A DNA stretch of 64,000 nt from Synechococcus sp. UW140 (GCA_945860085.1 CAMAPJ010000003.1:1-64000), one strand, 5' to 3'; positions 1 through 64,000 are shown, numbered from the stretch's first letter. Notes: generated by a model from the sequence alone, not told the origin. Program-made: numbers and translations.

Positions 1-135
1 CGGGATCGACCTCAGATAGCTGATCAGATCGAGATCGGTTGCAGCAAAAGCGCTGTCAGACACAAGGAGGAGGCGATTCCGCCAACCTCAACCCATGCTG
101 ACAGGAGCGGCAAGAGTGCCTGTGACACACTTTGA

Positions 136-261
136 ATCAGCCCTGCCTACGCAGCTGCCACCACCAATCCCTTTGGCATCGCCAACGTCGGCACTTACGC
201 CAGTCCGGTCTTTGCCGATCCCGATAGCGATGGTGATCTAGATCTCTTTATTGGTAATAGA
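136..261 (+). pseudogene. 5' remnant of the repeat-protein reading frame, immediately after an in-frame TGA (133-135)
   Basis: Frame 1 reads ISPAYAAATTNPFGIANVGTYASPVFADPDSDGDLDLFIGNR directly into the 262 ORF; no ATG/GTG/TTG start and the frame opens inside a repeat unit. Confidence 0.6.
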
Positions 262-3200
262 ATGGGGAGTACCATCTATTTTGAGAATACCGCTTCTTTA
301 GGCGCCACGGCTCCCGCCTACGCCGCTGCCACCACCAATCCCTTTGGCATCAGATACTTCGGCGTCCTCGCCTACGCCAGCCCGGACTTTGGTGATGTTG
401 ATGGTGACCTAGATCTTTTCATTGGCATTACACAAGGCAATATCATTTATTTCAAGAACACTGCTGCTTTAGGGGCCTCTGCTCCCGCCTACGCCACTGC
501 CACCACCAATCCCTTTGGCATCACCGATGTCGGATCTAATGCCAGTCCGGTCTTTGCTGATACCGATGCTGATGGGGATCTCGATCTCTTTATTGGTAAT
601 AGAGACGGCAATACCATCTATTTTAAGAATACCGCTTCTTTAGGCGCCACGGCTCCCGCCTACGCCACTGCCACCACCAATCCCTTTCGCATCATCGACA
701 TTGGATCTAATGCCAGTCCGGTCTTGGCTGATACCGATGCTGATGGGGATCTCGATCTTTTCATTGGCAATGATCAAGGCAGCACCTTCTTCTTTCTCAA
801 TACTGCGTCCACGCCCGTTATCCCGCTTGCCTCCAGCAGCGCCAATGGCCGCTACAGCACCGGCGGTCTGATCACGCTCACCCTGCAATTCTCAGAAGCG
901 GTGTTTGTCACAGGCACTCCACGCCTGCAACTGGAAACCGGGGCCACCGATCAATTCGCCACCTATAGCTCCGGCAGTGGCACCACGACCCTCTCCTTCA
1001 CTTACACCGTGCAAGCCGGAGATAGCTCTGCTGATCTCGACCAACTTGCCGCCAATGCCCTCGATCTCGATGGCGGCACGATTAAAGACGCGGCCGGTAA
1101 CAACGCCGTCCTGAGCCTCGCATCACCCGGCTCGGCCGGTTCACTTAGCGCCAATGCGGCCCTCATCATCAACCGCGCCACGGTGACTGCGCTGGGCTCC
1201 AGCTCTGCTAACGGCAGCTACCGCGTCGGTTCGCTGCTCACCCTCACCGTGCAGTTCAGCGATCCGGTGACTGTCACCACCAGCGGGGGCACCCCCATGC
1301 TGGGGCTCGAAACCGGTGCCCTCGATCGCTATGCCACCTACACCTCCGGCTCTGGCACTGGCACCCTTTCCTTCTCCTACACCGTTCGAGCTGGTGATCG
1401 CTCTACTGATCTCGATCAGCTCTCGGCCCATGCCCTCGTCCTTAATGGCGGCACAATTCAAGATGCCGCCGGCTCAGACGCCATTCTCGCCCTGCCTGCC
1501 CCCGGCGCCACCGGCTCCCTGGGTGCCAATGGGACCTTGGGGCTTGATACCCAGGTGCCCACAGGCAGCTTGATCTCCTCCTCTGCTCCCGCCTACGGCG
1601 CTGCCACCATCAATCCTTATGGCATCACCTCCCTGGGCGCCGGTGCCTACGCCAACCCAACCTTTGCCGACGTTGATGGGGACGGCGACCTTGATCTATT
1701 CGTTGGCAATCAAGACGGCAACATCCTCTATTTCAACAACATCGCTACAAGTGCCGTATCCGTTCCCGCCTACGCCACTGCCACCACCAATCCCTTCGGC
1801 ATCACCGATATCGGCTCCTGGGCCAGTCCGGTCCTTGCCGATGTCGACGGCGATGGTGATCTGGATCTTTTCCTTGGCACGAATAACGGCAACATCGTCT
1901 ATTTCAACAACACTGCAGCCCTAGCCGCCACGACTCCCACCTACGCCGCTGCCAGCACCAATCCATTCGAAATCACCTCCCTCGGCGCCAACGCCTACGC
2001 CAGCCCGGTCTTTGGTGATGTTGATGGTGACGGCGATCTGGATCTCTTCATTGGCAATGCTGCCGGCAATACCGTCTATTTCAAGAACACCGCAACCCTA
2101 GGCGCCCGGAACCCGGCCTACGCCGCTGCCACCACCAATCCCTTTGGCATCACTTCGCTTGACGTCAATATTCCTGGTGTCGGTACCTATGCCAAGCCGG
2201 CCCTGTTTGACACCGATGGCGATGGCGATCTGGATCTCTTCATCGGCACGAATAACGGGAATATCGTCTATTTCAATAACACTGCTGCCCTTGGCGTCTC
2301 GGCTCCCGCCTACGCCGCTGCCGCCAGCAATCCCTTCGGCATCAACTCGCTTGGCAACGGCACCTTCGCCAGTCCAGCCTTTGCCGATGGTGATGGCGAT
2401 GGTGATTTGGATCTCTTCATTGGCAATAGTGCCGGAAATACCATCTATTTCAGCAACACCGCCGCCGCGCCCGTCATCCCCGCTACCTACACCACCGCCA
2501 ATGGCAGCTACCCCAGCGGCGCCCTGATCACGCTGACGCTGCAGTTCTCAGAAGCGGTGCTGGTCACCACAACCGGCGGCACACCGCGTTTGCAACTGGA
2601 AACCGGTGCTATTGATCGCTATGCCACCTACACCTCTGGCAGTGGCACCACTACCCTCTCCTTCACCTACACCGTGCAGGCGGGGGATACCAGTTCAGAC
2701 CTCGATTTCACCAGCACCATTGCTCTGGACCCGAATGGCGGCACGATCAGAGATGCTGCAGGAAATGATGCCATCTTGACCCTCGCGGCTCCGGGTGCCG
2801 CTGGCTCGCTTGGGGCAAATGCGGCATTAATAATTGATGTAGTGGCTCCAACAGTTTCGATATCTAGCAATCTCTCTACCTTAAAAGCTACTGAAACTGC
2901 CACCATCACCTTTAGCTTCTCAGAAGATCCAGGCAGCTCCTTCTACTGGGATGGAACTTCCGGTGATCTAGCGGTGAGTGGCGGAACTCTGTCGAGCCTC
3001 AGTGGCAGTGGCTTAACGCGCACAGCAACCTTTACGCCAACAGCAAATAACAATGCCGGCACCGCCTCGATCTCCGTTACAGCTGGTTCCTATAGCGATT
3101 CGGCTGGCAATAACGGCGCAGCTGGCACAACGCCAGCGCTAACTTTTGATACCTTGGCGCCCAGCTTGACCAGCACTATAAGCCTCTCCAATTCAGCGCT

Positions 3201-4125
3201 CACAATCGGCGATACCGCCAACGTCACCGTCTCCTTCTCAGAAGCGGTCACGGCCTTCGACCTCAACGATATCACCAGTGACAACGGCCTGCTTTCTAAT
3301 CTCAGCACAGCTGATAATGGCCACACCTGGACTGCTACCTTCACGCCCACAGCCAACACAACTGATGCCAGCAATCTAATCGGCCTTAATCTCACCACTA
3401 TCACTGACCTCGCTGGTAATGCAGGCAGCGGCAGCGCTGATAGTGGTAATTACACAATCGATACCCAGCGCCCCAGCCTCAGCAACCCGAGCGGACTCAC
3501 CACCACTACTGCCAACGGCAGCTATGCCGTTGGCAGTACCATCACCATCTTGGTGCCCTTCTTAGAAGTCGTAACTGTCAACACATCTAGCGGTACACCC
3601 ACCCTTCTGCTCGAAACTGGTGCCACCGATCGCACCGCTACCTATAGCTCCGGCAGTGGGACGAATACTCTCGCCTTCTCCTACACCGTTCAGACCGGAG
3701 ATACAAGCGCCGATCTCGATTACACCAGCACTATTGCTCTAGACCCGAATGGCGGCACAATCCAAGATGCTGCAGGCAATGACGCCATCCTTAGCCTCTC
3801 GACTCCAGGCGAAGCGGGCTCTCTTGGGGCGAATGCGGCCTTGGTGATCGATACCAGCAACAGTCAAGACGGTCTGGACAATGATGGGGCACTTGATAGC
3901 TATGAAAGCAACAAAGATGCCAACAGCGACGGTACATATGACAACTATCAAGCCAACGTGGCAACATTTATCACTTCAGACGGAACTAGCAGTATCGCCA
4001 TCAGGGACCAGATCATCGCAGAAGAAACCGATCCAGATACGGGCGGCACCCCGTGTCAGCCAATACGTTGCTTTACTTTGACAATGCCACCACTGATCCG
4101 CAGGCGAGCAGTGGCCTACAGCTAA
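262..4125 (+). CDS. FG-GAP/VCBS-type repeat surface protein with Ig-like (SwmB-like) modules; frameshifted relative to the next ORF
   Basis: About ten PAYA(A/T)ATTNPFGI...D(V/T)DGDGDLDLFIGN...YF.NTA modules and several ANGSY...LQFSEAV...LETGA.DR.ATY.SGSGT..L.F.YTVQAGD modules. Confidence 0.8.
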   Translation: MGSTIYFENTASLGATAPAYAAATTNPFGIRYFGVLAYASPDFGDVDGDLDLFIGITQGNIIYFKNTAALGASAPAYATATTNPFGITDVGSNASPVFADTDADGDLDLFIGNRDGNTIYFKNTASLGATAPAYATATTNPFRIIDIGSNASPVLADTDADGDLDLFIGNDQGSTFFFLNTASTPVIPLASSSANGRYSTGGLITLTLQFSEAVFVTGTPRLQLETGATDQFATYSSGSGTTTLSFTYTVQAGDSSADLDQLAANALDLDGGTIKDAAGNNAVLSLASPGSAGSLSANAALIINRATVTALGSSSANGSYRVGSLLTLTVQFSDPVTVTTSGGTPMLGLETGALDRYATYTSGSGTGTLSFSYTVRAGDRSTDLDQLSAHALVLNGGTIQDAAGSDAILALPAPGATGSLGANGTLGLDTQVPTGSLISSSAPAYGAATINPYGITSLGAGAYANPTFADVDGDGDLDLFVGNQDGNILYFNNIATSAVSVPAYATATTNPFGITDIGSWASPVLADVDGDGDLDLFLGTNNGNIVYFNNTAALAATTPTYAAASTNPFEITSLGANAYASPVFGDVDGDGDLDLFIGNAAGNTVYFKNTATLGARNPAYAAATTNPFGITSLDVNIPGVGTYAKPALFDTDGDGDLDLFIGTNNGNIVYFNNTAALGVSAPAYAAAASNPFGINSLGNGTFASPAFADGDGDGDLDLFIGNSAGNTIYFSNTAAAPVIPATYTTANGSYPSGALITLTLQFSEAVLVTTTGGTPRLQLETGAIDRYATYTSGSGTTTLSFTYTVQAGDTSSDLDFTSTIALDPNGGTIRDAAGNDAILTLAAPGAAGSLGANAALIIDVVAPTVSISSNLSTLKATETATITFSFSEDPGSSFYWDGTSGDLAVSGGTLSSLSGSGLTRTATFTPTANNNAGTASISVTAGSYSDSAGNNGAAGTTPALTFDTLAPSLTSTISLSNSALTIGDTANVTVSFSEAVTAFDLNDITSDNGLLSNLSTADNGHTWTATFTPTANTTDASNLIGLNLTTITDLAGNAGSGSADSGNYTIDTQRPSLSNPSGLTTTTANGSYAVGSTITILVPFLEVVTVNTSSGTPTLLLETGATDRTATYSSGSGTNTLAFSYTVQTGDTSADLDYTSTIALDPNGGTIQDAAGNDAILSLSTPGEAGSLGANAALVIDTSNSQDGLDNDGALDSYESNKDANSDGTYDNYQANVATFITSDGTSSIAIRDQIIAEETDPDTGGTPCQPIRCFTLTMPPLIRRRAVAYS

Positions 4126-5465
4126 GGGTTGATAGCAGCGATTCAAGCGTTCATGTCAGCGCTGTATCAGACCTACTAAGCTTCACAATTAACCCAACCG
4201 TCACGACGGTTGGCAGCGTCAATTCTTCTATTATTGCTGACATTACAACCAGTGCCATTGACGCCTTCAAGGCAAACATCCAGGAAGTTGATCTTTACCT
4301 TCCGGAACACGAAGTCACTGGAGGGCAAGAAGTTTATTTCAATTGGAATTCGCTCTATAAAACCAAGGCCAATAATAACGCCATCGAATACTACCTATTC
4401 AACTATAATCCCCTAACAGGCCTAGGCGGCATCCTCTTGGATCGCGATGGCAACGGCAAAATCGATGGAGCCAAGCTCTATCTCAAAGATGGCGAACTTG
4501 GCGATTTTGATGAAACAGTTAATGGCCAAATCGTCGATCCCATTGGTTTTAGCACTCTCGACTCCGCTCCCGTCCTGCACATCACCGCTGACCAGGGACT
4601 AGCCGTTGATGGAGTAGATGGTACCGGACTCTGGCTCTCGCTGGATGTGACAGGCTTCAATTCCCTAACCCAAGGTAACCTGGAGCTCTACAACGCCAGC
4701 ACCGGCGACTCCTATGGCGCCATCGGTGCCACCCTGGGCTCAGGTCCCACTAGTGAACAGTCGATTTATCTCGCCTCTGGAAACACTCTAAATTTCCGCT
4801 ACAGCAATGGTGCTGGTCAAACCACAAACAACCCCGCCATCAGCATCAGCAGCACAGCCACTGGCTTCAGCCTAGGCCTTGATGCCGACCTTAACGGCAT
4901 CTACACCGACTTGATGCTTGACATCAGCAGCTCGATCGCTGCCAGCTCTCCCGCCAGCCTTGCTATGGCCCGCAAGCAACTCACCAGTAGCGATGCCATC
5001 CTTGATCTCACCAACATCTCAGCCAGTGGTATCCACCTAACGCTCGATATTTCAACCGATTGCGGTCTCCATAACCGATTCGGCTTTGTCAAAATTGATC
5101 CGCTCACCGGAACGACCTATTACCAAGTGGCAGGCGTCGCCCAGAACGATGGCGCTGCCTTCCGCAGCGCCGTGTTGAGCCAGTGGATCAACCCCTATGA
5201 AGGCAGCGGCACCAGCCATCTCTACAATAAATCAAAGCAGACGATCACCTGGAGCCTAGACAGCACTGAATCCGGCTATTACGCCCCCGTGATGATTACC
5301 CAGGACGGCGAAGTCCTCACCTTTGGCGCCAGCACCGCCAGCGATAGGCGCCAGCACGTCAAACTGCTGGGAACCAACACCTTTGGCTTTGAAGATCTGC
5401 TCGCAAGCCAGGGATCTGATTGGGACTTCAATGACACCAAAATCAGGGTGAGCCTGCTGGCTTAA
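4053..5465 (+). CDS. C-terminal part of the same protein, ending in a DUF4114-like domain
   Basis: C-terminus FGFEDLLASQGSDWDFNDTKIRVSL matches the DUF4114 signature; starts in another frame exactly where the upstream ORF loses its frame. Confidence 0.7.
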   Translation: MSANTLLYFDNATTDPQASSGLQLRVDSSDSSVHVSAVSDLLSFTINPTVTTVGSVNSSIIADITTSAIDAFKANIQEVDLYLPEHEVTGGQEVYFNWNSLYKTKANNNAIEYYLFNYNPLTGLGGILLDRDGNGKIDGAKLYLKDGELGDFDETVNGQIVDPIGFSTLDSAPVLHITADQGLAVDGVDGTGLWLSLDVTGFNSLTQGNLELYNASTGDSYGAIGATLGSGPTSEQSIYLASGNTLNFRYSNGAGQTTNNPAISISSTATGFSLGLDADLNGIYTDLMLDISSSIAASSPASLAMARKQLTSSDAILDLTNISASGIHLTLDISTDCGLHNRFGFVKIDPLTGTTYYQVAGVAQNDGAAFRSAVLSQWINPYEGSGTSHLYNKSKQTITWSLDSTESGYYAPVMITQDGEVLTFGASTASDRRQHVKLLGTNTFGFEDLLASQGSDWDFNDTKIRVSLLA

Positions 5466-5568
5466 GGCCTGGCGCCCAGAGCCCCAATCCAAGGCTGATC
5501 CCGAGGCTCCCACCAGAGCCAGCAATCCTGGCCCGCTAGCTGGGGAGCTTGACTGAATTAATCCGCCT

Positions 5569-6981
5569 CTAAGGCTGGTTCAACTGGCTCTCCGCCAAAC
5601 CAGCTAGATGGCCTGCCCAATGATCCACATCAACCTGGGAAGCCGCCTCTACCATCACACGCAGCAGGGGTTCGGTGCCGCTGGCGCGCACCAGCACCCG
5701 GCCATGGCCGACCATCGCCGCCTCGGCTTCGTCCACGGCGCTGCGCAACGGGTCGCACTGCTGCCAGTGGGTGCGGCGCTGGCGATCCGGCACGATCACG
5801 TTCACCAGCTTCTGGGGATAGGGCTGGAAGCTGCCCTCCAGCCACTGGGCCAGGGAACCCCCCTGGGCCTGGATCAACACGGCCACCTGCAGGGCCGTGA
5901 GCAAACCATCGCCACTCATGCCGTGGCGGGCTGAGAGGATGTGACCCGATTGTTCGCCGCCCAGGCCGGCACCCAGCTCCTCCATGGCCTGGTGCACGTA
6001 CTGATCACCCACGGCCGTGCGCTCCAGCAGGCCGCCTTTGGCCTGCCAGGCCCGTTCAAAGCCCAGGTTGGACATCACCGTGGCGACGATGCGGTTATCC
6101 GGCAACTGGCCCTGGGCCATCAGCGCCTGGCCCCAGAGGTAAAGGATCTGGTCGCCATCAACGAACCGCCCCTGGCCATCCACCGCAAGCATGCGGTCGG
6201 CATCGCCATCGAAGGCAAAGCCCATGCTGGCCCCCTGGGCCAGCACCGCCTGGCGCAGGGGCTCCATGTGGGTGCTGCCGCAGCCCAGGTTGATCCGCTC
6301 CCCATCCGGTTCGCCATGGAGAACAGTGAGATCGGCGCCGAGGGCCCGGAACACGCTCTCGCCGCAGGCCGTTGCCGATCCCCAGCAGAGATCGAGCACC
6401 ACCTTGCAGCCCTCGAGCCGGGCGCCGGCCACGCTGGCGAGCAGGCTATCCCGATAGGCGGCCAGGAGATCGGGGCGCTGACGCACCCGGCCAACGCCAC
6501 TGAAGGGCAGGCGCTCAGCCGCTGTCCCATGCAGCCCGGCCTCAATCGCCTGCTGCTGGTCTTCCTTGAGTTTGGCGCCAGTGGCGCCAAACACCTTGAT
6601 GCCGTTGTCGTGGGGCGGATTATGGCTGGCCGAAACCATCAGGCCGCCGGCGCAACCATGGGCGCGGATCGTGCCGGGTACGGCGGGGGTGGGGCAGAGA
6701 CCTAGGTCCCAGACCTCCCGACCCGCCGCGGCCAGACCGGCCGTCAGCGCCGCCACCAGCATTGGCCCGCTGCTGCGCGAATCGGCCCCAATCACGATCG
6801 GCCCCTGGGCCGGCAACACCTGGCCGCACCAATAGCCCAGTTGCAAGGCCAGGGCCGGGGTGATCACCGCGCCAACCCGGCCGCGGATGCCATCGGTGCC
6901 GAAGCGGGCCTGTCCGGCCGGAAGGGGCTCACCCAACGGGAAGCGGGCCAGCTCCGCCATGGGGAGATCTCCAGAAACCAT
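5569..6981 (-). CDS. glmM: Phosphoglucosamine mutase (alternative start at 6960)
   Basis: ARFGTDGIRG and MVSASHNPPHDNGIKVFG active-site motifs. Confidence 0.95.
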   Translation of the reverse strand: MVSGDLPMAELARFPLGEPLPAGQARFGTDGIRGRVGAVITPALALQLGYWCGQVLPAQGPIVIGADSRSSGPMLVAALTAGLAAAGREVWDLGLCPTPAVPGTIRAHGCAGGLMVSASHNPPHDNGIKVFGATGAKLKEDQQQAIEAGLHGTAAERLPFSGVGRVRQRPDLLAAYRDSLLASVAGARLEGCKVVLDLCWGSATACGESVFRALGADLTVLHGEPDGERINLGCGSTHMEPLRQAVLAQGASMGFAFDGDADRMLAVDGQGRFVDGDQILYLWGQALMAQGQLPDNRIVATVMSNLGFERAWQAKGGLLERTAVGDQYVHQAMEELGAGLGGEQSGHILSARHGMSGDGLLTALQVAVLIQAQGGSLAQWLEGSFQPYPQKLVNVIVPDRQRRTHWQQCDPLRSAVDEAEAAMVGHGRVLVRASGTEPLLRVMVEAASQVDVDHWAGHLAGLAESQLNQP

Positions 6982-7057
6982 CTGGGGCCAAGGCTAAGGG
7001 GTGGCTTCTGGCCCCGATCCGCCAGGGGGGCCCGAAGCCACGCCCATCGAGGCCCAG

Positions 7058-7780
7058 TTAGGGCGCCAGCCGGGCTTTGTGCAGGCGGCTTTTTTCATAC
7101 CAGAGGGCAATCTCCGGAGCCCAGGCCTGGAAATGGGGCCAAAGCAGATCACACAGTTCGCGGATCTCCTGCTGGGCATCGAGCTTGGCGCGCAGGTCCA
7201 TGAAATGCAGGAAAGCCCGCAGGCTGAAACTGACGACAAAGTGCTGGCGATAGTCGAAGGGCAGGATGCCGCGGGCATGCTCTTCGGCAAAGCCAGCCGC
7301 CAACATTTCGCGATAGCGCTCCGCAGCCGTGACGCACAGGGCCAGATCCTTAGCACGCTCTTCAGGCGTGTAGTTGTATTTTTTGCCCTGGCGATCGCTA
7401 TAGCTGCCCACCGGCCGCAGGTAAAACACCTCCTCAAGTTCCAGCTCGCCAGTGGCAGCCCGCGAGATGCGCTCCCCGGTATACCGCATCGACTGCACAT
7501 CGAAACTGACCCCAACCCGGTGGGTGCGGGCCTGCTGCATCACCGAATGGGGAAACCAGCCCACATTGAGGGTGATCTGGGGGTGCTCCAACGGTCCGTA
7601 ATGGCCCCGCTCCCCGGCCAGCAAGCGTTTGACGCAGATCTCACCGGCCTTGGCCTCCTCCGGCCAGTTGGCTCGCTCTGAAGCCACGAAGCCCTCGAAA
7701 TAGTCCTGGTGCATCGCCGCAAAGATGCACTGCTGGGGGTTGGGGGTGGCGGCGATCAGCTCAACCCGGAAGCGCTTCAT
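7058..7780 (-). CDS. thyX: Flavin-dependent thymidylate synthase
   Basis: RTHRVGVSFDVQSMRYTGERI, ThyX RHR-type motif context. Confidence 0.93.
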   Translation of the reverse strand: MKRFRVELIAATPNPQQCIFAAMHQDYFEGFVASERANWPEEAKAGEICVKRLLAGERGHYGPLEHPQITLNVGWFPHSVMQQARTHRVGVSFDVQSMRYTGERISRAATGELELEEVFYLRPVGSYSDRQGKKYNYTPEERAKDLALCVTAAERYREMLAAGFAEEHARGILPFDYRQHFVVSFSLRAFLHFMDLRAKLDAQQEIRELCDLLWPHFQAWAPEIALWYEKSRLHKARLAP

Positions 7781-7816
7781 GGCACAAGGAACAAGGGGAA
7801 TCGAGGCAAAACAGGC

Positions 7817-8491
7817 TCACCCGTGGCTGCGGGGACCGGCCATGGCGGCAGGAGCCTTCGGGCCGGCGGCAGCTCCGGCAACCCCTGCGGCTGGGCGCAC
7901 ACTGGAGCCGGCCTCTCCGGCCGCCAGGCTGCTGACGCTACCGACCCCGGCCAGCTGGGGCAGGGGGGTTTCGGCAAGCAGGGCACTGGTGAGCGCCTCG
8001 AGTTCGGGCTTGCTGCGGGCCCCTAGGGAGCGGCCCACGGCCGTGCCCGCCGCATTGAATAGTTCCAACTGGGGGATCCCGTTCACTTCATAGCGGTCGA
8101 GCTCCGGCTGCCAACGGGGGTTATCCACGTTGAGCAGCACCACATCGAGGCTGCCGTGGTGCTCCTGTTCCAGCGAGGCCATCGCCGGCGCCATCGCCCG
8201 GCAGGCCTCACACCAATCGGCATAGAACTCCACCAAGGTGGGGCGGCCGTCCTTAAGGGCCACAGGTAGGTCGAGGGACTGGCGGGCCAGTTGCTCCAGG
8301 GGGGCCGCCGGATGGAGCCCGCCCCGCACCAGGAACAGCAACAGAGCCAGGGCGGCGGCCACGGCCGCCAGCAGCATCCGTTCGCGGCGGCCCGAGAGCG
8401 GAGCGGCCGCCGCCGCCAGGGGCAGGGACGTCGCCTGACCCGCTGGGGCGGAACCTGGTGCGGGCGAAGGCTCGGTCACGGACGGGGGCAT
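7817..8491 (-). CDS. txlA: Membrane-anchored thioredoxin-like protein (TxlA/HCF164 type)
   Basis: N-terminal TM segment followed by LVEFYADWCEACRAMAP; start ATG at 8491. Confidence 0.85.
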   Translation of the reverse strand: MPPSVTEPSPAPGSAPAGQATSLPLAAAAAPLSGRRERMLLAAVAAALALLLFLVRGGLHPAAPLEQLARQSLDLPVALKDGRPTLVEFYADWCEACRAMAPAMASLEQEHHGSLDVVLLNVDNPRWQPELDRYEVNGIPQLELFNAAGTAVGRSLGARSKPELEALTSALLAETPLPQLAGVGSVSSLAAGEAGSSVRPAAGVAGAAAGPKAPAAMAGPRSHG

Positions 8492-8667
8492 GGGCGGGAC
8501 TTCACTTTGCCAGCGTCCACCGGTCACCGCTGGCGAATAGCGCTGGCAGATGGGCTGGGGAATGGGGCTAGCGCTGCTCGCCGCAGGCGCCAGGAGCCGG
8601 AGCCTCCAGCCGGAACGGCGCCTCAGCCGGCACCCTTGCTAGCGTCCACCCGGGCGACGGTGCACCC

Positions 8668-9081
8668 TTGAAACGCCGGATCACCCTGCATTTCCCGCGA
8701 GAAGCGGTTCACGAGCCAATCACCTATCGGTTGGCCGTCGAATTTGATGTGGCCGCCAAGATCCTGCGCGCCCAGATCGCCCCCAACCAGAGCGGCACCA
8801 TGGTGGTGGAGCTCTCCGGCGACATCGACGATCTGGCGGCAGCCGAGCAGTGGCTGGAGGCCCAGGGCCTGGGCCTCAACCGCACCCCTGGCCAGATCAC
8901 GATCAATCGGGATCTGTGCGTGGACTGTGGCATTTGCTCCAGCCTTTGTCCCAGTGGCGCCCTGGCCAGCCAGGCTCCCACTTGGCAGCTGCACTTCGAT
9001 GCACAACGCTGCCTCGTCTGTGAGCAGTGCATCCCCAGTTGTCCCCTGGGGGCCATTGCCCTGGAGCTAAAAGGACCCTGA
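8668..9081 (+). CDS. NIL domain plus 4Fe-4S ferredoxin protein
   Basis: Two CxxCxxxCP clusters (CVDCGICSSLCPSGA, CLVCEQCIPSCPLGA) after a NIL-like domain. Confidence 0.85.
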   Translation: MKRRITLHFPREAVHEPITYRLAVEFDVAAKILRAQIAPNQSGTMVVELSGDIDDLAAAEQWLEAQGLGLNRTPGQITINRDLCVDCGICSSLCPSGALASQAPTWQLHFDAQRCLVCEQCIPSCPLGAIALELKGP

Positions 9082-9597
9082 ATGACGATGTTGCGCCTGC
9101 TGCTGCTGCCGTTCCGGGCCCCGATGCTGCTGGTGCTGCTTGTGGTGAGTGCCTACCTGGGGTTGAACTGGTCGACCCTGGCCCCCCAGACCGTGGTACT
9201 GCCCTGGTTTCCGGGTAACGGCCAGAACGTCACCCTGCTCCAGGATCTGGTCATGCCGCTGGAGTGCCTCCAGGCCGTGGCGGTGGTGGTGATCTGCACC
9301 GTGCCAGACCTACTGGTGCGAGAGATGTCTTTCTTCATGGCCCGCAGCAAGGTGCTCACCCTGGTGACGACCCTGTTTCTGGTGATCACCGGCGGGGTGT
9401 ACCTGATGCATCTCAATGTGCTCACCGATGTGCTCCTGCTCGGGGCCGCGGTGTTGCTGGCCCGGCTGGATCTGATCCGAATCCGCATGCCGATGAATCC
9501 GGTTGGGGTCTCCTCCGGCCTGAGTGCCCTGGTGCTCACCGGGGTCTGGATCGGCCATCGCCTACACGTCCTGGGCCTGACCCCGCTCCACTCCTGA
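9082..9597 (+). CDS. Conserved membrane protein of unknown function
   Basis: Multiple hydrophobic segments; ATG directly abuts the preceding stop (TGAATG). Confidence 0.7.
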   Translation: MTMLRLLLLPFRAPMLLVLLVVSAYLGLNWSTLAPQTVVLPWFPGNGQNVTLLQDLVMPLECLQAVAVVVICTVPDLLVREMSFFMARSKVLTLVTTLFLVITGGVYLMHLNVLTDVLLLGAAVLLARLDLIRIRMPMNPVGVSSGLSALVLTGVWIGHRLHVLGLTPLHS

Positions 9598-9658
9598 GGG
9601 GCCAGGCCCTCCTGGGGCCGCTGCACCGATCCGGCTTCAGGGGCGGCCCGTCAGCCGA

Positions 9659-11761
9659 TTAGCAGCCAGGCGCGACCCCCTGATTGAGGCGCCGGTAGCT
9701 CCAGAGGTTGCCGAGCACCTTCTTGGTGTAAAGCCGGGTTTCGGGGTATGGAATCGCCTCGATCCACAGCTCTGGATCGCGCTGGAAATCGATCAAGCGG
9801 CCCGTGCTGCCGGTGTCACGGCCCAGGCCGGCCTGGAGCCAGTGGCCAACGGCCCCGGCACCGGCGTTGTAGCTGGCCACCGCCAGCAGCGGATTGCCCT
9901 GCCATTGCTCCAGCAGCTGGCGCAAGTAGCGGGCGCCGAGGCGGGTATTGAGGGCCGGATCCCTGAGGCTGGCTCCCTCAAGCCGGCGGCCGGCCAGGTC
10001 GCTGGCGGTGGCTGGCATCAGCTGCATGAGGCCCACCGCCCCCACCGGCGACTCGACCCCGGCCGTGAACCGGGATTCCTGCCGGGCCACGGCCTGGAGC
10101 AGGGCCGGATCCACACCCGTATCCGCCGCCGCCTGGCTGAAAAGCTCGCCGTAGCGCTGCGGATGCAGCTGCAGCTCCAGCTCCGCTTGCTGCCGGCAGC
10201 TGCCCTTCGGCAAGCGCAGGCTGGCCTGCTCCAGTTGGCCCAGCCCGATCCAGTCGTCGCCCACGGCGCTGCGTAGCCGGCCCTCAAGCTGCAGGTCCCG
10301 GGCCGCTTGGGGCGACTGGCCGCCGCGCCGGAAGCGCCAGCTTTCCCAAGCCTCCAGCGGCTGGTTCAGACGCCAGAGCCGATCCAGCCCAGGATCGCCA
10401 CTAGCCAGGGGCTGCCAGGGGCTGCGGGGCAGGCCCTGCGGCGACTCTGCCGGGGCGTGCCGCAGCTCAGGCTCTGGCTCGCCCAGGTGCAGGCGCGCCC
10501 GCCAGTTGTAATAGCCGCCTGGCACCAGGGCCAGCACCTGGCGCCAGAGCTGCCCGGCCCTGGCGCCATCGCCTAGGCGCCAGTAGCAATAGCCCAGCCA
10601 GAAGAGCTGGCGGGCGGCCAGGGGCGCGGCCAACTGCTGAGCTGGCAGGGCCTGGAGGATCAGGGCGGCCCCAGCCCAACGCTGCTGCACCAGGGCCTGA
10701 CGGGCCAGCTGCCACTGCAGCTCCCAACTGGCGGGATCCCGGGGCCAGCGCTTGAGAACCCCCTGCCAGGGGCGCTGGCCATCGAGGGCCAGCCGGGCCT
10801 GCACCGAGGCGCTGTCTTGCAGGGAAGCGGGCAACTGGGTCAGCAAGGCCTCGGTATCGGTTCCCTCCCGCTGGCTGAGCAGGGCGCTGGCCTCCTGGGC
10901 CGCCGCACTGGCGGGCCAGCGCTGGGCCAGGGCCAGCAGCCGCCGATCGCCCAGCCCTTGCTGCCTGGCATCGCCCTTGTTCAGGGCCTGGCCCAGGGCC
11001 AGCTCCAACGCTTGATCTCCCCGGGCGCCCTGCAGGCAGCCCAGGGCGGTCTCGCCGCGGCCCAGCTGGGCCAGGCCCAGGGCCAGCTGGCGCCGTTGCT
11101 GGCTCTGCAAAGGTCCGTCCTGGCCGCGGCAGGCTGCCACCAGCAGGGCCTCGGCCCCGGGCCAGCGGGGCCCCCAGCGGGCCAGGTGCAGGCTGGCCGT
11201 CAGGCGGCTGGAGGGGGAGCGGCCCAGCTCCTGGGCGGCCGCCAGGGCAGCGGGATGGGCGGGGAAGCGCTGCAGCAGCAGCTGGCGCCAGCGGGGTTGC
11301 TGGCGCCCCAGGCTGTAAAGGGCATCGGCGCTGGCAGGGCTCTGGGGGAACCGCACCAGCAGGCTCTGCCAGAGGGAGCGGGCCTGGTCGGTGCGGCCCG
11401 TGGCCTCAGCCGCCTGGGCGGCCCGTTTCAGGGCCAGGGCGGCCAGGGGATCGCGGCCCCAGCCCTGGCCCAAGAGCAGCTGCCGTTGCCTGGCGCTGCC
11501 GACGGCTTCCCTACCGGCCAGCAGCAGGCTGGCCTCGCGGCGCAGGGCCGGATCAGGGCTAAGCAGCCGCCAGGCCCGCAGGCTGGCGAGCGGCGTGTCC
11601 GGCGTGAAGGTGGGAGCGACCTGCAGCAATAGGGCTCGGCCGGCCAGCAGGGCGAGGGCCGTGCCCAGGCAGGTACCGCCCAGCAGGCGCAGACCTTTGG
11701 CCGGGGGGGGCTGGGGCGACAGGAGCTGGGGCGTCAACGGCCGGGGTGTGGCTATTGCCAT
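9659..11761 (-). CDS. slt: Soluble lytic murein transglycosylase
   Basis: ARQESRFTAGVESPVGAVGLMQLMPATA catalytic motif with a TPR-like N-terminal solenoid. Confidence 0.92.
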   Translation of the reverse strand: MAIATPRPLTPQLLSPQPPPAKGLRLLGGTCLGTALALLAGRALLLQVAPTFTPDTPLASLRAWRLLSPDPALRREASLLLAGREAVGSARQRQLLLGQGWGRDPLAALALKRAAQAAEATGRTDQARSLWQSLLVRFPQSPASADALYSLGRQQPRWRQLLLQRFPAHPAALAAAQELGRSPSSRLTASLHLARWGPRWPGAEALLVAACRGQDGPLQSQQRRQLALGLAQLGRGETALGCLQGARGDQALELALGQALNKGDARQQGLGDRRLLALAQRWPASAAAQEASALLSQREGTDTEALLTQLPASLQDSASVQARLALDGQRPWQGVLKRWPRDPASWELQWQLARQALVQQRWAGAALILQALPAQQLAAPLAARQLFWLGYCYWRLGDGARAGQLWRQVLALVPGGYYNWRARLHLGEPEPELRHAPAESPQGLPRSPWQPLASGDPGLDRLWRLNQPLEAWESWRFRRGGQSPQAARDLQLEGRLRSAVGDDWIGLGQLEQASLRLPKGSCRQQAELELQLHPQRYGELFSQAAADTGVDPALLQAVARQESRFTAGVESPVGAVGLMQLMPATASDLAGRRLEGASLRDPALNTRLGARYLRQLLEQWQGNPLLAVASYNAGAGAVGHWLQAGLGRDTGSTGRLIDFQRDPELWIEAIPYPETRLYTKKVLGNLWSYRRLNQGVAPGC

Positions 11762-11800
11762 TGTGGGGAGGCTTCTCCCCCCATCCCTCTTTCCCTGCCC

Positions 11801-12031
11801 ATGGGTTTGCCCCAGCTGCGGCGCCCGAACCTGCCGCCCTCTCTCACCAGCCTGCCCGGCTGGCGCCAGCGCCGCCGGGCCCTCTCAGCCCTGGCTGCAG
11901 CCGGCCTGGTGATGCTGCTGCGCCCCTGGTGGCCGCTGGTGCTGCTCCCGGGCTGGCTGGTGGGCCTGGCGCTGCTCTGGGCGGTGGTGGAACTGGTGGG
12001 CTGGGCCTGGTGGCCGCGCCGCTGGCGCTGA
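11801..12031 (+). CDS. Small hydrophobic protein
   Basis: 76-aa ORF with TM segments, on the strand opposite its neighbours. Confidence 0.45.
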   Translation: MGLPQLRRPNLPPSLTSLPGWRQRRRALSALAAAGLVMLLRPWWPLVLLPGWLVGLALLWAVVELVGWAWWPRRWR

Positions 12032-12078
12032 GGACACAGGAGCTCAGGTCAGCGGCTATTCAAGGCTTATCTATTAAG

Positions 12079-12138
12079 AATGGAGCCATTAAAGATGGAG
12101 CCGTTGAGGATGTAACTGCTGGGGATGTAACTGCTGAG
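12079..12138. repeat. 15-bp degenerate tandem repeat, 4 units, intergenic
   Basis: AATGGAGCCATTAAA / GATGGAGCCGTTGAG / GATGTAACTGCTGGG / GATGTAACTGCTGAG. Confidence 0.75.
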
Positions 12139-12188
12139 GGCCCGGCTCTTAGCGCAGCCCTTCGGCCAGAAGCGGCCCCTGCTGATCG

Positions 12189-12782
12189 TCAGACCCGGGC
12201 CAGGGTGACCCGTTCGGCCTGATCCTGATATTTGCCGTTGCGATCGCGGTAGGTGGTTTGGCAGGGATCACCCTCAAAGAAGAGCAGCTGACAGATACCT
12301 TCGTTGGCGTAAATGCGGCAATCGGCGCCGGAAGAATTGCTGAATTCGAGGGTCAGATGGCCCTCCCAACTGGCTTCGGCCGGCGTGGTGTTAACGATGA
12401 TGCCCAACCGGGCATAGGTGCTCTTGCCCAGGCAGATCACCGTGATGTTGGCCGGCACCCGCATCCGCTCCAGGGCCACACCCAGCCCGTAGGAATGGGC
12501 GGGCAGGATGAAATAGGCACCGTCGCCATCCTCATGCAGGGGCGCCGGCTCCAAGTTGGCCGGATTGAAGCGCTTCGGATTCATCACCGTGCCGGGCACG
12601 TGGCGGAAAATCAGAAACTCCTTGGCCGAGAGGCGCAGGTCGTAGCCGTAGGAACTGCAGCCAAAACTGAGCACCGGTGAGGTGCCCTGGTCAGGATCGA
12701 GATGGCGCACCAGCTGGGCCTGGAAGGGTTCGAGCATCCCCTCGGCAGCCCGGGCATTGATCCAGCGGTCGTTCTTGAGCAT
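12189..12782 (-). CDS. dcd: dCTP deaminase
   Basis: LSFGCSSYGYDLRLS; GKSTYARLGIIVNTTPAEASWEGHLTLEFSN. Confidence 0.95.
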   Translation of the reverse strand: MLKNDRWINARAAEGMLEPFQAQLVRHLDPDQGTSPVLSFGCSSYGYDLRLSAKEFLIFRHVPGTVMNPKRFNPANLEPAPLHEDGDGAYFILPAHSYGLGVALERMRVPANITVICLGKSTYARLGIIVNTTPAEASWEGHLTLEFSNSSGADCRIYANEGICQLLFFEGDPCQTTYRDRNGKYQDQAERVTLARV

Positions 12783-12811
12783 GGGATGCCGCAGGGGCCG
12801 GTGGGAGCAGG

Positions 12812-13483
12812 CTAGAAGCCGCGGCGCAATTGGGTCACCTGATCGGCCATGGCCATTAGGGCCGCCGGCATCGCCGGGCCAGTGAGGATCACATCCACAT
12901 GGCTGGGGCGGCGCTCCAGGGTGGAGCTCACCTCGGCCGCACAGAGGTAGCCCAGGTCAATGGCCAGGCCCAGTTCATCGAGCACCAGCTGGTCGAGCTG
13001 GCCGCCCAGTAACTGCTCCCGGCTGTAGGCCCAGACCGCTTCGACCGCCTCGCGATCCGGATCACAGCCAGGAGGGGCCTGGGGGTCACCGGCGAGGGCG
13101 GGATGGCCAGCCCCTAGGAGCGAATTGGTCGCAGGGGCAGTGGCACAGGGCTCAGACAGGCAGCCAGCCACGGCGGGACGTAGCCACTGCAGACGGCCGC
13201 AGAGCCAGAGGCTGGAATCGAGTCCCTGGTCGACGCCGCCCTTGAGGAACTGGGTGATCAACACGCGGCTGCCCAGACCGGCACTGCGCAGGGCCTGGCT
13301 GAACACGCCACTGAAGCTGCCCCGGAAGGGGGCCGTATGGATCTGGATCAGGCCTTCCTGCTGGGCCACCAGGCGCAAGCTGCGGTTGGTGGCGGGCCGC
13401 GTCGGCACCTGGGACCGGCCGGCCGTTCCGACGGAGCGACCGGGCTCCCGCCGCGGTTGGTGCTGGATCAGGCTCGCTGTCAT
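12812..13483 (-). CDS. CobO/BtuR-family (corrinoid adenosyltransferase-like) protein with degenerate P-loop
   Basis: IQIHTAPFRGSFSGVFSQALRSAGLGSRVLITQFLKGG aligns to the CobA/CobO P-loop region; VDVILTGPAMPAALMAMADQVTQL at the C-terminus; likely start ATG 13483. Confidence 0.75.
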   Translation of the reverse strand: MTASLIQHQPRREPGRSVGTAGRSQVPTRPATNRSLRLVAQQEGLIQIHTAPFRGSFSGVFSQALRSAGLGSRVLITQFLKGGVDQGLDSSLWLCGRLQWLRPAVAGCLSEPCATAPATNSLLGAGHPALAGDPQAPPGCDPDREAVEAVWAYSREQLLGGQLDQLVLDELGLAIDLGYLCAAEVSSTLERRPSHVDVILTGPAMPAALMAMADQVTQLRRGF

Positions 13484-13537
13484 CGCTGCTGTCCCAGTCC
13501 CAGGACATGGGCGGCCCCAGAGGGCCCTGTCAGCAGG

Positions 13538-13580
13538 ACTGCTGGTCCCAGGACGACTGGTCCCAGGACTGCTGATAGCC
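13538..13580. repeat. 15-bp tandem repeat, about 2.9 units, upstream of the CobO-like gene
   Basis: ACTGCTGGTCCCAGG / ACGACTGGTCCCAGG / ACTGCTGATAGCC. Confidence 0.6.
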
Positions 13581-13986
13581 AGCCCCTCGCCCACAACCAG
13601 TTCGCCACCAACTGGCCTGCCGGCCTCCCACTTGCCAGCCACTTGGGCGGCAAGGACCCGCCTGTTGGTGCAATGCCCTGCATGCCTGGCCCCTAGTCAA
13701 TCCCTGTGCCCGGCGCGCCGGGGGTGAAAACCGAATGTAGCGGTGCGGGGCCGCGAAACAAGCCACAAGCGCTACAGGTAGTGCGAACATTTGCACCACC
13801 GCTGCCTCAGCTCTAAGGCGGATCCCAGCTGGAGTCGGTCGCCAAGCAGGTTCCAGAGCCGGAGAAGGAGCGCTCTTCGCCAACAGCAGGGGGAAACGAA
13901 CACAGAGAGAGTCCGGATCGGCCAGGCCCCTCGCCCCTCGGACGCCAGAACTGCCGCAGCGCACGGGCAGCACCGGGGCCGGATTG

Positions 13987-14028
13987 GTGTCAATCGCTAC
14001 AAGGCGGGCCAAGGGCGATCCTTAGGGT
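13987..14028 (+). promoter_or_regulatory. Candidate NtcA-activated promoter upstream of ntcA
   Basis: GTG-TCAATCGC-TAC (13987-14000), 22-nt spacer, TAGGGT (14023-14028, TAN3T); near match to GTA-N8-TAC-N20-24-TAN3T. Confidence 0.5.
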
Positions 14029-14050
14029 CGCCCTAACTTGAACCGCAGGA

Positions 14051-14788
14051 ATGGTTGGCGCCAACGCCGGCTTCAGCCGCTATTCCGGCCCGGCGTCCGG
14101 AGCTCCGGCTCTCTCGCCCCCGCCCCTGGCCACGCCCCCGAGCAGCACCACCCTGCTGGAGGTGATGCGCGGGCTGGGCGGTAGCACCACTGAAACGGTG
14201 GAACGGGGCAAAACCATCTTCTTTCCCGGCGATCCGGCCGAGAAGGTCTATCTGTTGCGCCGCGGCGCCGTGCGCCTATCGCGGGTGTACGAATCCGGTG
14301 AAGAAATTACCGTTGCGCTGTTGCGCGAAAACAGCTTGTTTGGAGTGCTGTCCCTGCTCACGGGCCAGCGTTCCGACCGTTTTTATCACGCTGTCGCCTT
14401 CACCCGGGTGGAGATGGTGACGGCCCCGGCAACCTCGGTGAAACGGGCGATTGAACAGGACGCCGCCGTGGGACTGCTGATGCTGCAGGGCCTGTCCTCC
14501 CGCATCCTCCAAACCGAAACGATGATCGAAACCCTCACCCACCGGGACATGTCCTCCCGGCTGGTGAGCTTCCTTTTGGTGCTCTGCCGCGATTTCGGCG
14601 TGCCGGGGGGGGAAGGCATCACCATCGACCTGCGCCTCTCCCATCAGGCGATCGCCGAGGCGATCGGCTCGACCAGGGTCACGATCACCCGCCTGCTCGG
14701 CGACCTGCGCAACGCCGGCCTGGTCCAGATCGACCGCAAGAAGATCACCGTGTTCGATCCGCTGGCCCTGGCCAAACAGTTCAGCTGA
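14051..14788 (+). CDS. ntcA: Global nitrogen regulator NtcA (CRP family)
   Basis: CRP-like fold with [25 protein letters not shown] recognition helix. Confidence 0.96.
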
Positions 14789-14858
14789 CCTGACTCTTGA
14801 GCTGACTCTTGTAGCTGTCTGACTGTTCACCGCTAAGGAGAACGCAGTCTCGACCGCT

Positions 14859-15020
14859 ATGCACTTCGCCCTCTACATCGCTTGTTTGACCGGTGCGTTG
14901 AACGGTCTGTTGGCCGGTGCTTTGACCGATCTGTTGACCGATCTGTTGACCGGTGGGGTCATTGCTCTGTTCAGCCCGGTGACGAGCCCTGCACAGAGCC
15001 TCCCTGCGCGCGGCGGTTGA
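14859..15020 (+). CDS. Putative 53-aa hydrophobic peptide with internal 4-aa repeats
   Basis: ATG 14859 to TGA 15018-15020: MHFALYIACLTGALNGLLAGALTDLLTDLLTGGVIALFSPVTSPAQSLPARGG; absent from the supplied ORF track. Confidence 0.5.
   Translation: MHFALYIACLTGALNGLLAGALTDLLTDLLTGGVIALFSPVTSPAQSLPARGG
14886..14957. repeat. 12-bp tandem repeat, 6 units
   Basis: TTGACCGGTGCG/TTGAACGGTCTG/TTGGCCGGTGCT/TTGACCGATCTG/TTGACCGATCTG/TTGACCGGTGGG. Confidence 0.85.
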
Positions 15021-15044
15021 TACTGGCTGTCCCCGCCTCCTTGC

Positions 15045-16268
15045 GTGTCCGGCTGGCTCCTGATCTTGGCGTTGCTGGTCCTCGGTGGCGTGCTCTCCAC
15101 CCTGGGCGACCGGCTCGGCAGCCTGATCGGTAAGTCCCGACTCAGCCTGTTCAACCTGCGCCCCCGCAAAACAGCCGTGTTGATCACGGTGCTGACGGGC
15201 AGCTTGATCAGTGCCCTCTCCCTAGGACTGATGCTGCTGGTGAGCCAGCAGTTGCGGGTCGGCCTATTTGAGCTCGATCGCATCCAGCATCGACTGCGGG
15301 ACAGTCGCACCGCCCTGCGCCGTAGCCAGCTCGACCTACAACGCAGCCATAGCGACCTGCTTTACGCCGAAAAAGGCCGCAAGCAGGCCCGCAAGCAACT
15401 GGCCCAGGCCGAACGGCAGGCCAGGCAGCTGCGCGCCGCCCTCGGACCGCTGATGCAGCAGCGCCAGGCCCTGGAAACCCAGCGGGACCAACTCAGCCGC
15501 GACATCCGGGCCAAAGACGCCGACATCCTGCGCAACCAGCACGACCTGGCCCAGGTCCGGGCCCGGATCGCCGCGGCGGGCAAGGAACTGAAGGAACTGG
15601 AAGCCAATCTGCTCGCCCTGCGCCGCGGTGATGTGGTGATCAGCAGTGGCCAGTCCCTGGTGATTGCCAAGGTGAAATTGCAGAAGTCTTCCCAGAGCAA
15701 GGAGGTGATCGAAGCCCTGTTGCAACAGGCCAATAAGTTCGCCTTCCAGCGGGTGCTGCCCGGCCAGACCCCCGAACGCCAGGTCCTGCTGGTGCCCCGC
15801 GGCGACATCACCAAACTGGAAGAGGTGATCACCAAGCCGGGCACCTGGGTGGTGAGCATCGTCTCGGCCGGCAACGTGCTGCGGGGCGAACGGCGCGTGG
15901 TGGCCTTCCCCGACGTCCGACCGAACCGCCAGGTAGTGCGCCAAGGCGAACAGATGGCCACCACCGTGCTCGAAGCCGAGGAACGCAGCCCCCAGGAGGT
16001 GCAGAGCCGGCTCAACCTGCTGCTGGCGGCCACCTTCACCCGGGCCCAGCGCCAGGGTGCCCTAGCCGATGGCCTGCAATTCGACATCAGTACCTTCAAC
16101 CGCCTCGGCAAGCAGCTCAGTGAGCGGCCCGCCGGTCAGACAGTGCGCCTGGAGTCCGTGTCCCAGCGGGACAGTGACATCGCCGATCCGCTGGTGGTCG
16201 AATTGCGCTGGCTGCAAGCCCCAGGCAGTGCCCAAGCCGGGGCCCCGGGCAGCCGCAGCCAGCCTTGA
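15045..16268 (+). CDS. DUF3084 family protein (GTG start)
   Basis: Two N-terminal TM segments, long coiled coil, conserved cyanobacterial layout. Confidence 0.85.
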   Translation: MSGWLLILALLVLGGVLSTLGDRLGSLIGKSRLSLFNLRPRKTAVLITVLTGSLISALSLGLMLLVSQQLRVGLFELDRIQHRLRDSRTALRRSQLDLQRSHSDLLYAEKGRKQARKQLAQAERQARQLRAALGPLMQQRQALETQRDQLSRDIRAKDADILRNQHDLAQVRARIAAAGKELKELEANLLALRRGDVVISSGQSLVIAKVKLQKSSQSKEVIEALLQQANKFAFQRVLPGQTPERQVLLVPRGDITKLEEVITKPGTWVVSIVSAGNVLRGERRVVAFPDVRPNRQVVRQGEQMATTVLEAEERSPQEVQSRLNLLLAATFTRAQRQGALADGLQFDISTFNRLGKQLSERPAGQTVRLESVSQRDSDIADPLVVELRWLQAPGSAQAGAPGSRSQP

Positions 16269-16741
16269 GCGGCCTCGCTGGCGACGCCCCAAAGGCCAAG
16301 ACCAGCGCCGGCCCCCTGGCGGCGATCGATCCGGGACGCAGCAAATGTGGCCTGGTGATCAGCGACAACCAGGCCCGCTGGATCGTCTTTGCGGCCGTGC
16401 TGGCGCCGCAGCAGGCCCTGGCCCAGTTGCGTCAATGGCAGGCCGAACGCTCTCCCCTTGGGGCCGTAGTGCTGGGCAATGGCACAGGCAGTGGCCCCTG
16501 GCGCCAGTGGCTGGCCCCGATCGCGCCGTTGATTGTGGTGCCGGAAGCGGGCACCACCCTGGCGGCACGGCAGCGCTACTGGCAGCTGGAACCGGCCCAG
16601 GGCTGGCGGCGCCTGCTGCCCCGGGGCCTGCGCCAGCCGCCCCGGGACTGGGACGACGTGGTCGCCCAACTGCTGCTGGAACGGCACCTGGGTCGCAGCC
16701 TGCCGCGTCAACTCGACGGGGAGCCGAGCGGCGGTCCCTGA
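16265..16741 (+). CDS. RNase H-fold / YqgF- or RuvC-like protein
   Basis: AAIDPGRSKCGLVISD motif; TTGA stop/start overlap with the upstream gene. Confidence 0.65.
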   Translation: MSGLAGDAPKAKTSAGPLAAIDPGRSKCGLVISDNQARWIVFAAVLAPQQALAQLRQWQAERSPLGAVVLGNGTGSGPWRQWLAPIAPLIVVPEAGTTLAARQRYWQLEPAQGWRRLLPRGLRQPPRDWDDVVAQLLLERHLGRSLPRQLDGEPSGGP

Positions 16742-16789
16742 GGCCCTCCGGCCCGTACCAAGCCGCCAGGCTGGCCCCGAGCCTGGCGG

Positions 16790-17047
16790 CTAAAACTTGG
16801 CGCGCACGGTAAAAACGTAGTCGCCACCAGGCTCCAGCTGGTAATCCGCCTTGAGCAGGAAGCGCAGCAGGGCGTCCTGGATCAGGGCGCGGCCGAGGGA
16901 GGGCTCCACGGTCAACTCGCCGCGATCGAAGGCCCAACGGAAGGTCCAGCGGAAACCGCCGGCCGCCACTTCGCCTTCCAGGAGCTTGCTGCTGAAGCTC
17001 TGGTGCAAGACCCGCAGCTGGGCGGTGGTGGTGGGTAAGCGACTCAA
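16790..17047 (-). CDS. DUF3146 family protein (TTG start overlapping the pth stop)
   Basis: LPTTTAQLRVLHQSFSSKLLEGEVAAGGFRWTFRWAFDRGEL; TTGA overlap at 17044-17047. Confidence 0.75.
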   Translation of the reverse strand: MSRLPTTTAQLRVLHQSFSSKLLEGEVAAGGFRWTFRWAFDRGELTVEPSLGRALIQDALLRFLLKADYQLEPGGDYVFTVRAKF

Positions 17048-17796
17048 GGGGAAGGGCGGGTAGACGCTGGCGCGCTGGCTGGCGGATCGGGGGCTGGCTG
17101 GCTGGCTAGCTGGGCCAGCGGCTGGGAGCGAGCAGCGGCCTCGACCAGCTTGGCGGCAGAAGGGGCCACAAAACTGTTCAGCCGATTGGCGGCCCGCTCC
17201 AGGCCCAGGCGCTGAATCAGGTCGATCCCCGCACACACCTCCGCCAGCACCTCACCCAGGATCGGCTGCTCCGAGGTCTGAAAGCGGCCAAGCACATGGG
17301 AGATGGTGCGCTGTTTGCGCTCCACCGGATTGGCGGACGGGGCGCCGATGCCGATGCGCAGCCGGGCGAAGTCCTGGCCGCCCAGGTGGGCGATGGTGCT
17401 GCGTAGGCCGTTATGGCCGCCGGCACCACCGGAGGCCCGCAGCCGCAGCCGGCCGAGGGGCAGGTCCATGTCATCGACCAGCAGCAGCAGCTGGCCGGGT
17501 TCTAGGCCATACCAGTCGAGGGCGGCCCGGATCGAGCGGCCGCTGTCGTTCATGAAGGTTTGGGGCATCAGCAGCCTCAGCCGGGTAGGACCTTGCCCGA
17601 CCTCACAGAAGAGACCATGCAGCTTGGCCTGGGTTTTGAACGCGACCCCGCTGGCCGCCGCCAGGCGCTCCAGGGCCATGAAACCGACGTTATGGCGGGT
17701 GCCGGCGTACTTCTCACCGGGGTTGCCCAGGCCAACCAGCAACTGCAGGGACCCGGTGGGCGAGGCGGTCATCGGGCGTGCAACATCGAGCAACAA
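17044..17796 (-). CDS. pth: Peptidyl-tRNA hydrolase
   Basis: LLVGLGNPGEKYAGTRHNVGF; LLVDDMDLPLGRLRLRASGGAGGHNGL. Confidence 0.95.
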   Translation of the reverse strand: MLLDVARPMTASPTGSLQLLVGLGNPGEKYAGTRHNVGFMALERLAAASGVAFKTQAKLHGLFCEVGQGPTRLRLLMPQTFMNDSGRSIRAALDWYGLEPGQLLLLVDDMDLPLGRLRLRASGGAGGHNGLRSTIAHLGGQDFARLRIGIGAPSANPVERKQRTISHVLGRFQTSEQPILGEVLAEVCAGIDLIQRLGLERAANRLNSFVAPSAAKLVEAAARSQPLAQLASQPAPDPPASAPASTRPSP

Positions 17797-17964
17797 CAGG
17801 GGCAGGATCCCGCTCAGGGGACTCTGGGGCCAACAGCCAGACCCTCTAATCAGGCCCCATCCAACCAGGACGGCTCACGGATGGGGCCCGATGGAGTTCG
17901 TGCTGGGCTCAGGAGCTGCCGACACGGGCGAAGCAGGATCTGGCGACTCGGCCGGAGCCGCGAC

Positions 17965-18008
17965 GGGCTAAGCCACCTGAGCCGGAACGACTCCAGCTGG
18001 CTTAGCCC
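17965..18008. other. 11-bp perfect inverted repeat in the pth-tatA intergenic region
   Basis: GGGCTAAGCCA ... TGGCTTAGCCC, arms 17965-17975 and 17998-18008. Confidence 0.6.
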
Positions 18009-18186
18009 AGCAGACGACGGGCGAAAGGGGCATCGCGGCCCTGTCCCGCATTGCAAATCCGCGTCCGGTGACACCGTCCGGCCCACGCGTCGCGCAAATG
18101 ATTCAAAAAGCGGCTTCCAGCAACCCATGGCGGCAACCACTGCCTGCAACAGCTGGTTTAAGGGGCTGCCCTCATCAACTGCGGCC

Positions 18187-18606
18187 TTAAACGACTGGGG
18201 GCTCGCTGGATGCCACCAGCGGGGTTGGCGCCGCCATGGCGGTCAACGCCTGAGGTTCGGCCATCACGGTGTCCAGGGCCCGGGGTTCAGGAGCCCCTGG
18301 TTCCGGGGACCCGGCTACGGGAGTAGGGGTGGCTCCAGCAACCAGGTCGGGGCCCGCAGGGCTGACCTGACTGCCAGCCGGTGCCACCGAGTCAGCAGAG
18401 AGAACGGCGGTGGACATCGTGTCATTGGAAACGGTGTCCACCGCCTTGCGGAATTCCTGCTCGAACTGGCTGGAGGCGGATTGGAAGCCCTTAAGCGTCT
18501 TGCCGAGGGTTTTACCCAGTTCGGGCAAGCGTTTGGGGCCAAACACCAGCAGGCCGATGGCGGCAATCACAGCCATTTCCGGCAGGCCGATTCCGAAAAT
18601 ATTCAT
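18187..18606 (-). CDS. tatA: Twin-arginine translocase TatA/E family subunit
   Basis: MNIFGIGLPEMAVIAAIGLLVFGPKRLPELGKTLGKTLKGFQ. Confidence 0.92.
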   Translation of the reverse strand: MNIFGIGLPEMAVIAAIGLLVFGPKRLPELGKTLGKTLKGFQSASSQFEQEFRKAVDTVSNDTMSTAVLSADSVAPAGSQVSPAGPDLVAGATPTPVAGSPEPGAPEPRALDTVMAEPQALTAMAAPTPLVASSEPPVV

Positions 18607-18710
18607 CGTTTCGAAACACCGAAGGGTGGATCTAGCATCAAGCCGCCCAAGCCAATGGTCGGTGGACCAGGGGCCTGGGCGGACATGACATCCAATTCAA
18701 GGGTTGGCAA

Positions 18711-18911
18711 TCAGCCGGCGCCGTTCCAGTTGACGGTGATGCCGTCAAGCAGCAGGGACTTGTTATAGAGCTGGAGAATCACCAGCAGGAAGACAAGGAA
18801 GAGAACCATGAAAACTCCCATAACAGGAGTGGTTCCCCAACCTGGTACGACCTTGCCGTATTCAGAATTCAGGGGACGCAAAAGGTCTCCGAGGCGGGTG
18901 CGTTGGGCCAT
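18711..18911 (-). CDS. psbH: Photosystem II protein PsbH
   Basis: [52 protein letters not shown]. Confidence 0.97.
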
Positions 18912-19000
18912 GACGGCTCGGTCCTCTCTGGCAGGGGATCGGTTTGGTTACTTTAGGGGTGTTGAGGCCCCTAGTGAGCCCAGCTGTCGAGAGTTGTGAT

Positions 19001-19024
19001 GGAAAGGGCCCTGCGGCCCTTTCC
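19001..19024. other. 10-bp perfect hairpin between psbH and psbN
   Basis: GGAAAGGGCC-CTGC-GGCCCTTTCC. Confidence 0.65.
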
Positions 19025-19059
19025 GGCCGGCTTCGCCACCACCCCCAGCCCCCGCGCCG

Positions 19060-19203
19060 ATGGACACCACCTCCTCCCCAGCCCTCTCCGTGGCCCTGAC
19101 TGTGCTGGCGGTGTTGCTCTCGCTCACCGGCTTTGGCATTTACACAGCCTTTGGCCCCCCCTCCAAGCAACTCACCGATCCCTTCGACGAGCACGAGGAT
19201 TGA
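19060..19203 (+). CDS. psbN: PsbN (47 aa; not in supplied ORF track)
   Basis: MDTTSSPALSVALTVLAVLLSLTGFGIYTAFGPPSKQLTDPFDEHED, divergent from psbH. Confidence 0.95.
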   Translation: MDTTSSPALSVALTVLAVLLSLTGFGIYTAFGPPSKQLTDPFDEHED

Positions 19204-19269
19204 GACCTGGCCTGGGGCCTGAACCCCTGCCAGCCAGCACCTCCGCCAGGAGGCGAGCCCATCGAGGCC

Positions 19270-22200
19270 TCAGGCCAAGCGCCTGATCAGCCAGCTGGCC
19301 AGTTGCCAAGGCCTCAGCACCGCCCCCCCGTCCCCCTGAGGATCCCAGGGCCCTGAACCGCGGGCGTTGGGCCTGGGATCGGCCTCCCCAGTGGACTGAG
19401 CCAGCGGCTGAGCCAAGACTTGATCCAGGGCTTGATCCAGGGGTTGATCCAGTCCATCAATCGGCCCGAGCAGCTGCCAGCCGGGGCCCAGGCGCAGCTG
19501 CTGCCGCATGGGGCTGAGGTTCTGAACCGTGAGGGCCAGCTGGCCCGGCTCCACCGCGGCCGCGGCCCCACAAGCGGGCTGGCTGGAGCCTGTGGGCCAG
19601 CAGCGCAGCCCGATCAGGCGTAAGTGGGGATCGCCCAAGCCCAAGGGCGGGGCTGGCTGGAGCTGCCCCTCGCTGCCGGCCCCAGCCAGCCGCTCTGGGC
19701 CGGAGCCCTGCGGCCAGGGGCGCAGCCAGGGCGGTTCCCGGAACCGCACGGCCTGCTCGCTGACGCCGGCCTGGCGCCAGCCCCCCTGGCAGGGCATCAG
19801 GGCCAGGCGCAGGCGCTGGGGGCCGTTGTCGGCGCCGGGATCGGGCCAGGTGGGCGCCCGCAGCAGCGACACCCCCAGCCGCTCCGGTGTGCCGGACGCC
19901 CCCTGGGGCCCATCCAGCAATACGGCCAGGCCCGAGCCGGCCGCCTCAGCCGCTAGCCAACTGATCACCGGCACCTCCCAGCGGCTGCGCTCCCGCGCCG
20001 TCTGCGCCGCCGCCGGCCGCTCGATCACGCCGCCACTGGTGTCGGCAGCCAGGCGCAGGGCCGGCTGGGCCAGGGGCAACTCCAGCCGCAGCAGTTCATG
20101 CACCTGGCGCCAATCCACCGCCAGGGTGAGCTCCAGAAAAGGGCTAGCAGCCCTAAGGACGACATCGAGCCGCAGCCGCGAGCGTCCACACAGGCCCCGC
20201 CAAACAAGCCGTGCGCAGAGCGGCCCCGTTTCAGCCAGCTGCGGCGGCCCTTCCCAGCTCAGGGGCAGGGGCCGGCTGCGGTAGTTGGCGGCCAGATCCC
20301 AGGCATCCCAGAACTCACCCCGGTCGCCCCAACGACACCACTGCAGCGGCGCGGCCAGCTGGGCCAGACCATCGACCCCCCAGAGCTGCTCGACTCCTGC
20401 GGGACCAAGCAGGGCTGTCACCAAGCCGTTGCTCAGCCGCCAGCGACTGCCCGCCGCGGCAGCCCCCGGAGCAAGCTCTCCGGCCATCTGGTCAGCAGGC
20501 GCCAGATCGACAGCCACCAGATCAGCAGCTACCCGCTCAGCCGCCGCCCCCTCGGGCTCGGGGACCAGGGTCACGGGGTATTGCACAGGCAGCGGTGAGG
20601 CTGGGGAGAACGCCCCGGCTGGCGTGGCCCCCGCCGCCGAATCCGCCCCATCCCCTGGCACCCCCAGGCGGGCCGATCCCGCCTGGGCCGGAGTCCGTTC
20701 ACCCCTCGCCGGCAGATGGCGCTGCAAGACCACGTTGGTGATCCCGGCAGGCAACGGCACTTGCAGCCATTGGCCGCCGCCAGGGGCCGGTTGGCCCACC
20801 AGGGGCCGCCCCGCCAGGCACCAGCGGCCAGGGGGCAGGCGCCGGGTCAGGGCGGCCGCGGCCAGGGGCTGTAGTTGGACCAGGGCCCAGGGCTCGGGCC
20901 CCTGACCCGGCCCGGGGGTTGGCTTCCAGGAGCCAGGGGCGGCCCCAAGCCAAGCCCAAAGGGCCCGATCCCGGCCTCCGGAGGCCGCGCGCCGGGCCGC
21001 ACGCCACTGGGGTTCGGCCTGCTCGAACACGTCCGGAATTGAGGTTCCCGGCAGGATGTCGTGGAACTGCTGAAACAGCAGCGGACGCCAGTCGGGAGCC
21101 GGCTCAGACCCCTGAGAACCGGCCTGGCTGGCCCGCAGGGCCCGGGCGATGTCCGCCTCGCGCAGCAGCCGTTCAAGGCTGCGGTTGTGGCGCTTCTGAT
21201 CCGGGCGGCTGGTGGCACAGCCCCGGTGCAGTTCCAGATAGAGCTCCTCGCGCCACACCGGCAGCCCCGGCGCCAGGGGCTCCAGCTCGGCCAGGTACTG
21301 GCGCAGGGTTCCATGGCGCTGGGGCAAGGCCAGGGGTTGGTCCTGCCAGAGCTCCAATTGCTCGAGCATCTCGACGGTCGGACCGCCGCCGTGGTCGCCG
21401 ACGCCCGGCAGCCACAGGGCCTGATCGAGGCCGGTGGCGGCTTGCCAATCGAGCCGATAGCGCTCCATCGCCACCGGGTCGCCGCCGGTGCCGATCGGCG
21501 CCGTGGCCAGGGCGAGCACCTCTGAGCCGCAGCGGCTGCGCCAGCGGAACAGGCGATGGGGGAAAGGGTTGGTGGCGTTCCAGGCCAGCTTGTGGGTACA
21601 GAACCAGCGCACGCCCGTGGCCTGGGCCACGGCCGGCAGCCCGCCGCCAAAGCCAAAGCTGTCGGGCAGCCAGCAGAGCTGGTGCTGCCATTCCGGGAAA
21701 GTGGCGCGGCTGTAGGCCTGCCCCAACTGGAATTGGCGCAGCAGCGAAGCCGTGGCGATCAAGACGCAGTCGCTTTCCACCCAGGGGCCATTAATCGGCT
21801 CCCAGCGGCCCGCTGCCATGGCCTGGCGGATGCGGGCGAAAAGGGCCGGCCGGTGCTGGGCAATCCAGGCATAAAGGGCCGGCGTGGAGTGGCCGAAATG
21901 GAGCTGGGGGTGGCGCTCCATCAGGCCGAGCACCGACTCAAAAGTGCGCTCCGCCGCCCGCCAGGTGTCCGCCACCGGCCAGAGCCAGGCCAGGTCGAGG
22001 TGGGCATGGCCTAACAGCTGAAAACCGCCTTGAGCAGGCCGCTGCTGGGCCTGGAGGGCGGCGCCACGCCGCTCTGCCGCCCCGGGCGCCTGGGGATCGG
22101 CCCCGGCCAGGGCGGCCTGGAGCGAGCCCGCAGCCGCAGGGTCCTGGCCCCGGGCCGCCCGCAGGGCTAGCAGTTCTAGGGCCGTGCCCGCCAGTAGCCC

Positions 22201-22740
22201 GCCGGGATCGGAGCGATCGCCGGGCTCCAGCTCCAGCCGACTCTCAATCAGGGCACCGTCGTCGTGGCAGGGGCTGCGCAGCGCCAGGCTGAGGGCCAGG
22301 GGTTCGCCCTGCCACCAGCGCTCTGGCAGCACCCAGCGGCAGGCGGTGTCAAACAGGTCGCCGCGATGCACCGCCTGGCCATCCACCGCCAGCACAACCG
22401 CATCGGCCCACCAGCCCAGCACCAGCCGTGCCCGCAGCGGCTGTAGCGGCTGGTGCCCCAGTTGATGTCCCTGCGGGGGCGGCAGCCGGGACAGCTGCCG
22501 CCAGTCGGGCGGGCACTCCAGCTGCAGGCTCAGTCGCAACCACTGGCCGCCCCGGGGCCAAGTCAGCAGGCCCCGGGCGAACCAATCGGGCCGCTGACTG
22601 GCGCCCCAGGGGTTCTCGATCGCCGGTTGCAGCGCTCCAGCCGGACCTGGAGCCAGCCAGCGGGCCTGCAAATCGCGCCGCGTCCGTGACTGAAACGTTT
22701 CAATCCAGGGGCGAACCACCCCCTCCAGGCCCTCTGGCAT
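19270..22740 (-). CDS. Alpha-mannosidase, GH38 family
   Basis: LLGHAHLDLAWLWPVADTW...WEPINGPWVESDC...WLPDSFGFGGGLPAVAQ. Confidence 0.9.
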   Translation of the reverse strand: MPEGLEGVVRPWIETFQSRTRRDLQARWLAPGPAGALQPAIENPWGASQRPDWFARGLLTWPRGGQWLRLSLQLECPPDWRQLSRLPPPQGHQLGHQPLQPLRARLVLGWWADAVVLAVDGQAVHRGDLFDTACRWVLPERWWQGEPLALSLALRSPCHDDGALIESRLELEPGDRSDPGGLLAGTALELLALRAARGQDPAAAGSLQAALAGADPQAPGAAERRGAALQAQQRPAQGGFQLLGHAHLDLAWLWPVADTWRAAERTFESVLGLMERHPQLHFGHSTPALYAWIAQHRPALFARIRQAMAAGRWEPINGPWVESDCVLIATASLLRQFQLGQAYSRATFPEWQHQLCWLPDSFGFGGGLPAVAQATGVRWFCTHKLAWNATNPFPHRLFRWRSRCGSEVLALATAPIGTGGDPVAMERYRLDWQAATGLDQALWLPGVGDHGGGPTVEMLEQLELWQDQPLALPQRHGTLRQYLAELEPLAPGLPVWREELYLELHRGCATSRPDQKRHNRSLERLLREADIARALRASQAGSQGSEPAPDWRPLLFQQFHDILPGTSIPDVFEQAEPQWRAARRAASGGRDRALWAWLGAAPGSWKPTPGPGQGPEPWALVQLQPLAAAALTRRLPPGRWCLAGRPLVGQPAPGGGQWLQVPLPAGITNVVLQRHLPARGERTPAQAGSARLGVPGDGADSAAGATPAGAFSPASPLPVQYPVTLVPEPEGAAAERVAADLVAVDLAPADQMAGELAPGAAAAGSRWRLSNGLVTALLGPAGVEQLWGVDGLAQLAAPLQWCRWGDRGEFWDAWDLAANYRSRPLPLSWEGPPQLAETGPLCARLVWRGLCGRSRLRLDVVLRAASPFLELTLAVDWRQVHELLRLELPLAQPALRLAADTSGGVIERPAAAQTARERSRWEVPVISWLAAEAAGSGLAVLLDGPQGASGTPERLGVSLLRAPTWPDPGADNGPQRLRLALMPCQGGWRQAGVSEQAVRFREPPWLRPWPQGSGPERLAGAGSEGQLQPAPPLGLGDPHLRLIGLRCWPTGSSQPACGAAAAVEPGQLALTVQNLSPMRQQLRLGPGWQLLGPIDGLDQPLDQALDQVLAQPLAQSTGEADPRPNARGSGPWDPQGDGGAVLRPWQLASWLIRRLA
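19394..19453. repeat. 12-bp tandem repeat, 5 units, inside the GH38 ORF
   Basis: GACTGAGCCAGC/GGCTGAGCCAAG/ACTTGATCCAGG/GCTTGATCCAGG/GGTTGATCCAGT; encodes LDQ(P/A/V) units. Confidence 0.75.
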
Positions 22741-22841
22741 CGATCAGCGCCATCTGTGCCCCATAGGATGATGCGGCTGCCGCAGGGCCGTCCCAGGGCC
22801 CACCTGGCGCCTGTCACTCCCTGTCACCCGCCGGACGGACC

Positions 22842-22961
22842 ATGCTCGCCCTCAAGATTTCGGTTTACTCGGTCGTTTTCTTCTTTATCGGGATCTTCGT
22901 CTTCGGCTTCCTGGCCAGCGATCCCACCCGCACCCCCAGCCGCAAGGACCTGGAAGACTAA
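22842..22961 (+). CDS. psbI: Photosystem II protein PsbI (39 aa; not in supplied ORF track)
   Basis: [39 protein letters not shown]. Confidence 0.96.
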
Positions 22962-23050
22962 AAAACCCCAACCGGAAGCACAAACCGGTCCTTCCGGCCT
23001 GGAGTTGACCCAGACCCCATGGCAGGATCGGCGCCGTTTCCGCTGCGTCG

Positions 23051-26000
23051 GTGTCCTCGCCCAACTTGTCTCGATGGACACTTGCGGCGATGGGATCGGC
23101 ACTGCTGGTGGCCCTGCCCCCCGCAAGCGCTGAGCCCGTTTCTCCCGTAGCCGCAGCCCCTGAACCGGCCGCGTCTGCAACCCAGGCTGCCGCTGCCCCT
23201 GGAGGCCCTGCCTTAAGCCCAACGGGCGCTGCCCCTAGCCCAACAGGCCCAGCTCCTAGCCAAACGGGCCAAATCCCAGGCCAACCCGGCCCGGTCCCAG
23301 CCCCGCCCACGGCCCGGCCGCTCACCAGCCCAACGCCGGAACAGTCGCCGCCGTTGGAGCTTGAGTTGCAGGCCGATCAGCCGGGTTTCGACCTGCTGAT
23401 CGGCCGTTTCGTGGCTACGGGCCAGGTCAAGGCCCTGCTCAATGGCGGCCGCCTGCTGGCCGACCGGCTCGAATTCGACCCCAGCAGCCGCAGCGTCTAT
23501 GCCAGCGGCAGCGTGCGTTTCCAACGGGGTCATGAATATCTGCAGGCCAGCCGCCTGCGCTTCAACCTGATCCAGTCCGAAGGGGAGCTGGAGGATGTCT
23601 ACGGGGTCATAGACCTCGAGACCGCCGACTCCGACTTCGACCTGGCGCGCCAGCCCAGTGGCGCCCTCCTGCCTCTCAGTGACTGGGATAATCCCGATCC
23701 GCTCTTAAGCCGCCAAGCCACCTTTGGCGTGGCCGACGCCAGTCCGGCGCCGGGGGCAAGGGTGCTGCAGGCCCTAGATCTCCAGCCCCTGGCCCCAGGG
23801 GGCCCGAACGCCAACGCCGGGATTGAGAGCTACCGCAGCGTGGCCGCCACGATCAGGCCCCTGGCGATCAGCGACTGGATCATGCCGCCGGTGGCCCTGG
23901 CGCCCCCAGCCCAGTCGATGGCCTGCCCGCCCCTGCTGCCGCCGATCCCCAACTGGCATCCCTACCCCATGGCCGTGACGCTCTGGGGTGGCAAGAGCAT
24001 CGATTCCAACTTCGGCGACACCTTCAAATTCCAGGGGCGGCTTCGACCCGAATACGAACTCGGCCTTGGCTTCAATAAGCGTTTGATCGATGCCGGCCCG
24101 GTGGCCCTGGAATGGGACAGCAACCTGCTGGGTCACCGGGCCCTAGAGCAGGCAGGCGGCGAGTTCAACCAGAGCGTGAAATACGCCAATTCCCCATCCC
24201 AGGCCTTTGGCGAACTCACTACTGGCCTGGGCCTGCGCCTCTGGGTCCAACCCTGGCTGAGCTTGGCCTTTGTCGAGGGGGTGAGCTGGCTGAGCACCAC
24301 CAGCAACTACGAAAAGACCTTCCGCCAGAACTACACCCAGTTCCTCAACTACCTCGGTTTTGAGATCGAGGCCCTAGTGGCGCCGCAATGGTCCCTGGTG
24401 GGGCGGGTCCACCACCGCTCCGGCGCCTACGGCACCTACAGCGGCGTCTCTGAAGGCAGCAACGCCTACCTAATCGGCCTGCGCTATCGCTTCGGCACCG
24501 CCCCGCCGTCGCGCCAAACGCTGGTGATGGCGCCGCCCTTGGGCTGCGCCGATCCGGGCCGGGCCAACCGGGTCCGGCCTAGGCCCCTTGGAGAGATCCT
24601 CAACAGCGTGGCCATGGGGCCACCGGGCCAGGGCCTGGCCCCCACCCCTGCGGCCCCGTTGCCGGGTCCAACGCCCCCGGAGCTGCCACCTGCCAAGGCC
24701 GAGGGGTTGCGCCAACAGGCAATTGCAGCCAGCGTTGATCAACGCATCACGGCCCTCAAATACCGCGGCAGCCTTTCGGCCCAGCAACGGGCGGGTGTCA
24801 CAGGCACCTTCACCACACCCGATGAGGCCAACACCTACGGCGGCGCCAGGCCGGCCCAGATCCAGTCGATCCGCACCACCAGCAACCGCCAGCTGGTGAG
24901 CGGCACGGTCAGCCGCTGGCGTTTCCAGGCCGCCACGCTCTCGCTCACTCCCGAAGGCTGGCGCGGCGATCGGGTCGCCTTCAGCAACGATCCGTTCACA
25001 CCGGCCCAGTCCTGGGTGGATGCTGAAAACGTTGAAGCTCGCCTGCGCACCAATGGCGACACGGTGATTCAAGCGAAGCGCAACCGCCTGATCCTGGAAG
25101 ATCGCCTGCCCATTCCTCTCCAGCACAACCTGGTCTTCAAGAAGAAAAAGGAAGTGGACAACCGTTGGGTTCTCTCCAGCGATGGCACCGATCGCGATGG
25201 CTTCTACATCGGTCACAACCTCAAGCCGATCAAACTGGGTGCGCGGGCCCTGCTCGATCTCCAGCCCCAATTCATGGTGCAACGGGCCCTCAATGGCAGC
25301 ACCAACAGCTATGTGCTGCCGGGCCAGCCAGCAGGCGATGCCCCCAGCAGCCAGCCCGCCCAGATCGGTGATTTGTTCGGCGTGGTGGCGCGGCTGCATG
25401 GCCCCCTGCTCGGCTTCGACACCGATGTGACCCTCAACGCCAGCACCCTCGATCCCACCAACTTCGCCAACGGCGCCCGCAGCTGGGGTGAACTGCGGCG
25501 GCCGATTGCCCTGCCGTTGCTGGGCGAGGTGACCTCACGCCTGTACGGCGCCTACCGCTACCGCATCTGGAACGGCTCCCTGGGTGAACAGGACATCTAT
25601 TCCGCGATCGGGGTTTCGCTGGAGCAGAACAAAGCCCTACCCAATCTCGGGGCGATCCAGAACAGCTACTACGCCCGGATCGGCTACGGCACCTTCCAAG
25701 GCAATCTCTACCAGAGCACCACGACTGGCAGTTTCTCGCGCAGCAGTCTGTTTGCCTCGCTTAACAGTTCCCTGCCGATCTGGAGCGGCCATCCGCTCGA
25801 TCTGAGCTTGGCCAGCACCTATCCCTATTCGCCTGTACCGGTGGTGCCCGGCCTGAGCCTAAACACCAACCTATCATTGAGCCTATTTAACTACAGTGAC
25901 GGCAATACTCAGAATGCTTACACTATTTCCGGTGGTCCCACCCTGACCCTGGGCCATTTCAGCAAGCCCTTCCTCGATTATACCCAGATCACAATCACTG

Positions 26001-26350
26001 GCGGGGGCAGTCGTCGCACAGGCCAAAGCCCCCTCAGTTTCGATCAGTTAGTGGATCTGGGCACGATCGGCGTGGGCCTGACCCAGCAGATCGTCGGGCC
26101 GCTGGTGTTTAACGGCGGCATCGGCATGAACATCGACCCCAATTCCCCCTACTACGGCAATGTCACCGGCTCCTATGTGGAGCTGCGCTGGCAGCGACGC
26201 TCCTATGAACTAGGCATCTATTACAGCCCTTACGAACAACTGGGCGGCATTCGCGTCAAGCTGCATGACTTCAACTTCGACGGCACCGGCGTCCCGTTCG
26301 TGCCCTACCAACCCAGCACGGCACAAAGCGCGCGCAGCAGGCCCTTCTGA
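23051..26350 (+). CDS. DUF3769 / LptD-like outer membrane protein
   Basis: Signal peptide, OstA-like N-terminal domain, beta-rich C-terminus. Confidence 0.85.
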   Translation: MSSPNLSRWTLAAMGSALLVALPPASAEPVSPVAAAPEPAASATQAAAAPGGPALSPTGAAPSPTGPAPSQTGQIPGQPGPVPAPPTARPLTSPTPEQSPPLELELQADQPGFDLLIGRFVATGQVKALLNGGRLLADRLEFDPSSRSVYASGSVRFQRGHEYLQASRLRFNLIQSEGELEDVYGVIDLETADSDFDLARQPSGALLPLSDWDNPDPLLSRQATFGVADASPAPGARVLQALDLQPLAPGGPNANAGIESYRSVAATIRPLAISDWIMPPVALAPPAQSMACPPLLPPIPNWHPYPMAVTLWGGKSIDSNFGDTFKFQGRLRPEYELGLGFNKRLIDAGPVALEWDSNLLGHRALEQAGGEFNQSVKYANSPSQAFGELTTGLGLRLWVQPWLSLAFVEGVSWLSTTSNYEKTFRQNYTQFLNYLGFEIEALVAPQWSLVGRVHHRSGAYGTYSGVSEGSNAYLIGLRYRFGTAPPSRQTLVMAPPLGCADPGRANRVRPRPLGEILNSVAMGPPGQGLAPTPAAPLPGPTPPELPPAKAEGLRQQAIAASVDQRITALKYRGSLSAQQRAGVTGTFTTPDEANTYGGARPAQIQSIRTTSNRQLVSGTVSRWRFQAATLSLTPEGWRGDRVAFSNDPFTPAQSWVDAENVEARLRTNGDTVIQAKRNRLILEDRLPIPLQHNLVFKKKKEVDNRWVLSSDGTDRDGFYIGHNLKPIKLGARALLDLQPQFMVQRALNGSTNSYVLPGQPAGDAPSSQPAQIGDLFGVVARLHGPLLGFDTDVTLNASTLDPTNFANGARSWGELRRPIALPLLGEVTSRLYGAYRYRIWNGSLGEQDIYSAIGVSLEQNKALPNLGAIQNSYYARIGYGTFQGNLYQSTTTGSFSRSSLFASLNSSLPIWSGHPLDLSLASTYPYSPVPVVPGLSLNTNLSLSLFNYSDGNTQNAYTISGGPTLTLGHFSKPFLDYTQITITGGGSRRTGQSPLSFDQLVDLGTIGVGLTQQIVGPLVFNGGIGMNIDPNSPYYGNVTGSYVELRWQRRSYELGIYYSPYEQLGGIRVKLHDFNFDGTGVPFVPYQPSTAQSARSRPF
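23216..23299. repeat. 21-bp degenerate tandem repeat in the DUF3769 N-terminus
   Basis: Encodes SPTGAAP/SPTGPAP/SQTGQIP/GQPGPVP. Confidence 0.7.
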
Positions 26351-26412
26351 GCGCTTCAGCCGCCTTCAGCTCAAGGCCGGCCGGCGCTCACACGACCCCA
26401 GCGATTGATCAA

Positions 26413-27048
26413 TCAACCCGCAAAGTTAGTCATGTAGGGCAAGCGGGCGGCCGTCGCCGCCAGGGCTGGGGCGTTGGCTACCAGCTGGCCAGTGCCATCC
26501 CATAGGCCGGTGCTGAGCATCTGGCGTGGTCCGGGGGCCAGCTCCAGCTCCCAGCCGGTCGCCGCCTGGCTGGAGCTCAGGCTGGCTGTGGTCACCTCGA
26601 GGGCCAACTCGGCAGCAGGATCGGCCCCAGCCGCCGCCTGAATCGCCAGCATCAGCTCGTGGGAGGCGGTGAGACAGGGAATACCCAGGGCCAGGCAGTT
26701 GCCGTAGAAAATTTCGGCGAAACTCTCGCCAACCACGGCGCGAATGCCCCAGCGCATCAGCGCCTGGGGAGCGTGTTCGCGGCTGGAGCCGCAACCGAAG
26801 TTGCGGTTCACCAGCAGCAGCCGCGCCCCCTGGTGTTCAGGCCGGTCAAAGGGATGGGCGCCCTGGAGCTCGATCCGGTCGTCGGCGAACACCTGCTGGC
26901 CCAGGCCGTCAAAGGTGACGCACTTGAGAAAGCGGGCCGGAATGATCCGGTCGGTGTCGATGTCATCGCCGCGCAGCACCAGGGCGCGGCCCGTGACCCG
27001 GGTGATCGGCCCAACGGGCAGGAGGGACGCAAGCGCAGCGCTGGTCAT
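26413..27048 (-). CDS. leuD: 3-isopropylmalate dehydratase small subunit
   Basis: DDIDTDRIIPARFLK; NFGCGSSREHAPQAL. Confidence 0.95.
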   Translation of the reverse strand: MTSAALASLLPVGPITRVTGRALVLRGDDIDTDRIIPARFLKCVTFDGLGQQVFADDRIELQGAHPFDRPEHQGARLLLVNRNFGCGSSREHAPQALMRWGIRAVVGESFAEIFYGNCLALGIPCLTASHELMLAIQAAAGADPAAELALEVTTASLSSSQAATGWELELAPGPRQMLSTGLWDGTGQLVANAPALAATAARLPYMTNFAG

Positions 27049-27122
27049 GGTGGATCAGGGGGCAGACGGGCTGGAAGGGTGGGGGGGATAGGGGGGGCAG
27101 ACGGGGCAGTCCCGCGGGGGCT

Positions 27123-28532
27123 TCAGGCGTCGAGCAGTAGGCGCACATCGGCCACGTGGCCTGTCACTGCGGCCGCCGCCACCATCGCCGGACTCATCAG
27201 CAGGGTGCGACCGCTGGCGGAGCCCTGGCGGCCCTTGAAGTTGCGGTTGCTGGAACTGGCGCTGATCTGGCGGCCTTCGAGCCGGTCCGGGTTCATCGCC
27301 AGGCACATTGAGCAGCCCGGTTCGCGCCACTGGAAGCCGGCCTCCCGGAAGATGACATCCAGCCCTTCGGCCTCAGCCGCCGCCGCCACCTGTTCCGAAC
27401 CCGGCACCACAAAGGCGGTGATCCCGGCAGCGACCTGGCGGCCCTTAGCCACGGCCGCCGCAGCCTGCAGATCGCTGAGGCGGCCGTTGGTGCAGCTGCC
27501 GATGAAGCAGACATCCACCGCCAACCCTGCAATCGGGGTTCCGGGAGCCAGGTCCATGTAGCGGTAGGCCTCCTCGGCGATCGGCCGTTCGTCGGGCTCG
27601 GTCTGCTCGAGGCTGGGCACGGCCTCATCGACACCGATGCCCTGGCCCGGGGTGATCCCCCAGGTGATCGTCGGGGGAATCGTGGCGGCATCAAAATCCA
27701 CCTGGTCGTCAAAGACGGCCTCGGGGCCGCTGGCCAGGCTTTGCCACCAGGCCACCGCCCGCTCCCAGGCCGCCCCAGCGGGCGCAGAGGGGCGACCCTC
27801 CAGGTAGGCGAAGGTGGTGGCATCGGGGTTGACGTAGCCGCAGCGGGCGCCGCCCTCGATCGCCATGTTGCAGAGGGTCATGCGTTCCTCCATCGAGAGG
27901 GCGTCGATCGCAGGGCCGGCAAATTCGTAGGCGTAACCCACGCCGGCCTTCACCCCGAGGCGGCGAATCACGTGCAACACCAGGTCCTTGGCATACACGC
28001 CCCGCTGCAGCTGGCCGTCTACCCAGAGGCGGCGCACCTTGAGCTTGGTCATGGCCAAGCTCTGGCTGGCCAATACATCGCGCACCTGGCTGGTGCCAAT
28101 GCCGAAGGCGATCGCGCCAAAGGCGCCGTGGGTGGAGGTATGGGAATCGCCGCAAGCCACGGTCATGCCGGGCTGGGTCAGCCCCAGTTCGGGCGCGATC
28201 ACATGCACGATCCCCTGGCGGCCGCTGCCGAGGCCATGCAGGGTGATGCCGTGGTCGGCGCAATTACGCTCCAGGGTCTCCAGCATCGCTTCGGCCAGGG
28301 GGTCGGCAAAGGGCCTCTCCTGGGACGTGGTCGGCACGATGTGATCGACCGTGGCCACGGTGCGCTCGGGATGGCGCACGGTCAGGCCTAAGTCGCGCAG
28401 GCCGGCGAAGGCCTGGGGGGTGGTCACCTCATGGATGAGATGCAGGCCGATGAACAGCTGGGTGGATCCACCGGGCAGCTCGGCGACCCGGTGCAGATCC
28501 CAGACCTTGTCGTAGAGGGTGCCGGCGCTCAA
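27123..28532 (-). CDS. leuC: 3-isopropylmalate dehydratase large subunit
   Basis: [39 protein letters not shown]. Confidence 0.96.
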
Positions 28533-28573
28533 GAACGTTCCCCAATCTGGAAATCAGCCTAAAACCGTGGCCT

Positions 28574-29932
28574 CTAGCCGCCTGGGCAGGAATCCGCCTC
28601 TAGTGCCTCCAGCCGCAGCCGCAGCCGATTGAGCGCCTCGCCGGCAGCCACCGCCTGGAGCCAGGCCCGGCCCCGCGTCGCTCCGGCCTGCCACAGCCCC
28701 GAGCTGCACTCCAGCCCCGCGGACGCAACTGGGGGCCCGGCAACAGCCATAAACACCGTGCCAACCGGTTTTTCGGCGCTACCGCCCCCCGGACCGGCAA
28801 CCCCAGTCACGGAGATCGTCCAGGTGGCGCCGGTCAGGCGCTGAACCCCCCTGGCCATGGCCCGGGCCACCGGATCGCTGACGGCTCCATGGCTGTGCAA
28901 CAGCTCGGCTGGCACCCCCAGCAGCTCCTGCTTGACGGCGTTGGCGTAGGCAATCACGCCCCCCAGGAAAACATCCGAGGCGCCAGGCACCGCCGCCAGG
29001 GCCGCGCCGAGGCCGCCGCCTGTGCAGGACTCCGCCACCGCCAGGGTGTCGCCCCGCTGGCGCAGGCGATCCAGCACCACCGAAGCGAGCGAATCGCCAT
29101 CGGCGCCGAAGCAGGTGACGCCGGTGCGTTGGCGTAGCTCTGCCTCCACCGGCTGCAGCAGGGCCTCAGCCGCCGCGGCCGTCTCGGCGCGGGCGGTGAT
29201 GCGCAGCTTCACCTCGCCAGTGCCGGCATAGGGCGCCACTGTGGGGTTCTCCAAGGCCAGCAGATCGGCCACCGATTCGGCCAGGCTTGATTCGGCCACC
29301 CCCCAGAAACGCAGCAGCCGGCTGGCAAACACGCCCTTGGCCAGGCCGGCCTGGCGCAACCAGGGAACGGCTGTGGCGGCCCACATGGCCCGCAGCTCGC
29401 TGGGGACCCCCGGGAAGGTGAGCACGGTGAAACCCGGACGGATCGGGAATCCCGGCTCGGGCGGCATGGGGCTCCAGATCATGCCGGGAGCCGTGCCGCT
29501 GGGATTGGGCAACAACGTCGCCCCTTGCGGCAGCAGGGCCTGCTTGCGGTTGCTCGGTGAGGCCACCCGCCCGCGGGCGGCCATTTTGGCCTGGATATCG
29601 GCCCAGACCTCAGCCCGCTCCTGCAGCGGGGCGCCGAAGGCCGCCGCGATCGCTTCGGTGGTCAGGTCGTCGGGGGTGGGCCCGAGGCCGCCAGTGGTGA
29701 TCAAGATCTGGCAGCGGCCCGCCGCCTCGCGCAGCTGGGCGATCAGGCGCTCACGGTTGTCGCCGACCACACTCTGGCGGAAATGGGGTACCCCTAGGGC
29801 CGCCAATTCTTCAGCCAGCCAGCGGGCATTGCCGTTGGTGATCGTGCCAAGCAGCAACTCAGTGCCGATGCAGAGAATCTCAGCCCCGGCGCTGGTCAGG
29901 GCTACGGGTGACGGAGCAGGCGCGTCAGGCAA
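28574..29932 (-). CDS. cinA: CinA family protein
   Basis: [35 protein letters not shown] start possible within the repeat at 29928. Confidence 0.92.
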
Positions 29933-30005
29933 GGGATTCAGGCAAAGGATTCAGCCAAGGGATTCAGGAAATTGATTCAGGGAGTGGATTCAGGCAAAGG
30001 ATCAA
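29928..30005. repeat. 13-bp tandem repeat, 6 units, filling the cinA / MraY-family gap
   Basis: GGCAAGGGATTCA/GGCAAAGGATTCA/GCCAAGGGATTCA/GGAAATTGATTCA/GGGAGTGGATTCA/GGCAAAGGATCAA. Confidence 0.85.
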
Positions 30006-31189
30006 GCCAGGGGGACGTCTTCACAGCTGGGACCGGCCTCACTCGCAGCCAGCGCCGAGCCTGAGGCGGCCCCAGCCTGGGCTTCCGCCGCCTGGAGATC
30101 GCTGGCCCGGTCCCGCTCCAGGCTGCGGTGACAGGCGACCACAACTGCAACCAGAACAGAGGTGGCCAGAGCCAGCCAGAGGAAGCGCATTTCGGCATTG
30201 GCCAGCACCAGGGCCAGGGAGGCGAGCCACTGGGTAAAGGCGTAGATCAACACCACCGTGCGGCGGTGGCTAAAGCCGGCCCGCAGCAGGCGGTGGTGCA
30301 GGTGTCGGCGATCCGGGTGGAAGGGGGAGCGGCCGGCGCTGAGGCGCCCCATGATCACTGCCGACATGTCGGCTAGGGGCAACGAGAGGATCAGCAGGGG
30401 CAGCAGCAGACTGACCGTGGTGAGGCCCTTGGCCGGACCAACGATGCTGATCGCCGCTAGGGCAAAACCAAGGAAGTAGGACCCCCCGTCGCCCATGAAG
30501 ATGCGGGCCGGGTTGAAGTTGTGGCGCAGAAAGCCGAAACAGGAGCCGGCCAGGGCCGCCGCCAAGATGGCCGCGGCCGGTTGATGCAGGCTGAAGCTCA
30601 CTGACACCAGCCCGACGGCGGCGATCCCCGCCACCCCGGCCGCCAGACCATCAAGGCCATCGAGCCAGTTGATCGCGTTGGTGATGCCCACCAGCCAGAT
30701 CACCGTGGCCAGCAGGCTCAGCGGCTCCGGTAACACCAGCGGAGCATCCGGACTGATCTGCAGAAATTCAAGCGGCAGATCAATCGCTCCAATCCGCACC
30801 CCCTGGCTCCAGGCCGCCATCGCCACCGCCACCTGGGCCGCCAACCGCGGCAGGGGCGGCAGGGCCCAGAGGTCATCGGCAAGGCCGATCAGAAAAAAGC
30901 AGAGCGCACCCTCCAGGGTGGTCCAGATCAGGCGATCCTTGGCGGGCTCCAGGCTGCCAAACCAGCCCAGGCCCCAGACCAGGGCCAAGGTGAAGACGAA
31001 GCCGGCGACGATGCCGATGCCGCCCAGGCGCACCATCGGCGTGGTGTGCTGCTTGCGGGAATCGGGCCGATCGATCAGGCCCAAGCGCAAACCGCCGCGG
31101 CGCACCAGTGGTACCACCCCAGTGGTGACCAGGGCCGAGCTGGCAAAGGTGACCAGGGCAGCAATGACCGGACTGCTGGTGATCGTCAC
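30002..31189 (-). CDS. MraY/WecA-family undecaprenyl-phosphate glycosyl-1-phosphate transferase
   Basis: GLIDRPDSRKQHTTPMVRLGGIGI; NAINWLDGLDGLAAGVA; FNPARIFMGDGGSYFLGF. Confidence 0.9.
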   Translation of the reverse strand: MTITSSPVIAALVTFASSALVTTGVVPLVRRGGLRLGLIDRPDSRKQHTTPMVRLGGIGIVAGFVFTLALVWGLGWFGSLEPAKDRLIWTTLEGALCFFLIGLADDLWALPPLPRLAAQVAVAMAAWSQGVRIGAIDLPLEFLQISPDAPLVLPEPLSLLATVIWLVGITNAINWLDGLDGLAAGVAGIAAVGLVSVSFSLHQPAAAILAAALAGSCFGFLRHNFNPARIFMGDGGSYFLGFALAAISIVGPAKGLTTVSLLLPLLILSLPLADMSAVIMGRLSAGRSPFHPDRRHLHHRLLRAGFSHRRTVVLIYAFTQWLASLALVLANAEMRFLWLALATSVLVAVVVACHRSLERDRASDLQAAEAQAGAASGSALAASEAGPSCEDVPLA

Positions 31190-31273
31190 GGTCGCTCCAT
31201 GGGGAGAACTGCCAGCTGGAGACGGACGTGGACGCTCAGCTTAATCAGCTGGGTCATGCCGCCAGGGCCAGGC

Positions 31274-32563
31274 TCAAGCCGGCTGCAACTGGCGTTGGCT
31301 TCCATAAAGGGGGAAGCGCTCGCACAGGGCCGCCACCCGCTCACGGCAGCGCAGCTCGATCGCGTCATCGCTGGGGTTGAGCAGGCGATCGGCGATCACG
31401 TCGGCCACCTCGCGGAAGGCCTCCTCGTCAAATCCGCGGGTGGTCATCGCGGCACTGCCGAGGCGCAGTCCGCTGGTCACAAACGGCGATTCGGGGTCAA
31501 AGGGAACGGTGTTCTTGTTGGCGGTGATGTTGACATCACTAACCAGCAGATCAGCCACCTTGCCGGTCAGGCCGATCGAACGCAGATCCAGCAGCACGAT
31601 GTGGTTGTCGGTGCCGCCGGACACCACGGCGATGCCCCGCTCCTGGATGCGGCTGGAGAGGGCCTGGGCATTGGCCACCACCTGCTGGCTGTAGGTGATG
31701 AAGGCCGGCTGCAAGGCTTCGCCGAAGGCCACCGCCTTGGCAGCGATCACATGCTCCAGGGGGCCCCCCTGGCTTCCGGGGAACACGGCCTTGTCGAACT
31801 GGCGACCGAACTCGGCGTCGTTAGTCAGGATCAGGCCGCCGCGGGGCCCGCGCAAGGTCTTGTGGGTGGTGGTGGTGACCACATGGCAGTGGGGCAGCGG
31901 GCTCGGGTGCACGCCTGCGGCCACCAGACCGGCGATGTGGGCCATGTCGGCCAGCAGGTAGGCGCCCACCTCATCGGCATTGGCGCGGAAAGCGGCAAAG
32001 TCAATCGTGCGCGGGTAGGCCGAGTAGCCGCAGACGATCAGCTTGGGCCGGTGTTCGAGGGCCAGCTCGCGGATGCGATCGAAGCGCAGCTGCTGGGTGT
32101 CGGGGTCCACGCCGTAATGGACGGCCTTGAACCACTTGCCCGACACATTCACCGGCGAGCCATGGGTTAGGTGGCCGCCATGGGAGAGATCCATGCCCAG
32201 GATCGTGTCGCCGGGCTGGAGCAGGGCCAGGAACACGGCGAAGTTCGCCTGGGCGCCGCTGTGGGGCTGCACGTTGGCCCAGGCGGCGCCAAACAGGCGT
32301 TTGGCCCGCTCGATTGCCAGATCCTCGATCGCATCGACGTGTTCGCAGCCGCCGTAGTAGCGCTTGTGGGGCAGGCCTTCGGCGTACTTGTTGGTCAGCA
32401 CCGACCCCTGGGCCTCCATCACGGCGGCGGAGGTGAAGTTCTCGCTGGCGATCAGCTCTAGGTGGGTCTGCTGACGCTGCAGTTCTCGGGCGATCAGGGC
32501 CGCGATGGCGGGGTCGGTGCTGGCCAGGGCCCCTTGGGGGGTCGCGCCGTTGGAGTCCGCCAT
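31274..32563 (-). CDS. glyA: Serine hydroxymethyltransferase
   Basis: [34 protein letters not shown]. Confidence 0.97.
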
Positions 32564-32635
32564 GGGAGGCCTGCTGGGTTGACTGGATCGTAAGAAACGG
32601 GGCCTCCCTCGGCAGCGACCGGTTCGGGAAGCCAT

Positions 32636-32663
32636 AAAAAAACCGCCCTTGCGGACGGCTTTA
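32636..32663 (-). terminator. Rho-independent terminator downstream of tRNA-Arg
   Basis: Minus strand CCGTCC-GCAA-GGGCGG followed by TTTTTTT. Confidence 0.8.
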
Positions 32664-32671
32664 TCTGGAAA

Positions 32672-32745
32672 CGCGCCTGGAGAGATTCGAACTCCCGACC
32701 CTCTGATCCGTAGTCAGATGCTCTAATCCGCTGAGCTACAAGCGC
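32672..32745 (-). tRNA. tRNA-Arg(ACG)
   Basis: GCGCTTG/CAGGCGC acceptor, anticodon loop CTACGGA flanked by TCTGA/TCAGA, T-arm GGGAGTTCGAATCTCTC; CCA not encoded. Confidence 0.95.
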
Positions 32746-32894
32746 CTACCTAGCCATTGTTGGCTCATGGAGGGCCCATCCGTCAACCTGCTGGCCTCTG
32801 GCCTGTCAACCGGCCCGCCGCCGGCCCTTCGCCAGCGGGCCCGGGCGAGGGCCACAATCGGGCCAGCTCCCTTCCCCACCCTCGGGTCCCACCC

Positions 32895-33146
32895 ATGCCC
32901 ATCCGCTGGTACGGCCCCGCCGATCCCACAGACCCGACCTACCGGCACTTCGAGAGAATCGTCAATCTCTGCTTGCACGGCGGCGTTTTTGCCGCCGTCA
33001 ACAGTGGCCTCTGGTTTGTGCAGGGCATGCGCCACCCCTGGCCCCAGTTGGGCTGGCTCACAGGGACCTGGGCCCTGCTCTGGCTAGTGCAGCTGCTGCT
33101 TGTGTTGCAGCAACGCCCCACCCCCAAGTCCGCCGATCCATCCTGA
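32895..33146 (+). CDS. Small two-TM conserved protein
   Basis: 84-aa MPIRWYGPADPTDPTYRHFERIVNLCLHGGVFAAVNSGLWF. Confidence 0.65.
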   Translation: MPIRWYGPADPTDPTYRHFERIVNLCLHGGVFAAVNSGLWFVQGMRHPWPQLGWLTGTWALLWLVQLLLVLQQRPTPKSADPS

Positions 33147-33171
33147 AGCAATCCGTCCAGCAGGTTGTGCC

Positions 33172-33462
33172 ATGGCCCTGAGCCCCCAAGCCATTCGCGA
33201 TCTAACCGCCGAACTGGCCGATCGGCTTTACATCCAGGTCGGCGGCTGGCACCTCTACCTAGGCGATGCCGCCCTGGCCGAGCCCCTGGCGATCGAATGT
33301 GCCGCCCGACTCGACCAGGGCGCTGCGGTCTGCGCCCGCCAGGCCCTGGAAGCCCTGCAAGTGCCGATCGGCGGCGGCAGCAGCCGCCTGCCCCTGGCCC
33401 GCCTGGTGCCTCCGGGCCAACTCCAGGATCTCGAGGATTTGCTCGAGCCCTACAGCCGCTGA
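33172..33462 (+). CDS. DUF3181 family protein
   Basis: MALSPQAIRDLTAELADRLYIQVGGWHLYLGDAALAEPLA. Confidence 0.75.
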   Translation: MALSPQAIRDLTAELADRLYIQVGGWHLYLGDAALAEPLAIECAARLDQGAAVCARQALEALQVPIGGGSSRLPLARLVPPGQLQDLEDLLEPYSR

Positions 33463-33512
33463 GGCGGGGGCTTGATCCGACCGATAGGGTTTGGCCCTGC
33501 TGCAGTGACCCA

Positions 33513-33767
33513 GTGCTGGTTATCGAGGTCACCAACGCCCGTGAGGTGATGCGTCAGCGGATCGGCCCCCTGGGCAGTCGCCTGATCGGCAAGGTCGTCG
33601 ATGCGGAGGCCCAAGTGGAGAAGGCCCTGATCCAGGAGCTGGAAACGGCCTTCAAGGATTTCGGCATCGAAGCGCGCATCCTCTCGATCGAAGGCCCCAA
33701 GCTGCTGGGCCGCAACCACCTAGAGATCCCGGTGCAGGTGCGCGAGGAACGCCAAGTTGGCTCCTGA
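33513..33767 (+). CDS. Conserved cyanobacterial small protein (GTG start)
   Basis: MLVIEVTNAREVMRQRIGPLGSRLIGKVVDAEAQVEKALIQELE; only the C-terminal part of ORF 33165-33767 is plausible. Confidence 0.65.
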   Translation: MLVIEVTNAREVMRQRIGPLGSRLIGKVVDAEAQVEKALIQELETAFKDFGIEARILSIEGPKLLGRNHLEIPVQVREERQVGS

Positions 33768-33805
33768 ACTGGCCGAAGTCCCCAGCTGGGCTCAACAGAG
33801 CCGGA

Positions 33806-35431
33806 TCAGGGCCGGGGCTTGAGCCGCTGAGCCAGCTGGCGTCGGATCTGGCGTGTGAACTGGCGCGCCTCCTGGACCCCGGCAGCCGAGGCCAGCAGCC
33901 CGTAAGCCCCAAAACCCAGCCCACCGCTGAGGCCGCAATCGAGCAGCTTGCCCACCAGACCCGCCGGCCAAGGGATCACCCTCGATAGGCACCAGGCCAC
34001 AAGCCCCCCCACCAGGGCCGAGCCAAGCAGCAGCAGGCTGTCCCTGCCCCAGAGCCGCAGGGGCAGCCCCCCCAGCCGGCCCTGGAGGGCCAGAAGCAGC
34101 CCCAGACAGGTGATCACATTCACCGCCACGGTGGCCAGCACCAGGCCTGGAGCCCCGAAATAGAGCGCCGGCAGTTGCAGCCCCCAGGGCGTCGGCCCAC
34201 CGACCAGCAACCAATCGAAGACCACATTCAGGCCGATGCCGGCCATCGAGAAGCGGAACGGGGTGGTGCCATCGCCGAGGGCATAGAAGACCCTTACCAA
34301 CACATCGCGGCCCAAGTAGGCCGGCATGCCGACCCCGTAGGCCATCAGCAGGCCTCCCACCAGCCGGGCCGCTTGGACGTCAAAGGCGCCACGCTCATAC
34401 ACAAGCCCGACGATCGGGCCGGCCAGGGCCACCATCAGGGCACCGAGGGGCAGCATCGTGGCGCTGGAGGCCATCAGGCCCTGGCGGATCCGACCAATCA
34501 ATTCCGGCCTGTCCCCAGGGGCCGTGAGCCGGGCAAAGACGGGCAGCAGCGGCACCAGCAGCACGTTGGAGAGCAGACCCAAGGGCGTCTGAACCAGCAG
34601 GTTGGCGTAACCCAGGCCCGCTGCGGCACCCACGATGCCGGAGGCAAAGAACAGGTCGGTGAACACGTTGATCTGCAGCATCCCCGAGGAGAGGGTGGCG
34701 GGGCCCATCACCTTCAACACCTCCTGCACGCCGGGATGGCGCCAGTCCCAGGAGAGGGACTGCTGATGCAGACCCTGGCGGGCGAGGGCTGGCAACTGGA
34801 TCAGCCATTGCAAGAGGGCCCCAAGCAAGGTGCTACCCGCCAGAACCGCTCCGCCGAGCACGGCCTTCTCTGGCAGGGCGATCGCCGGTCCCAGCTGCCA
34901 CCAGAGCAGGCCCAGGCCGGCGATCACGGCCAGGCTTGAGAGCAGGGGGCTCACCGACGGCAGCCAGAACTCATCGGCGGCATTGAGGGCGCCAAAGCCG
35001 AGACCGATCAGGCCCGCCAGCAAGGCCATTGGCGCCATCCAGCGCAGTTCAATCACGGCGATCGCGTGGCGGGGACCATCGAGCCCCGGTCCCACCAGGG
35101 TGATCAGGGGATCGGCGGCCACCACCAGCAGCACGGTGACGCCTACCAGTCCCACCCCCACCAGGGTGTTGATCGTGGCCAGCACATGGGCTCCCTCGTC
35201 CCGGGGCCGCCGCGCCAACACACTCACCATGGCGCTGTGGAAGGGGCCGTTGATGCCCCCCAGCAACACCAACAGGAAGCCGGGCAGCACGTAGGCGTAG
35301 TTGTAGGCGTCGTAGACGATGCCGACGCCAAAAGCGGCGGCGATCACGGTCTGCCGCACCAGGCCGGCCACCTTGCTGAGGGCTGTCGCCACAGCCACCA
35401 CCAGGGCAATGCGGCGCAGGGATTTCGCCAT
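33806..35431 (-). CDS. murJ: Lipid II flippase MurJ/MviN
   Basis: MAKSLRRIALVVAVATALSKVAGLVRQTVIAAAFG with many TM segments. Confidence 0.93.
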   Translation of the reverse strand: MAKSLRRIALVVAVATALSKVAGLVRQTVIAAAFGVGIVYDAYNYAYVLPGFLLVLLGGINGPFHSAMVSVLARRPRDEGAHVLATINTLVGVGLVGVTVLLVVAADPLITLVGPGLDGPRHAIAVIELRWMAPMALLAGLIGLGFGALNAADEFWLPSVSPLLSSLAVIAGLGLLWWQLGPAIALPEKAVLGGAVLAGSTLLGALLQWLIQLPALARQGLHQQSLSWDWRHPGVQEVLKVMGPATLSSGMLQINVFTDLFFASGIVGAAAGLGYANLLVQTPLGLLSNVLLVPLLPVFARLTAPGDRPELIGRIRQGLMASSATMLPLGALMVALAGPIVGLVYERGAFDVQAARLVGGLLMAYGVGMPAYLGRDVLVRVFYALGDGTTPFRFSMAGIGLNVVFDWLLVGGPTPWGLQLPALYFGAPGLVLATVAVNVITCLGLLLALQGRLGGLPLRLWGRDSLLLLGSALVGGLVAWCLSRVIPWPAGLVGKLLDCGLSGGLGFGAYGLLASAAGVQEARQFTRQIRRQLAQRLKPRP

Positions 35432-35536
35432 CCGGTTGGGCCGCGGCCATTCACTGGCGCCGATTCTCCCGTCCGGGCGCACGGCACCATGGGGCCGATC
35501 CGCCGGACAGCAAGCCGGCTCCAGCCGGCTTCCCCC

Positions 35537-36355
35537 ATGACCATGACGGCCCCAAGCGCCGGCGCAGCCCCCAAGCCTGGGCAGCCTTCGGCGCCGCTAA
35601 CGGGACCAGGGACGCTGATCTGGCCGCTGGAGGGGCTGGTCGAAGGGCTGCTTGTAAAGCGCTACAAGCGCTTCCTGGCCGATGTGGAGCTAGCCAGCGG
35701 CGACGTGGTGACAGCCCACTGCCCCAACACCGGCCCGATGACCGGCGTGCTCCATCCCGGCGGTCGGGTGCGGCTCCGCCACGCCCCCTCGCCGACGCGC
35801 AAGCTGGCCTGGACCTGGGAGCAGGCCGAGGTGATCGGCGCCACAGGCGAACCACTCTGGGTGGGCATCAACACGGCCCTGCCTAATCACCTGGTGAAGG
35901 CCACGATCGCGGCGGGGCTGCTGGAGCCCTGGCTGGGGCCAATTGAGGCGATCCGCGCCGAGGTGCCCTACGGGGTGAATCGCCGCAGCCGTATCGACCT
36001 GCTGCTCACCCCCAGCGCCGCCAACAGCGATCCGCGGCCGATTTACGTGGAAGTGAAAAACACCACCTGGACCGAGGGCGATCTAGCCCTGTTTCCCGAC
36101 ACCGTGACCGAGCGAGGCCAGAAACACCTGGAGGAATTGGCGGCGCTGTTGCCAGACGCCCGGGGCGTGCTGCTGCCCTGCCTCAGCCGCGACGATGTGA
36201 ACCGCTTTGCGCCGGGGGATCAGGCCGATCGCCGCTATGGAGAGCTGTTCCGCCAGGCCCTAGCGGCGGGGGTGGAGGTGCTGCCCTGTCGCTATGGCTT
36301 CTCGGCCACAGCCATCCACTGGCTCGGCCTAGCGGCCGTGCAGCCCCACAGCTGA
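35537..36355 (+). CDS. sfsA: DNA/RNA nuclease SfsA
   Basis: KRYKRFLADVELASGDVVTAHCPNTGPMTG; VEVKNTTW. Confidence 0.93.
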   Translation: MTMTAPSAGAAPKPGQPSAPLTGPGTLIWPLEGLVEGLLVKRYKRFLADVELASGDVVTAHCPNTGPMTGVLHPGGRVRLRHAPSPTRKLAWTWEQAEVIGATGEPLWVGINTALPNHLVKATIAAGLLEPWLGPIEAIRAEVPYGVNRRSRIDLLLTPSAANSDPRPIYVEVKNTTWTEGDLALFPDTVTERGQKHLEELAALLPDARGVLLPCLSRDDVNRFAPGDQADRRYGELFRQALAAGVEVLPCRYGFSATAIHWLGLAAVQPHS

Positions 36356-36389
36356 AAGGGAACGCAGCCAGGCAGCAACTCTGCATTTG

Positions 36390-36403
36390 GTACAGCTTGA
36401 TAC
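36390..36403 (+). promoter_or_regulatory. NtcA-type box upstream of amt
   Basis: Exact GTA-CAGCTTGA-TAC, 60 nt before the ORF start. Confidence 0.65.
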
Positions 36404-36462
36404 AGATTAGGCCTGCCCAAGCGGGGAAGGTAACCGGGTGATCGCCGGAGAGGTTCCCCCCC

Positions 36463-38263
<1,801 letters not shown>

Positions 38264-38308
38264 AGCCTGAACGAGCCTATTTAGATCTAGGCCCCCAAGG
38301 GGCAACCT

Positions 38309-38334
38309 GCCCCCGGTCCCCACCGGGGGCTTTT
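38309..38334 (+). terminator. Rho-independent terminator after the amt/P-II operon
   Basis: GCCCCCGGT-CCCC-ACCGGGGGC-TTTT. Confidence 0.85.
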
Positions 38335-38498
38335 GCTTGGCCGTGCGGCTGGTTGGCCATGCGTCAGCCCGGGTGTTCGCTTAGGAGCCCGGGGGCTCGG
38401 GGGGACCGCTGGCGAAGGGCTGTTTGTGGGTCTGAAAGCTGGGGACTGCAGCCGGTCTGCCAGGCCCCATAGAGTTGCTGCAAGCCGTGATCTGCCCC

Positions 38499-39752
38499 GT
38501 GGATACCCATGCCTTCAAGCGATCGCTGCACCACTCCGAGCGCTACAACCGCCGCGGGTTTGGCCGCGCCGAAGAGGTGGCCGGCAGCCTGGAGCAGGCC
38601 TACCAGAGCGATCTGGTCGCCAAGATCCGCGAGAACGGCTACGCCCTAGAGCATGGGCGGCTGAGCGTGAAGCTGGCCGAGGCCTTCGGGTTCTGCTGGG
38701 GGGTGGAGCGGGCCGTGGCCATGGCCTACGAGACCCGGCGCCACTACCCCACCGAACGGCTCTGGATCACCAACGAGATCATCCACAACCCATCGGTGAA
38801 CCACCATCTGCGCGAGATGGACGTGTTGTTCATCCCGGTGGAGGAAGGCGTGAAGGACTTCTCCGATGTTGCCAGCGGCGACGTGGTGATCCTGCCGGCC
38901 TTCGGCGCCACCGTGCAGGAGATGCAGCTCCTCAACGAGCGCGGCTGCCACATCGTTGACACCACCTGTCCCTGGGTCTCGAAGGTGTGGAACACGGTGG
39001 AGAAGCACAAAAAGCATGCCTTCACCTCGATCATTCACGGCAAGGTCAAACACGAGGAAACCCTCGCCACCAGCTCCTTCGCCGGCACCTACCTAGTGGT
39101 GCTCGACCTGGCTGAAGCCCAGATGGTCAGCGACTACATCCTGGCCAGCGCCGCTGGCGAGCGCCCTGGGAGCGACAGCCCCGAGGCGGCAGCAACAGCG
39201 ACGGGCCTCGATCGGGACGCCTTCATGGCCCGGTTTGCCCGGGCCTGCTCGCCCGGCTTCGATCCGGACCTGGACCTGGCCCGGATCGGGGTTGCCAACC
39301 AGACCACCATGCTCAAAAGCGAAACCGAGGAGATCGGCCGCCTGTTCGAGCGCACGATGCTGCGCCGCTACGGCCCCAAGGAGCTCCAGGAACACTTCCT
39401 GGCTTTCAACACGATCTGCGATGCCACCCAGGAGCGCCAGGACGCGATGTTCTCCTTGGTGGACGAACCCCTCGACCTGATGGTGGTGATCGGTGGGTAC
39501 AACTCCTCCAACACCACCCACCTGCAGGAAATCGCCGTGAGCCGCGGCATCCGCTCCTTCCACATCGACACCCCCGAGCGAATCGGACCGGGCAACCGCA
39601 TCGAACACAAACCGCTCGGCGCCGAGCTGGAGCTGCTGGAGCCCTTCCTGCCGGCCGGGCCCCTACGGGTGGGCATCACCTCCGGCGCCTCCACCCCGGA
39701 TCGGGTCGTTGAGGATGTGATCCATCGCCTGATGGATCTCAGTGCCAACTGA
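38499..39752 (+). CDS. ispH: 4-hydroxy-3-methylbut-2-enyl diphosphate reductase
   Basis: [36 protein letters not shown] start. Confidence 0.95.
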
Positions 39753-39880
39753 GGGCCCGGCAGCAAACCTGACCCCAGGTCCCGCCAAACGCTGTCACAT
39801 TTGCTGCCAAGCTGATCTGGACCTGGCTTTACATTGGTTCATCAATTGCGCCTGCGGGCGTTGAGGAGACTGAAATCCCG

Positions 39881-40516
39881 TTGACCACCTCCCTCTCTCC
39901 CCCGATTGCTGCACCTGAGTGCGCGGGTCTGCTGCGTGACAGCGCCGACCCGAAGTTGCGCTGCTACAGCAGCCACTTCAGCGACTTGATGGAGATGCGG
40001 GCGCCGGCGGCAACGGTGGAGGGTTACCTCGATCGCCATGAGGGCTGGTTCCGCCGCTGCGCGGCGCCGATGCGGGTCGATCCACTCGGACGCAATGGCT
40101 ACCTGCTCACCCTGGGGCGCTTCGGCAACTTCGGCTTCGAGGTAGAGCCCACCATCGGCCTGGAACTACTGCCCCAGAGCGCCGGCATCTATCGCATCGT
40201 CACGGTGACCCAGACGGGGGCTGACAGCAAGCTGCAGGAGCTCTACGACGTGGAGTTCAACGCCTCGCTGCGGCTTGACCAGGAGGCTGAGGATTCAGCC
40301 CTGACCCTGGTGCGCTGGGAGCTCGATCTCAGCGTTTGGATCAAGCTGCCCGGCGTGATCGCCCTACTGCCGGAAAGCCTGGTGCAAAGCAGCGGCGACC
40401 ACCTACTTCGCCAGGTCGTGCGCCAGGTGTCCCGCAAGCTCACCTGGAAGGTTCAGGACGACTTCCACGCCTGTCACAACCTCGAATGCCCGCCCCGCAA
40501 GCGCGCCCAATTCTGA
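39881..40516 (+). CDS. DUF1997 family protein (TTG start)
   Basis: RCYSSHFSDLMEMRAPAATVEGYLDRHEGWFRRCAAPM. Confidence 0.8.
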   Translation: MTTSLSPPIAAPECAGLLRDSADPKLRCYSSHFSDLMEMRAPAATVEGYLDRHEGWFRRCAAPMRVDPLGRNGYLLTLGRFGNFGFEVEPTIGLELLPQSAGIYRIVTVTQTGADSKLQELYDVEFNASLRLDQEAEDSALTLVRWELDLSVWIKLPGVIALLPESLVQSSGDHLLRQVVRQVSRKLTWKVQDDFHACHNLECPPRKRAQF

Positions 40517-40588
40517 GCGTCAGCCAGGGGCTTTGACAGGGTTGAGGGCCTGGCTGCTGATGGCCTGGCCCCTTCAGCTCGTCCCTGT

Positions 40589-41050
40589 TCAGCTGCGGCT
40601 CGTCCAGATCTTGTTGACGATCTGCATGCCGGTGACGGCCTGCCAAAGGAACAGGGTCATCAGGCCCATGTTCAAGCCAACGTGGATCTTGCGGGCGATC
40701 AGGTTGCCCTGCTGCATCAGCGGCGTGAGGGAGGCCGCAATCGCGATCATTGAAGTCATGGTGATGCCCACCAGCAGGTGGGGGCTCACAAACAGCTTGC
40801 CGTTATTGAGGTAGGTGACCGCCATGCCACCGAAGGTGCCAAGCACCATCACGGCCAGAACGATGCTGCCGAGCTGGAAGTGGCGACGGCCGAACTGGCC
40901 CTTGATCAGGGCCTTGCGGTCCTCCGCATCGGCGGTGCGGGTTTTCTTGGCCTTGAGGCCAAGAACCATCGAATAGCCGGACAGGGCCAGCAGCCCCCAC
41001 ATCAGCAAGGGATGGAGGAAGTTGAGATTGAAGGCGAGGGCGTCCGGCAT
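40589..41050 (-). CDS. DUF4079 family membrane protein
   Basis: FLHPLLMWGLLALSGYSMVLGLKAKKTR; HVGLNMGLMTLFLWQAVTGMQIV. Confidence 0.8.
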   Translation of the reverse strand: MPDALAFNLNFLHPLLMWGLLALSGYSMVLGLKAKKTRTADAEDRKALIKGQFGRRHFQLGSIVLAVMVLGTFGGMAVTYLNNGKLFVSPHLLVGITMTSMIAIAASLTPLMQQGNLIARKIHVGLNMGLMTLFLWQAVTGMQIVNKIWTSRS

Positions 41051-41170
41051 GAGGAGGACTTGGCGATGGAGGCGAAGCTACTGCCCGCCCAGGCCGCCCT
41101 GGCCCAGAGCCCCTCGCCAGAGGCTTCAGAAAGGGGCCCAAGCAGGGCTTAACGGGGGCCTGGCGGGGGG

Positions 41171-42778
41171 CTAGTGCAGGAAGTGGCGCCGAGCGGTGGT
41201 CACCATCGCCAGGCCGAGCTCATCGCAGGCCTTGATCGAGTCCCCATCACGCATGCTGCCGCCCGGCTGGATCACGGCCGTGATGCCATGGGCCGCCGCC
41301 AGGCGCACCGTGTCATCGAAGGGGAAAAAGCCATCGCTGGCCAGCACCGCCCCTTGGGCCCGCTCTGCGGCAGCGTCTAGGGCCAGGCGGGCCGAACCAA
41401 CCCGGTTCATCTGGCCCGCACCAATGCCCAGGCTCTGGCCGGCGCCGGCCACGACGATGGCGTTGGAGCGCACATGACGCACAAGGCACCAGGCGAAGCG
41501 CAGGTCCTCGAGTTCGGCGGCGCTGGGCGGGCGGGCACTGACCACCTGCCAGACCTCCTCCTGCACCGGCTGGTCATCGAGGTCCTGCACCAAGACCCCG
41601 CCAAGCAGGCTGCGCAGCTGCTGGCCCGAGGCCAGGGCCAGGGCGGCCGGAGCTAGCTCCAGCAGGCGCAGGTTCGGCTTGGCCGAGAGCAGCTGGCGCG
41701 CCTCGGGACTGAAGGCCGGCGCCACGACGCATTCCAGGAACAGGCTGGTGAGCTGGCTGGCCGCGGTCGCATCCACCGGGCCATTAAGGGCGACGATGCC
41801 GCCAAAGGCCGAGACCCGATCGGCGTCAAGGGCCCGGCCTAGGGCTGCCGCCGGATCGGGCCCCGTGGCCACACCGCAGGGGTTGGTGTGCTTTACCACC
41901 ACGGCTGCACTCTGGGCAGACACGCTCTCACCGGCGGAGTCAGCCAGGCCATAGCCAAACTCGCGCACGGTGGCCAGGGCGGCCTCGAGGTCGATCAGGT
42001 TGTTGTAGCTGAGCTCTTTGCCCTGCAACTGGATCGCGCCGCCCCAACCGGCGCCGCCCTTGGAATACCAATGGGCGGGCTGGTGGGGGTTTTCGCCATA
42101 GCGCAGGCTCTGCTGCAGGGGCAGCTCCAGGCGCAGGGGCGCTCCTTCGCCTGGAACGGATTCCTGTGTTGGGAGCGCTTCAGGGCTGGCCAGCTCGGGG
42201 CGGGAGGCCATCCAGGCGCTGATGGCGCTGTCGTAGCTGGCGGTGTGGCGGAAGGCTTCCAGTGCCAGCTGGCGGCGCAAGGCGCCATCGACGCGGCCGG
42301 CGGTCAGGGCGGCGAGGAAGGCGGCGTATTGGCCGGGGCTCGTCAGCACCGCCACATCAGCGTGGTTTTTGGCGGCGGCGCGAACCATGGCCGGACCGCC
42401 GATATCGATTGTTTCGATCGCCTTGGCCCAGCTGACAGCCGGATCGGCAACGGTTTCGCGGAAGGGATAAAGATTCACCACCACCACATCGATCAGATCG
42501 ATCGCCTGGGCGGTCAGGTCGGCCTGGTGGGATGGGTCGTCGCGCTTGGCGAGGATGCCCCCATGCACGCGGGGGTGCAGGGTCTTGACCCGGCCGCCGA
42601 GGATTTCCGGAGCCCCCGTGTGGTCAGCCACCCGGGTCACCGGCAGGCCAGCCGCCTCCAGGGCCGAGGCCGTGCCGCCGCTGGAGAGCAGCCGAAAGCC
42701 ATGCAGCCGGTGCAGGGCTTCGGCCAGGGGCACCAGTCCCTGCTTGTCGGACACACTCAGAAGGGCCGTAGGGGCCAT
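41171..42778 (-). CDS. purH: Bifunctional AICAR transformylase/IMP cyclohydrolase
   Basis: [45 protein letters not shown]. Confidence 0.96.
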
Positions 42779-42941
42779 CGCGCTCACTGGGGCTAGCGCC
42801 AACCTACGCAGCAAGGCCAGGGGCCCCACGGGGGTTGGAGCCCCCTGACAGGCAGGCGCCCGAGCCCGGCCGGCCCGGGCGCCCAAGCGGGCGGGATCCT
42901 GGCGCCAGGGACCTGGGACCTACGGGCTGGGACCAAGCAGC

Positions 42942-43595
42942 ATGGAGCGCTGTGAACGCGCTGCTGCGCCGGTGCCCATGGAGATCTGGCAAGGGGAGCA
43001 AGCGGTGGGCGAGGCCTTGCAAAGCGGGCCAGAGGCCGCCAGCAAACGGCTGGTACTCCTGCACGGCTGGGGGGCCGATGCCGATGACCTGCTGGAGCTG
43101 GGCCGGTTGCTCTGTGGTGAGCGGCGCCAACTGCTGGCCCTGCGGGCACCCCAGCCCCATCCGGGCGGCCTCGGGCGCCAGTGGTATGACCTGCAGAACC
43201 CGACCTGGCCGGACCTGCCCGCAGCCAGGCTCTCCCTGCGCCAGCGCCTGGAGGCCCTGGGCCGCAGCCTGCCTCTGGAGCACACGGTTGTGCTGGGCTT
43301 CTCTCAAGGGGCGGCCATGGCCCTGGATGTGGGCAGCGAGTTGCCCTTGGAAGGGATCGTGTCCTGTAGCGGCTACCCCCACCCGGGCTGGCACGCCAGC
43401 TCAGCGATGGCCAGGGTGCTGCTAACCCATGGCAAGAACGACCCGGTGGTGCCTTACGCAGCCAGTGAAGAGCTGCTGCGATTGCTGCGACTGCAGCAGG
43501 CCCCAGTGGAGCTGCTGAGCAGCCCTGGTCAGCACGGCATTGATCCGGAGCTGCTGCCGGCGATCCGCCGATTTATCGATCCCGAAGTGGTCTGA
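42942..43595 (+). CDS. Alpha/beta hydrolase (carboxylesterase/phospholipase type)
   Basis: LLHGWGADADDLLELG; VVLGFSQGAAMAL; THGKNDPVVPY. Confidence 0.88.
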   Translation: MERCERAAAPVPMEIWQGEQAVGEALQSGPEAASKRLVLLHGWGADADDLLELGRLLCGERRQLLALRAPQPHPGGLGRQWYDLQNPTWPDLPAARLSLRQRLEALGRSLPLEHTVVLGFSQGAAMALDVGSELPLEGIVSCSGYPHPGWHASSAMARVLLTHGKNDPVVPYAASEELLRLLRLQQAPVELLSSPGQHGIDPELLPAIRRFIDPEVV

Positions 43596-43753
43596 CCACC
43601 AAACCGCTCCCGCCAGGCCGGCCGCTTGAGCGCTGCCGCTGGCACGGCTGGGCAATAAAATTACCGCCACAGTTGCCCCCAACGGGAAAGGGACACCTGC
43701 GACGGAAATGAATGGGGTGGACATCTGGAATGCCCACCATTTGCATATTTACT

Positions 43754-43918
43754 GTATGAGGAGACCTTCTGCGTGAGGAGACCTTCTGCGTGAAGAAGCC
43801 TTCTGAGTGGAGAAACCTTCTGCGTGAGGAAACTTTCTATTCGCAGAGACCTTCTATTTGCAGAGATCTGCTGTTTGAAGGGATCTGCTGTTTGAAGGGA
43901 TCTGCTATGTGCAGGGAC
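43754..43918. repeat. 17-bp tandem repeat, about 9-10 units, intergenic
   Basis: GCGTGAGGAGACCTTCT consensus drifting to GTTTGAAGGGATCTGCT along the array. Confidence 0.9.
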
Positions 43919-43938
43919 CGGACTTCAGAAGAACCTGC

Positions 43939-44310
43939 TCAAACGAAAGCGTATTCGTACTCCTCCATTTCCTCCCAGTCGTCGGCCGCCATAGCTTCTA
44001 TACCGGCAAATAGAGCGTCCTCACCGATGCGATCGACGATGGCGCGCAGGGAGGGGAACAGGAAGTGGTTCTCCTCGGCGTACTGGGCACTGAACAGGCC
44101 CTTTTCGCCCCAGAAGAAGCGATCGGTGGTGTGCTCGTTACGGCGCACGTTCAGCAGAGCTGGCGGCACCAAGGAAGACTCGGCGATATAGCGGCGAGCA
44201 GCGGTGACCGGCTTGTGGTCGCCGGTTTCAAGGTTGTGGGTCGGGACATGGGCCAGCACGCGCTGTCCGGCCAGACGACGACGGCTGATGCGCTTGCGCT
44301 TCTTGGACAT
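43939..44310 (-). CDS. DUF3155 family protein
   Basis: MSKKRKRISRRRLAGQRVLAHVPTHNLETGDHKPVTAARRYIAE. Confidence 0.85.
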   Translation of the reverse strand: MSKKRKRISRRRLAGQRVLAHVPTHNLETGDHKPVTAARRYIAESSLVPPALLNVRRNEHTTDRFFWGEKGLFSAQYAEENHFLFPSLRAIVDRIGEDALFAGIEAMAADDWEEMEEYEYAFV

Positions 44311-44730
44311 GGACTTCACTCCCCAAAAGGGAGGCTGAGGGATGGGACTTGAAGGAAAGGGACGACGAGGCTCCAATCCGGTCTGGCCAGGGGACCCGCA
44401 CGATTGCGGAGCCCGAAGCCCGGGAACGCCCAAACGTCTGTCTACCGGGAGGGAGAGCGCCGCGGGCCACCCTTTGAGGGGCAGGCCTTTGGCAACCGCA
44501 CTGACAGCGACACGGCCGCCTGGTGAGCAGGCAGCCAAACAGCAAGGGGACGTAACTGCTCCTGCTGTAGCCTGAATGCGGCAAACCCGCAACAAAGGCC
44601 GACGCGACAGTGCCCTTGGATCCGTTCCCGGTCCGCGAGGTATTGGTCGATACGTAGATCTTAAGACTTTTCCCCGGATTTCGAACACGGGCTTCGAAAA
44701 TTTCCCAGCAGCTTCGGGATCGGTGCCGAT

Positions 44731-46069
44731 GACGCCTGTTTCCGCCCGGTTAGTCGCCCTGCTGAAGCAGCAGTTGGCCCAGTTCGGCGATCGCCCTGAC
44801 CTAGTGGCCTTGGTGGTGTATCTCACCATTCCCTCGGCCAACGGCAAGCCCGCCCTCGAACCGATTGGCCAGTGGCCCGATTCGGCCCAGGCCCTGGCCG
44901 CCGGTCCCGATGACAGCGCCCTGGAGTTGGCGCCCACCCCCCAGGCCGTGACCCGCCGCTGGCTGCCATTGCGCGATGGCCCCCAACTGGTCGGCGCCCT
45001 GCGGGTGGACAGCCGCGATTGGCCCTGGCCCCAGGCCCTGGCCGAGCGCCTTGAGGCCACGGCCGGCTGCCTCACCGAGGCCCTGGGCCTGGACCTAGAG
45101 CAGCAGCGGCTGAGCCGAGCCCTGGCCGAGCAGGACGACCAACTGCGCCTGCTCGTGCACCAGCTGCGCAACCCGTTGACGGCCCTACGCACCTTCGGTC
45201 AGCTGCTGCTGCGGCGGCTGGAACGGGATCCGCTCAACCGCCCCTTGGTCGAGAACCTGCTGGCCGAGCAGCGGCAGCTCAACCGCTATGTCGATGCCAT
45301 CGACCAGCTGGCCGATCCCACCCCCCTAGTGGCCGCCGGATCCCGAAGCGAACCCCTGCTACTGCCTCCCTCCCTAGACGGCCCGGCCCAGCAGCCCCTG
45401 GCCGAGTGGCTGACGCCCCTACTGGAGCGGGCCGCGGCTACCGCCAGCCTCCAGGGGCGCCCGTGGCAGGGCCCCAAGCAGCTGCCGGCCTGGCGGGGCG
45501 CCGGTGGAGCCGTGGCTGAGATTCTGGCCAACCTGCTCGAAAATGCCTTTCGCTACAGCCCGAACGAGGCCTGCATCGGCCTGCACTGCGCCGCCATCGC
45601 CAGCAGCAAAGACAAGTCCATCGACAAGGCCATCCACAACTCCCTCGACAACTTCCTCGACAATTCCCTTCACAATTCCCTGGACAGCGCCCAAGACCCT
45701 GACCGAGAGAGTGCCCTGAATAGTGCCCTGGACAACCAGGGCCAGGCGGGCGCTGATCGGGGCCCAGACCCTGCGCCTCGCCGATCTCAACCCAACGCCG
45801 ACACCCAGGCGGTGCCCACCGCCATCAGCCTCACGGTCTGGGAAACGGGTCCAGCGATCCCGTTGGACGAGCGGCAACGGATCTTTGAGCGCGGCGTGCG
45901 CGGCCGGGCCCAAGGCGCCATCCCCGGCAGTGGCCTGGGGCTGGCCCTGGCCCGCGACCTGGCTCGGCGGCTCGGCGGCGACCTGGAACTGGTGGTCCCC
46001 CCCCAGGCTGTCGATCCGGCCCTACCGGACCAGGGCAACGCCTTTCGCCTGACCTTGCCGGCGCCCTGA
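44731..46069 (+). CDS. Sensor histidine kinase with a repeat insertion inside the HATPase domain
   Basis: H-box LLVHQLRNPLTALRTFGQLLLRRL; N-box ILANLLENAFRYSP; GSGLGLALARDLARRLGG. Confidence 0.88.
45614..45685. repeat. 12-bp tandem repeat, 6 units, within the histidine kinase
   Basis: Encodes KSID/KAIH/NSLD/NFLD/NSLH/NSLD. Confidence 0.85.
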
Positions 46070-46243
46070 ACCCAGCCATCCCAAAGCCGGCCCAACACCC
46101 GGGCAACGTCCTCGCCCGGGAGTCAGCAGACACTCCCGCCTTGACCAGGCCGTCGCGATTGGGCCGCGAGGGGGCAGGGGCCGCCGCAGTGGGCAGGGGC
46201 GAAGGCGAGTCAGGAGGGCTGCCCCCGCAGCTAGGGGCCCTTA

Positions 46244-47053
46244 TCAAGGAGCCAGCACCAGCGCCAGGGCCATCAGCAGCAGGGTCCAGCTGCAAGTCCA
46301 TTCGACGCAGGCCCCATAGCTATCGCCGCTGTGGCCCCCCAGGCGCCGCCCCAACCCCCAGGGCACCAGGACTGCCGGAATCACACCGAGCCAGCCCTGC
46401 CAGGGGATGTCCGTTGACGCGCTCCAGGCGGTGAGCAGGCCCAGAAGCAGGAACGCAGGCAGCAGCTCCTGGGCAAAGCCCGCCCAGTGGCGGCGATGGA
46501 AACCGGCGCTGCCGCCTGTCCCAGGGCTGTCGCCAGAGGATGGGCTCTCGCGTAAATAGGGGAAGCCGCCCATCGCCACTAGGGGGGCAATCCGCCCCCA
46601 CACCGAGGCCCAGACCAGGGCCCAGGGGGCCGCGGCCGCCAGGGTGACCAGGGCCCCGGCCCGCAGCAGCAACAGCACCACTAGGGCCTGGACGCCACTG
46701 GCCCCGACCCGGCTGTCCTGCATCGCCTCCAGGCAGCGCTCGCCGGCGGCCAGGCCATCGGCCGTATCCATGGCGCCATCGAGATGGAGCCCGCCGCTGA
46801 GCCAGATCGCCAGGGCCATCACTAGGGCCACTTGGGCTAGCAATGGCAGATGGCCCTGGCCCAGCCCCCAGGCCAGGGCTTCGATCGCGCCCAGCACCGC
46901 CCCGATCCAGGGGGCGAAGCGGGCGATGCGCTCAAAACGGGGCTGGGGCCAGGGGGCGGGTGGCAGAACGCTGTAAAAGATCCAGGCCCCGGCTAGGTCG
47001 GCGAGCCAGCCGGGCGTCTTCGCCAACCGCAAGGGCGCTTGGGGCGGGGCCAT
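46244..47053 (-). CDS. cobS: Adenosylcobinamide-GDP ribazoletransferase
   Basis: GGLHLDGAMDTADGLAAGERCLEAMQDSRVGASGV. Confidence 0.93.
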   Translation of the reverse strand: MAPPQAPLRLAKTPGWLADLAGAWIFYSVLPPAPWPQPRFERIARFAPWIGAVLGAIEALAWGLGQGHLPLLAQVALVMALAIWLSGGLHLDGAMDTADGLAAGERCLEAMQDSRVGASGVQALVVLLLLRAGALVTLAAAAPWALVWASVWGRIAPLVAMGGFPYLRESPSSGDSPGTGGSAGFHRRHWAGFAQELLPAFLLLGLLTAWSASTDIPWQGWLGVIPAVLVPWGLGRRLGGHSGDSYGACVEWTCSWTLLLMALALVLAP

Positions 47054-47135
47054 CGACGCAAATGCTCCGGCGCAAGGAGGCTGATCCTGGCGCGACGGCT
47101 TCTTAGGTTCCAGGTCGTCCTGATCCAACGCTCCC

Positions 47136-48320
47136 TTGAGCTCCAGTGGCCCAACCCAGCCCTTGCTCTTCGGGGACGAGAGCGCCCAGCCTGAGGCAGC
47201 GACGTTTCGCTTTGAGATCTCCGCCCGCAGCGGCCGCAACCGGGCCCGCTGCGGCTGCTTCCACACCCCCCATGGGGTGGTGACGACGCCGCGGTTCATG
47301 CCGGTGGGCACCCTGGGAACCGTGAAGGGGGTGAGCGCCGCCCAGCTGGCCGAAACCGGCGCCCAGATGGTTCTGGCCAACACCTATCACCTCCATCTCC
47401 AGCCCGGTGAGGCGGTGGTGGCGGAGGCCGGCGGCCTGCATCGCTTCATGGGCTGGAACGGACCGCTACTCACCGATTCCGGTGGTTTTCAGGTGTTCAG
47501 CCTGGGCGGGATCAACAAGATCGACGACCAGGGGGTGATCTTTCGTTCGCCCCGGGATGGGGCCCGCATCGAGCTCACCCCCGAGCGGGCGATGGAGATC
47601 CAGATGGCCCTGGGGGCCGATGTGGCCATGGCCTTCGACCAGTGCCCCCCCTACCCGGCCAGCGAGGCCGATGTGGCCAGCGCCTGCCGCCGCACCCACG
47701 GCTGGCTGGAGCGCTGCATCAGCCGCCACAGCCGCCCCGACCAGGCCCTGTTCGGCATTGTCCAGGGGGGCTGCTTCCCCCACCTGCGCGCCGAATCGGC
47801 CCAGGTTGTGGCCTCGATGAACCTGCCGGGCATTGCCGTCGGTGGCGTGAGCGTGGGCGAACCGGTGGAGGAGATGCACCGGATCGTGCGTCAAGTGGGA
47901 CCGCTGTTGCCGGAGGACAAGCCCCACTACCTGATGGGGATCGGCAGCCTGCGCGAGATGGCGATCGCCGTGGCCGAAGGCTTCGACCTGTTCGACTGCG
48001 TGCTGCCGACCCGGTTGGGCCGCCACGGCACGGCCCTGGTGGAGGGGGAGCGCTGGAACCTGCGTAACGCCCGCTTCCGCCACGACCACAGCCCCCTCGA
48101 TCCCAGCTGCCCCTGCCCGGCCTGCCGGCACCACAGCCGCGCCTACCTGCACCACCTGATTCGCAGTGAGGAACTGCTGGGTCGCACCCTGCTCAGCCTT
48201 CACAACCTCACCCATCTGATCCGCTTCACGACGGCCATGGGCCAGGCGATTGCCGATGGTTCCTTTGCAGAGGATTTCGCTCCCTGGGAGGCCAACTCCG
48301 AGGCCGCCCACACGTGGTAA
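47136..48320 (+). CDS. tgt: tRNA-guanine transglycosylase
   Basis: [32 protein letters not shown] zinc motif. Confidence 0.96.
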
Positions 48321-48352
48321 CGTCCGCTGACCGATCGCCTACGCACCCAGGA

Positions 48353-48514
48353 ATGGCCCTTTCCGCGCTACTGGCCGCTTCCGCTGTTCACCCGATGGCC
48401 CAGTTGCCAGAGGCCTACCAGGCCTTCGCGCCGTTGGTGGACATCCTGCCAATTATCCCCTTCTTCTTCCTGCTACTGGCCTTCGTCTGGCAAGCCTCGG
48501 TCGGTTTCCGCTGA
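48353..48514 (+). CDS. psbK: Photosystem II protein PsbK
   Basis: [38 protein letters not shown]. Confidence 0.96.
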
Positions 48515-48558
48515 AGCTGGGTCCCAGAAGGGCAAAGTTGCTGCTGCCTTTTGCGATT

Positions 48559-48592
48559 GAGCCCTGAACAACCTTCAGGGCTCTATTGATTT
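48559..48592 (+). terminator. Terminator-like hairpin downstream of psbK
   Basis: GAGCCCTGAA-CAACC-TTCAGGGCTC followed by TATTGATTT. Confidence 0.7.
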
Positions 48593-48725
48593 GTCCCACA
48601 AACAGGCCAGGAGCTCAGGGCTTCAGGCCTGTTTTGCTGTGATAGGGGCCTGGCCCCCATCGAAGGGAAGCCCCAGGCCAGGGCCGTGCGTCTCGAGCGT
48701 TGCCGCCCGGGACCTGGTGGCTGGG

Positions 48726-49490
48726 CTACCCCTGGCGCAGCACCTGCCAGGCGAAGGCGGGCAACGAGAGCATGCGGCGCCAGCGGCTGGGCTCCTGGAT
48801 CAGGCGAAAGAGCCATTCGATCTGTAACCGGCCCATCCAGCCCGGCGCCCGGGTCTTGACCCCCGCCCAGACATCGAAACTGCCACCCACCCCCATCCAC
48901 AGGCCCGGCTGACCCTGGTGGATCCGCTGGGTCCAGGTTTCCTGGCGCGGCACCCCCAGGGCAACCAGCACCAGATCCGGTTGCAAGCCCTGAAGCTGCT
49001 GCTCCAGGCCCGGCCAGGCCCCCGGCTCCTGATAGCCATGCACCGCCAGCACCAGCTGCAGGCTGGGCAGCGCCTGGCCCAGGCGGGAGCGCAGGGCGGC
49101 CATCACCTCGGGGCTGGCGCCCACCAGGGCCACCCGCCATTGCTGGCGGGCGGCGTGCTCGAGCAGGCGCCAGGCCAATTCAATGCCAGGGCTGCGGCGC
49201 ACGCGCTGGCCCTGCCGGGCCAGGGCCCAGACCACACCAGCACCATCGGGGATCACCAGCTGGGCGGCGGCGATCGCCGCCCCTAGGGCCCGGTCAGCCC
49301 GGGCCGCCATTGTCATCTCGGCATTAAGGGTGACGATCTGGCCGCCACCGCGCTCATGCAGGGCCACAGCGGCATCAAAGACATCGGCGCAGACCGCCAC
49401 CGGCACCCCCAGTACCGTCACCGCGGGAATGGGGTCGCCAAGGCCTGAACCGGCCGGAGGGCCTGGGGGGGCAGTCGCCATTGATGCCAT
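48726..49490 (-). CDS. WecG/TagA/CpsF family glycosyltransferase
   Basis: IVTLNAEMTMAARADRALGAAIAAAQLVIPDGAGVVWALARQG; LVLVALGVPRQETW. Confidence 0.92.
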   Translation of the reverse strand: MASMATAPPGPPAGSGLGDPIPAVTVLGVPVAVCADVFDAAVALHERGGGQIVTLNAEMTMAARADRALGAAIAAAQLVIPDGAGVVWALARQGQRVRRSPGIELAWRLLEHAARQQWRVALVGASPEVMAALRSRLGQALPSLQLVLAVHGYQEPGAWPGLEQQLQGLQPDLVLVALGVPRQETWTQRIHQGQPGLWMGVGGSFDVWAGVKTRAPGWMGRLQIEWLFRLIQEPSRWRRMLSLPAFAWQVLRQG

Positions 49491-49532
49491 GGGCTGGAGG
49501 CTCGGGGCTGGACGGTCGGCGCGAGAGAATCT

Positions 49533-52500
49533 ATGGCCCGCGCCCTGGACCCCGCCGGTATGGTCCCCTCGCCCGTTTCCGGAACCCCGGCCCCACTCCA
49601 GCTGGAGTGCAGCACCCAGGCCACCGCCGGCGCACGCCAGGCGCCCCTGCAGCTGGAGCCGGCCGAGGCCAGGCGCACGCTTCAGGCCCTCGATGCCCAG
49701 ATCGAGGCCGTGGTGCTGGCCCGCCAGCACCCGATTAGTGGCCTGCTGCCGGCCAGCACCGCCCACACCGTGCATGGCAACTACGGCGATGCCTGGGTGC
49801 GGGATTGCGTCTATTCGATCCAGTGCGTTTGGGGGCTGGCCCTGGCCTACCGGCGCCTAGGCGGCCACGACACCCGGGCCTTTGAGCTCGAACAGCGGGT
49901 GTTGCAGCTGATGCGCGGCCTGCTGGCGGCGATGTTGCGCCAGGCCGCCAAGGTGGAGCGCTTCAAGATCAGCCTGGCGCCCCTCGATGCGCTCCACGCC
50001 AAGTTCGACACCGCCAGCGGCGAACCGGTGGTGGCCGATGACGGCTGGGGCCACCTGCAACTGGACGCGACGGCCCTGTTCCTACTACAACTGGCCCAGC
50101 TGACCCGCTCGGGCCTGGTGGTGGTTCAGACCAGCCACGAGCGGGACTTCCTCCAGAATCTTGTTTATTACGTGAGCCGCGCCTACCGGGTGGCCGATTA
50201 CGGCATCTGGGAGCGGGGCGACAAGGGCAACCACGGCCTGCCGGAACGCAATGCCAGCTCGATTGGCCTGGTGAAAGCGGCCCTCGAGGCCCTTGATGGT
50301 CTCGACCTCTATGGCCCCCATGGCGACGGCCGCTGCCGGCTGCTGATTCCCCATGACGCAATCGTGCGGCTGCGGCGGGCCCTGCGCAGCCTGTTGCCGC
50401 GCGAATCGGCCAGCAAGGAGGTGGACAGCACCTGCCTGGCGGTGATCGGCTACCCGGCCTGGGCGGTGGAGAACGCGTCGCTGGTCCAGCGCACCCGCCA
50501 GAAGATCCGCCAGGACCTGGGCGGCCCCTACGGCTACAAGCGCTTCCGCCGAGACGGTCACCAGACCGTGATCGAGGACCACACGCGGCTCCACTACCAG
50601 CGCGAGGAGCTGGCCCAGTTCGAGTGCATTGAATGCGAATGGCCCCTGTTCATCGCCTATGAGCTAGTCACAGCCTGCTGCGAAGGGCGTTGGCAAGAGG
50701 CCTGGAGCTGGCGCGACCAGCTCGACCGCCTGGCCGTTGACGTCGAGGGGGTGCCCCTGCTGCCCGAGCTCTACCTGGTGCCGGAGGCGGCGATCAGCGC
50801 CGAACGGCGCCAACCGGGCAGCCAAGTGCGGATTGCCAACCCCAACGTGCCCCTGCTCTGGACCCAGAGCCTCGCCTGGCTGGGAGATTTGATGTTGCAG
50901 GGCCTGCTTCTGCCTGAAGACCTCGACCCCTGTGGTCGGCGCCTAGCCCGCCCCCTCGGCGCCGATCGGGTGCTGGTGGCCCTGGTGCCGGCCAGCACCG
51001 CCATAGGCGAGGCCTTGGCGCAAGCCGGCCTGCCCGTGACCCCGGCCAATCCCGGCCCCGATCAGCCATCCAGCCCGCGGGTGGCCAGCTCCCGGGAGCT
51101 GAGCGAACGGATGGCGGCTGTGGGCGCCAACCCGAAACTGGGCCTCAGCGGCCATCCGGCGGTGCGCATGGAAGCGATGGCCACCGCCCGCCTCTATCGC
51201 TGTGGCGGCGAACAGCTGGCCTTCCTGGCGGCGGTGCTGGAGGAAAGCACCTTCTACCTCTCCGACGATCCCGACCAGCTAGCCGATGCCGTCGGCGCCG
51301 AGCTACGCCTGCTGCAGCGCCACTGGCGCCACAGCCAGCCGCCCCTGCTGCTGATCCCTGTGGCCGAAGGCCCCTTTCAGCGCACCCCCGAGACGATCCT
51401 GCGCCTGGGAGCCCAACTACAAAGCGGCCAGCTCGAGGGAGTACCTGTGCAGCTGGGCCGCCTGGCCGAGCTCCAGGACCTGGCCGGCTGGGTGGAACTA
51501 CCGGCCCAGGCCCAACCGAGCAGCAGCGTCCGGCCCCTGGGGCGCCCGCTGCTGCGTGCCAGCACCAGCAAGCGGACCCTCACGGCCACCGAAGAGCAGG
51601 AACTCGAGGAGATCCCAATTCCCGACCTGGCCGAACGGCTCTGGCGCAGCACCTCCTTGACAGAGCAGGCGGAAGTGCTGGAACAGCTGGTACGGCGCCT
51701 AGGGCCCCACGCCCTGCTGCAGGGTCCGGCCGTCAGCGACAGCGTCGCGTTGCAGGTGCTGGTAGAGGAGATTTACCGCCGCGGCCTGGCCCAGGGGGAC
51801 TGGACCGTGGTGCGCCGCTGCGCCGGCACGATCGGCCTGGTCCATCCCCAACTGGAGGATGCCCTCACCGACCTGCTGGTGCGCCAGAAGCAGGTGGTCG
51901 TGGGCCGCAACTACACCCACGAGTCCCTGATCAGCCAGCCCCAGGGCAGCCTGGCGATCGCCGCCATGATCGAGCGCTTCAGCGGCATCGACGGCCGCGA
52001 ATGGATGCTGCAACAGGAGCTGCTGCTGGCCCTCGATGGCCTGGCCCGCTTAGAGCCGGCCCTGCTCAGCGGCAGCCTAACCCTGCAGCTCGGCCAGTTG
52101 CTGTTGCTGCTGACCGGCGAACTGGCGGCGGAGCGGGATCTCGCCGCCGATGAGGCCTTCGAGGCCCTCTGCGGCCTGGCTCCCCATGCGATCCGGCGGC
52201 GCCTACGGGCCGTGCTCACCGACGTCGAACACGCCAAGGCCACCCTGCAACGCAAGGAACAGCTGCATGTCAGCGGCCGGGTGCGCTGGGAGGTGCCCGA
52301 TCCCCTCGAAGAGCTGCCCCGGGGCAGCGGCTGGCTGCAACACCGCCAAAGGCTCGGGGCCCTGCAGCAGGTGCCGCGCGATTTCTACCCAGGCATCTGG
52401 GACCTGCTGCACCACTGCCGCGGCCTGGTGATCGGCGACAAGCTCGATCGCCGCAACCGACTCGAAAGCGGTCCCTTGATGAGCGAAAAGACCCCGGGCG

Positions 52501-52973
52501 AACGCAACTTCGCCAGCCTGGTGGAACATTTGCTTAGCAAGATCGACGCCTCGGAATACCGCCAGCTCTGCACCGAAACCCTGCTCACCCTGGTGACTTT
52601 CGTCGGTGCCAACCCGGAGGTGCGCTTCAACGACTACCTGGCCCTCGATGTGGTGATCGGCCACGCCGTGCGGGTGGGCTGGCAACAGGAACATCCCGAA
52701 ACCCCCAGCTCCCTCTACGGCCAGCACAAGGCCGAGGCCTGGGACCGCTTCTACGTGTCCTCTCCGGGCCAATGCCGGCGCTGGCAACTGCTAGCCCTCA
52801 AAGAGCTGGCTGAGGGTGAACTGGCCCAGAACCAAGCTGAGGCACAAGGCGGGGCCGCTAACGCGCAAGACAGGACCGCCGACGCGCAAGGCAGGGCCGC
52901 CGGCGACCCGGGTTCAGATCGGAGCGCTCAGGGTCATGCAGATGTTGGGCTGCTCAACACACTGCTCGATTAG
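49533..52973 (+). CDS. GH15-like / phosphorylase b kinase alpha-beta-like protein
   Basis: GNYGDAWVRDCVYSIQCVWGLALAYRR; DYGIWERGDKGNHGLPERNASSIGLVKAALEAL; C-terminal helical repeats. Confidence 0.82.
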   Translation: MARALDPAGMVPSPVSGTPAPLQLECSTQATAGARQAPLQLEPAEARRTLQALDAQIEAVVLARQHPISGLLPASTAHTVHGNYGDAWVRDCVYSIQCVWGLALAYRRLGGHDTRAFELEQRVLQLMRGLLAAMLRQAAKVERFKISLAPLDALHAKFDTASGEPVVADDGWGHLQLDATALFLLQLAQLTRSGLVVVQTSHERDFLQNLVYYVSRAYRVADYGIWERGDKGNHGLPERNASSIGLVKAALEALDGLDLYGPHGDGRCRLLIPHDAIVRLRRALRSLLPRESASKEVDSTCLAVIGYPAWAVENASLVQRTRQKIRQDLGGPYGYKRFRRDGHQTVIEDHTRLHYQREELAQFECIECEWPLFIAYELVTACCEGRWQEAWSWRDQLDRLAVDVEGVPLLPELYLVPEAAISAERRQPGSQVRIANPNVPLLWTQSLAWLGDLMLQGLLLPEDLDPCGRRLARPLGADRVLVALVPASTAIGEALAQAGLPVTPANPGPDQPSSPRVASSRELSERMAAVGANPKLGLSGHPAVRMEAMATARLYRCGGEQLAFLAAVLEESTFYLSDDPDQLADAVGAELRLLQRHWRHSQPPLLLIPVAEGPFQRTPETILRLGAQLQSGQLEGVPVQLGRLAELQDLAGWVELPAQAQPSSSVRPLGRPLLRASTSKRTLTATEEQELEEIPIPDLAERLWRSTSLTEQAEVLEQLVRRLGPHALLQGPAVSDSVALQVLVEEIYRRGLAQGDWTVVRRCAGTIGLVHPQLEDALTDLLVRQKQVVVGRNYTHESLISQPQGSLAIAAMIERFSGIDGREWMLQQELLLALDGLARLEPALLSGSLTLQLGQLLLLLTGELAAERDLAADEAFEALCGLAPHAIRRRLRAVLTDVEHAKATLQRKEQLHVSGRVRWEVPDPLEELPRGSGWLQHRQRLGALQQVPRDFYPGIWDLLHHCRGLVIGDKLDRRNRLESGPLMSEKTPGERNFASLVEHLLSKIDASEYRQLCTETLLTLVTFVGANPEVRFNDYLALDVVIGHAVRVGWQQEHPETPSSLYGQHKAEAWDRFYVSSPGQCRRWQLLALKELAEGELAQNQAEAQGGAANAQDRTADAQGRAAGDPGSDRSAQGHADVGLLNTLLD
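52836..52898. repeat. 21-bp tandem repeat, 3 units, at the C-terminus of the GH15-like ORF
   Basis: Encodes AEAQGGA/ANAQDRT/ADAQGRA. Confidence 0.75.
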
Positions 52974-53906
52974 ATCAGCAAGCTGGAGGGCGCGGGAGGC
53001 CTGCAGGCCATCCACGGCAGGAATTTCGCGGCCGCGCACACATTGGAGGAAGTGCTCCAATTCGGCATAGAGGGGCTCGATCGAGGTGGTGCTCACCTCT
53101 TCGATGAAGCCATCGTTGCGATAGAGCAGTTCGCCGTGGTCGGCGGAAACTGACTGGTGGGTGCGCCGATGGATATGCAGGCTGCGGTTAAGGAAGTCGG
53201 TTTCCACCAGGCTGTCGCGGCAGTGGGCGCTGAGGCTGCGGATCTTGCGATGGGCCATCTTGCTGGCCGTGAGGCTGGCCACCACCCCATTCGCGAAGCC
53301 GAGGGTGGCGTTGACGTAGTCGATTGGGCCGTCGCCACTGCGGCCGCCGGCGGCCGCCAACTGCACCACCGGCGATGCCGCCAGTTCCAACACCAGATCG
53401 ATGTCATGGATCATCAGATCCAGCACGACTGACACATCATTGGCCCGGTCGCCATTGGGGCTGTGGCGCCTGGCTTCCAGCACCACCACCTGCTCGTTGG
53501 CGACCACCTTGGTGAGTTCGCGGAAGGCGGGGTTAAAGCGCTCGATATGGCCCACCTGCAGGAGCCGTGCCGAACCTTCGGCCGCCCGAATCAGGTCAGC
53601 GGCCTCTTCCTGGCTGGCGGCGATCGGCTTTTCGATCAACACATGCAGACCGGCCTGCAGGCATGCCATCCCGACGCGGTGGTGCAGCAGCGTCGGCACA
53701 GCGATGCAGACCGCCTCCACCTCCTGAAGCAGGTCGGTGTAGGAGGGAAACCAGCGACAACCGAACTGCTCGACAGCGAGCTGACCACGCTGGGCATCGA
53801 GGTCGGCGACACCGATCAGTTCGGCATCCCGCAGCAGGCTGAGCACCCGGGCATGGTGCCAGCCCATGTTGCCGATACCGATGACGCCAACGCGTACGGG
53901 CTTCAT
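52914..53906 (-). CDS. Gfo/Idh/MocA family oxidoreductase
   Basis: VRVGVIGIGNMGWHHARVLSLLRDAELIGVADLD; HVLIEKPIA. Confidence 0.93.
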   Translation of the reverse strand: MKPVRVGVIGIGNMGWHHARVLSLLRDAELIGVADLDAQRGQLAVEQFGCRWFPSYTDLLQEVEAVCIAVPTLLHHRVGMACLQAGLHVLIEKPIAASQEEAADLIRAAEGSARLLQVGHIERFNPAFRELTKVVANEQVVVLEARRHSPNGDRANDVSVVLDLMIHDIDLVLELAASPVVQLAAAGGRSGDGPIDYVNATLGFANGVVASLTASKMAHRKIRSLSAHCRDSLVETDFLNRSLHIHRRTHQSVSADHGELLYRNDGFIEEVSTTSIEPLYAELEHFLQCVRGREIPAVDGLQASRALQLADLIEQCVEQPNICMTLSAPI

Positions 53907-53991
53907 GGCGCTGGGGTCGGGGTTGAGGATCACGGCAGCCGGGGGGGCAACAGAAGCGCTCCCTTGATGCCAGCGCCGCAATTATCGACGA

Positions 53992-55260
53992 TCAGCTGTC
54001 CGGCTCGCGGCCCCGGGCGGTGATCTGGACCCGTTCGATGCGCGGGCCATCCATGGCCACGATCACAAACTGATGGCCTTGCCAGCGCAAACTCTCGCCG
54101 GGGGCTGGGATGTGCTGCAAACGCTCCAGCAAAAAGCCCGCCAGGGTGTGGTGGCCATCGGCCTCCGGCAGGTTGAAGGCGAGCTGGCGGTTCAGTTCGG
54201 CGATCTCCAGGTCGCCGGCCACCAGCCAGCTGTCTTCACGCAGCTGCTGGAGGTCGTCATCGGCGCTTTCGGCATCGACGCCATCGCCGACGATTTCGTT
54301 GGTGAGATCGGCCACGGTGACCAGGCCTTCGGTGCCGCCGTGTTCATCCACCACCACCAGCAGCGGCTGGCCGCTGCGAATCACCGGCAGCAAATCGGCG
54401 AGCGAAGCGGTTTCCTGAACCCGGGCCACCGGGGTGATGTAAGGGGCTAGGGGCGTGTCGCTCTGCAGCTGGCCCCGGGCGATCGGTTCGGCCAGGCGAC
54501 GCAGGTCGAGCATGCCGCGCACGTCATCGAGAGACTGGCCAATCACCGGGAAACGGGCGTGGTGGGTGGCATGTACTACCTCCATCATCTCGGCGAAGCG
54601 CACCCCCAACGGCAAGGTGACCATGCCGTTGCGGGGCACCATCACCTCACGCACCTGGGTGTCGCGCAGGGCGAACAGGCCCTCGAGGATGCTGCGCTCA
54701 TCGGGCATCAGGCCGGTGACGCTGTTGGATTCGATCAAGGTTTCCAGCTCGCCGGCCGAGAGGGCGGGCACCAGCTCATCCCAGTTGCGCGGCAAGCCCA
54801 GCAGCCGCAACAACCCATCGCCGAGACGCTCGAGCAGCAGCAGCAGGGGCCCAAGCGTGGCGTTGACCGCCTCCAGCAGGGGGGCCAGCCGCAGGGCCGA
54901 GGCTTCCGGCCGGTGCAGCACCCAGGCCTTGGGCACCAGGCCGCCCACCAGGGTGGCCAGCACCACCAGCATCAGAAAAACCCCCAGGTCGATCCAGGGC
55001 CGCTGGGCGGTTGGATCCCAGCGCACCGCCACGCCGCGGCCGGCCCAGCCCAGGGCCACCAGGGCCAGGGCCGCCCCCAGCTGGGTGGCAACAAGGGCCC
55101 GGCGCAGACGGTGTTGCAAGCGGGCGACGGAGCGGGCGCCGCGATGGCCATCGGCAGCCAGCAGCTGCACCCGGCTGGGGCGCAGATGGATCAGGGCGAA
55201 TTCCCCGGCCGCAAAGAAAGCCAGCAGGGCAAGCAACGCCGCCAGGGCCAGGTAGCGCAT
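53992..55260 (-). CDS. CNNM/CBS-domain (HlyC/CorC-type) membrane protein
   Basis: N-terminal TM domain, VREVMVPRNGMVTL, VVDEHGGTEGLVTVADLTNEIVGD. Confidence 0.92.
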   Translation of the reverse strand: MRYLALAALLALLAFFAAGEFALIHLRPSRVQLLAADGHRGARSVARLQHRLRRALVATQLGAALALVALGWAGRGVAVRWDPTAQRPWIDLGVFLMLVVLATLVGGLVPKAWVLHRPEASALRLAPLLEAVNATLGPLLLLLERLGDGLLRLLGLPRNWDELVPALSAGELETLIESNSVTGLMPDERSILEGLFALRDTQVREVMVPRNGMVTLPLGVRFAEMMEVVHATHHARFPVIGQSLDDVRGMLDLRRLAEPIARGQLQSDTPLAPYITPVARVQETASLADLLPVIRSGQPLLVVVDEHGGTEGLVTVADLTNEIVGDGVDAESADDDLQQLREDSWLVAGDLEIAELNRQLAFNLPEADGHHTLAGFLLERLQHIPAPGESLRWQGHQFVIVAMDGPRIERVQITARGREPDS

Positions 55261-55275
55261 GGATCGGGCTCTGGA

Positions 55276-55300
55276 TGGGGGTCCCGGGGATCGAACCCGG
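55276..55300 (-). tRNA. tRNA/tmRNA 3'-end fragment (T-arm plus 3' acceptor strand only)
   Basis: Minus strand CCGGGTTCGATCCCCGG then GACCCCCA; no matching 5' acceptor GGGGGTC seen at tRNA distance. Confidence 0.55.
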
Positions 55301-55476
55301 CTAAGGCGAATTATGAGGGAGCCTGGAGGCCAGATCTAGCAATGGATTTCAGCTACGCCATGCCTAGCGGATGCCTAGCCATGGTGGGTAATGTGTCCAA
55401 CCCTGACAAAAGCAGGCTGACTGCGGCCACACCGGCAATCCGGATGGTCAGTGGCGATTAACGAAGAACTCCACCA

Positions 55477-56742
55477 ATGGAGCCCTTTGGGCGTCGGCGA
55501 GCCGCCAAGGCACCAGCCCTAGCGCATAACCAGCGCACAAATGAGCTAAACATCGATACAATTGGGAGCTATCGGGATTCCCGACGGAAATTCCCAGGCC
55601 TTTTCATCAGCTCGGGTCATGCGCGACGGGATAGTCCACCTGCGTTCCAACCAACAGGGCCGCCCCCATCGGCCGGTTCGCGTCCCCTGCAGGCTCTCGG
55701 GGCCTCTGCTCACGAGGAGGGCAACCAACTGACGGACTGGCTGGAACGCTTCGGCACACTCAATGCCATCGCAGCCATCCTGGACGCCGCCCGCAAGCAA
55801 CAGACAGAGGCAGGCCCGCAAGCCGCTGGCGGCAGCGATGCTCGCGCGATGGGGATCGAGGGCTTGGGCTGGCTTTCAGGGGCTATGACCGCAGCCATCC
55901 AGCGAATCCAGCCAGATGGGAGCCAAGAGCCCCGCACACCTCCGATCCAAATTCAGCCGCAGGTGACGCCGGTTGCACCCCTGAGCCCCCACAGGCCCGC
56001 CAACAGCTCAACCCTGGGCCAAGGCCGCTGGGTCCTAGTCGCCCGGCTCTCGATTCACCCGCCAGGCAGCGACGGCGATCGACATGTGCCCCATCGCAGC
56101 GTGCCAGCCGCTGCAGATCGATCACCGAACCCTCAGCGCCCTTCCCGTCCCCAGTGGGTCACGGCAAGCCAGCAGCAGCTGCAGTCTCACCTCGGTGCCT
56201 TCCTGGCCCAAGCCGATGCAGCTGCAGACATCAAAACGGCCGTGGCAGAGCTGTTGAACTGGTGGAAGTTGCATGAAACGGCCATCAGCGATTCCGACAG
56301 CAGCGAGCTGGTGGCCCTGCTGCATGGCTTCATTTGCTCATGGCTGCAGCAGCAAGACCCCAGCGCACTATCCGAGCCAACGACAGGGCTGGATGGACCG
56401 CCAGCCAGCAGCCAGCTGACAAACCCAGAGCTGGAGTCCAAGCTCTTCTCCTGCGGTGACGTGGCCCGGGAGCTCAATTACCAGGAATCGACGATCCGCC
56501 GTTGCGCCAAAAAGTCCTGGCTGTGCGGACCAGGGCCCTACCCCCTACGCGGCATCCCCAGCTTTTATGTGGTGACCAGACCCAATCCAGCGTGCGGGCG
56601 CGGGCACGGCTGGAAATTCCAGCGCATCAAGGCAACCTGCAACGCCAGCAGCAACTCGTCAGCGGCCCAAACAAGGGGGAGAGCAAGACACAACAAGGCA
56701 ACACAAAGCTGCTTTAGACACAACACTTGCAGCCAAATGTGA
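55477..56742 (+). CDS. Uncharacterised protein with C-terminal HTH/excisionase-like segment
   Basis: KLFSCGDVARELNYQESTIRRCAKKSWLCGPGPYPLRGIPSFYVV...GWKFQRIK; Pro/Ser-rich N-terminal half. Confidence 0.5.
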   Translation: MEPFGRRRAAKAPALAHNQRTNELNIDTIGSYRDSRRKFPGLFISSGHARRDSPPAFQPTGPPPSAGSRPLQALGASAHEEGNQLTDWLERFGTLNAIAAILDAARKQQTEAGPQAAGGSDARAMGIEGLGWLSGAMTAAIQRIQPDGSQEPRTPPIQIQPQVTPVAPLSPHRPANSSTLGQGRWVLVARLSIHPPGSDGDRHVPHRSVPAAADRSPNPQRPSRPQWVTASQQQLQSHLGAFLAQADAAADIKTAVAELLNWWKLHETAISDSDSSELVALLHGFICSWLQQQDPSALSEPTTGLDGPPASSQLTNPELESKLFSCGDVARELNYQESTIRRCAKKSWLCGPGPYPLRGIPSFYVVTRPNPACGRGHGWKFQRIKATCNASSNSSAAQTRGRARHNKATQSCFRHNTCSQM

Positions 56743-56752
56743 TCACAGGAGA

Positions 56753-57355
56753 ATGATCCTGATCTCTTCCCAAACGACCTCCATGGCGATGCGACATCGG
56801 CCCGGAGCTTATCTCACACAGGCACCTGACAGGAGTGAGTGCGCAGGCGATTTAATTGAAGTGCTGCGCTCCCAAGCAAGCGAAGAAGATGGCGATGGGC
56901 GACCGCTGTGGAACGCCGCCCAAGAGTCGCCCGCCCAACCAAAACGCCGCGATAGCAGCCGGCGGCATCAACAGCCACCCCGGCCCACCAAAGCAAAACC
57001 TTTCTCGCCGCGGCCCAGCCGCCAGGAGGTGGAGCGGCGTGTCGCAGAGGCTCAACTGTGGATTGCCCAGCGCCTGCCCCTGGTGGACATTCGGGCCAAT
57101 GCCCGACAAAACTGGGGGATCACCAACGTGCGCACCGTCAGCCGCCATCTCTCCCTGGCGCGGCAGCGCATGGTGGAAGAACTGATTAAGAACCGCCTCC
57201 AACACCAGGCCGAGCAGATCTACGGTTTAAACGAACTGATCCACCAGGCCATGGCCGCCGGCCAGTTCAATGCCGCCGTAGGCGCGTTCCGGGTGATCGC
57301 CGAGATCGGTGGACTGCTGCGTGCGCCGCTCAAAGCACCCGAGAGCAGGCTCTGA
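56753..57355 (+). CDS. Uncharacterised protein, small-terminase-like architecture
   Basis: Basic disordered N-terminus, HTH-like segment, QIYGLNELIHQAMAAGQFNAAVGAFRVIAEIGGLLRAP. Confidence 0.5.
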   Translation: MILISSQTTSMAMRHRPGAYLTQAPDRSECAGDLIEVLRSQASEEDGDGRPLWNAAQESPAQPKRRDSSRRHQQPPRPTKAKPFSPRPSRQEVERRVAEAQLWIAQRLPLVDIRANARQNWGITNVRTVSRHLSLARQRMVEELIKNRLQHQAEQIYGLNELIHQAMAAGQFNAAVGAFRVIAEIGGLLRAPLKAPESRL

Positions 57356-57412
57356 AACATCCGTATGGCGGATGGAAAATGGCCGCAGCGGCGGCCCCAC
57401 CAAGCAACACCG

Positions 57413-57425
57413 ATAGCATTGCTAT
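57413..57425. promoter_or_regulatory. Palindromic operator candidate upstream of the RHH antitoxin
   Basis: ATAGCA-T-TGCTAT, 17 nt before the ATG at 57443. Confidence 0.45.
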
Positions 57426-57442
57426 TGACGAGTGGGGGCGTC

Positions 57443-57712
57443 ATGGCTGATCTGTTGGTGCGCGGCGTCGATGACGCCCTGGTTCAGGCGCTCAAGAAGC
57501 GGGCCGGGGAGCAGGGCCGCAGCCAGGAAGCGGAACTGCGGGCCATCTTGGCCGCTGCTTTGGTGAGCCCCCCGCGGCGCAACCTGGCTGAATTACTGGC
57601 TGCCATGCCGGATGTTGGGGTGGACGCCGATTTCCAGCGCCAGGACGATCGAGCAGATCGCCGCCATCGCCTTGCTGCACGATCTCACCATGGTGACGCG
57701 CAACATCGATAA
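57443..57712 (+). CDS. Ribbon-helix-helix antitoxin (FitA/VapB-like), C-terminus altered
   Basis: MADLLVRGVDDALVQALKKRAGEQGRSQEAELRAILAAAL. Confidence 0.8.
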   Translation: MADLLVRGVDDALVQALKKRAGEQGRSQEAELRAILAAALVSPPRRNLAELLAAMPDVGVDADFQRQDDRADRRHRLAARSHHGDAQHR

Positions 57713-57761
57713 CTTCGCCGGCTGCGGGGTGCGGCTGCCCAATCCGTTTCAGGGTCGTTGA
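57645..57761 (+). pseudogene. 3' remnant of a PIN-domain (VapC/FitB-like) toxin
   Basis: Frame 3: TIEQIAAIALLHDLTMVTRNIDNFAGCGVRLPNPFQGR*; catalytic N-terminal part missing. Confidence 0.8.
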
Positions 57762-58981
57762 TGGGCTCCCAACGGCTGATCAGGACCCTCCATCGCCCTC
57801 CGCCCTGGAGATGGTTAGCAGGAGGACGACTCTGGCTAAGGCTGGGGTCAGAACCGCTGTGGCGGGTGCCGCTGGAACTGCTCCAGCAGCTGCACTGGTG
57901 GTTGATTCGTCCCTGGCGTTGGCCAAGGCGCCCGCCCAAGGGCCGGCCAGCACTGCCTTGGCAACTGACCCTGCCGGCCTGCTGGCTGAACAGCTATCGG
58001 CCAGCGGAGGTGTCGTGGTGGTGGGCCCTGGGCGTTCGCTCCTGGAGCCAGCTGGCGCAGTACACCCCAGACAGCCTGGCCGGTGCAATGCATGCAAAGC
58101 GCCGGCAGCACTGGCCGGATCAATGCCGCCCTGCCCTGCAGTTGCTGGCCGACAAAGCGGCCCTCCTTGCCTACACGCCCGAGCGCTGGCGAGCTCCATT
58201 CACGCTGCTCCACCTACAACAAAACATTCATCAGCCCGACGGCATCGATGAGGGACACCCAGAGATTCCGAATTGGTGGTGGGAGGCCTTGAGGGCAGAA
58301 GGAGTGGTGCTCAAGCCCCAACGCGGCCATGCCGGCCGGGGGGTGATCCGTTTCCGCTGGTCTGGCTCAGCCCTGGAGCAGCAGGCCCTATTCGGCCAGC
58401 TTCCGGCTGATGCACCGTATGCAGCCGAAGCACCGCCTGCAGCCGATGCCGAACCTCCCACCCCCGCCCAGCTGCTGGCCCATTGGCATCGGCTCTGCCG
58501 CAGCGACGAACCAGCCCTGGCTGCTCCCTACCTTTGCCACAGCAGCGAGCTGCCGGCCGCCGACCCGGCCGTAGTTGTTCGCGTGATTACCTCCCGGCCA
58601 TCGCCTGGGGGGCCGGTTGCCGTGCAGCAGGCCTGGCTGGAAGTGCCGTTGGGCGAGGGCGCAGTGGCCTTCATCCGTGCGGATGGCGTCAGCCTGCCGA
58701 AGCCAGGGGAGCCGTTGACGGCGGCCCAACAGGACGCTCTGGATCGATGGACACAACAACTCCAAAGCAATGCTCCGTTGTGTGTTCGTGCCTGTTTGGA
58801 GGCAGCGAAGGCCATGCACCAGCGGTTGCCAACCATGGACCAGGTGGCCTGGGACTGGATTCCCGCGTCTCCCGAGCCCTTGCTACTGGAGGGCAATGGC
58901 GGCTTTGGTCTGCTGGTGCCCCAACTGTTTGCCCAGCTCAGTACACCCCCGTGCAGCCTTGAGCCCAGGTCCAATCGCTGA
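57761..58981 (+). CDS. ATP-grasp protein (sugar-transfer-associated ATP-grasp-like)
   Basis: GVVLKPQRGHAGRGVIRFRW; AWDWIPASPEPLLLEGNGGFGLLVPQLF. Confidence 0.7.
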   Translation: MGSQRLIRTLHRPPPWRWLAGGRLWLRLGSEPLWRVPLELLQQLHWWLIRPWRWPRRPPKGRPALPWQLTLPACWLNSYRPAEVSWWWALGVRSWSQLAQYTPDSLAGAMHAKRRQHWPDQCRPALQLLADKAALLAYTPERWRAPFTLLHLQQNIHQPDGIDEGHPEIPNWWWEALRAEGVVLKPQRGHAGRGVIRFRWSGSALEQQALFGQLPADAPYAAEAPPAADAEPPTPAQLLAHWHRLCRSDEPALAAPYLCHSSELPAADPAVVVRVITSRPSPGGPVAVQQAWLEVPLGEGAVAFIRADGVSLPKPGEPLTAAQQDALDRWTQQLQSNAPLCVRACLEAAKAMHQRLPTMDQVAWDWIPASPEPLLLEGNGGFGLLVPQLFAQLSTPPCSLEPRSNR

Positions 58982-59009
58982 GAGGATATCCATATTTGAT
59001 ATGTGAGCC

Positions 59010-59279
59010 GTGCCCCTCAGCCGCAACCCCGAGATCTGTGCCGCTGAACTGGATGGCGAGATGTGCCTGTTCAACCCCGAGAACGCCGAGTATCTGAACC
59101 TCAACGGCACCGGTTCCAGCATCTGGAACCTGCTCGATGCGCCTGCCGAATTGGAAGAGCTGATCTGCAACCTGCAAGCGCGCTACGCCGTGGACCCGGA
59201 GACCTGCCGCCATGAGACGGAAGCCTTTGTGGCAGAAGCGCTCAAGCGAGGCATGCTCGCGGAAGCCCAACCGGCATGA
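59010..59279 (+). CDS. PqqD-family RiPP recognition protein (lasso B1-like)
   Basis: ELDGEMCLFNPENAEYLNLNGTGSSIWNLLDAPAELEELICNLQARYAVDPETCRHETEAFVAEALKRGML. Confidence 0.88.
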   Translation: MPLSRNPEICAAELDGEMCLFNPENAEYLNLNGTGSSIWNLLDAPAELEELICNLQARYAVDPETCRHETEAFVAEALKRGMLAEAQPA

Positions 59280-59707
59280 GGCCGCTGCTGCGCTGGCCCA
59301 CCCGGCTGTTTGCCTATGGTTTGTTTTGTCTGCTGGATCACAGCATCTGGCTGCTGATCCAACTGCTGCCCGGCCCAACGCTGATCGGTTTGGCCCGCCA
59401 GCGCCCCTGGACACGCTGGCAACTGCAGCTCGCCCCAGCCCGGCAGCAGCTCTGGCGCAGCCGCCTGGCTTGGCTGATGCGCACCCGCTGCCGGCGCGCA
59501 GGTTGGGCCAGCACCTGCCTGAGCCGTTCGCTAGGTGGCAGGCTGCTGCTGGATCTGATTGGCGTGGCCAATGAACTGCATCTGGGCATGAGCAAGTTCA
59601 GTGATGGCCGCAAGGTGCCCCATGCCTGGCTCAGAGATCCCCAGTCCGGCCGGCTCTACACCCCTGGGCTCAGCCCTGGCGCTGGTGCGCCCCTCACCCA
59701 GTTCTGA
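59276..59707 (+). CDS. Lasso-peptide B2-type transglutaminase-like protease
   Basis: CLSRSLGGRLLLDLIGVANELHLGMSKF...VPHAWLRDPQSGRLYTPG (Cys/His/Asp pattern); ATGA overlap with the PqqD gene. Confidence 0.82.
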   Translation: MRPLLRWPTRLFAYGLFCLLDHSIWLLIQLLPGPTLIGLARQRPWTRWQLQLAPARQQLWRSRLAWLMRTRCRRAGWASTCLSRSLGGRLLLDLIGVANELHLGMSKFSDGRKVPHAWLRDPQSGRLYTPGLSPGAGAPLTQF

Positions 59708-59722
59708 TCCCCAGCCGCAGTC

Positions 59723-61261
59723 ATGCCTCTTCCGCTGCCCAGCACAGATCCCCAACCTCTGGCCGCGGGGCTTTACAGAACGGATGCCTTCCATCGCCAA
59801 CCCCTTTTTGCGGTGGGCTCCGAGCTGGTGCGCAGCTGGACGGAAGCCCACGCCCTGCATGGGGATGCCCGGCCGGACGATGTGAATCCCGCCTATGTGG
59901 CTGCCCTGATTAGCGGCAACCACAGCGCAGAAGCGGCGCCCTACACCCGCATCCGCCGCTTACCGCGGGCTCAGCACGTGCTGGTTGGTAGCGACGGCGC
60001 GGTGCACGCCAGCGCCTATGACCCGCTAGCTGGTGGGGCAACGGCCATGGAGCCAGAGACGCTGCATCAGTTCCTGCGGCAGGGGTTGCTGGACCACGTG
60101 CAACAGGCCCTGGGGGGGCACAACGGCGCGATCGGCTGCGAGCACAGCAGCGGCCTCGATTCCAATGCGGTGCTCGGTGCCCTGGTGCATGGCATCGGTG
60201 TGGAGCCCCAGCGCTTGCATACCTGGAGCCAGGAAGGGGGCGGTGAGGGAGCTCCCCTGCAGCAGTTCAGGCCGTTTCACCGCTTGCTGCCCGAGCAGTG
60301 CCATCGCTTTGAACCAGGGAATGGTGAAGGGGAGCTGGGCATTGATCTGCTCCAGCAGCAGCTGAATGTGTTTGGGGCTCCAGCCCAAATCGGCGGCAAT
60401 CCCCAGGCCGTGGCGCTGCTGCGCCAGCAGGGCTGCACCGTGCTGTTCAGCGGTTTTGGTGGCGATCAGGCCATCAGCCACAACGCCGCCAATGTGCCCA
60501 GTGACCTGGTGGCGCTGGGGCGCTGGCGGGCCTTGCTGCACTGGATGGGCGGCAGGCGGGCGGCATTAAAAACCGCAGGGGGCCGCGCCCTGGCGCTGAG
60601 CTATCGCCCTTGGGCAGTGAACAAGGTGCTGCGCCGCACCCGCGATTTCTGCTCCAGTGATGTGTTGAGCCGCACGCTCACCCCTGAAGGCAGCAAGTGG
60701 TTAGGGCCTCACATCAAGGAGCAATACCCCTGGGAAATCGATGGCTACCTGAGGCAGCACCACTCGATTCGCCGGCGGGTGCTAGCCGATTGGGTCGCCG
60801 TACGAGCAGAAGACGAAACCCGTCTGGCCGCCTCTCTTGGGATGGCCAAAGCATTTCCCCTGCTGGATGAACGCTTGATTGCGGCCCTACTGCAGCAGGA
60901 TCCGGCGCTGTTTGGTGAGGGTGCTGGCCGCGGGCGGCTGTTGCACCGCAGGGCTTTTGCACCGTTTCTGCCGCCGTTTCTACGCGACAACCCCACCAAG
61001 GACCGTGAGCCAGAAGGCGGCCTAGATCAATGGCGTTCTGAGCTGATCAGCAAGCAACATCAGGCGCTGGAACGCAGCTTGAAGGCAACGAGCGATTGGC
61101 ATCCAGCCCTGGCGAGGTATTGGGATTTGGAGGCGATTCGCCGCGAAACAGAAGACGTGTTGGCCAGCGCTGAGCCGACGATGAAAGGAGTGATGGGCAC
61201 TAGCCGTGCCCTCGCCACCATGAAGGCCCTCAGCGGCTGGTGGCAAGCGCTCGATGGCTAA
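59723..61261 (+). CDS. Asparagine-synthetase-like protein (lasso C/macrolactam synthetase-like)
   Basis: GCEHSSGLDSNAVLGALVHG PP-loop; LFSGFGGDQAISHNA; N-terminus without Met-Cys start. Confidence 0.85.
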   Translation: MPLPLPSTDPQPLAAGLYRTDAFHRQPLFAVGSELVRSWTEAHALHGDARPDDVNPAYVAALISGNHSAEAAPYTRIRRLPRAQHVLVGSDGAVHASAYDPLAGGATAMEPETLHQFLRQGLLDHVQQALGGHNGAIGCEHSSGLDSNAVLGALVHGIGVEPQRLHTWSQEGGGEGAPLQQFRPFHRLLPEQCHRFEPGNGEGELGIDLLQQQLNVFGAPAQIGGNPQAVALLRQQGCTVLFSGFGGDQAISHNAANVPSDLVALGRWRALLHWMGGRRAALKTAGGRALALSYRPWAVNKVLRRTRDFCSSDVLSRTLTPEGSKWLGPHIKEQYPWEIDGYLRQHHSIRRRVLADWVAVRAEDETRLAASLGMAKAFPLLDERLIAALLQQDPALFGEGAGRGRLLHRRAFAPFLPPFLRDNPTKDREPEGGLDQWRSELISKQHQALERSLKATSDWHPALARYWDLEAIRRETEDVLASAEPTMKGVMGTSRALATMKALSGWWQALDG

Positions 61262-62352
61262 GTGCCCAGCACCGCTTGGATGATTAACGCCTGGCGATGG
61301 GCTGCTGCCGCAAGCGTTGCAGCGCCTGGATGCAGTGAGGGTTGAGCTGCAGCTGCCAGCTGATCCAGCAGGCGCAGGTTTGCTGCTCCAATGGCGTTCA
61401 AGCCCTTCTGAGCTAATTGCCGGGCCCCGATCGCGTCGTGGCCGCTGCGTTTAAGGCTTCCTTGCAGTGCCAGCTTGAGCATCGTTTGCACTCGCTCAGG
61501 GTGTTCCTGGTGGCAACACAGGTGGCTGAGCCTCAGACCATCGGGCTCGAGCGTTACACGTGGTGGATCAAAGGGATGCAGGGGTGCTCGTTGGCCTTGA
61601 TGCTCCACTCGAATGGTTCCCACCCCTTCAACCGTGATCTCCAGAGGAGCACTGTGGGCAAACGGGGTGGAGTGATCGCAGTGGCCGTAGTGGAGGGCTA
61701 GATCGAGCACGTCGCGGCGATTGCCGTAGTGGGCAAAACACTCGCGGCTTCCTGCTTGCGCGGTTTTGATCCGCATCGCACCATCGCTGATCGCATAAGG
61801 GGCTCCCTGGTGATGGTGGTTGAGGAGATCAATCAAGGGCATCAGCACCGGCTGGCGATGATCTTTTTCAAGATCGGATCGCCAGCCAAAGCTGCGGGTG
61901 GCCAGGAAGCCCTCGGCCGCCGAGCGTTCCGCCTTGGCCCCATGGCCAGGCTTGAGCGGTGCAAGGGCAGCCGCGACGTTGGCTGAGCCGTCAACAAGCC
62001 GGGCAGGATGCTGGCTGCTCCACCAATGCAACTTGCCAGTGGCGTTGTAGAGCTCGACATGCAGTTGCAGCAGCTCGCGCTGTATCGCGGTGGCGGCTGG
62101 TGGTGGCTGCAGCAACTGCAGGGCATCGGCTGAGCCGGACCATTGGGCCGCCTCAATCGGCAGCAGCAACTCGACGGGCAGGCTGATCAGAGCGCCAGTT
62201 GTTTCTGGTGGTGCCAGCAGGCGCATGGCGCCCTGGGCCACCTCCACTTGCAGCTGGGGATGCCACTGGGCCCCATGGGCAGCGCACAGGTGGGCAATCT
62301 CCGCTAAGAGCGCCGCGGTGGCTGGCTGGTCGCTGGCAATTGCGAGCTTCAT
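61258..62352 (-). CDS. SET-domain-like protein (Rubisco LSMT/SETD-like)
   Basis: GALISLPVELLLPIE; ATRSFGW...PVLMPLIDLLNHHHQGAPY...ECFAHYGNRRDVLDLALHYGHCD. Confidence 0.6.
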   Translation of the reverse strand: MKLAIASDQPATAALLAEIAHLCAAHGAQWHPQLQVEVAQGAMRLLAPPETTGALISLPVELLLPIEAAQWSGSADALQLLQPPPAATAIQRELLQLHVELYNATGKLHWWSSQHPARLVDGSANVAAALAPLKPGHGAKAERSAAEGFLATRSFGWRSDLEKDHRQPVLMPLIDLLNHHHQGAPYAISDGAMRIKTAQAGSRECFAHYGNRRDVLDLALHYGHCDHSTPFAHSAPLEITVEGVGTIRVEHQGQRAPLHPFDPPRVTLEPDGLRLSHLCCHQEHPERVQTMLKLALQGSLKRSGHDAIGARQLAQKGLNAIGAANLRLLDQLAAAAQPSLHPGAATLAAAAHRQALIIQAVLGT

Positions 62353-63740
62353 TCGAACTCGGCTGGTTGGCTGGCGGGCGAGATGGCCACCACACTCCCA
62401 CTGAGCTGATCCGCCGCGCTGCATGGCCCGGGCGTTGTCTCAGGCTGGAAGGGCGGATGGCCCAATCCAACCCAAAAGGTGGTGCCATCGCTGGCGAGTG
62501 ACCAGGCCGGTAGCTCTGCCTCGAAGCTCAGCCGCGGCGTTTGGTTGATGCGCTGACCGCTGGCTTGCACCGCTGTGATCTGGCTGCGCCAGCGCTGTGA
62601 TGCGCGCTGCTCGCTGGTGAGCAGCAACCAGCCCGCTTGGTTGGCAATCAGATCCATTGCCTGAACGCCGGATCTCAGAGGAATGGGCTGGACCTGAATC
62701 CTGCCGGACTCACCTTTTTTGGCAATGAAGGCCAGACGCCGGGCCGGATCATCACGCCAGGGGCCCAGGCTGCCAATCCAAGCCAGCTGGTTTTGGGCGG
62801 GGGTGGCCCGCTCAATCCAGGCAAAGCGCTGCCCAGCCCCGGGTACTCCTGGCAGCAGATCAATTGCGCTGATGTCTTGGCGCGCTTGCCAAAGGCCATC
62901 TGGCCTCAATTGGTGCACCGCCGCAAAACGCTGCCAGCGGCCGCCGGCCTGCAGCCAACGCTTAAGACCTGGCCCTGGCAACGCCTCAACGGCAAACAAT
63001 TCGCCAGCTAGGGGCAGCAGGGCCGTGGCCCGCCTGCCCGCCAGCCGTTGCACGCTCCAGCGGCTGCCGCCATCGCGCGACACCGCCAGCGCCGAACCAT
63101 GGCGTTCCAGCGCAGGACCTGAGGTCACCGCGTCCGGCACATTGCCGGCAACCACCATCGCGCCTTGGTGCCAGGCCAGGTCGTAGGCGTGAATGAAGCG
63201 AGGCAGCCTGCGCTCTTGCCACCACAGGCTGCCAGTGCTGGAGCGGCGGTAGAGATTGCCCCAGCGCCAGCTGCCGCGGGCATCGGCACCGGTGATCCAG
63301 AGCTGCTGGCCATGGGGCACAAAGCGGCTGATCTCCTCCTCGCTCAGGCTTGCCTCCTGCAGCCAGCGCCCTTGATCGAGGGCATAGGCCCACACCGGCA
63401 CTGGGCCTGCGTTAGCAGTGGGACCGTCGTTGGCGGCATTGCCTAAGCCCACGTAGAGCCGCCCGTCAAAGCGCGCAAGATCCCAGGGGGTGCGCGGCAG
63501 GCTCTGCCAGCAGGCGGGGTAGCGCAGGGCGGCGGGATTGCCCAGGTTGCGGGCCTGCCAGCCTTTGCTGAGCACCTGCAGCGGCGCCGCCGTTGGTTTG
63601 CTGCTTGCTGGTTGCTGCCAAGGCAAGGGGGGGAGCAGCGGCAGGCTGTAAGCCGGCTCGAGCTGGGGCCAGAGCCAGCGGGTCAAGCCAACGCCGGCCA
63701 TTAAGGTCGCGGCAAGGGCCGTCCACTCCTTCTGCCCCAT
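62349..63740 (-). CDS. N-terminally anchored beta-propeller-like protein
   Basis: N-terminal hydrophobic segment WTALAATLMAGVGLTRWLW; repeated SRDGGSRWSVQRL / LYVGLGNAA / FWVGLGHPPF blades. Confidence 0.6.
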   Translation of the reverse strand: MGQKEWTALAATLMAGVGLTRWLWPQLEPAYSLPLLPPLPWQQPASSKPTAAPLQVLSKGWQARNLGNPAALRYPACWQSLPRTPWDLARFDGRLYVGLGNAANDGPTANAGPVPVWAYALDQGRWLQEASLSEEEISRFVPHGQQLWITGADARGSWRWGNLYRRSSTGSLWWQERRLPRFIHAYDLAWHQGAMVVAGNVPDAVTSGPALERHGSALAVSRDGGSRWSVQRLAGRRATALLPLAGELFAVEALPGPGLKRWLQAGGRWQRFAAVHQLRPDGLWQARQDISAIDLLPGVPGAGQRFAWIERATPAQNQLAWIGSLGPWRDDPARRLAFIAKKGESGRIQVQPIPLRSGVQAMDLIANQAGWLLLTSEQRASQRWRSQITAVQASGQRINQTPRLSFEAELPAWSLASDGTTFWVGLGHPPFQPETTPGPCSAADQLSGSVVAISPASQPAEFE

Positions 63741-64000
63741 GCCGCCCGACTTCATCAGCCAGCGCATCCTGCCTCGGCTACAGCGGTGGCGGCTTGTGGC
63801 TCGCTTGGCCCGGGAAGCCGGCTGGCGCCACCTGAGCGGCCTGGCGCTGCTGAGCGGCTTGAGCAGTGTGCTGGATATCGCCGGCCTGGGCGTTGGTGTG
63901 TCACTGCTGCTCGGTGCTGCCCCAGGCACCAGCTGGCAGCTGCCGGTGCAACTCCCCTTGCAGCAGGGGCTGGCGGTATTGGTGGGGCTGATGCTGTTGC
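63739..64000 (+). CDS. Probable ABC transporter permease/ATP-binding protein, truncated at window end
   Basis: MPPDFISQRILPRLQRWRLVARLAREAGWRHLSGLALLSGLSSVLDIAGLGVGVSLLL; open to the window end. Confidence 0.6.
   Translation, partial: MPPDFISQRILPRLQRWRLVARLAREAGWRHLSGLALLSGLSSVLDIAGLGVGVSLLLGAAPGTSWQLPVQLPLQQGLAVLVGLMLL

Follow-up and report, generated by a model that had tools for sequence, protein, structure and literature searches.

The end of the window (the whole stretch of 64,000 nucleotides that was analysed) carries genes of the kind that mature lasso peptides next to genes described as ATP-grasp, SET-like and propeller-like, which raises the question of whether the locus encodes a possibly undescribed type of RiPP, as a preliminary description of the sequence had proposed, or a variant of a known pathway. 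Our analysis of the full locus and of its relatives indicates that it very probably represents a cyanobacterial branch of the paeninodin-like lasso pathways, equipped with extra decoration enzymes.

Gene content within and beyond the window

The window corresponds to bases 1–64,000 of contig C3 (71,804 bp), with identical numbering in both. The contiguous ORFs announced for positions 57,761–64,000 were found at that place, in a cluster that is truncated by the window end and continues on the same contig, as ORF and Pfam analysis of the fetched contig revealed; for this remaining part, positions 63,001–71,804 (L003) were read as well. The + strand carries, in this order, a gene for an ATP-grasp-like ligase of 407 aa (57,758–58,981), assigned from a sub-threshold match to PF14397, conserved motifs and co-occurrence; B1, a discrete PqqD-like leader-binding RRE of 89 aa (59,010–59,279); B2, a leader-removing Cys protease of 143 aa (59,276–59,707), whose start overlaps the end of B1; and C, an AsnB-like macrolactam cyclase of 512 aa (59,723–61,261). 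These are followed on the − strand by the SET-like gene (61,258–62,352, 364 aa), convergent with C and weakly matched by a SETD6 profile, with a probable start at 62,352 and a longer ORF up to 62,424, and by the "propeller" gene (62,349–63,740, 463 aa, uncharacterised), for which starts were located in the sequence, the probable one at 63,740 and that of a longer ORF at 63,929.

The gene recognised at the window end as the start of a likely ABC exporter (D, + strand, 63,739–65,466, of which the window holds 63,739–64,000) is completed on the same contig and matches ABC_tran with 66.9 bits. Downstream of it we found genes for a GT2 glycosyltransferase (+ strand, 65,459–66,313; Glycos_transf_2, 63.9 bits), an NTP_transf_5 protein (− strand, 66,210–67,709; 117.3 bits), an HPr-kinase-like kinase (+ strand, 67,526–68,485; Hpr_kinase_C, 32.4 bits for a cut-off of 33.3) and a sulfotransferase (+ strand, 68,482–69,399; Sulfotransfer_1, 78 bits), and finally the precursor gene A (+ strand, 69,757–69,933), supported by homology to other precursors. 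Thus, the four enzyme genes that are most telling for the kind of cluster, as well as the precursor, all lie outside the window. The assembly of the source genome is fragmented, with a completeness of 85% according to the tool's figures, and among the relatives compared below there are several MAGs.

The lasso-type core that had been proposed from the RRE, the B2-like protease and the AsnB-like enzyme is real, as the HMM searches placed all three in their families. B1 reached 65.4 bits against PF05402 (cut-off 23.4), with lasso_PqqD_Bac as its best NCBIfam model (56.7, under the cut-off of 80), and B2 scored above the cut-offs of both PF13471 (38.8 bits) and NF033537, lasso_biosyn_B2 (38.3 bits), its presumed catalytic Cys81 and His116 being invariant in six homologues. 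Protein C passed PF00733 (34.6 bits) and has an intact PP-loop, and six homologues share the motifs S-S-G-x-D-S and SGFGGDQ without variation; its score with the curated lasso cyclase model NF033535 was 38, far under the cut-off of 525. A PDB sequence search with C gave no usable match, and a search for a plasmid-borne relative of it found none.

Complete or near-complete clusters were detected on unrelated contigs, at L007, L017 and L053 and on contig C70 of the same genome, and where a cluster was readable over its length, a C protein with an intact PP-loop was retained.

A precursor family with a conserved leader and rewritten cores

The precursor of this cluster, MTSADRNDLMPAQEKLEWVTPKISLMDAGDTS-GSGKKFPIFPNEGPKYQTDPVNQGVS (leader and core), was found by its WxxP-type motif, and a protein search of 398 Cyanobiaceae genomes identified relatives in seven other genomes, some with more than one precursor (three in G261, two in G080). 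Together with those adjoining the L007, L017, L018 and C70 clusters, 13 precursors were compared. All 13 have WxxP, and a single register places the Trp at −15. In this register, 11 of the 13 have Thr at −2, which is replaced by Ile in L017 and by Ser in C70. Glu occupies core position 9 in nine of the 13, that of L007 included, and none of 100,000 within-core shuffles gave any column with as many Glu. Placing the Trp at −17, its position in bsf leaders, was considered and dropped, because Trp at −15 yields the consistent T(−2)/acid-9 arrangement. Where the end could be read, Ser was the C-terminal residue of 11 out of 12 precursors, counting L036b as Ser-ending up to ...GPS, beyond which its frame continues without a stop, and leaving out L035, which runs off its contig; the exception, L033c, ends in Gln. 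Only one precursor, that of G075 at L018, matched the NCBIfam paeninodin model NF033524 (E 0.0077, 16.4 bits, cut-off 27).

Across the ten closest precursors, identity averaged 76% in the leader (last 19 residues) versus 12% in the cores. As the leader is kept and the core is rewritten across species, a single set of enzymes seems to act on a wide variety of peptides.

These features match those described for the paeninodin type. PadeK, with the conserved kinase motif His-Lys-Asp-Asp, phosphorylates the C-terminal Ser of its precursor, and the nucleotidyltransferase PsmN is required for the addition of hexoses to that phosphate (PMC9266682); leaders of this type have a Trp at −15 that is bound by a dedicated RRE pocket, as for PbaA (PMC13381572), and the bsf pathway provides a documented case of Ile at −2 (PMC10368454). 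The corresponding kinase residues (His, P-loop Lys and Asp-Asp) were all present in the seven homologues that we read. As an independent control, a kinase locus of Paenibacillus was analysed, in which a precursor, NWQAPVVEALEISETM-AGAGTKYID...TIS, adjoins K, B1, B2 and D and shows W(−15), T(−2), Asp9 and a C-terminal Ser, as in the cyanobacterial register. Taken together, these precedents and the control point to a family of lasso peptides whose tail would be phosphorylated and probably decorated further. Since W(−15)xxP, T(−2), the kinase, the NTP transferase and the C-terminal Ser all match the paeninodin-like pathways, the full locus does not bear out the suggestion of an undescribed RiPP type.

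The position of the presumed ring-closing acid requires a separate comment. Asp or Glu lies at core positions 7–9 in ten of the 13 precursors, and the window's own precursor is not among them; its first acid is Glu12, so that a normal ring of seven to nine residues is hard to account for. Elsewhere, the first acid is Glu10 in L035 and L036b and Glu7 in L038. Either ring size varies in these peptides, or the cleavage site shifts, or they are not cyclised. In a rival reading, the product is a linear or differently cyclised, heavily decorated RiPP that merely borrows lasso-type enzymes, like the linear polyphosphorylated peptides (LPPs) of Bacillota, with the window precursor phosphorylated, glycosylated and sulfated yet unthreaded. 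Apart from Glu12, this reading draws on a plasmid locus of Thalassobaculum that combines kinase, sulfotransferase, B1, B2 and C genes with a candidate precursor, WSAPRLSLLPIENTL-GPSTFSSGQAAHVS, whose core lacks any acid, and on the LPPs themselves, which share with our locus the RRE, the HprK-like kinase, the NTP transferase and an MsbA-like exporter, along with a conserved N-terminus and a variable C-terminus. However, LPPs have YxxP in place of WxxP and, as hallmarks, a SipW-like signal peptidase and no cyclase C, which were not seen here, where B2 and C are both present; moreover, the clusters read through have kept C with its PP-loop intact, and Glu9 dominates the family. We therefore regard a linear or otherwise cyclised product as rather improbable, and a paeninodin-like lasso peptide as the preferred reading.

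The ATP-grasp, SET-like and "propeller" genes

The presence of an ATP-grasp gene in the cluster had been proposed from the sequence, and its membership stands on co-occurrence. C is present in six of 300 Cyanobiaceae genomes, and ATP-grasp profile matches were found in five of these six and in none of the 294 C-negative ones (Fisher P = 3e-10, with both counts apparently made on the same 300 genomes, as the handles and tallies coincide); the gene is thus a true cluster member. A copy 47% identical heads the G682 cluster, and the terminal motif D-W-I...LLEGN is kept down to 27% identity in five homologues. The family assignment fared less well, as the match to PF14397, a sugar-transfer-associated ATP-grasp family, reached 22.3 bits and stayed under the cut-off of 31.4. 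A PDB sequence search with the protein gave no usable match, and its structure prediction, with too few homologues, had a pLDDT of 40.

The SET-like gene showed a similar pattern. It was found in two of 121 genomes, and in more by targeted searches, giving four of ten lasso-positive genomes versus zero out of roughly 115 lasso-negative ones (P = 2e-5; the latter number is approximate, and the groups are not a random sample). It lies near lasso genes in G000, G261, G285, G075 and L005, being convergent with C in L005 and G261 and with B2 in G075 (37% identity), and present in G285 as a frameshifted copy 3 kb from a lone precursor. Co-occurrence in these four genomes plus L005 shows that the gene is cluster-associated, as had been claimed. 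Its identity as a SET protein is another matter: no Pfam match was obtained, a genome-wide search with PF00856 gave no match even at E ≤ 10, the only PDB profile match, to SETD6, was weak (E 0.068) and covered the NH/YG motifs, and the AlphaFold model was unusable (pLDDT 41, too few homologues). The encoded protein may at most be called a putative Lys methyltransferase.

The "propeller" protein matched no family and gave no usable PDB match in the Pfam, NCBIfam and PDB searches, which leaves the propeller-like identity initially assigned to it unsupported, and its gene was seen only in a close group of relatives. It overlaps the SET-like gene by an ATGA stop/start, from which the two are probably co-translated. 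Both could be chance bystanders, as suggested by the sister cluster L007, which lacks the SET-like gene and most of the "propeller" gene. This idea was weakened, as the SET-like gene was found only in genomes with lasso genes, mostly adjoining them, and as both ends of the "propeller" gene remain in L007 as a deletion scar; the "propeller" gene may still be such a bystander.

The tight co-conservation of the ATP-grasp gene with C, and a rare SET-like gene that adjoins lasso genes, might also be read as marks of an undescribed RiPP class in which these two proteins do the defining chemistry, for example through a graspetide-like ring closure by the ATP-grasp enzyme. Against this, the C70 cluster has no ATP-grasp gene on its contig, the L007, C70, L017 and L053 clusters have no SET-like gene, the cores contain no repeated graspetide-like motif and share no conserved feature beyond the acid at 9, and the sole match of the ATP-grasp protein, a weak one, is to the sugar-transfer-associated family. 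Such a class thus appears very improbable.

Proposed pathway and comparison with known systems

Gene content, the precursor family, its register and the co-occurrence of genes were shown directly, whereas the following enzymatic steps are all inferred from characterised relatives. B1 would bind the precursor of 50–60 aa through its W(−15)xxP leader, the HPr-kinase-like enzyme would phosphorylate the C-terminal Ser, and B2 would remove the leader by a cut two residues beyond T(−2), which is replaced by Ile or Ser in the divergent members. C would then activate the side chain of Glu9 and join it to the N-terminus, closing a nine-residue ring, and D would export the product. The NTP_transf_5 protein, the GT2 enzyme and the sulfotransferase probably add a sugar- and sulfate-bearing group to the phosphorylated tail, the ATP-grasp enzyme may ligate some further group, and a Lys may be methylated by the SET-like protein.

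Most characterised lasso pathways with a phosphorylated tail come from Bacillota and Proteobacteria, and the open-access literature searched yielded no account of a picocyanobacterial one. As far as this literature shows, such pathways are undescribed in this host group, as are the added ATP-grasp and SET-like genes and the precursor family with its hypervariable cores. Two consequences follow for experimental work: the natural variants, in which leader and enzymes are kept and almost the whole core is changed, provide a test of the tolerance of a lasso cyclase, and an ATP-grasp ligase linked to a lasso pathway represents a testable new tailoring step.

The closest known systems are paeninodin and pseudomycoidin (pade and psm, Bacillota), which have in common with our locus W(−15)xxP, T(−2), a discrete RRE, B2, C, an exporter, an HPr-kinase-like K, a nucleotidyltransferase N and the C-terminal Ser. 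In contrast to them, the host here is a cyanobacterium, ATP-grasp, GT2, SET-like and "propeller" genes are added, C scores far under the curated lasso model and the precursors fall below the NF033524 cut-off. In Bradymonas sediminis, the bsf cluster (A, B1, B2, C, D, K, N) shares the core along with K and N and accepts Ile(−2), as inferred for the L017 precursor, whereas BsfK phosphorylates Ser3 and not the C-terminal Ser; the gene list consulted for this cluster includes no ATP-grasp, GT2 or sulfotransferase. Lasso clusters of Firmicutes with a putative sulfotransferase and a nucleotidyltransferase beside the core have also been described (Zhu et al. 2016, via PMC8498205), and the text consulted mentions no ATP-grasp or SET-like gene and reports no sulfated products.

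Finally, the prochlorosins of picocyanobacteria likewise combine a conserved leader with a hypervariable core and sometimes several precursors per cluster. A more far-reaching version of our proposal would see in this locus their lasso counterpart, in which one machine with a fixed leader makes a rapidly diversifying library of lasso peptides phosphorylated, glycosylated and sulfated at the tail, with Lys methylation by a SET-family enzyme, which to our knowledge would be new for RiPPs, and with rings larger than nine residues in some members (Glu10, Glu12); we consider it unlikely in this full form. Prochlorosins differ in being lanthipeptides made by one promiscuous ProcM, with unrelated chemistry and leaders.

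Genes flanking the cluster

The lasso genes of the window, of L005 (a locus in which a SET-like gene is convergent with the cyclase gene) and of genome G075 are flanked by a shared trio of neighbours, named by eye: one large gene of glycoside-hydrolase-like type, a Gfo/Idh/MocA-type oxidoreductase, and a CBS-domain membrane protein (window 49533-55260; L005; L042:14603-16938 and L043:2782-6039). In G075, the cyclase C, exporter D, precursor A, and kinase K genes are found about 30 kb from these neighbours, with transposase genes in between; the location is conserved, yet rearranged. A frameshift splits the G075 kinase gene (L018:6-907), which suggests that the cluster is decaying there.

Just upstream of the window's cluster, an ORF for a FitA-like antitoxin (57365-57761; PF22513, 49 bits) reads on into an out-of-frame remnant resembling the terminal part of a PIN-type toxin.

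A heptamer repeat before precursor genes

In several precursors, a TGCCTGC heptamer, repeated about one to five times, immediately precedes the ATG and occupies the expected position of the ribosome-binding site. These repeats were located in two loci of Cyanobiaceae relatives (L033:3420-3453 and upstream of 2925 and 5850; L035, near 2400) and just before position 69757 of contig C3, where the window's own precursor begins. Such a repeat could tune or switch precursor translation.

Related clusters and their surroundings

Another cluster of the same kind, divergent from that of the window, is present in the same genome on contig C70 (L004:149-8752), encoding D, GT2, NTP_transf_5, K, a sulfotransferase, B1, B2, C (59% identical), and a candidate precursor (8576-8752). 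The contamination figure for this genome is 2.9%.

A lasso-type locus was also detected in an alphaproteobacterium, on a Thalassobaculum plasmid (L061:5372-14776). It carries HPr-kinase-like and sulfotransferase-like genes, two of each, together with one 2OG-Fe(II) oxygenase-like gene (weak match) and a candidate precursor whose core contains no Asp or Glu.

Finally, at L017:2037-5698, the G258 cluster adjoins apparent polysaccharide-export genes, Wza-like and Wzc-like by eye, and polysaccharide-export neighbours have likewise been reported for some kinase/lasso loci of Bacillota.
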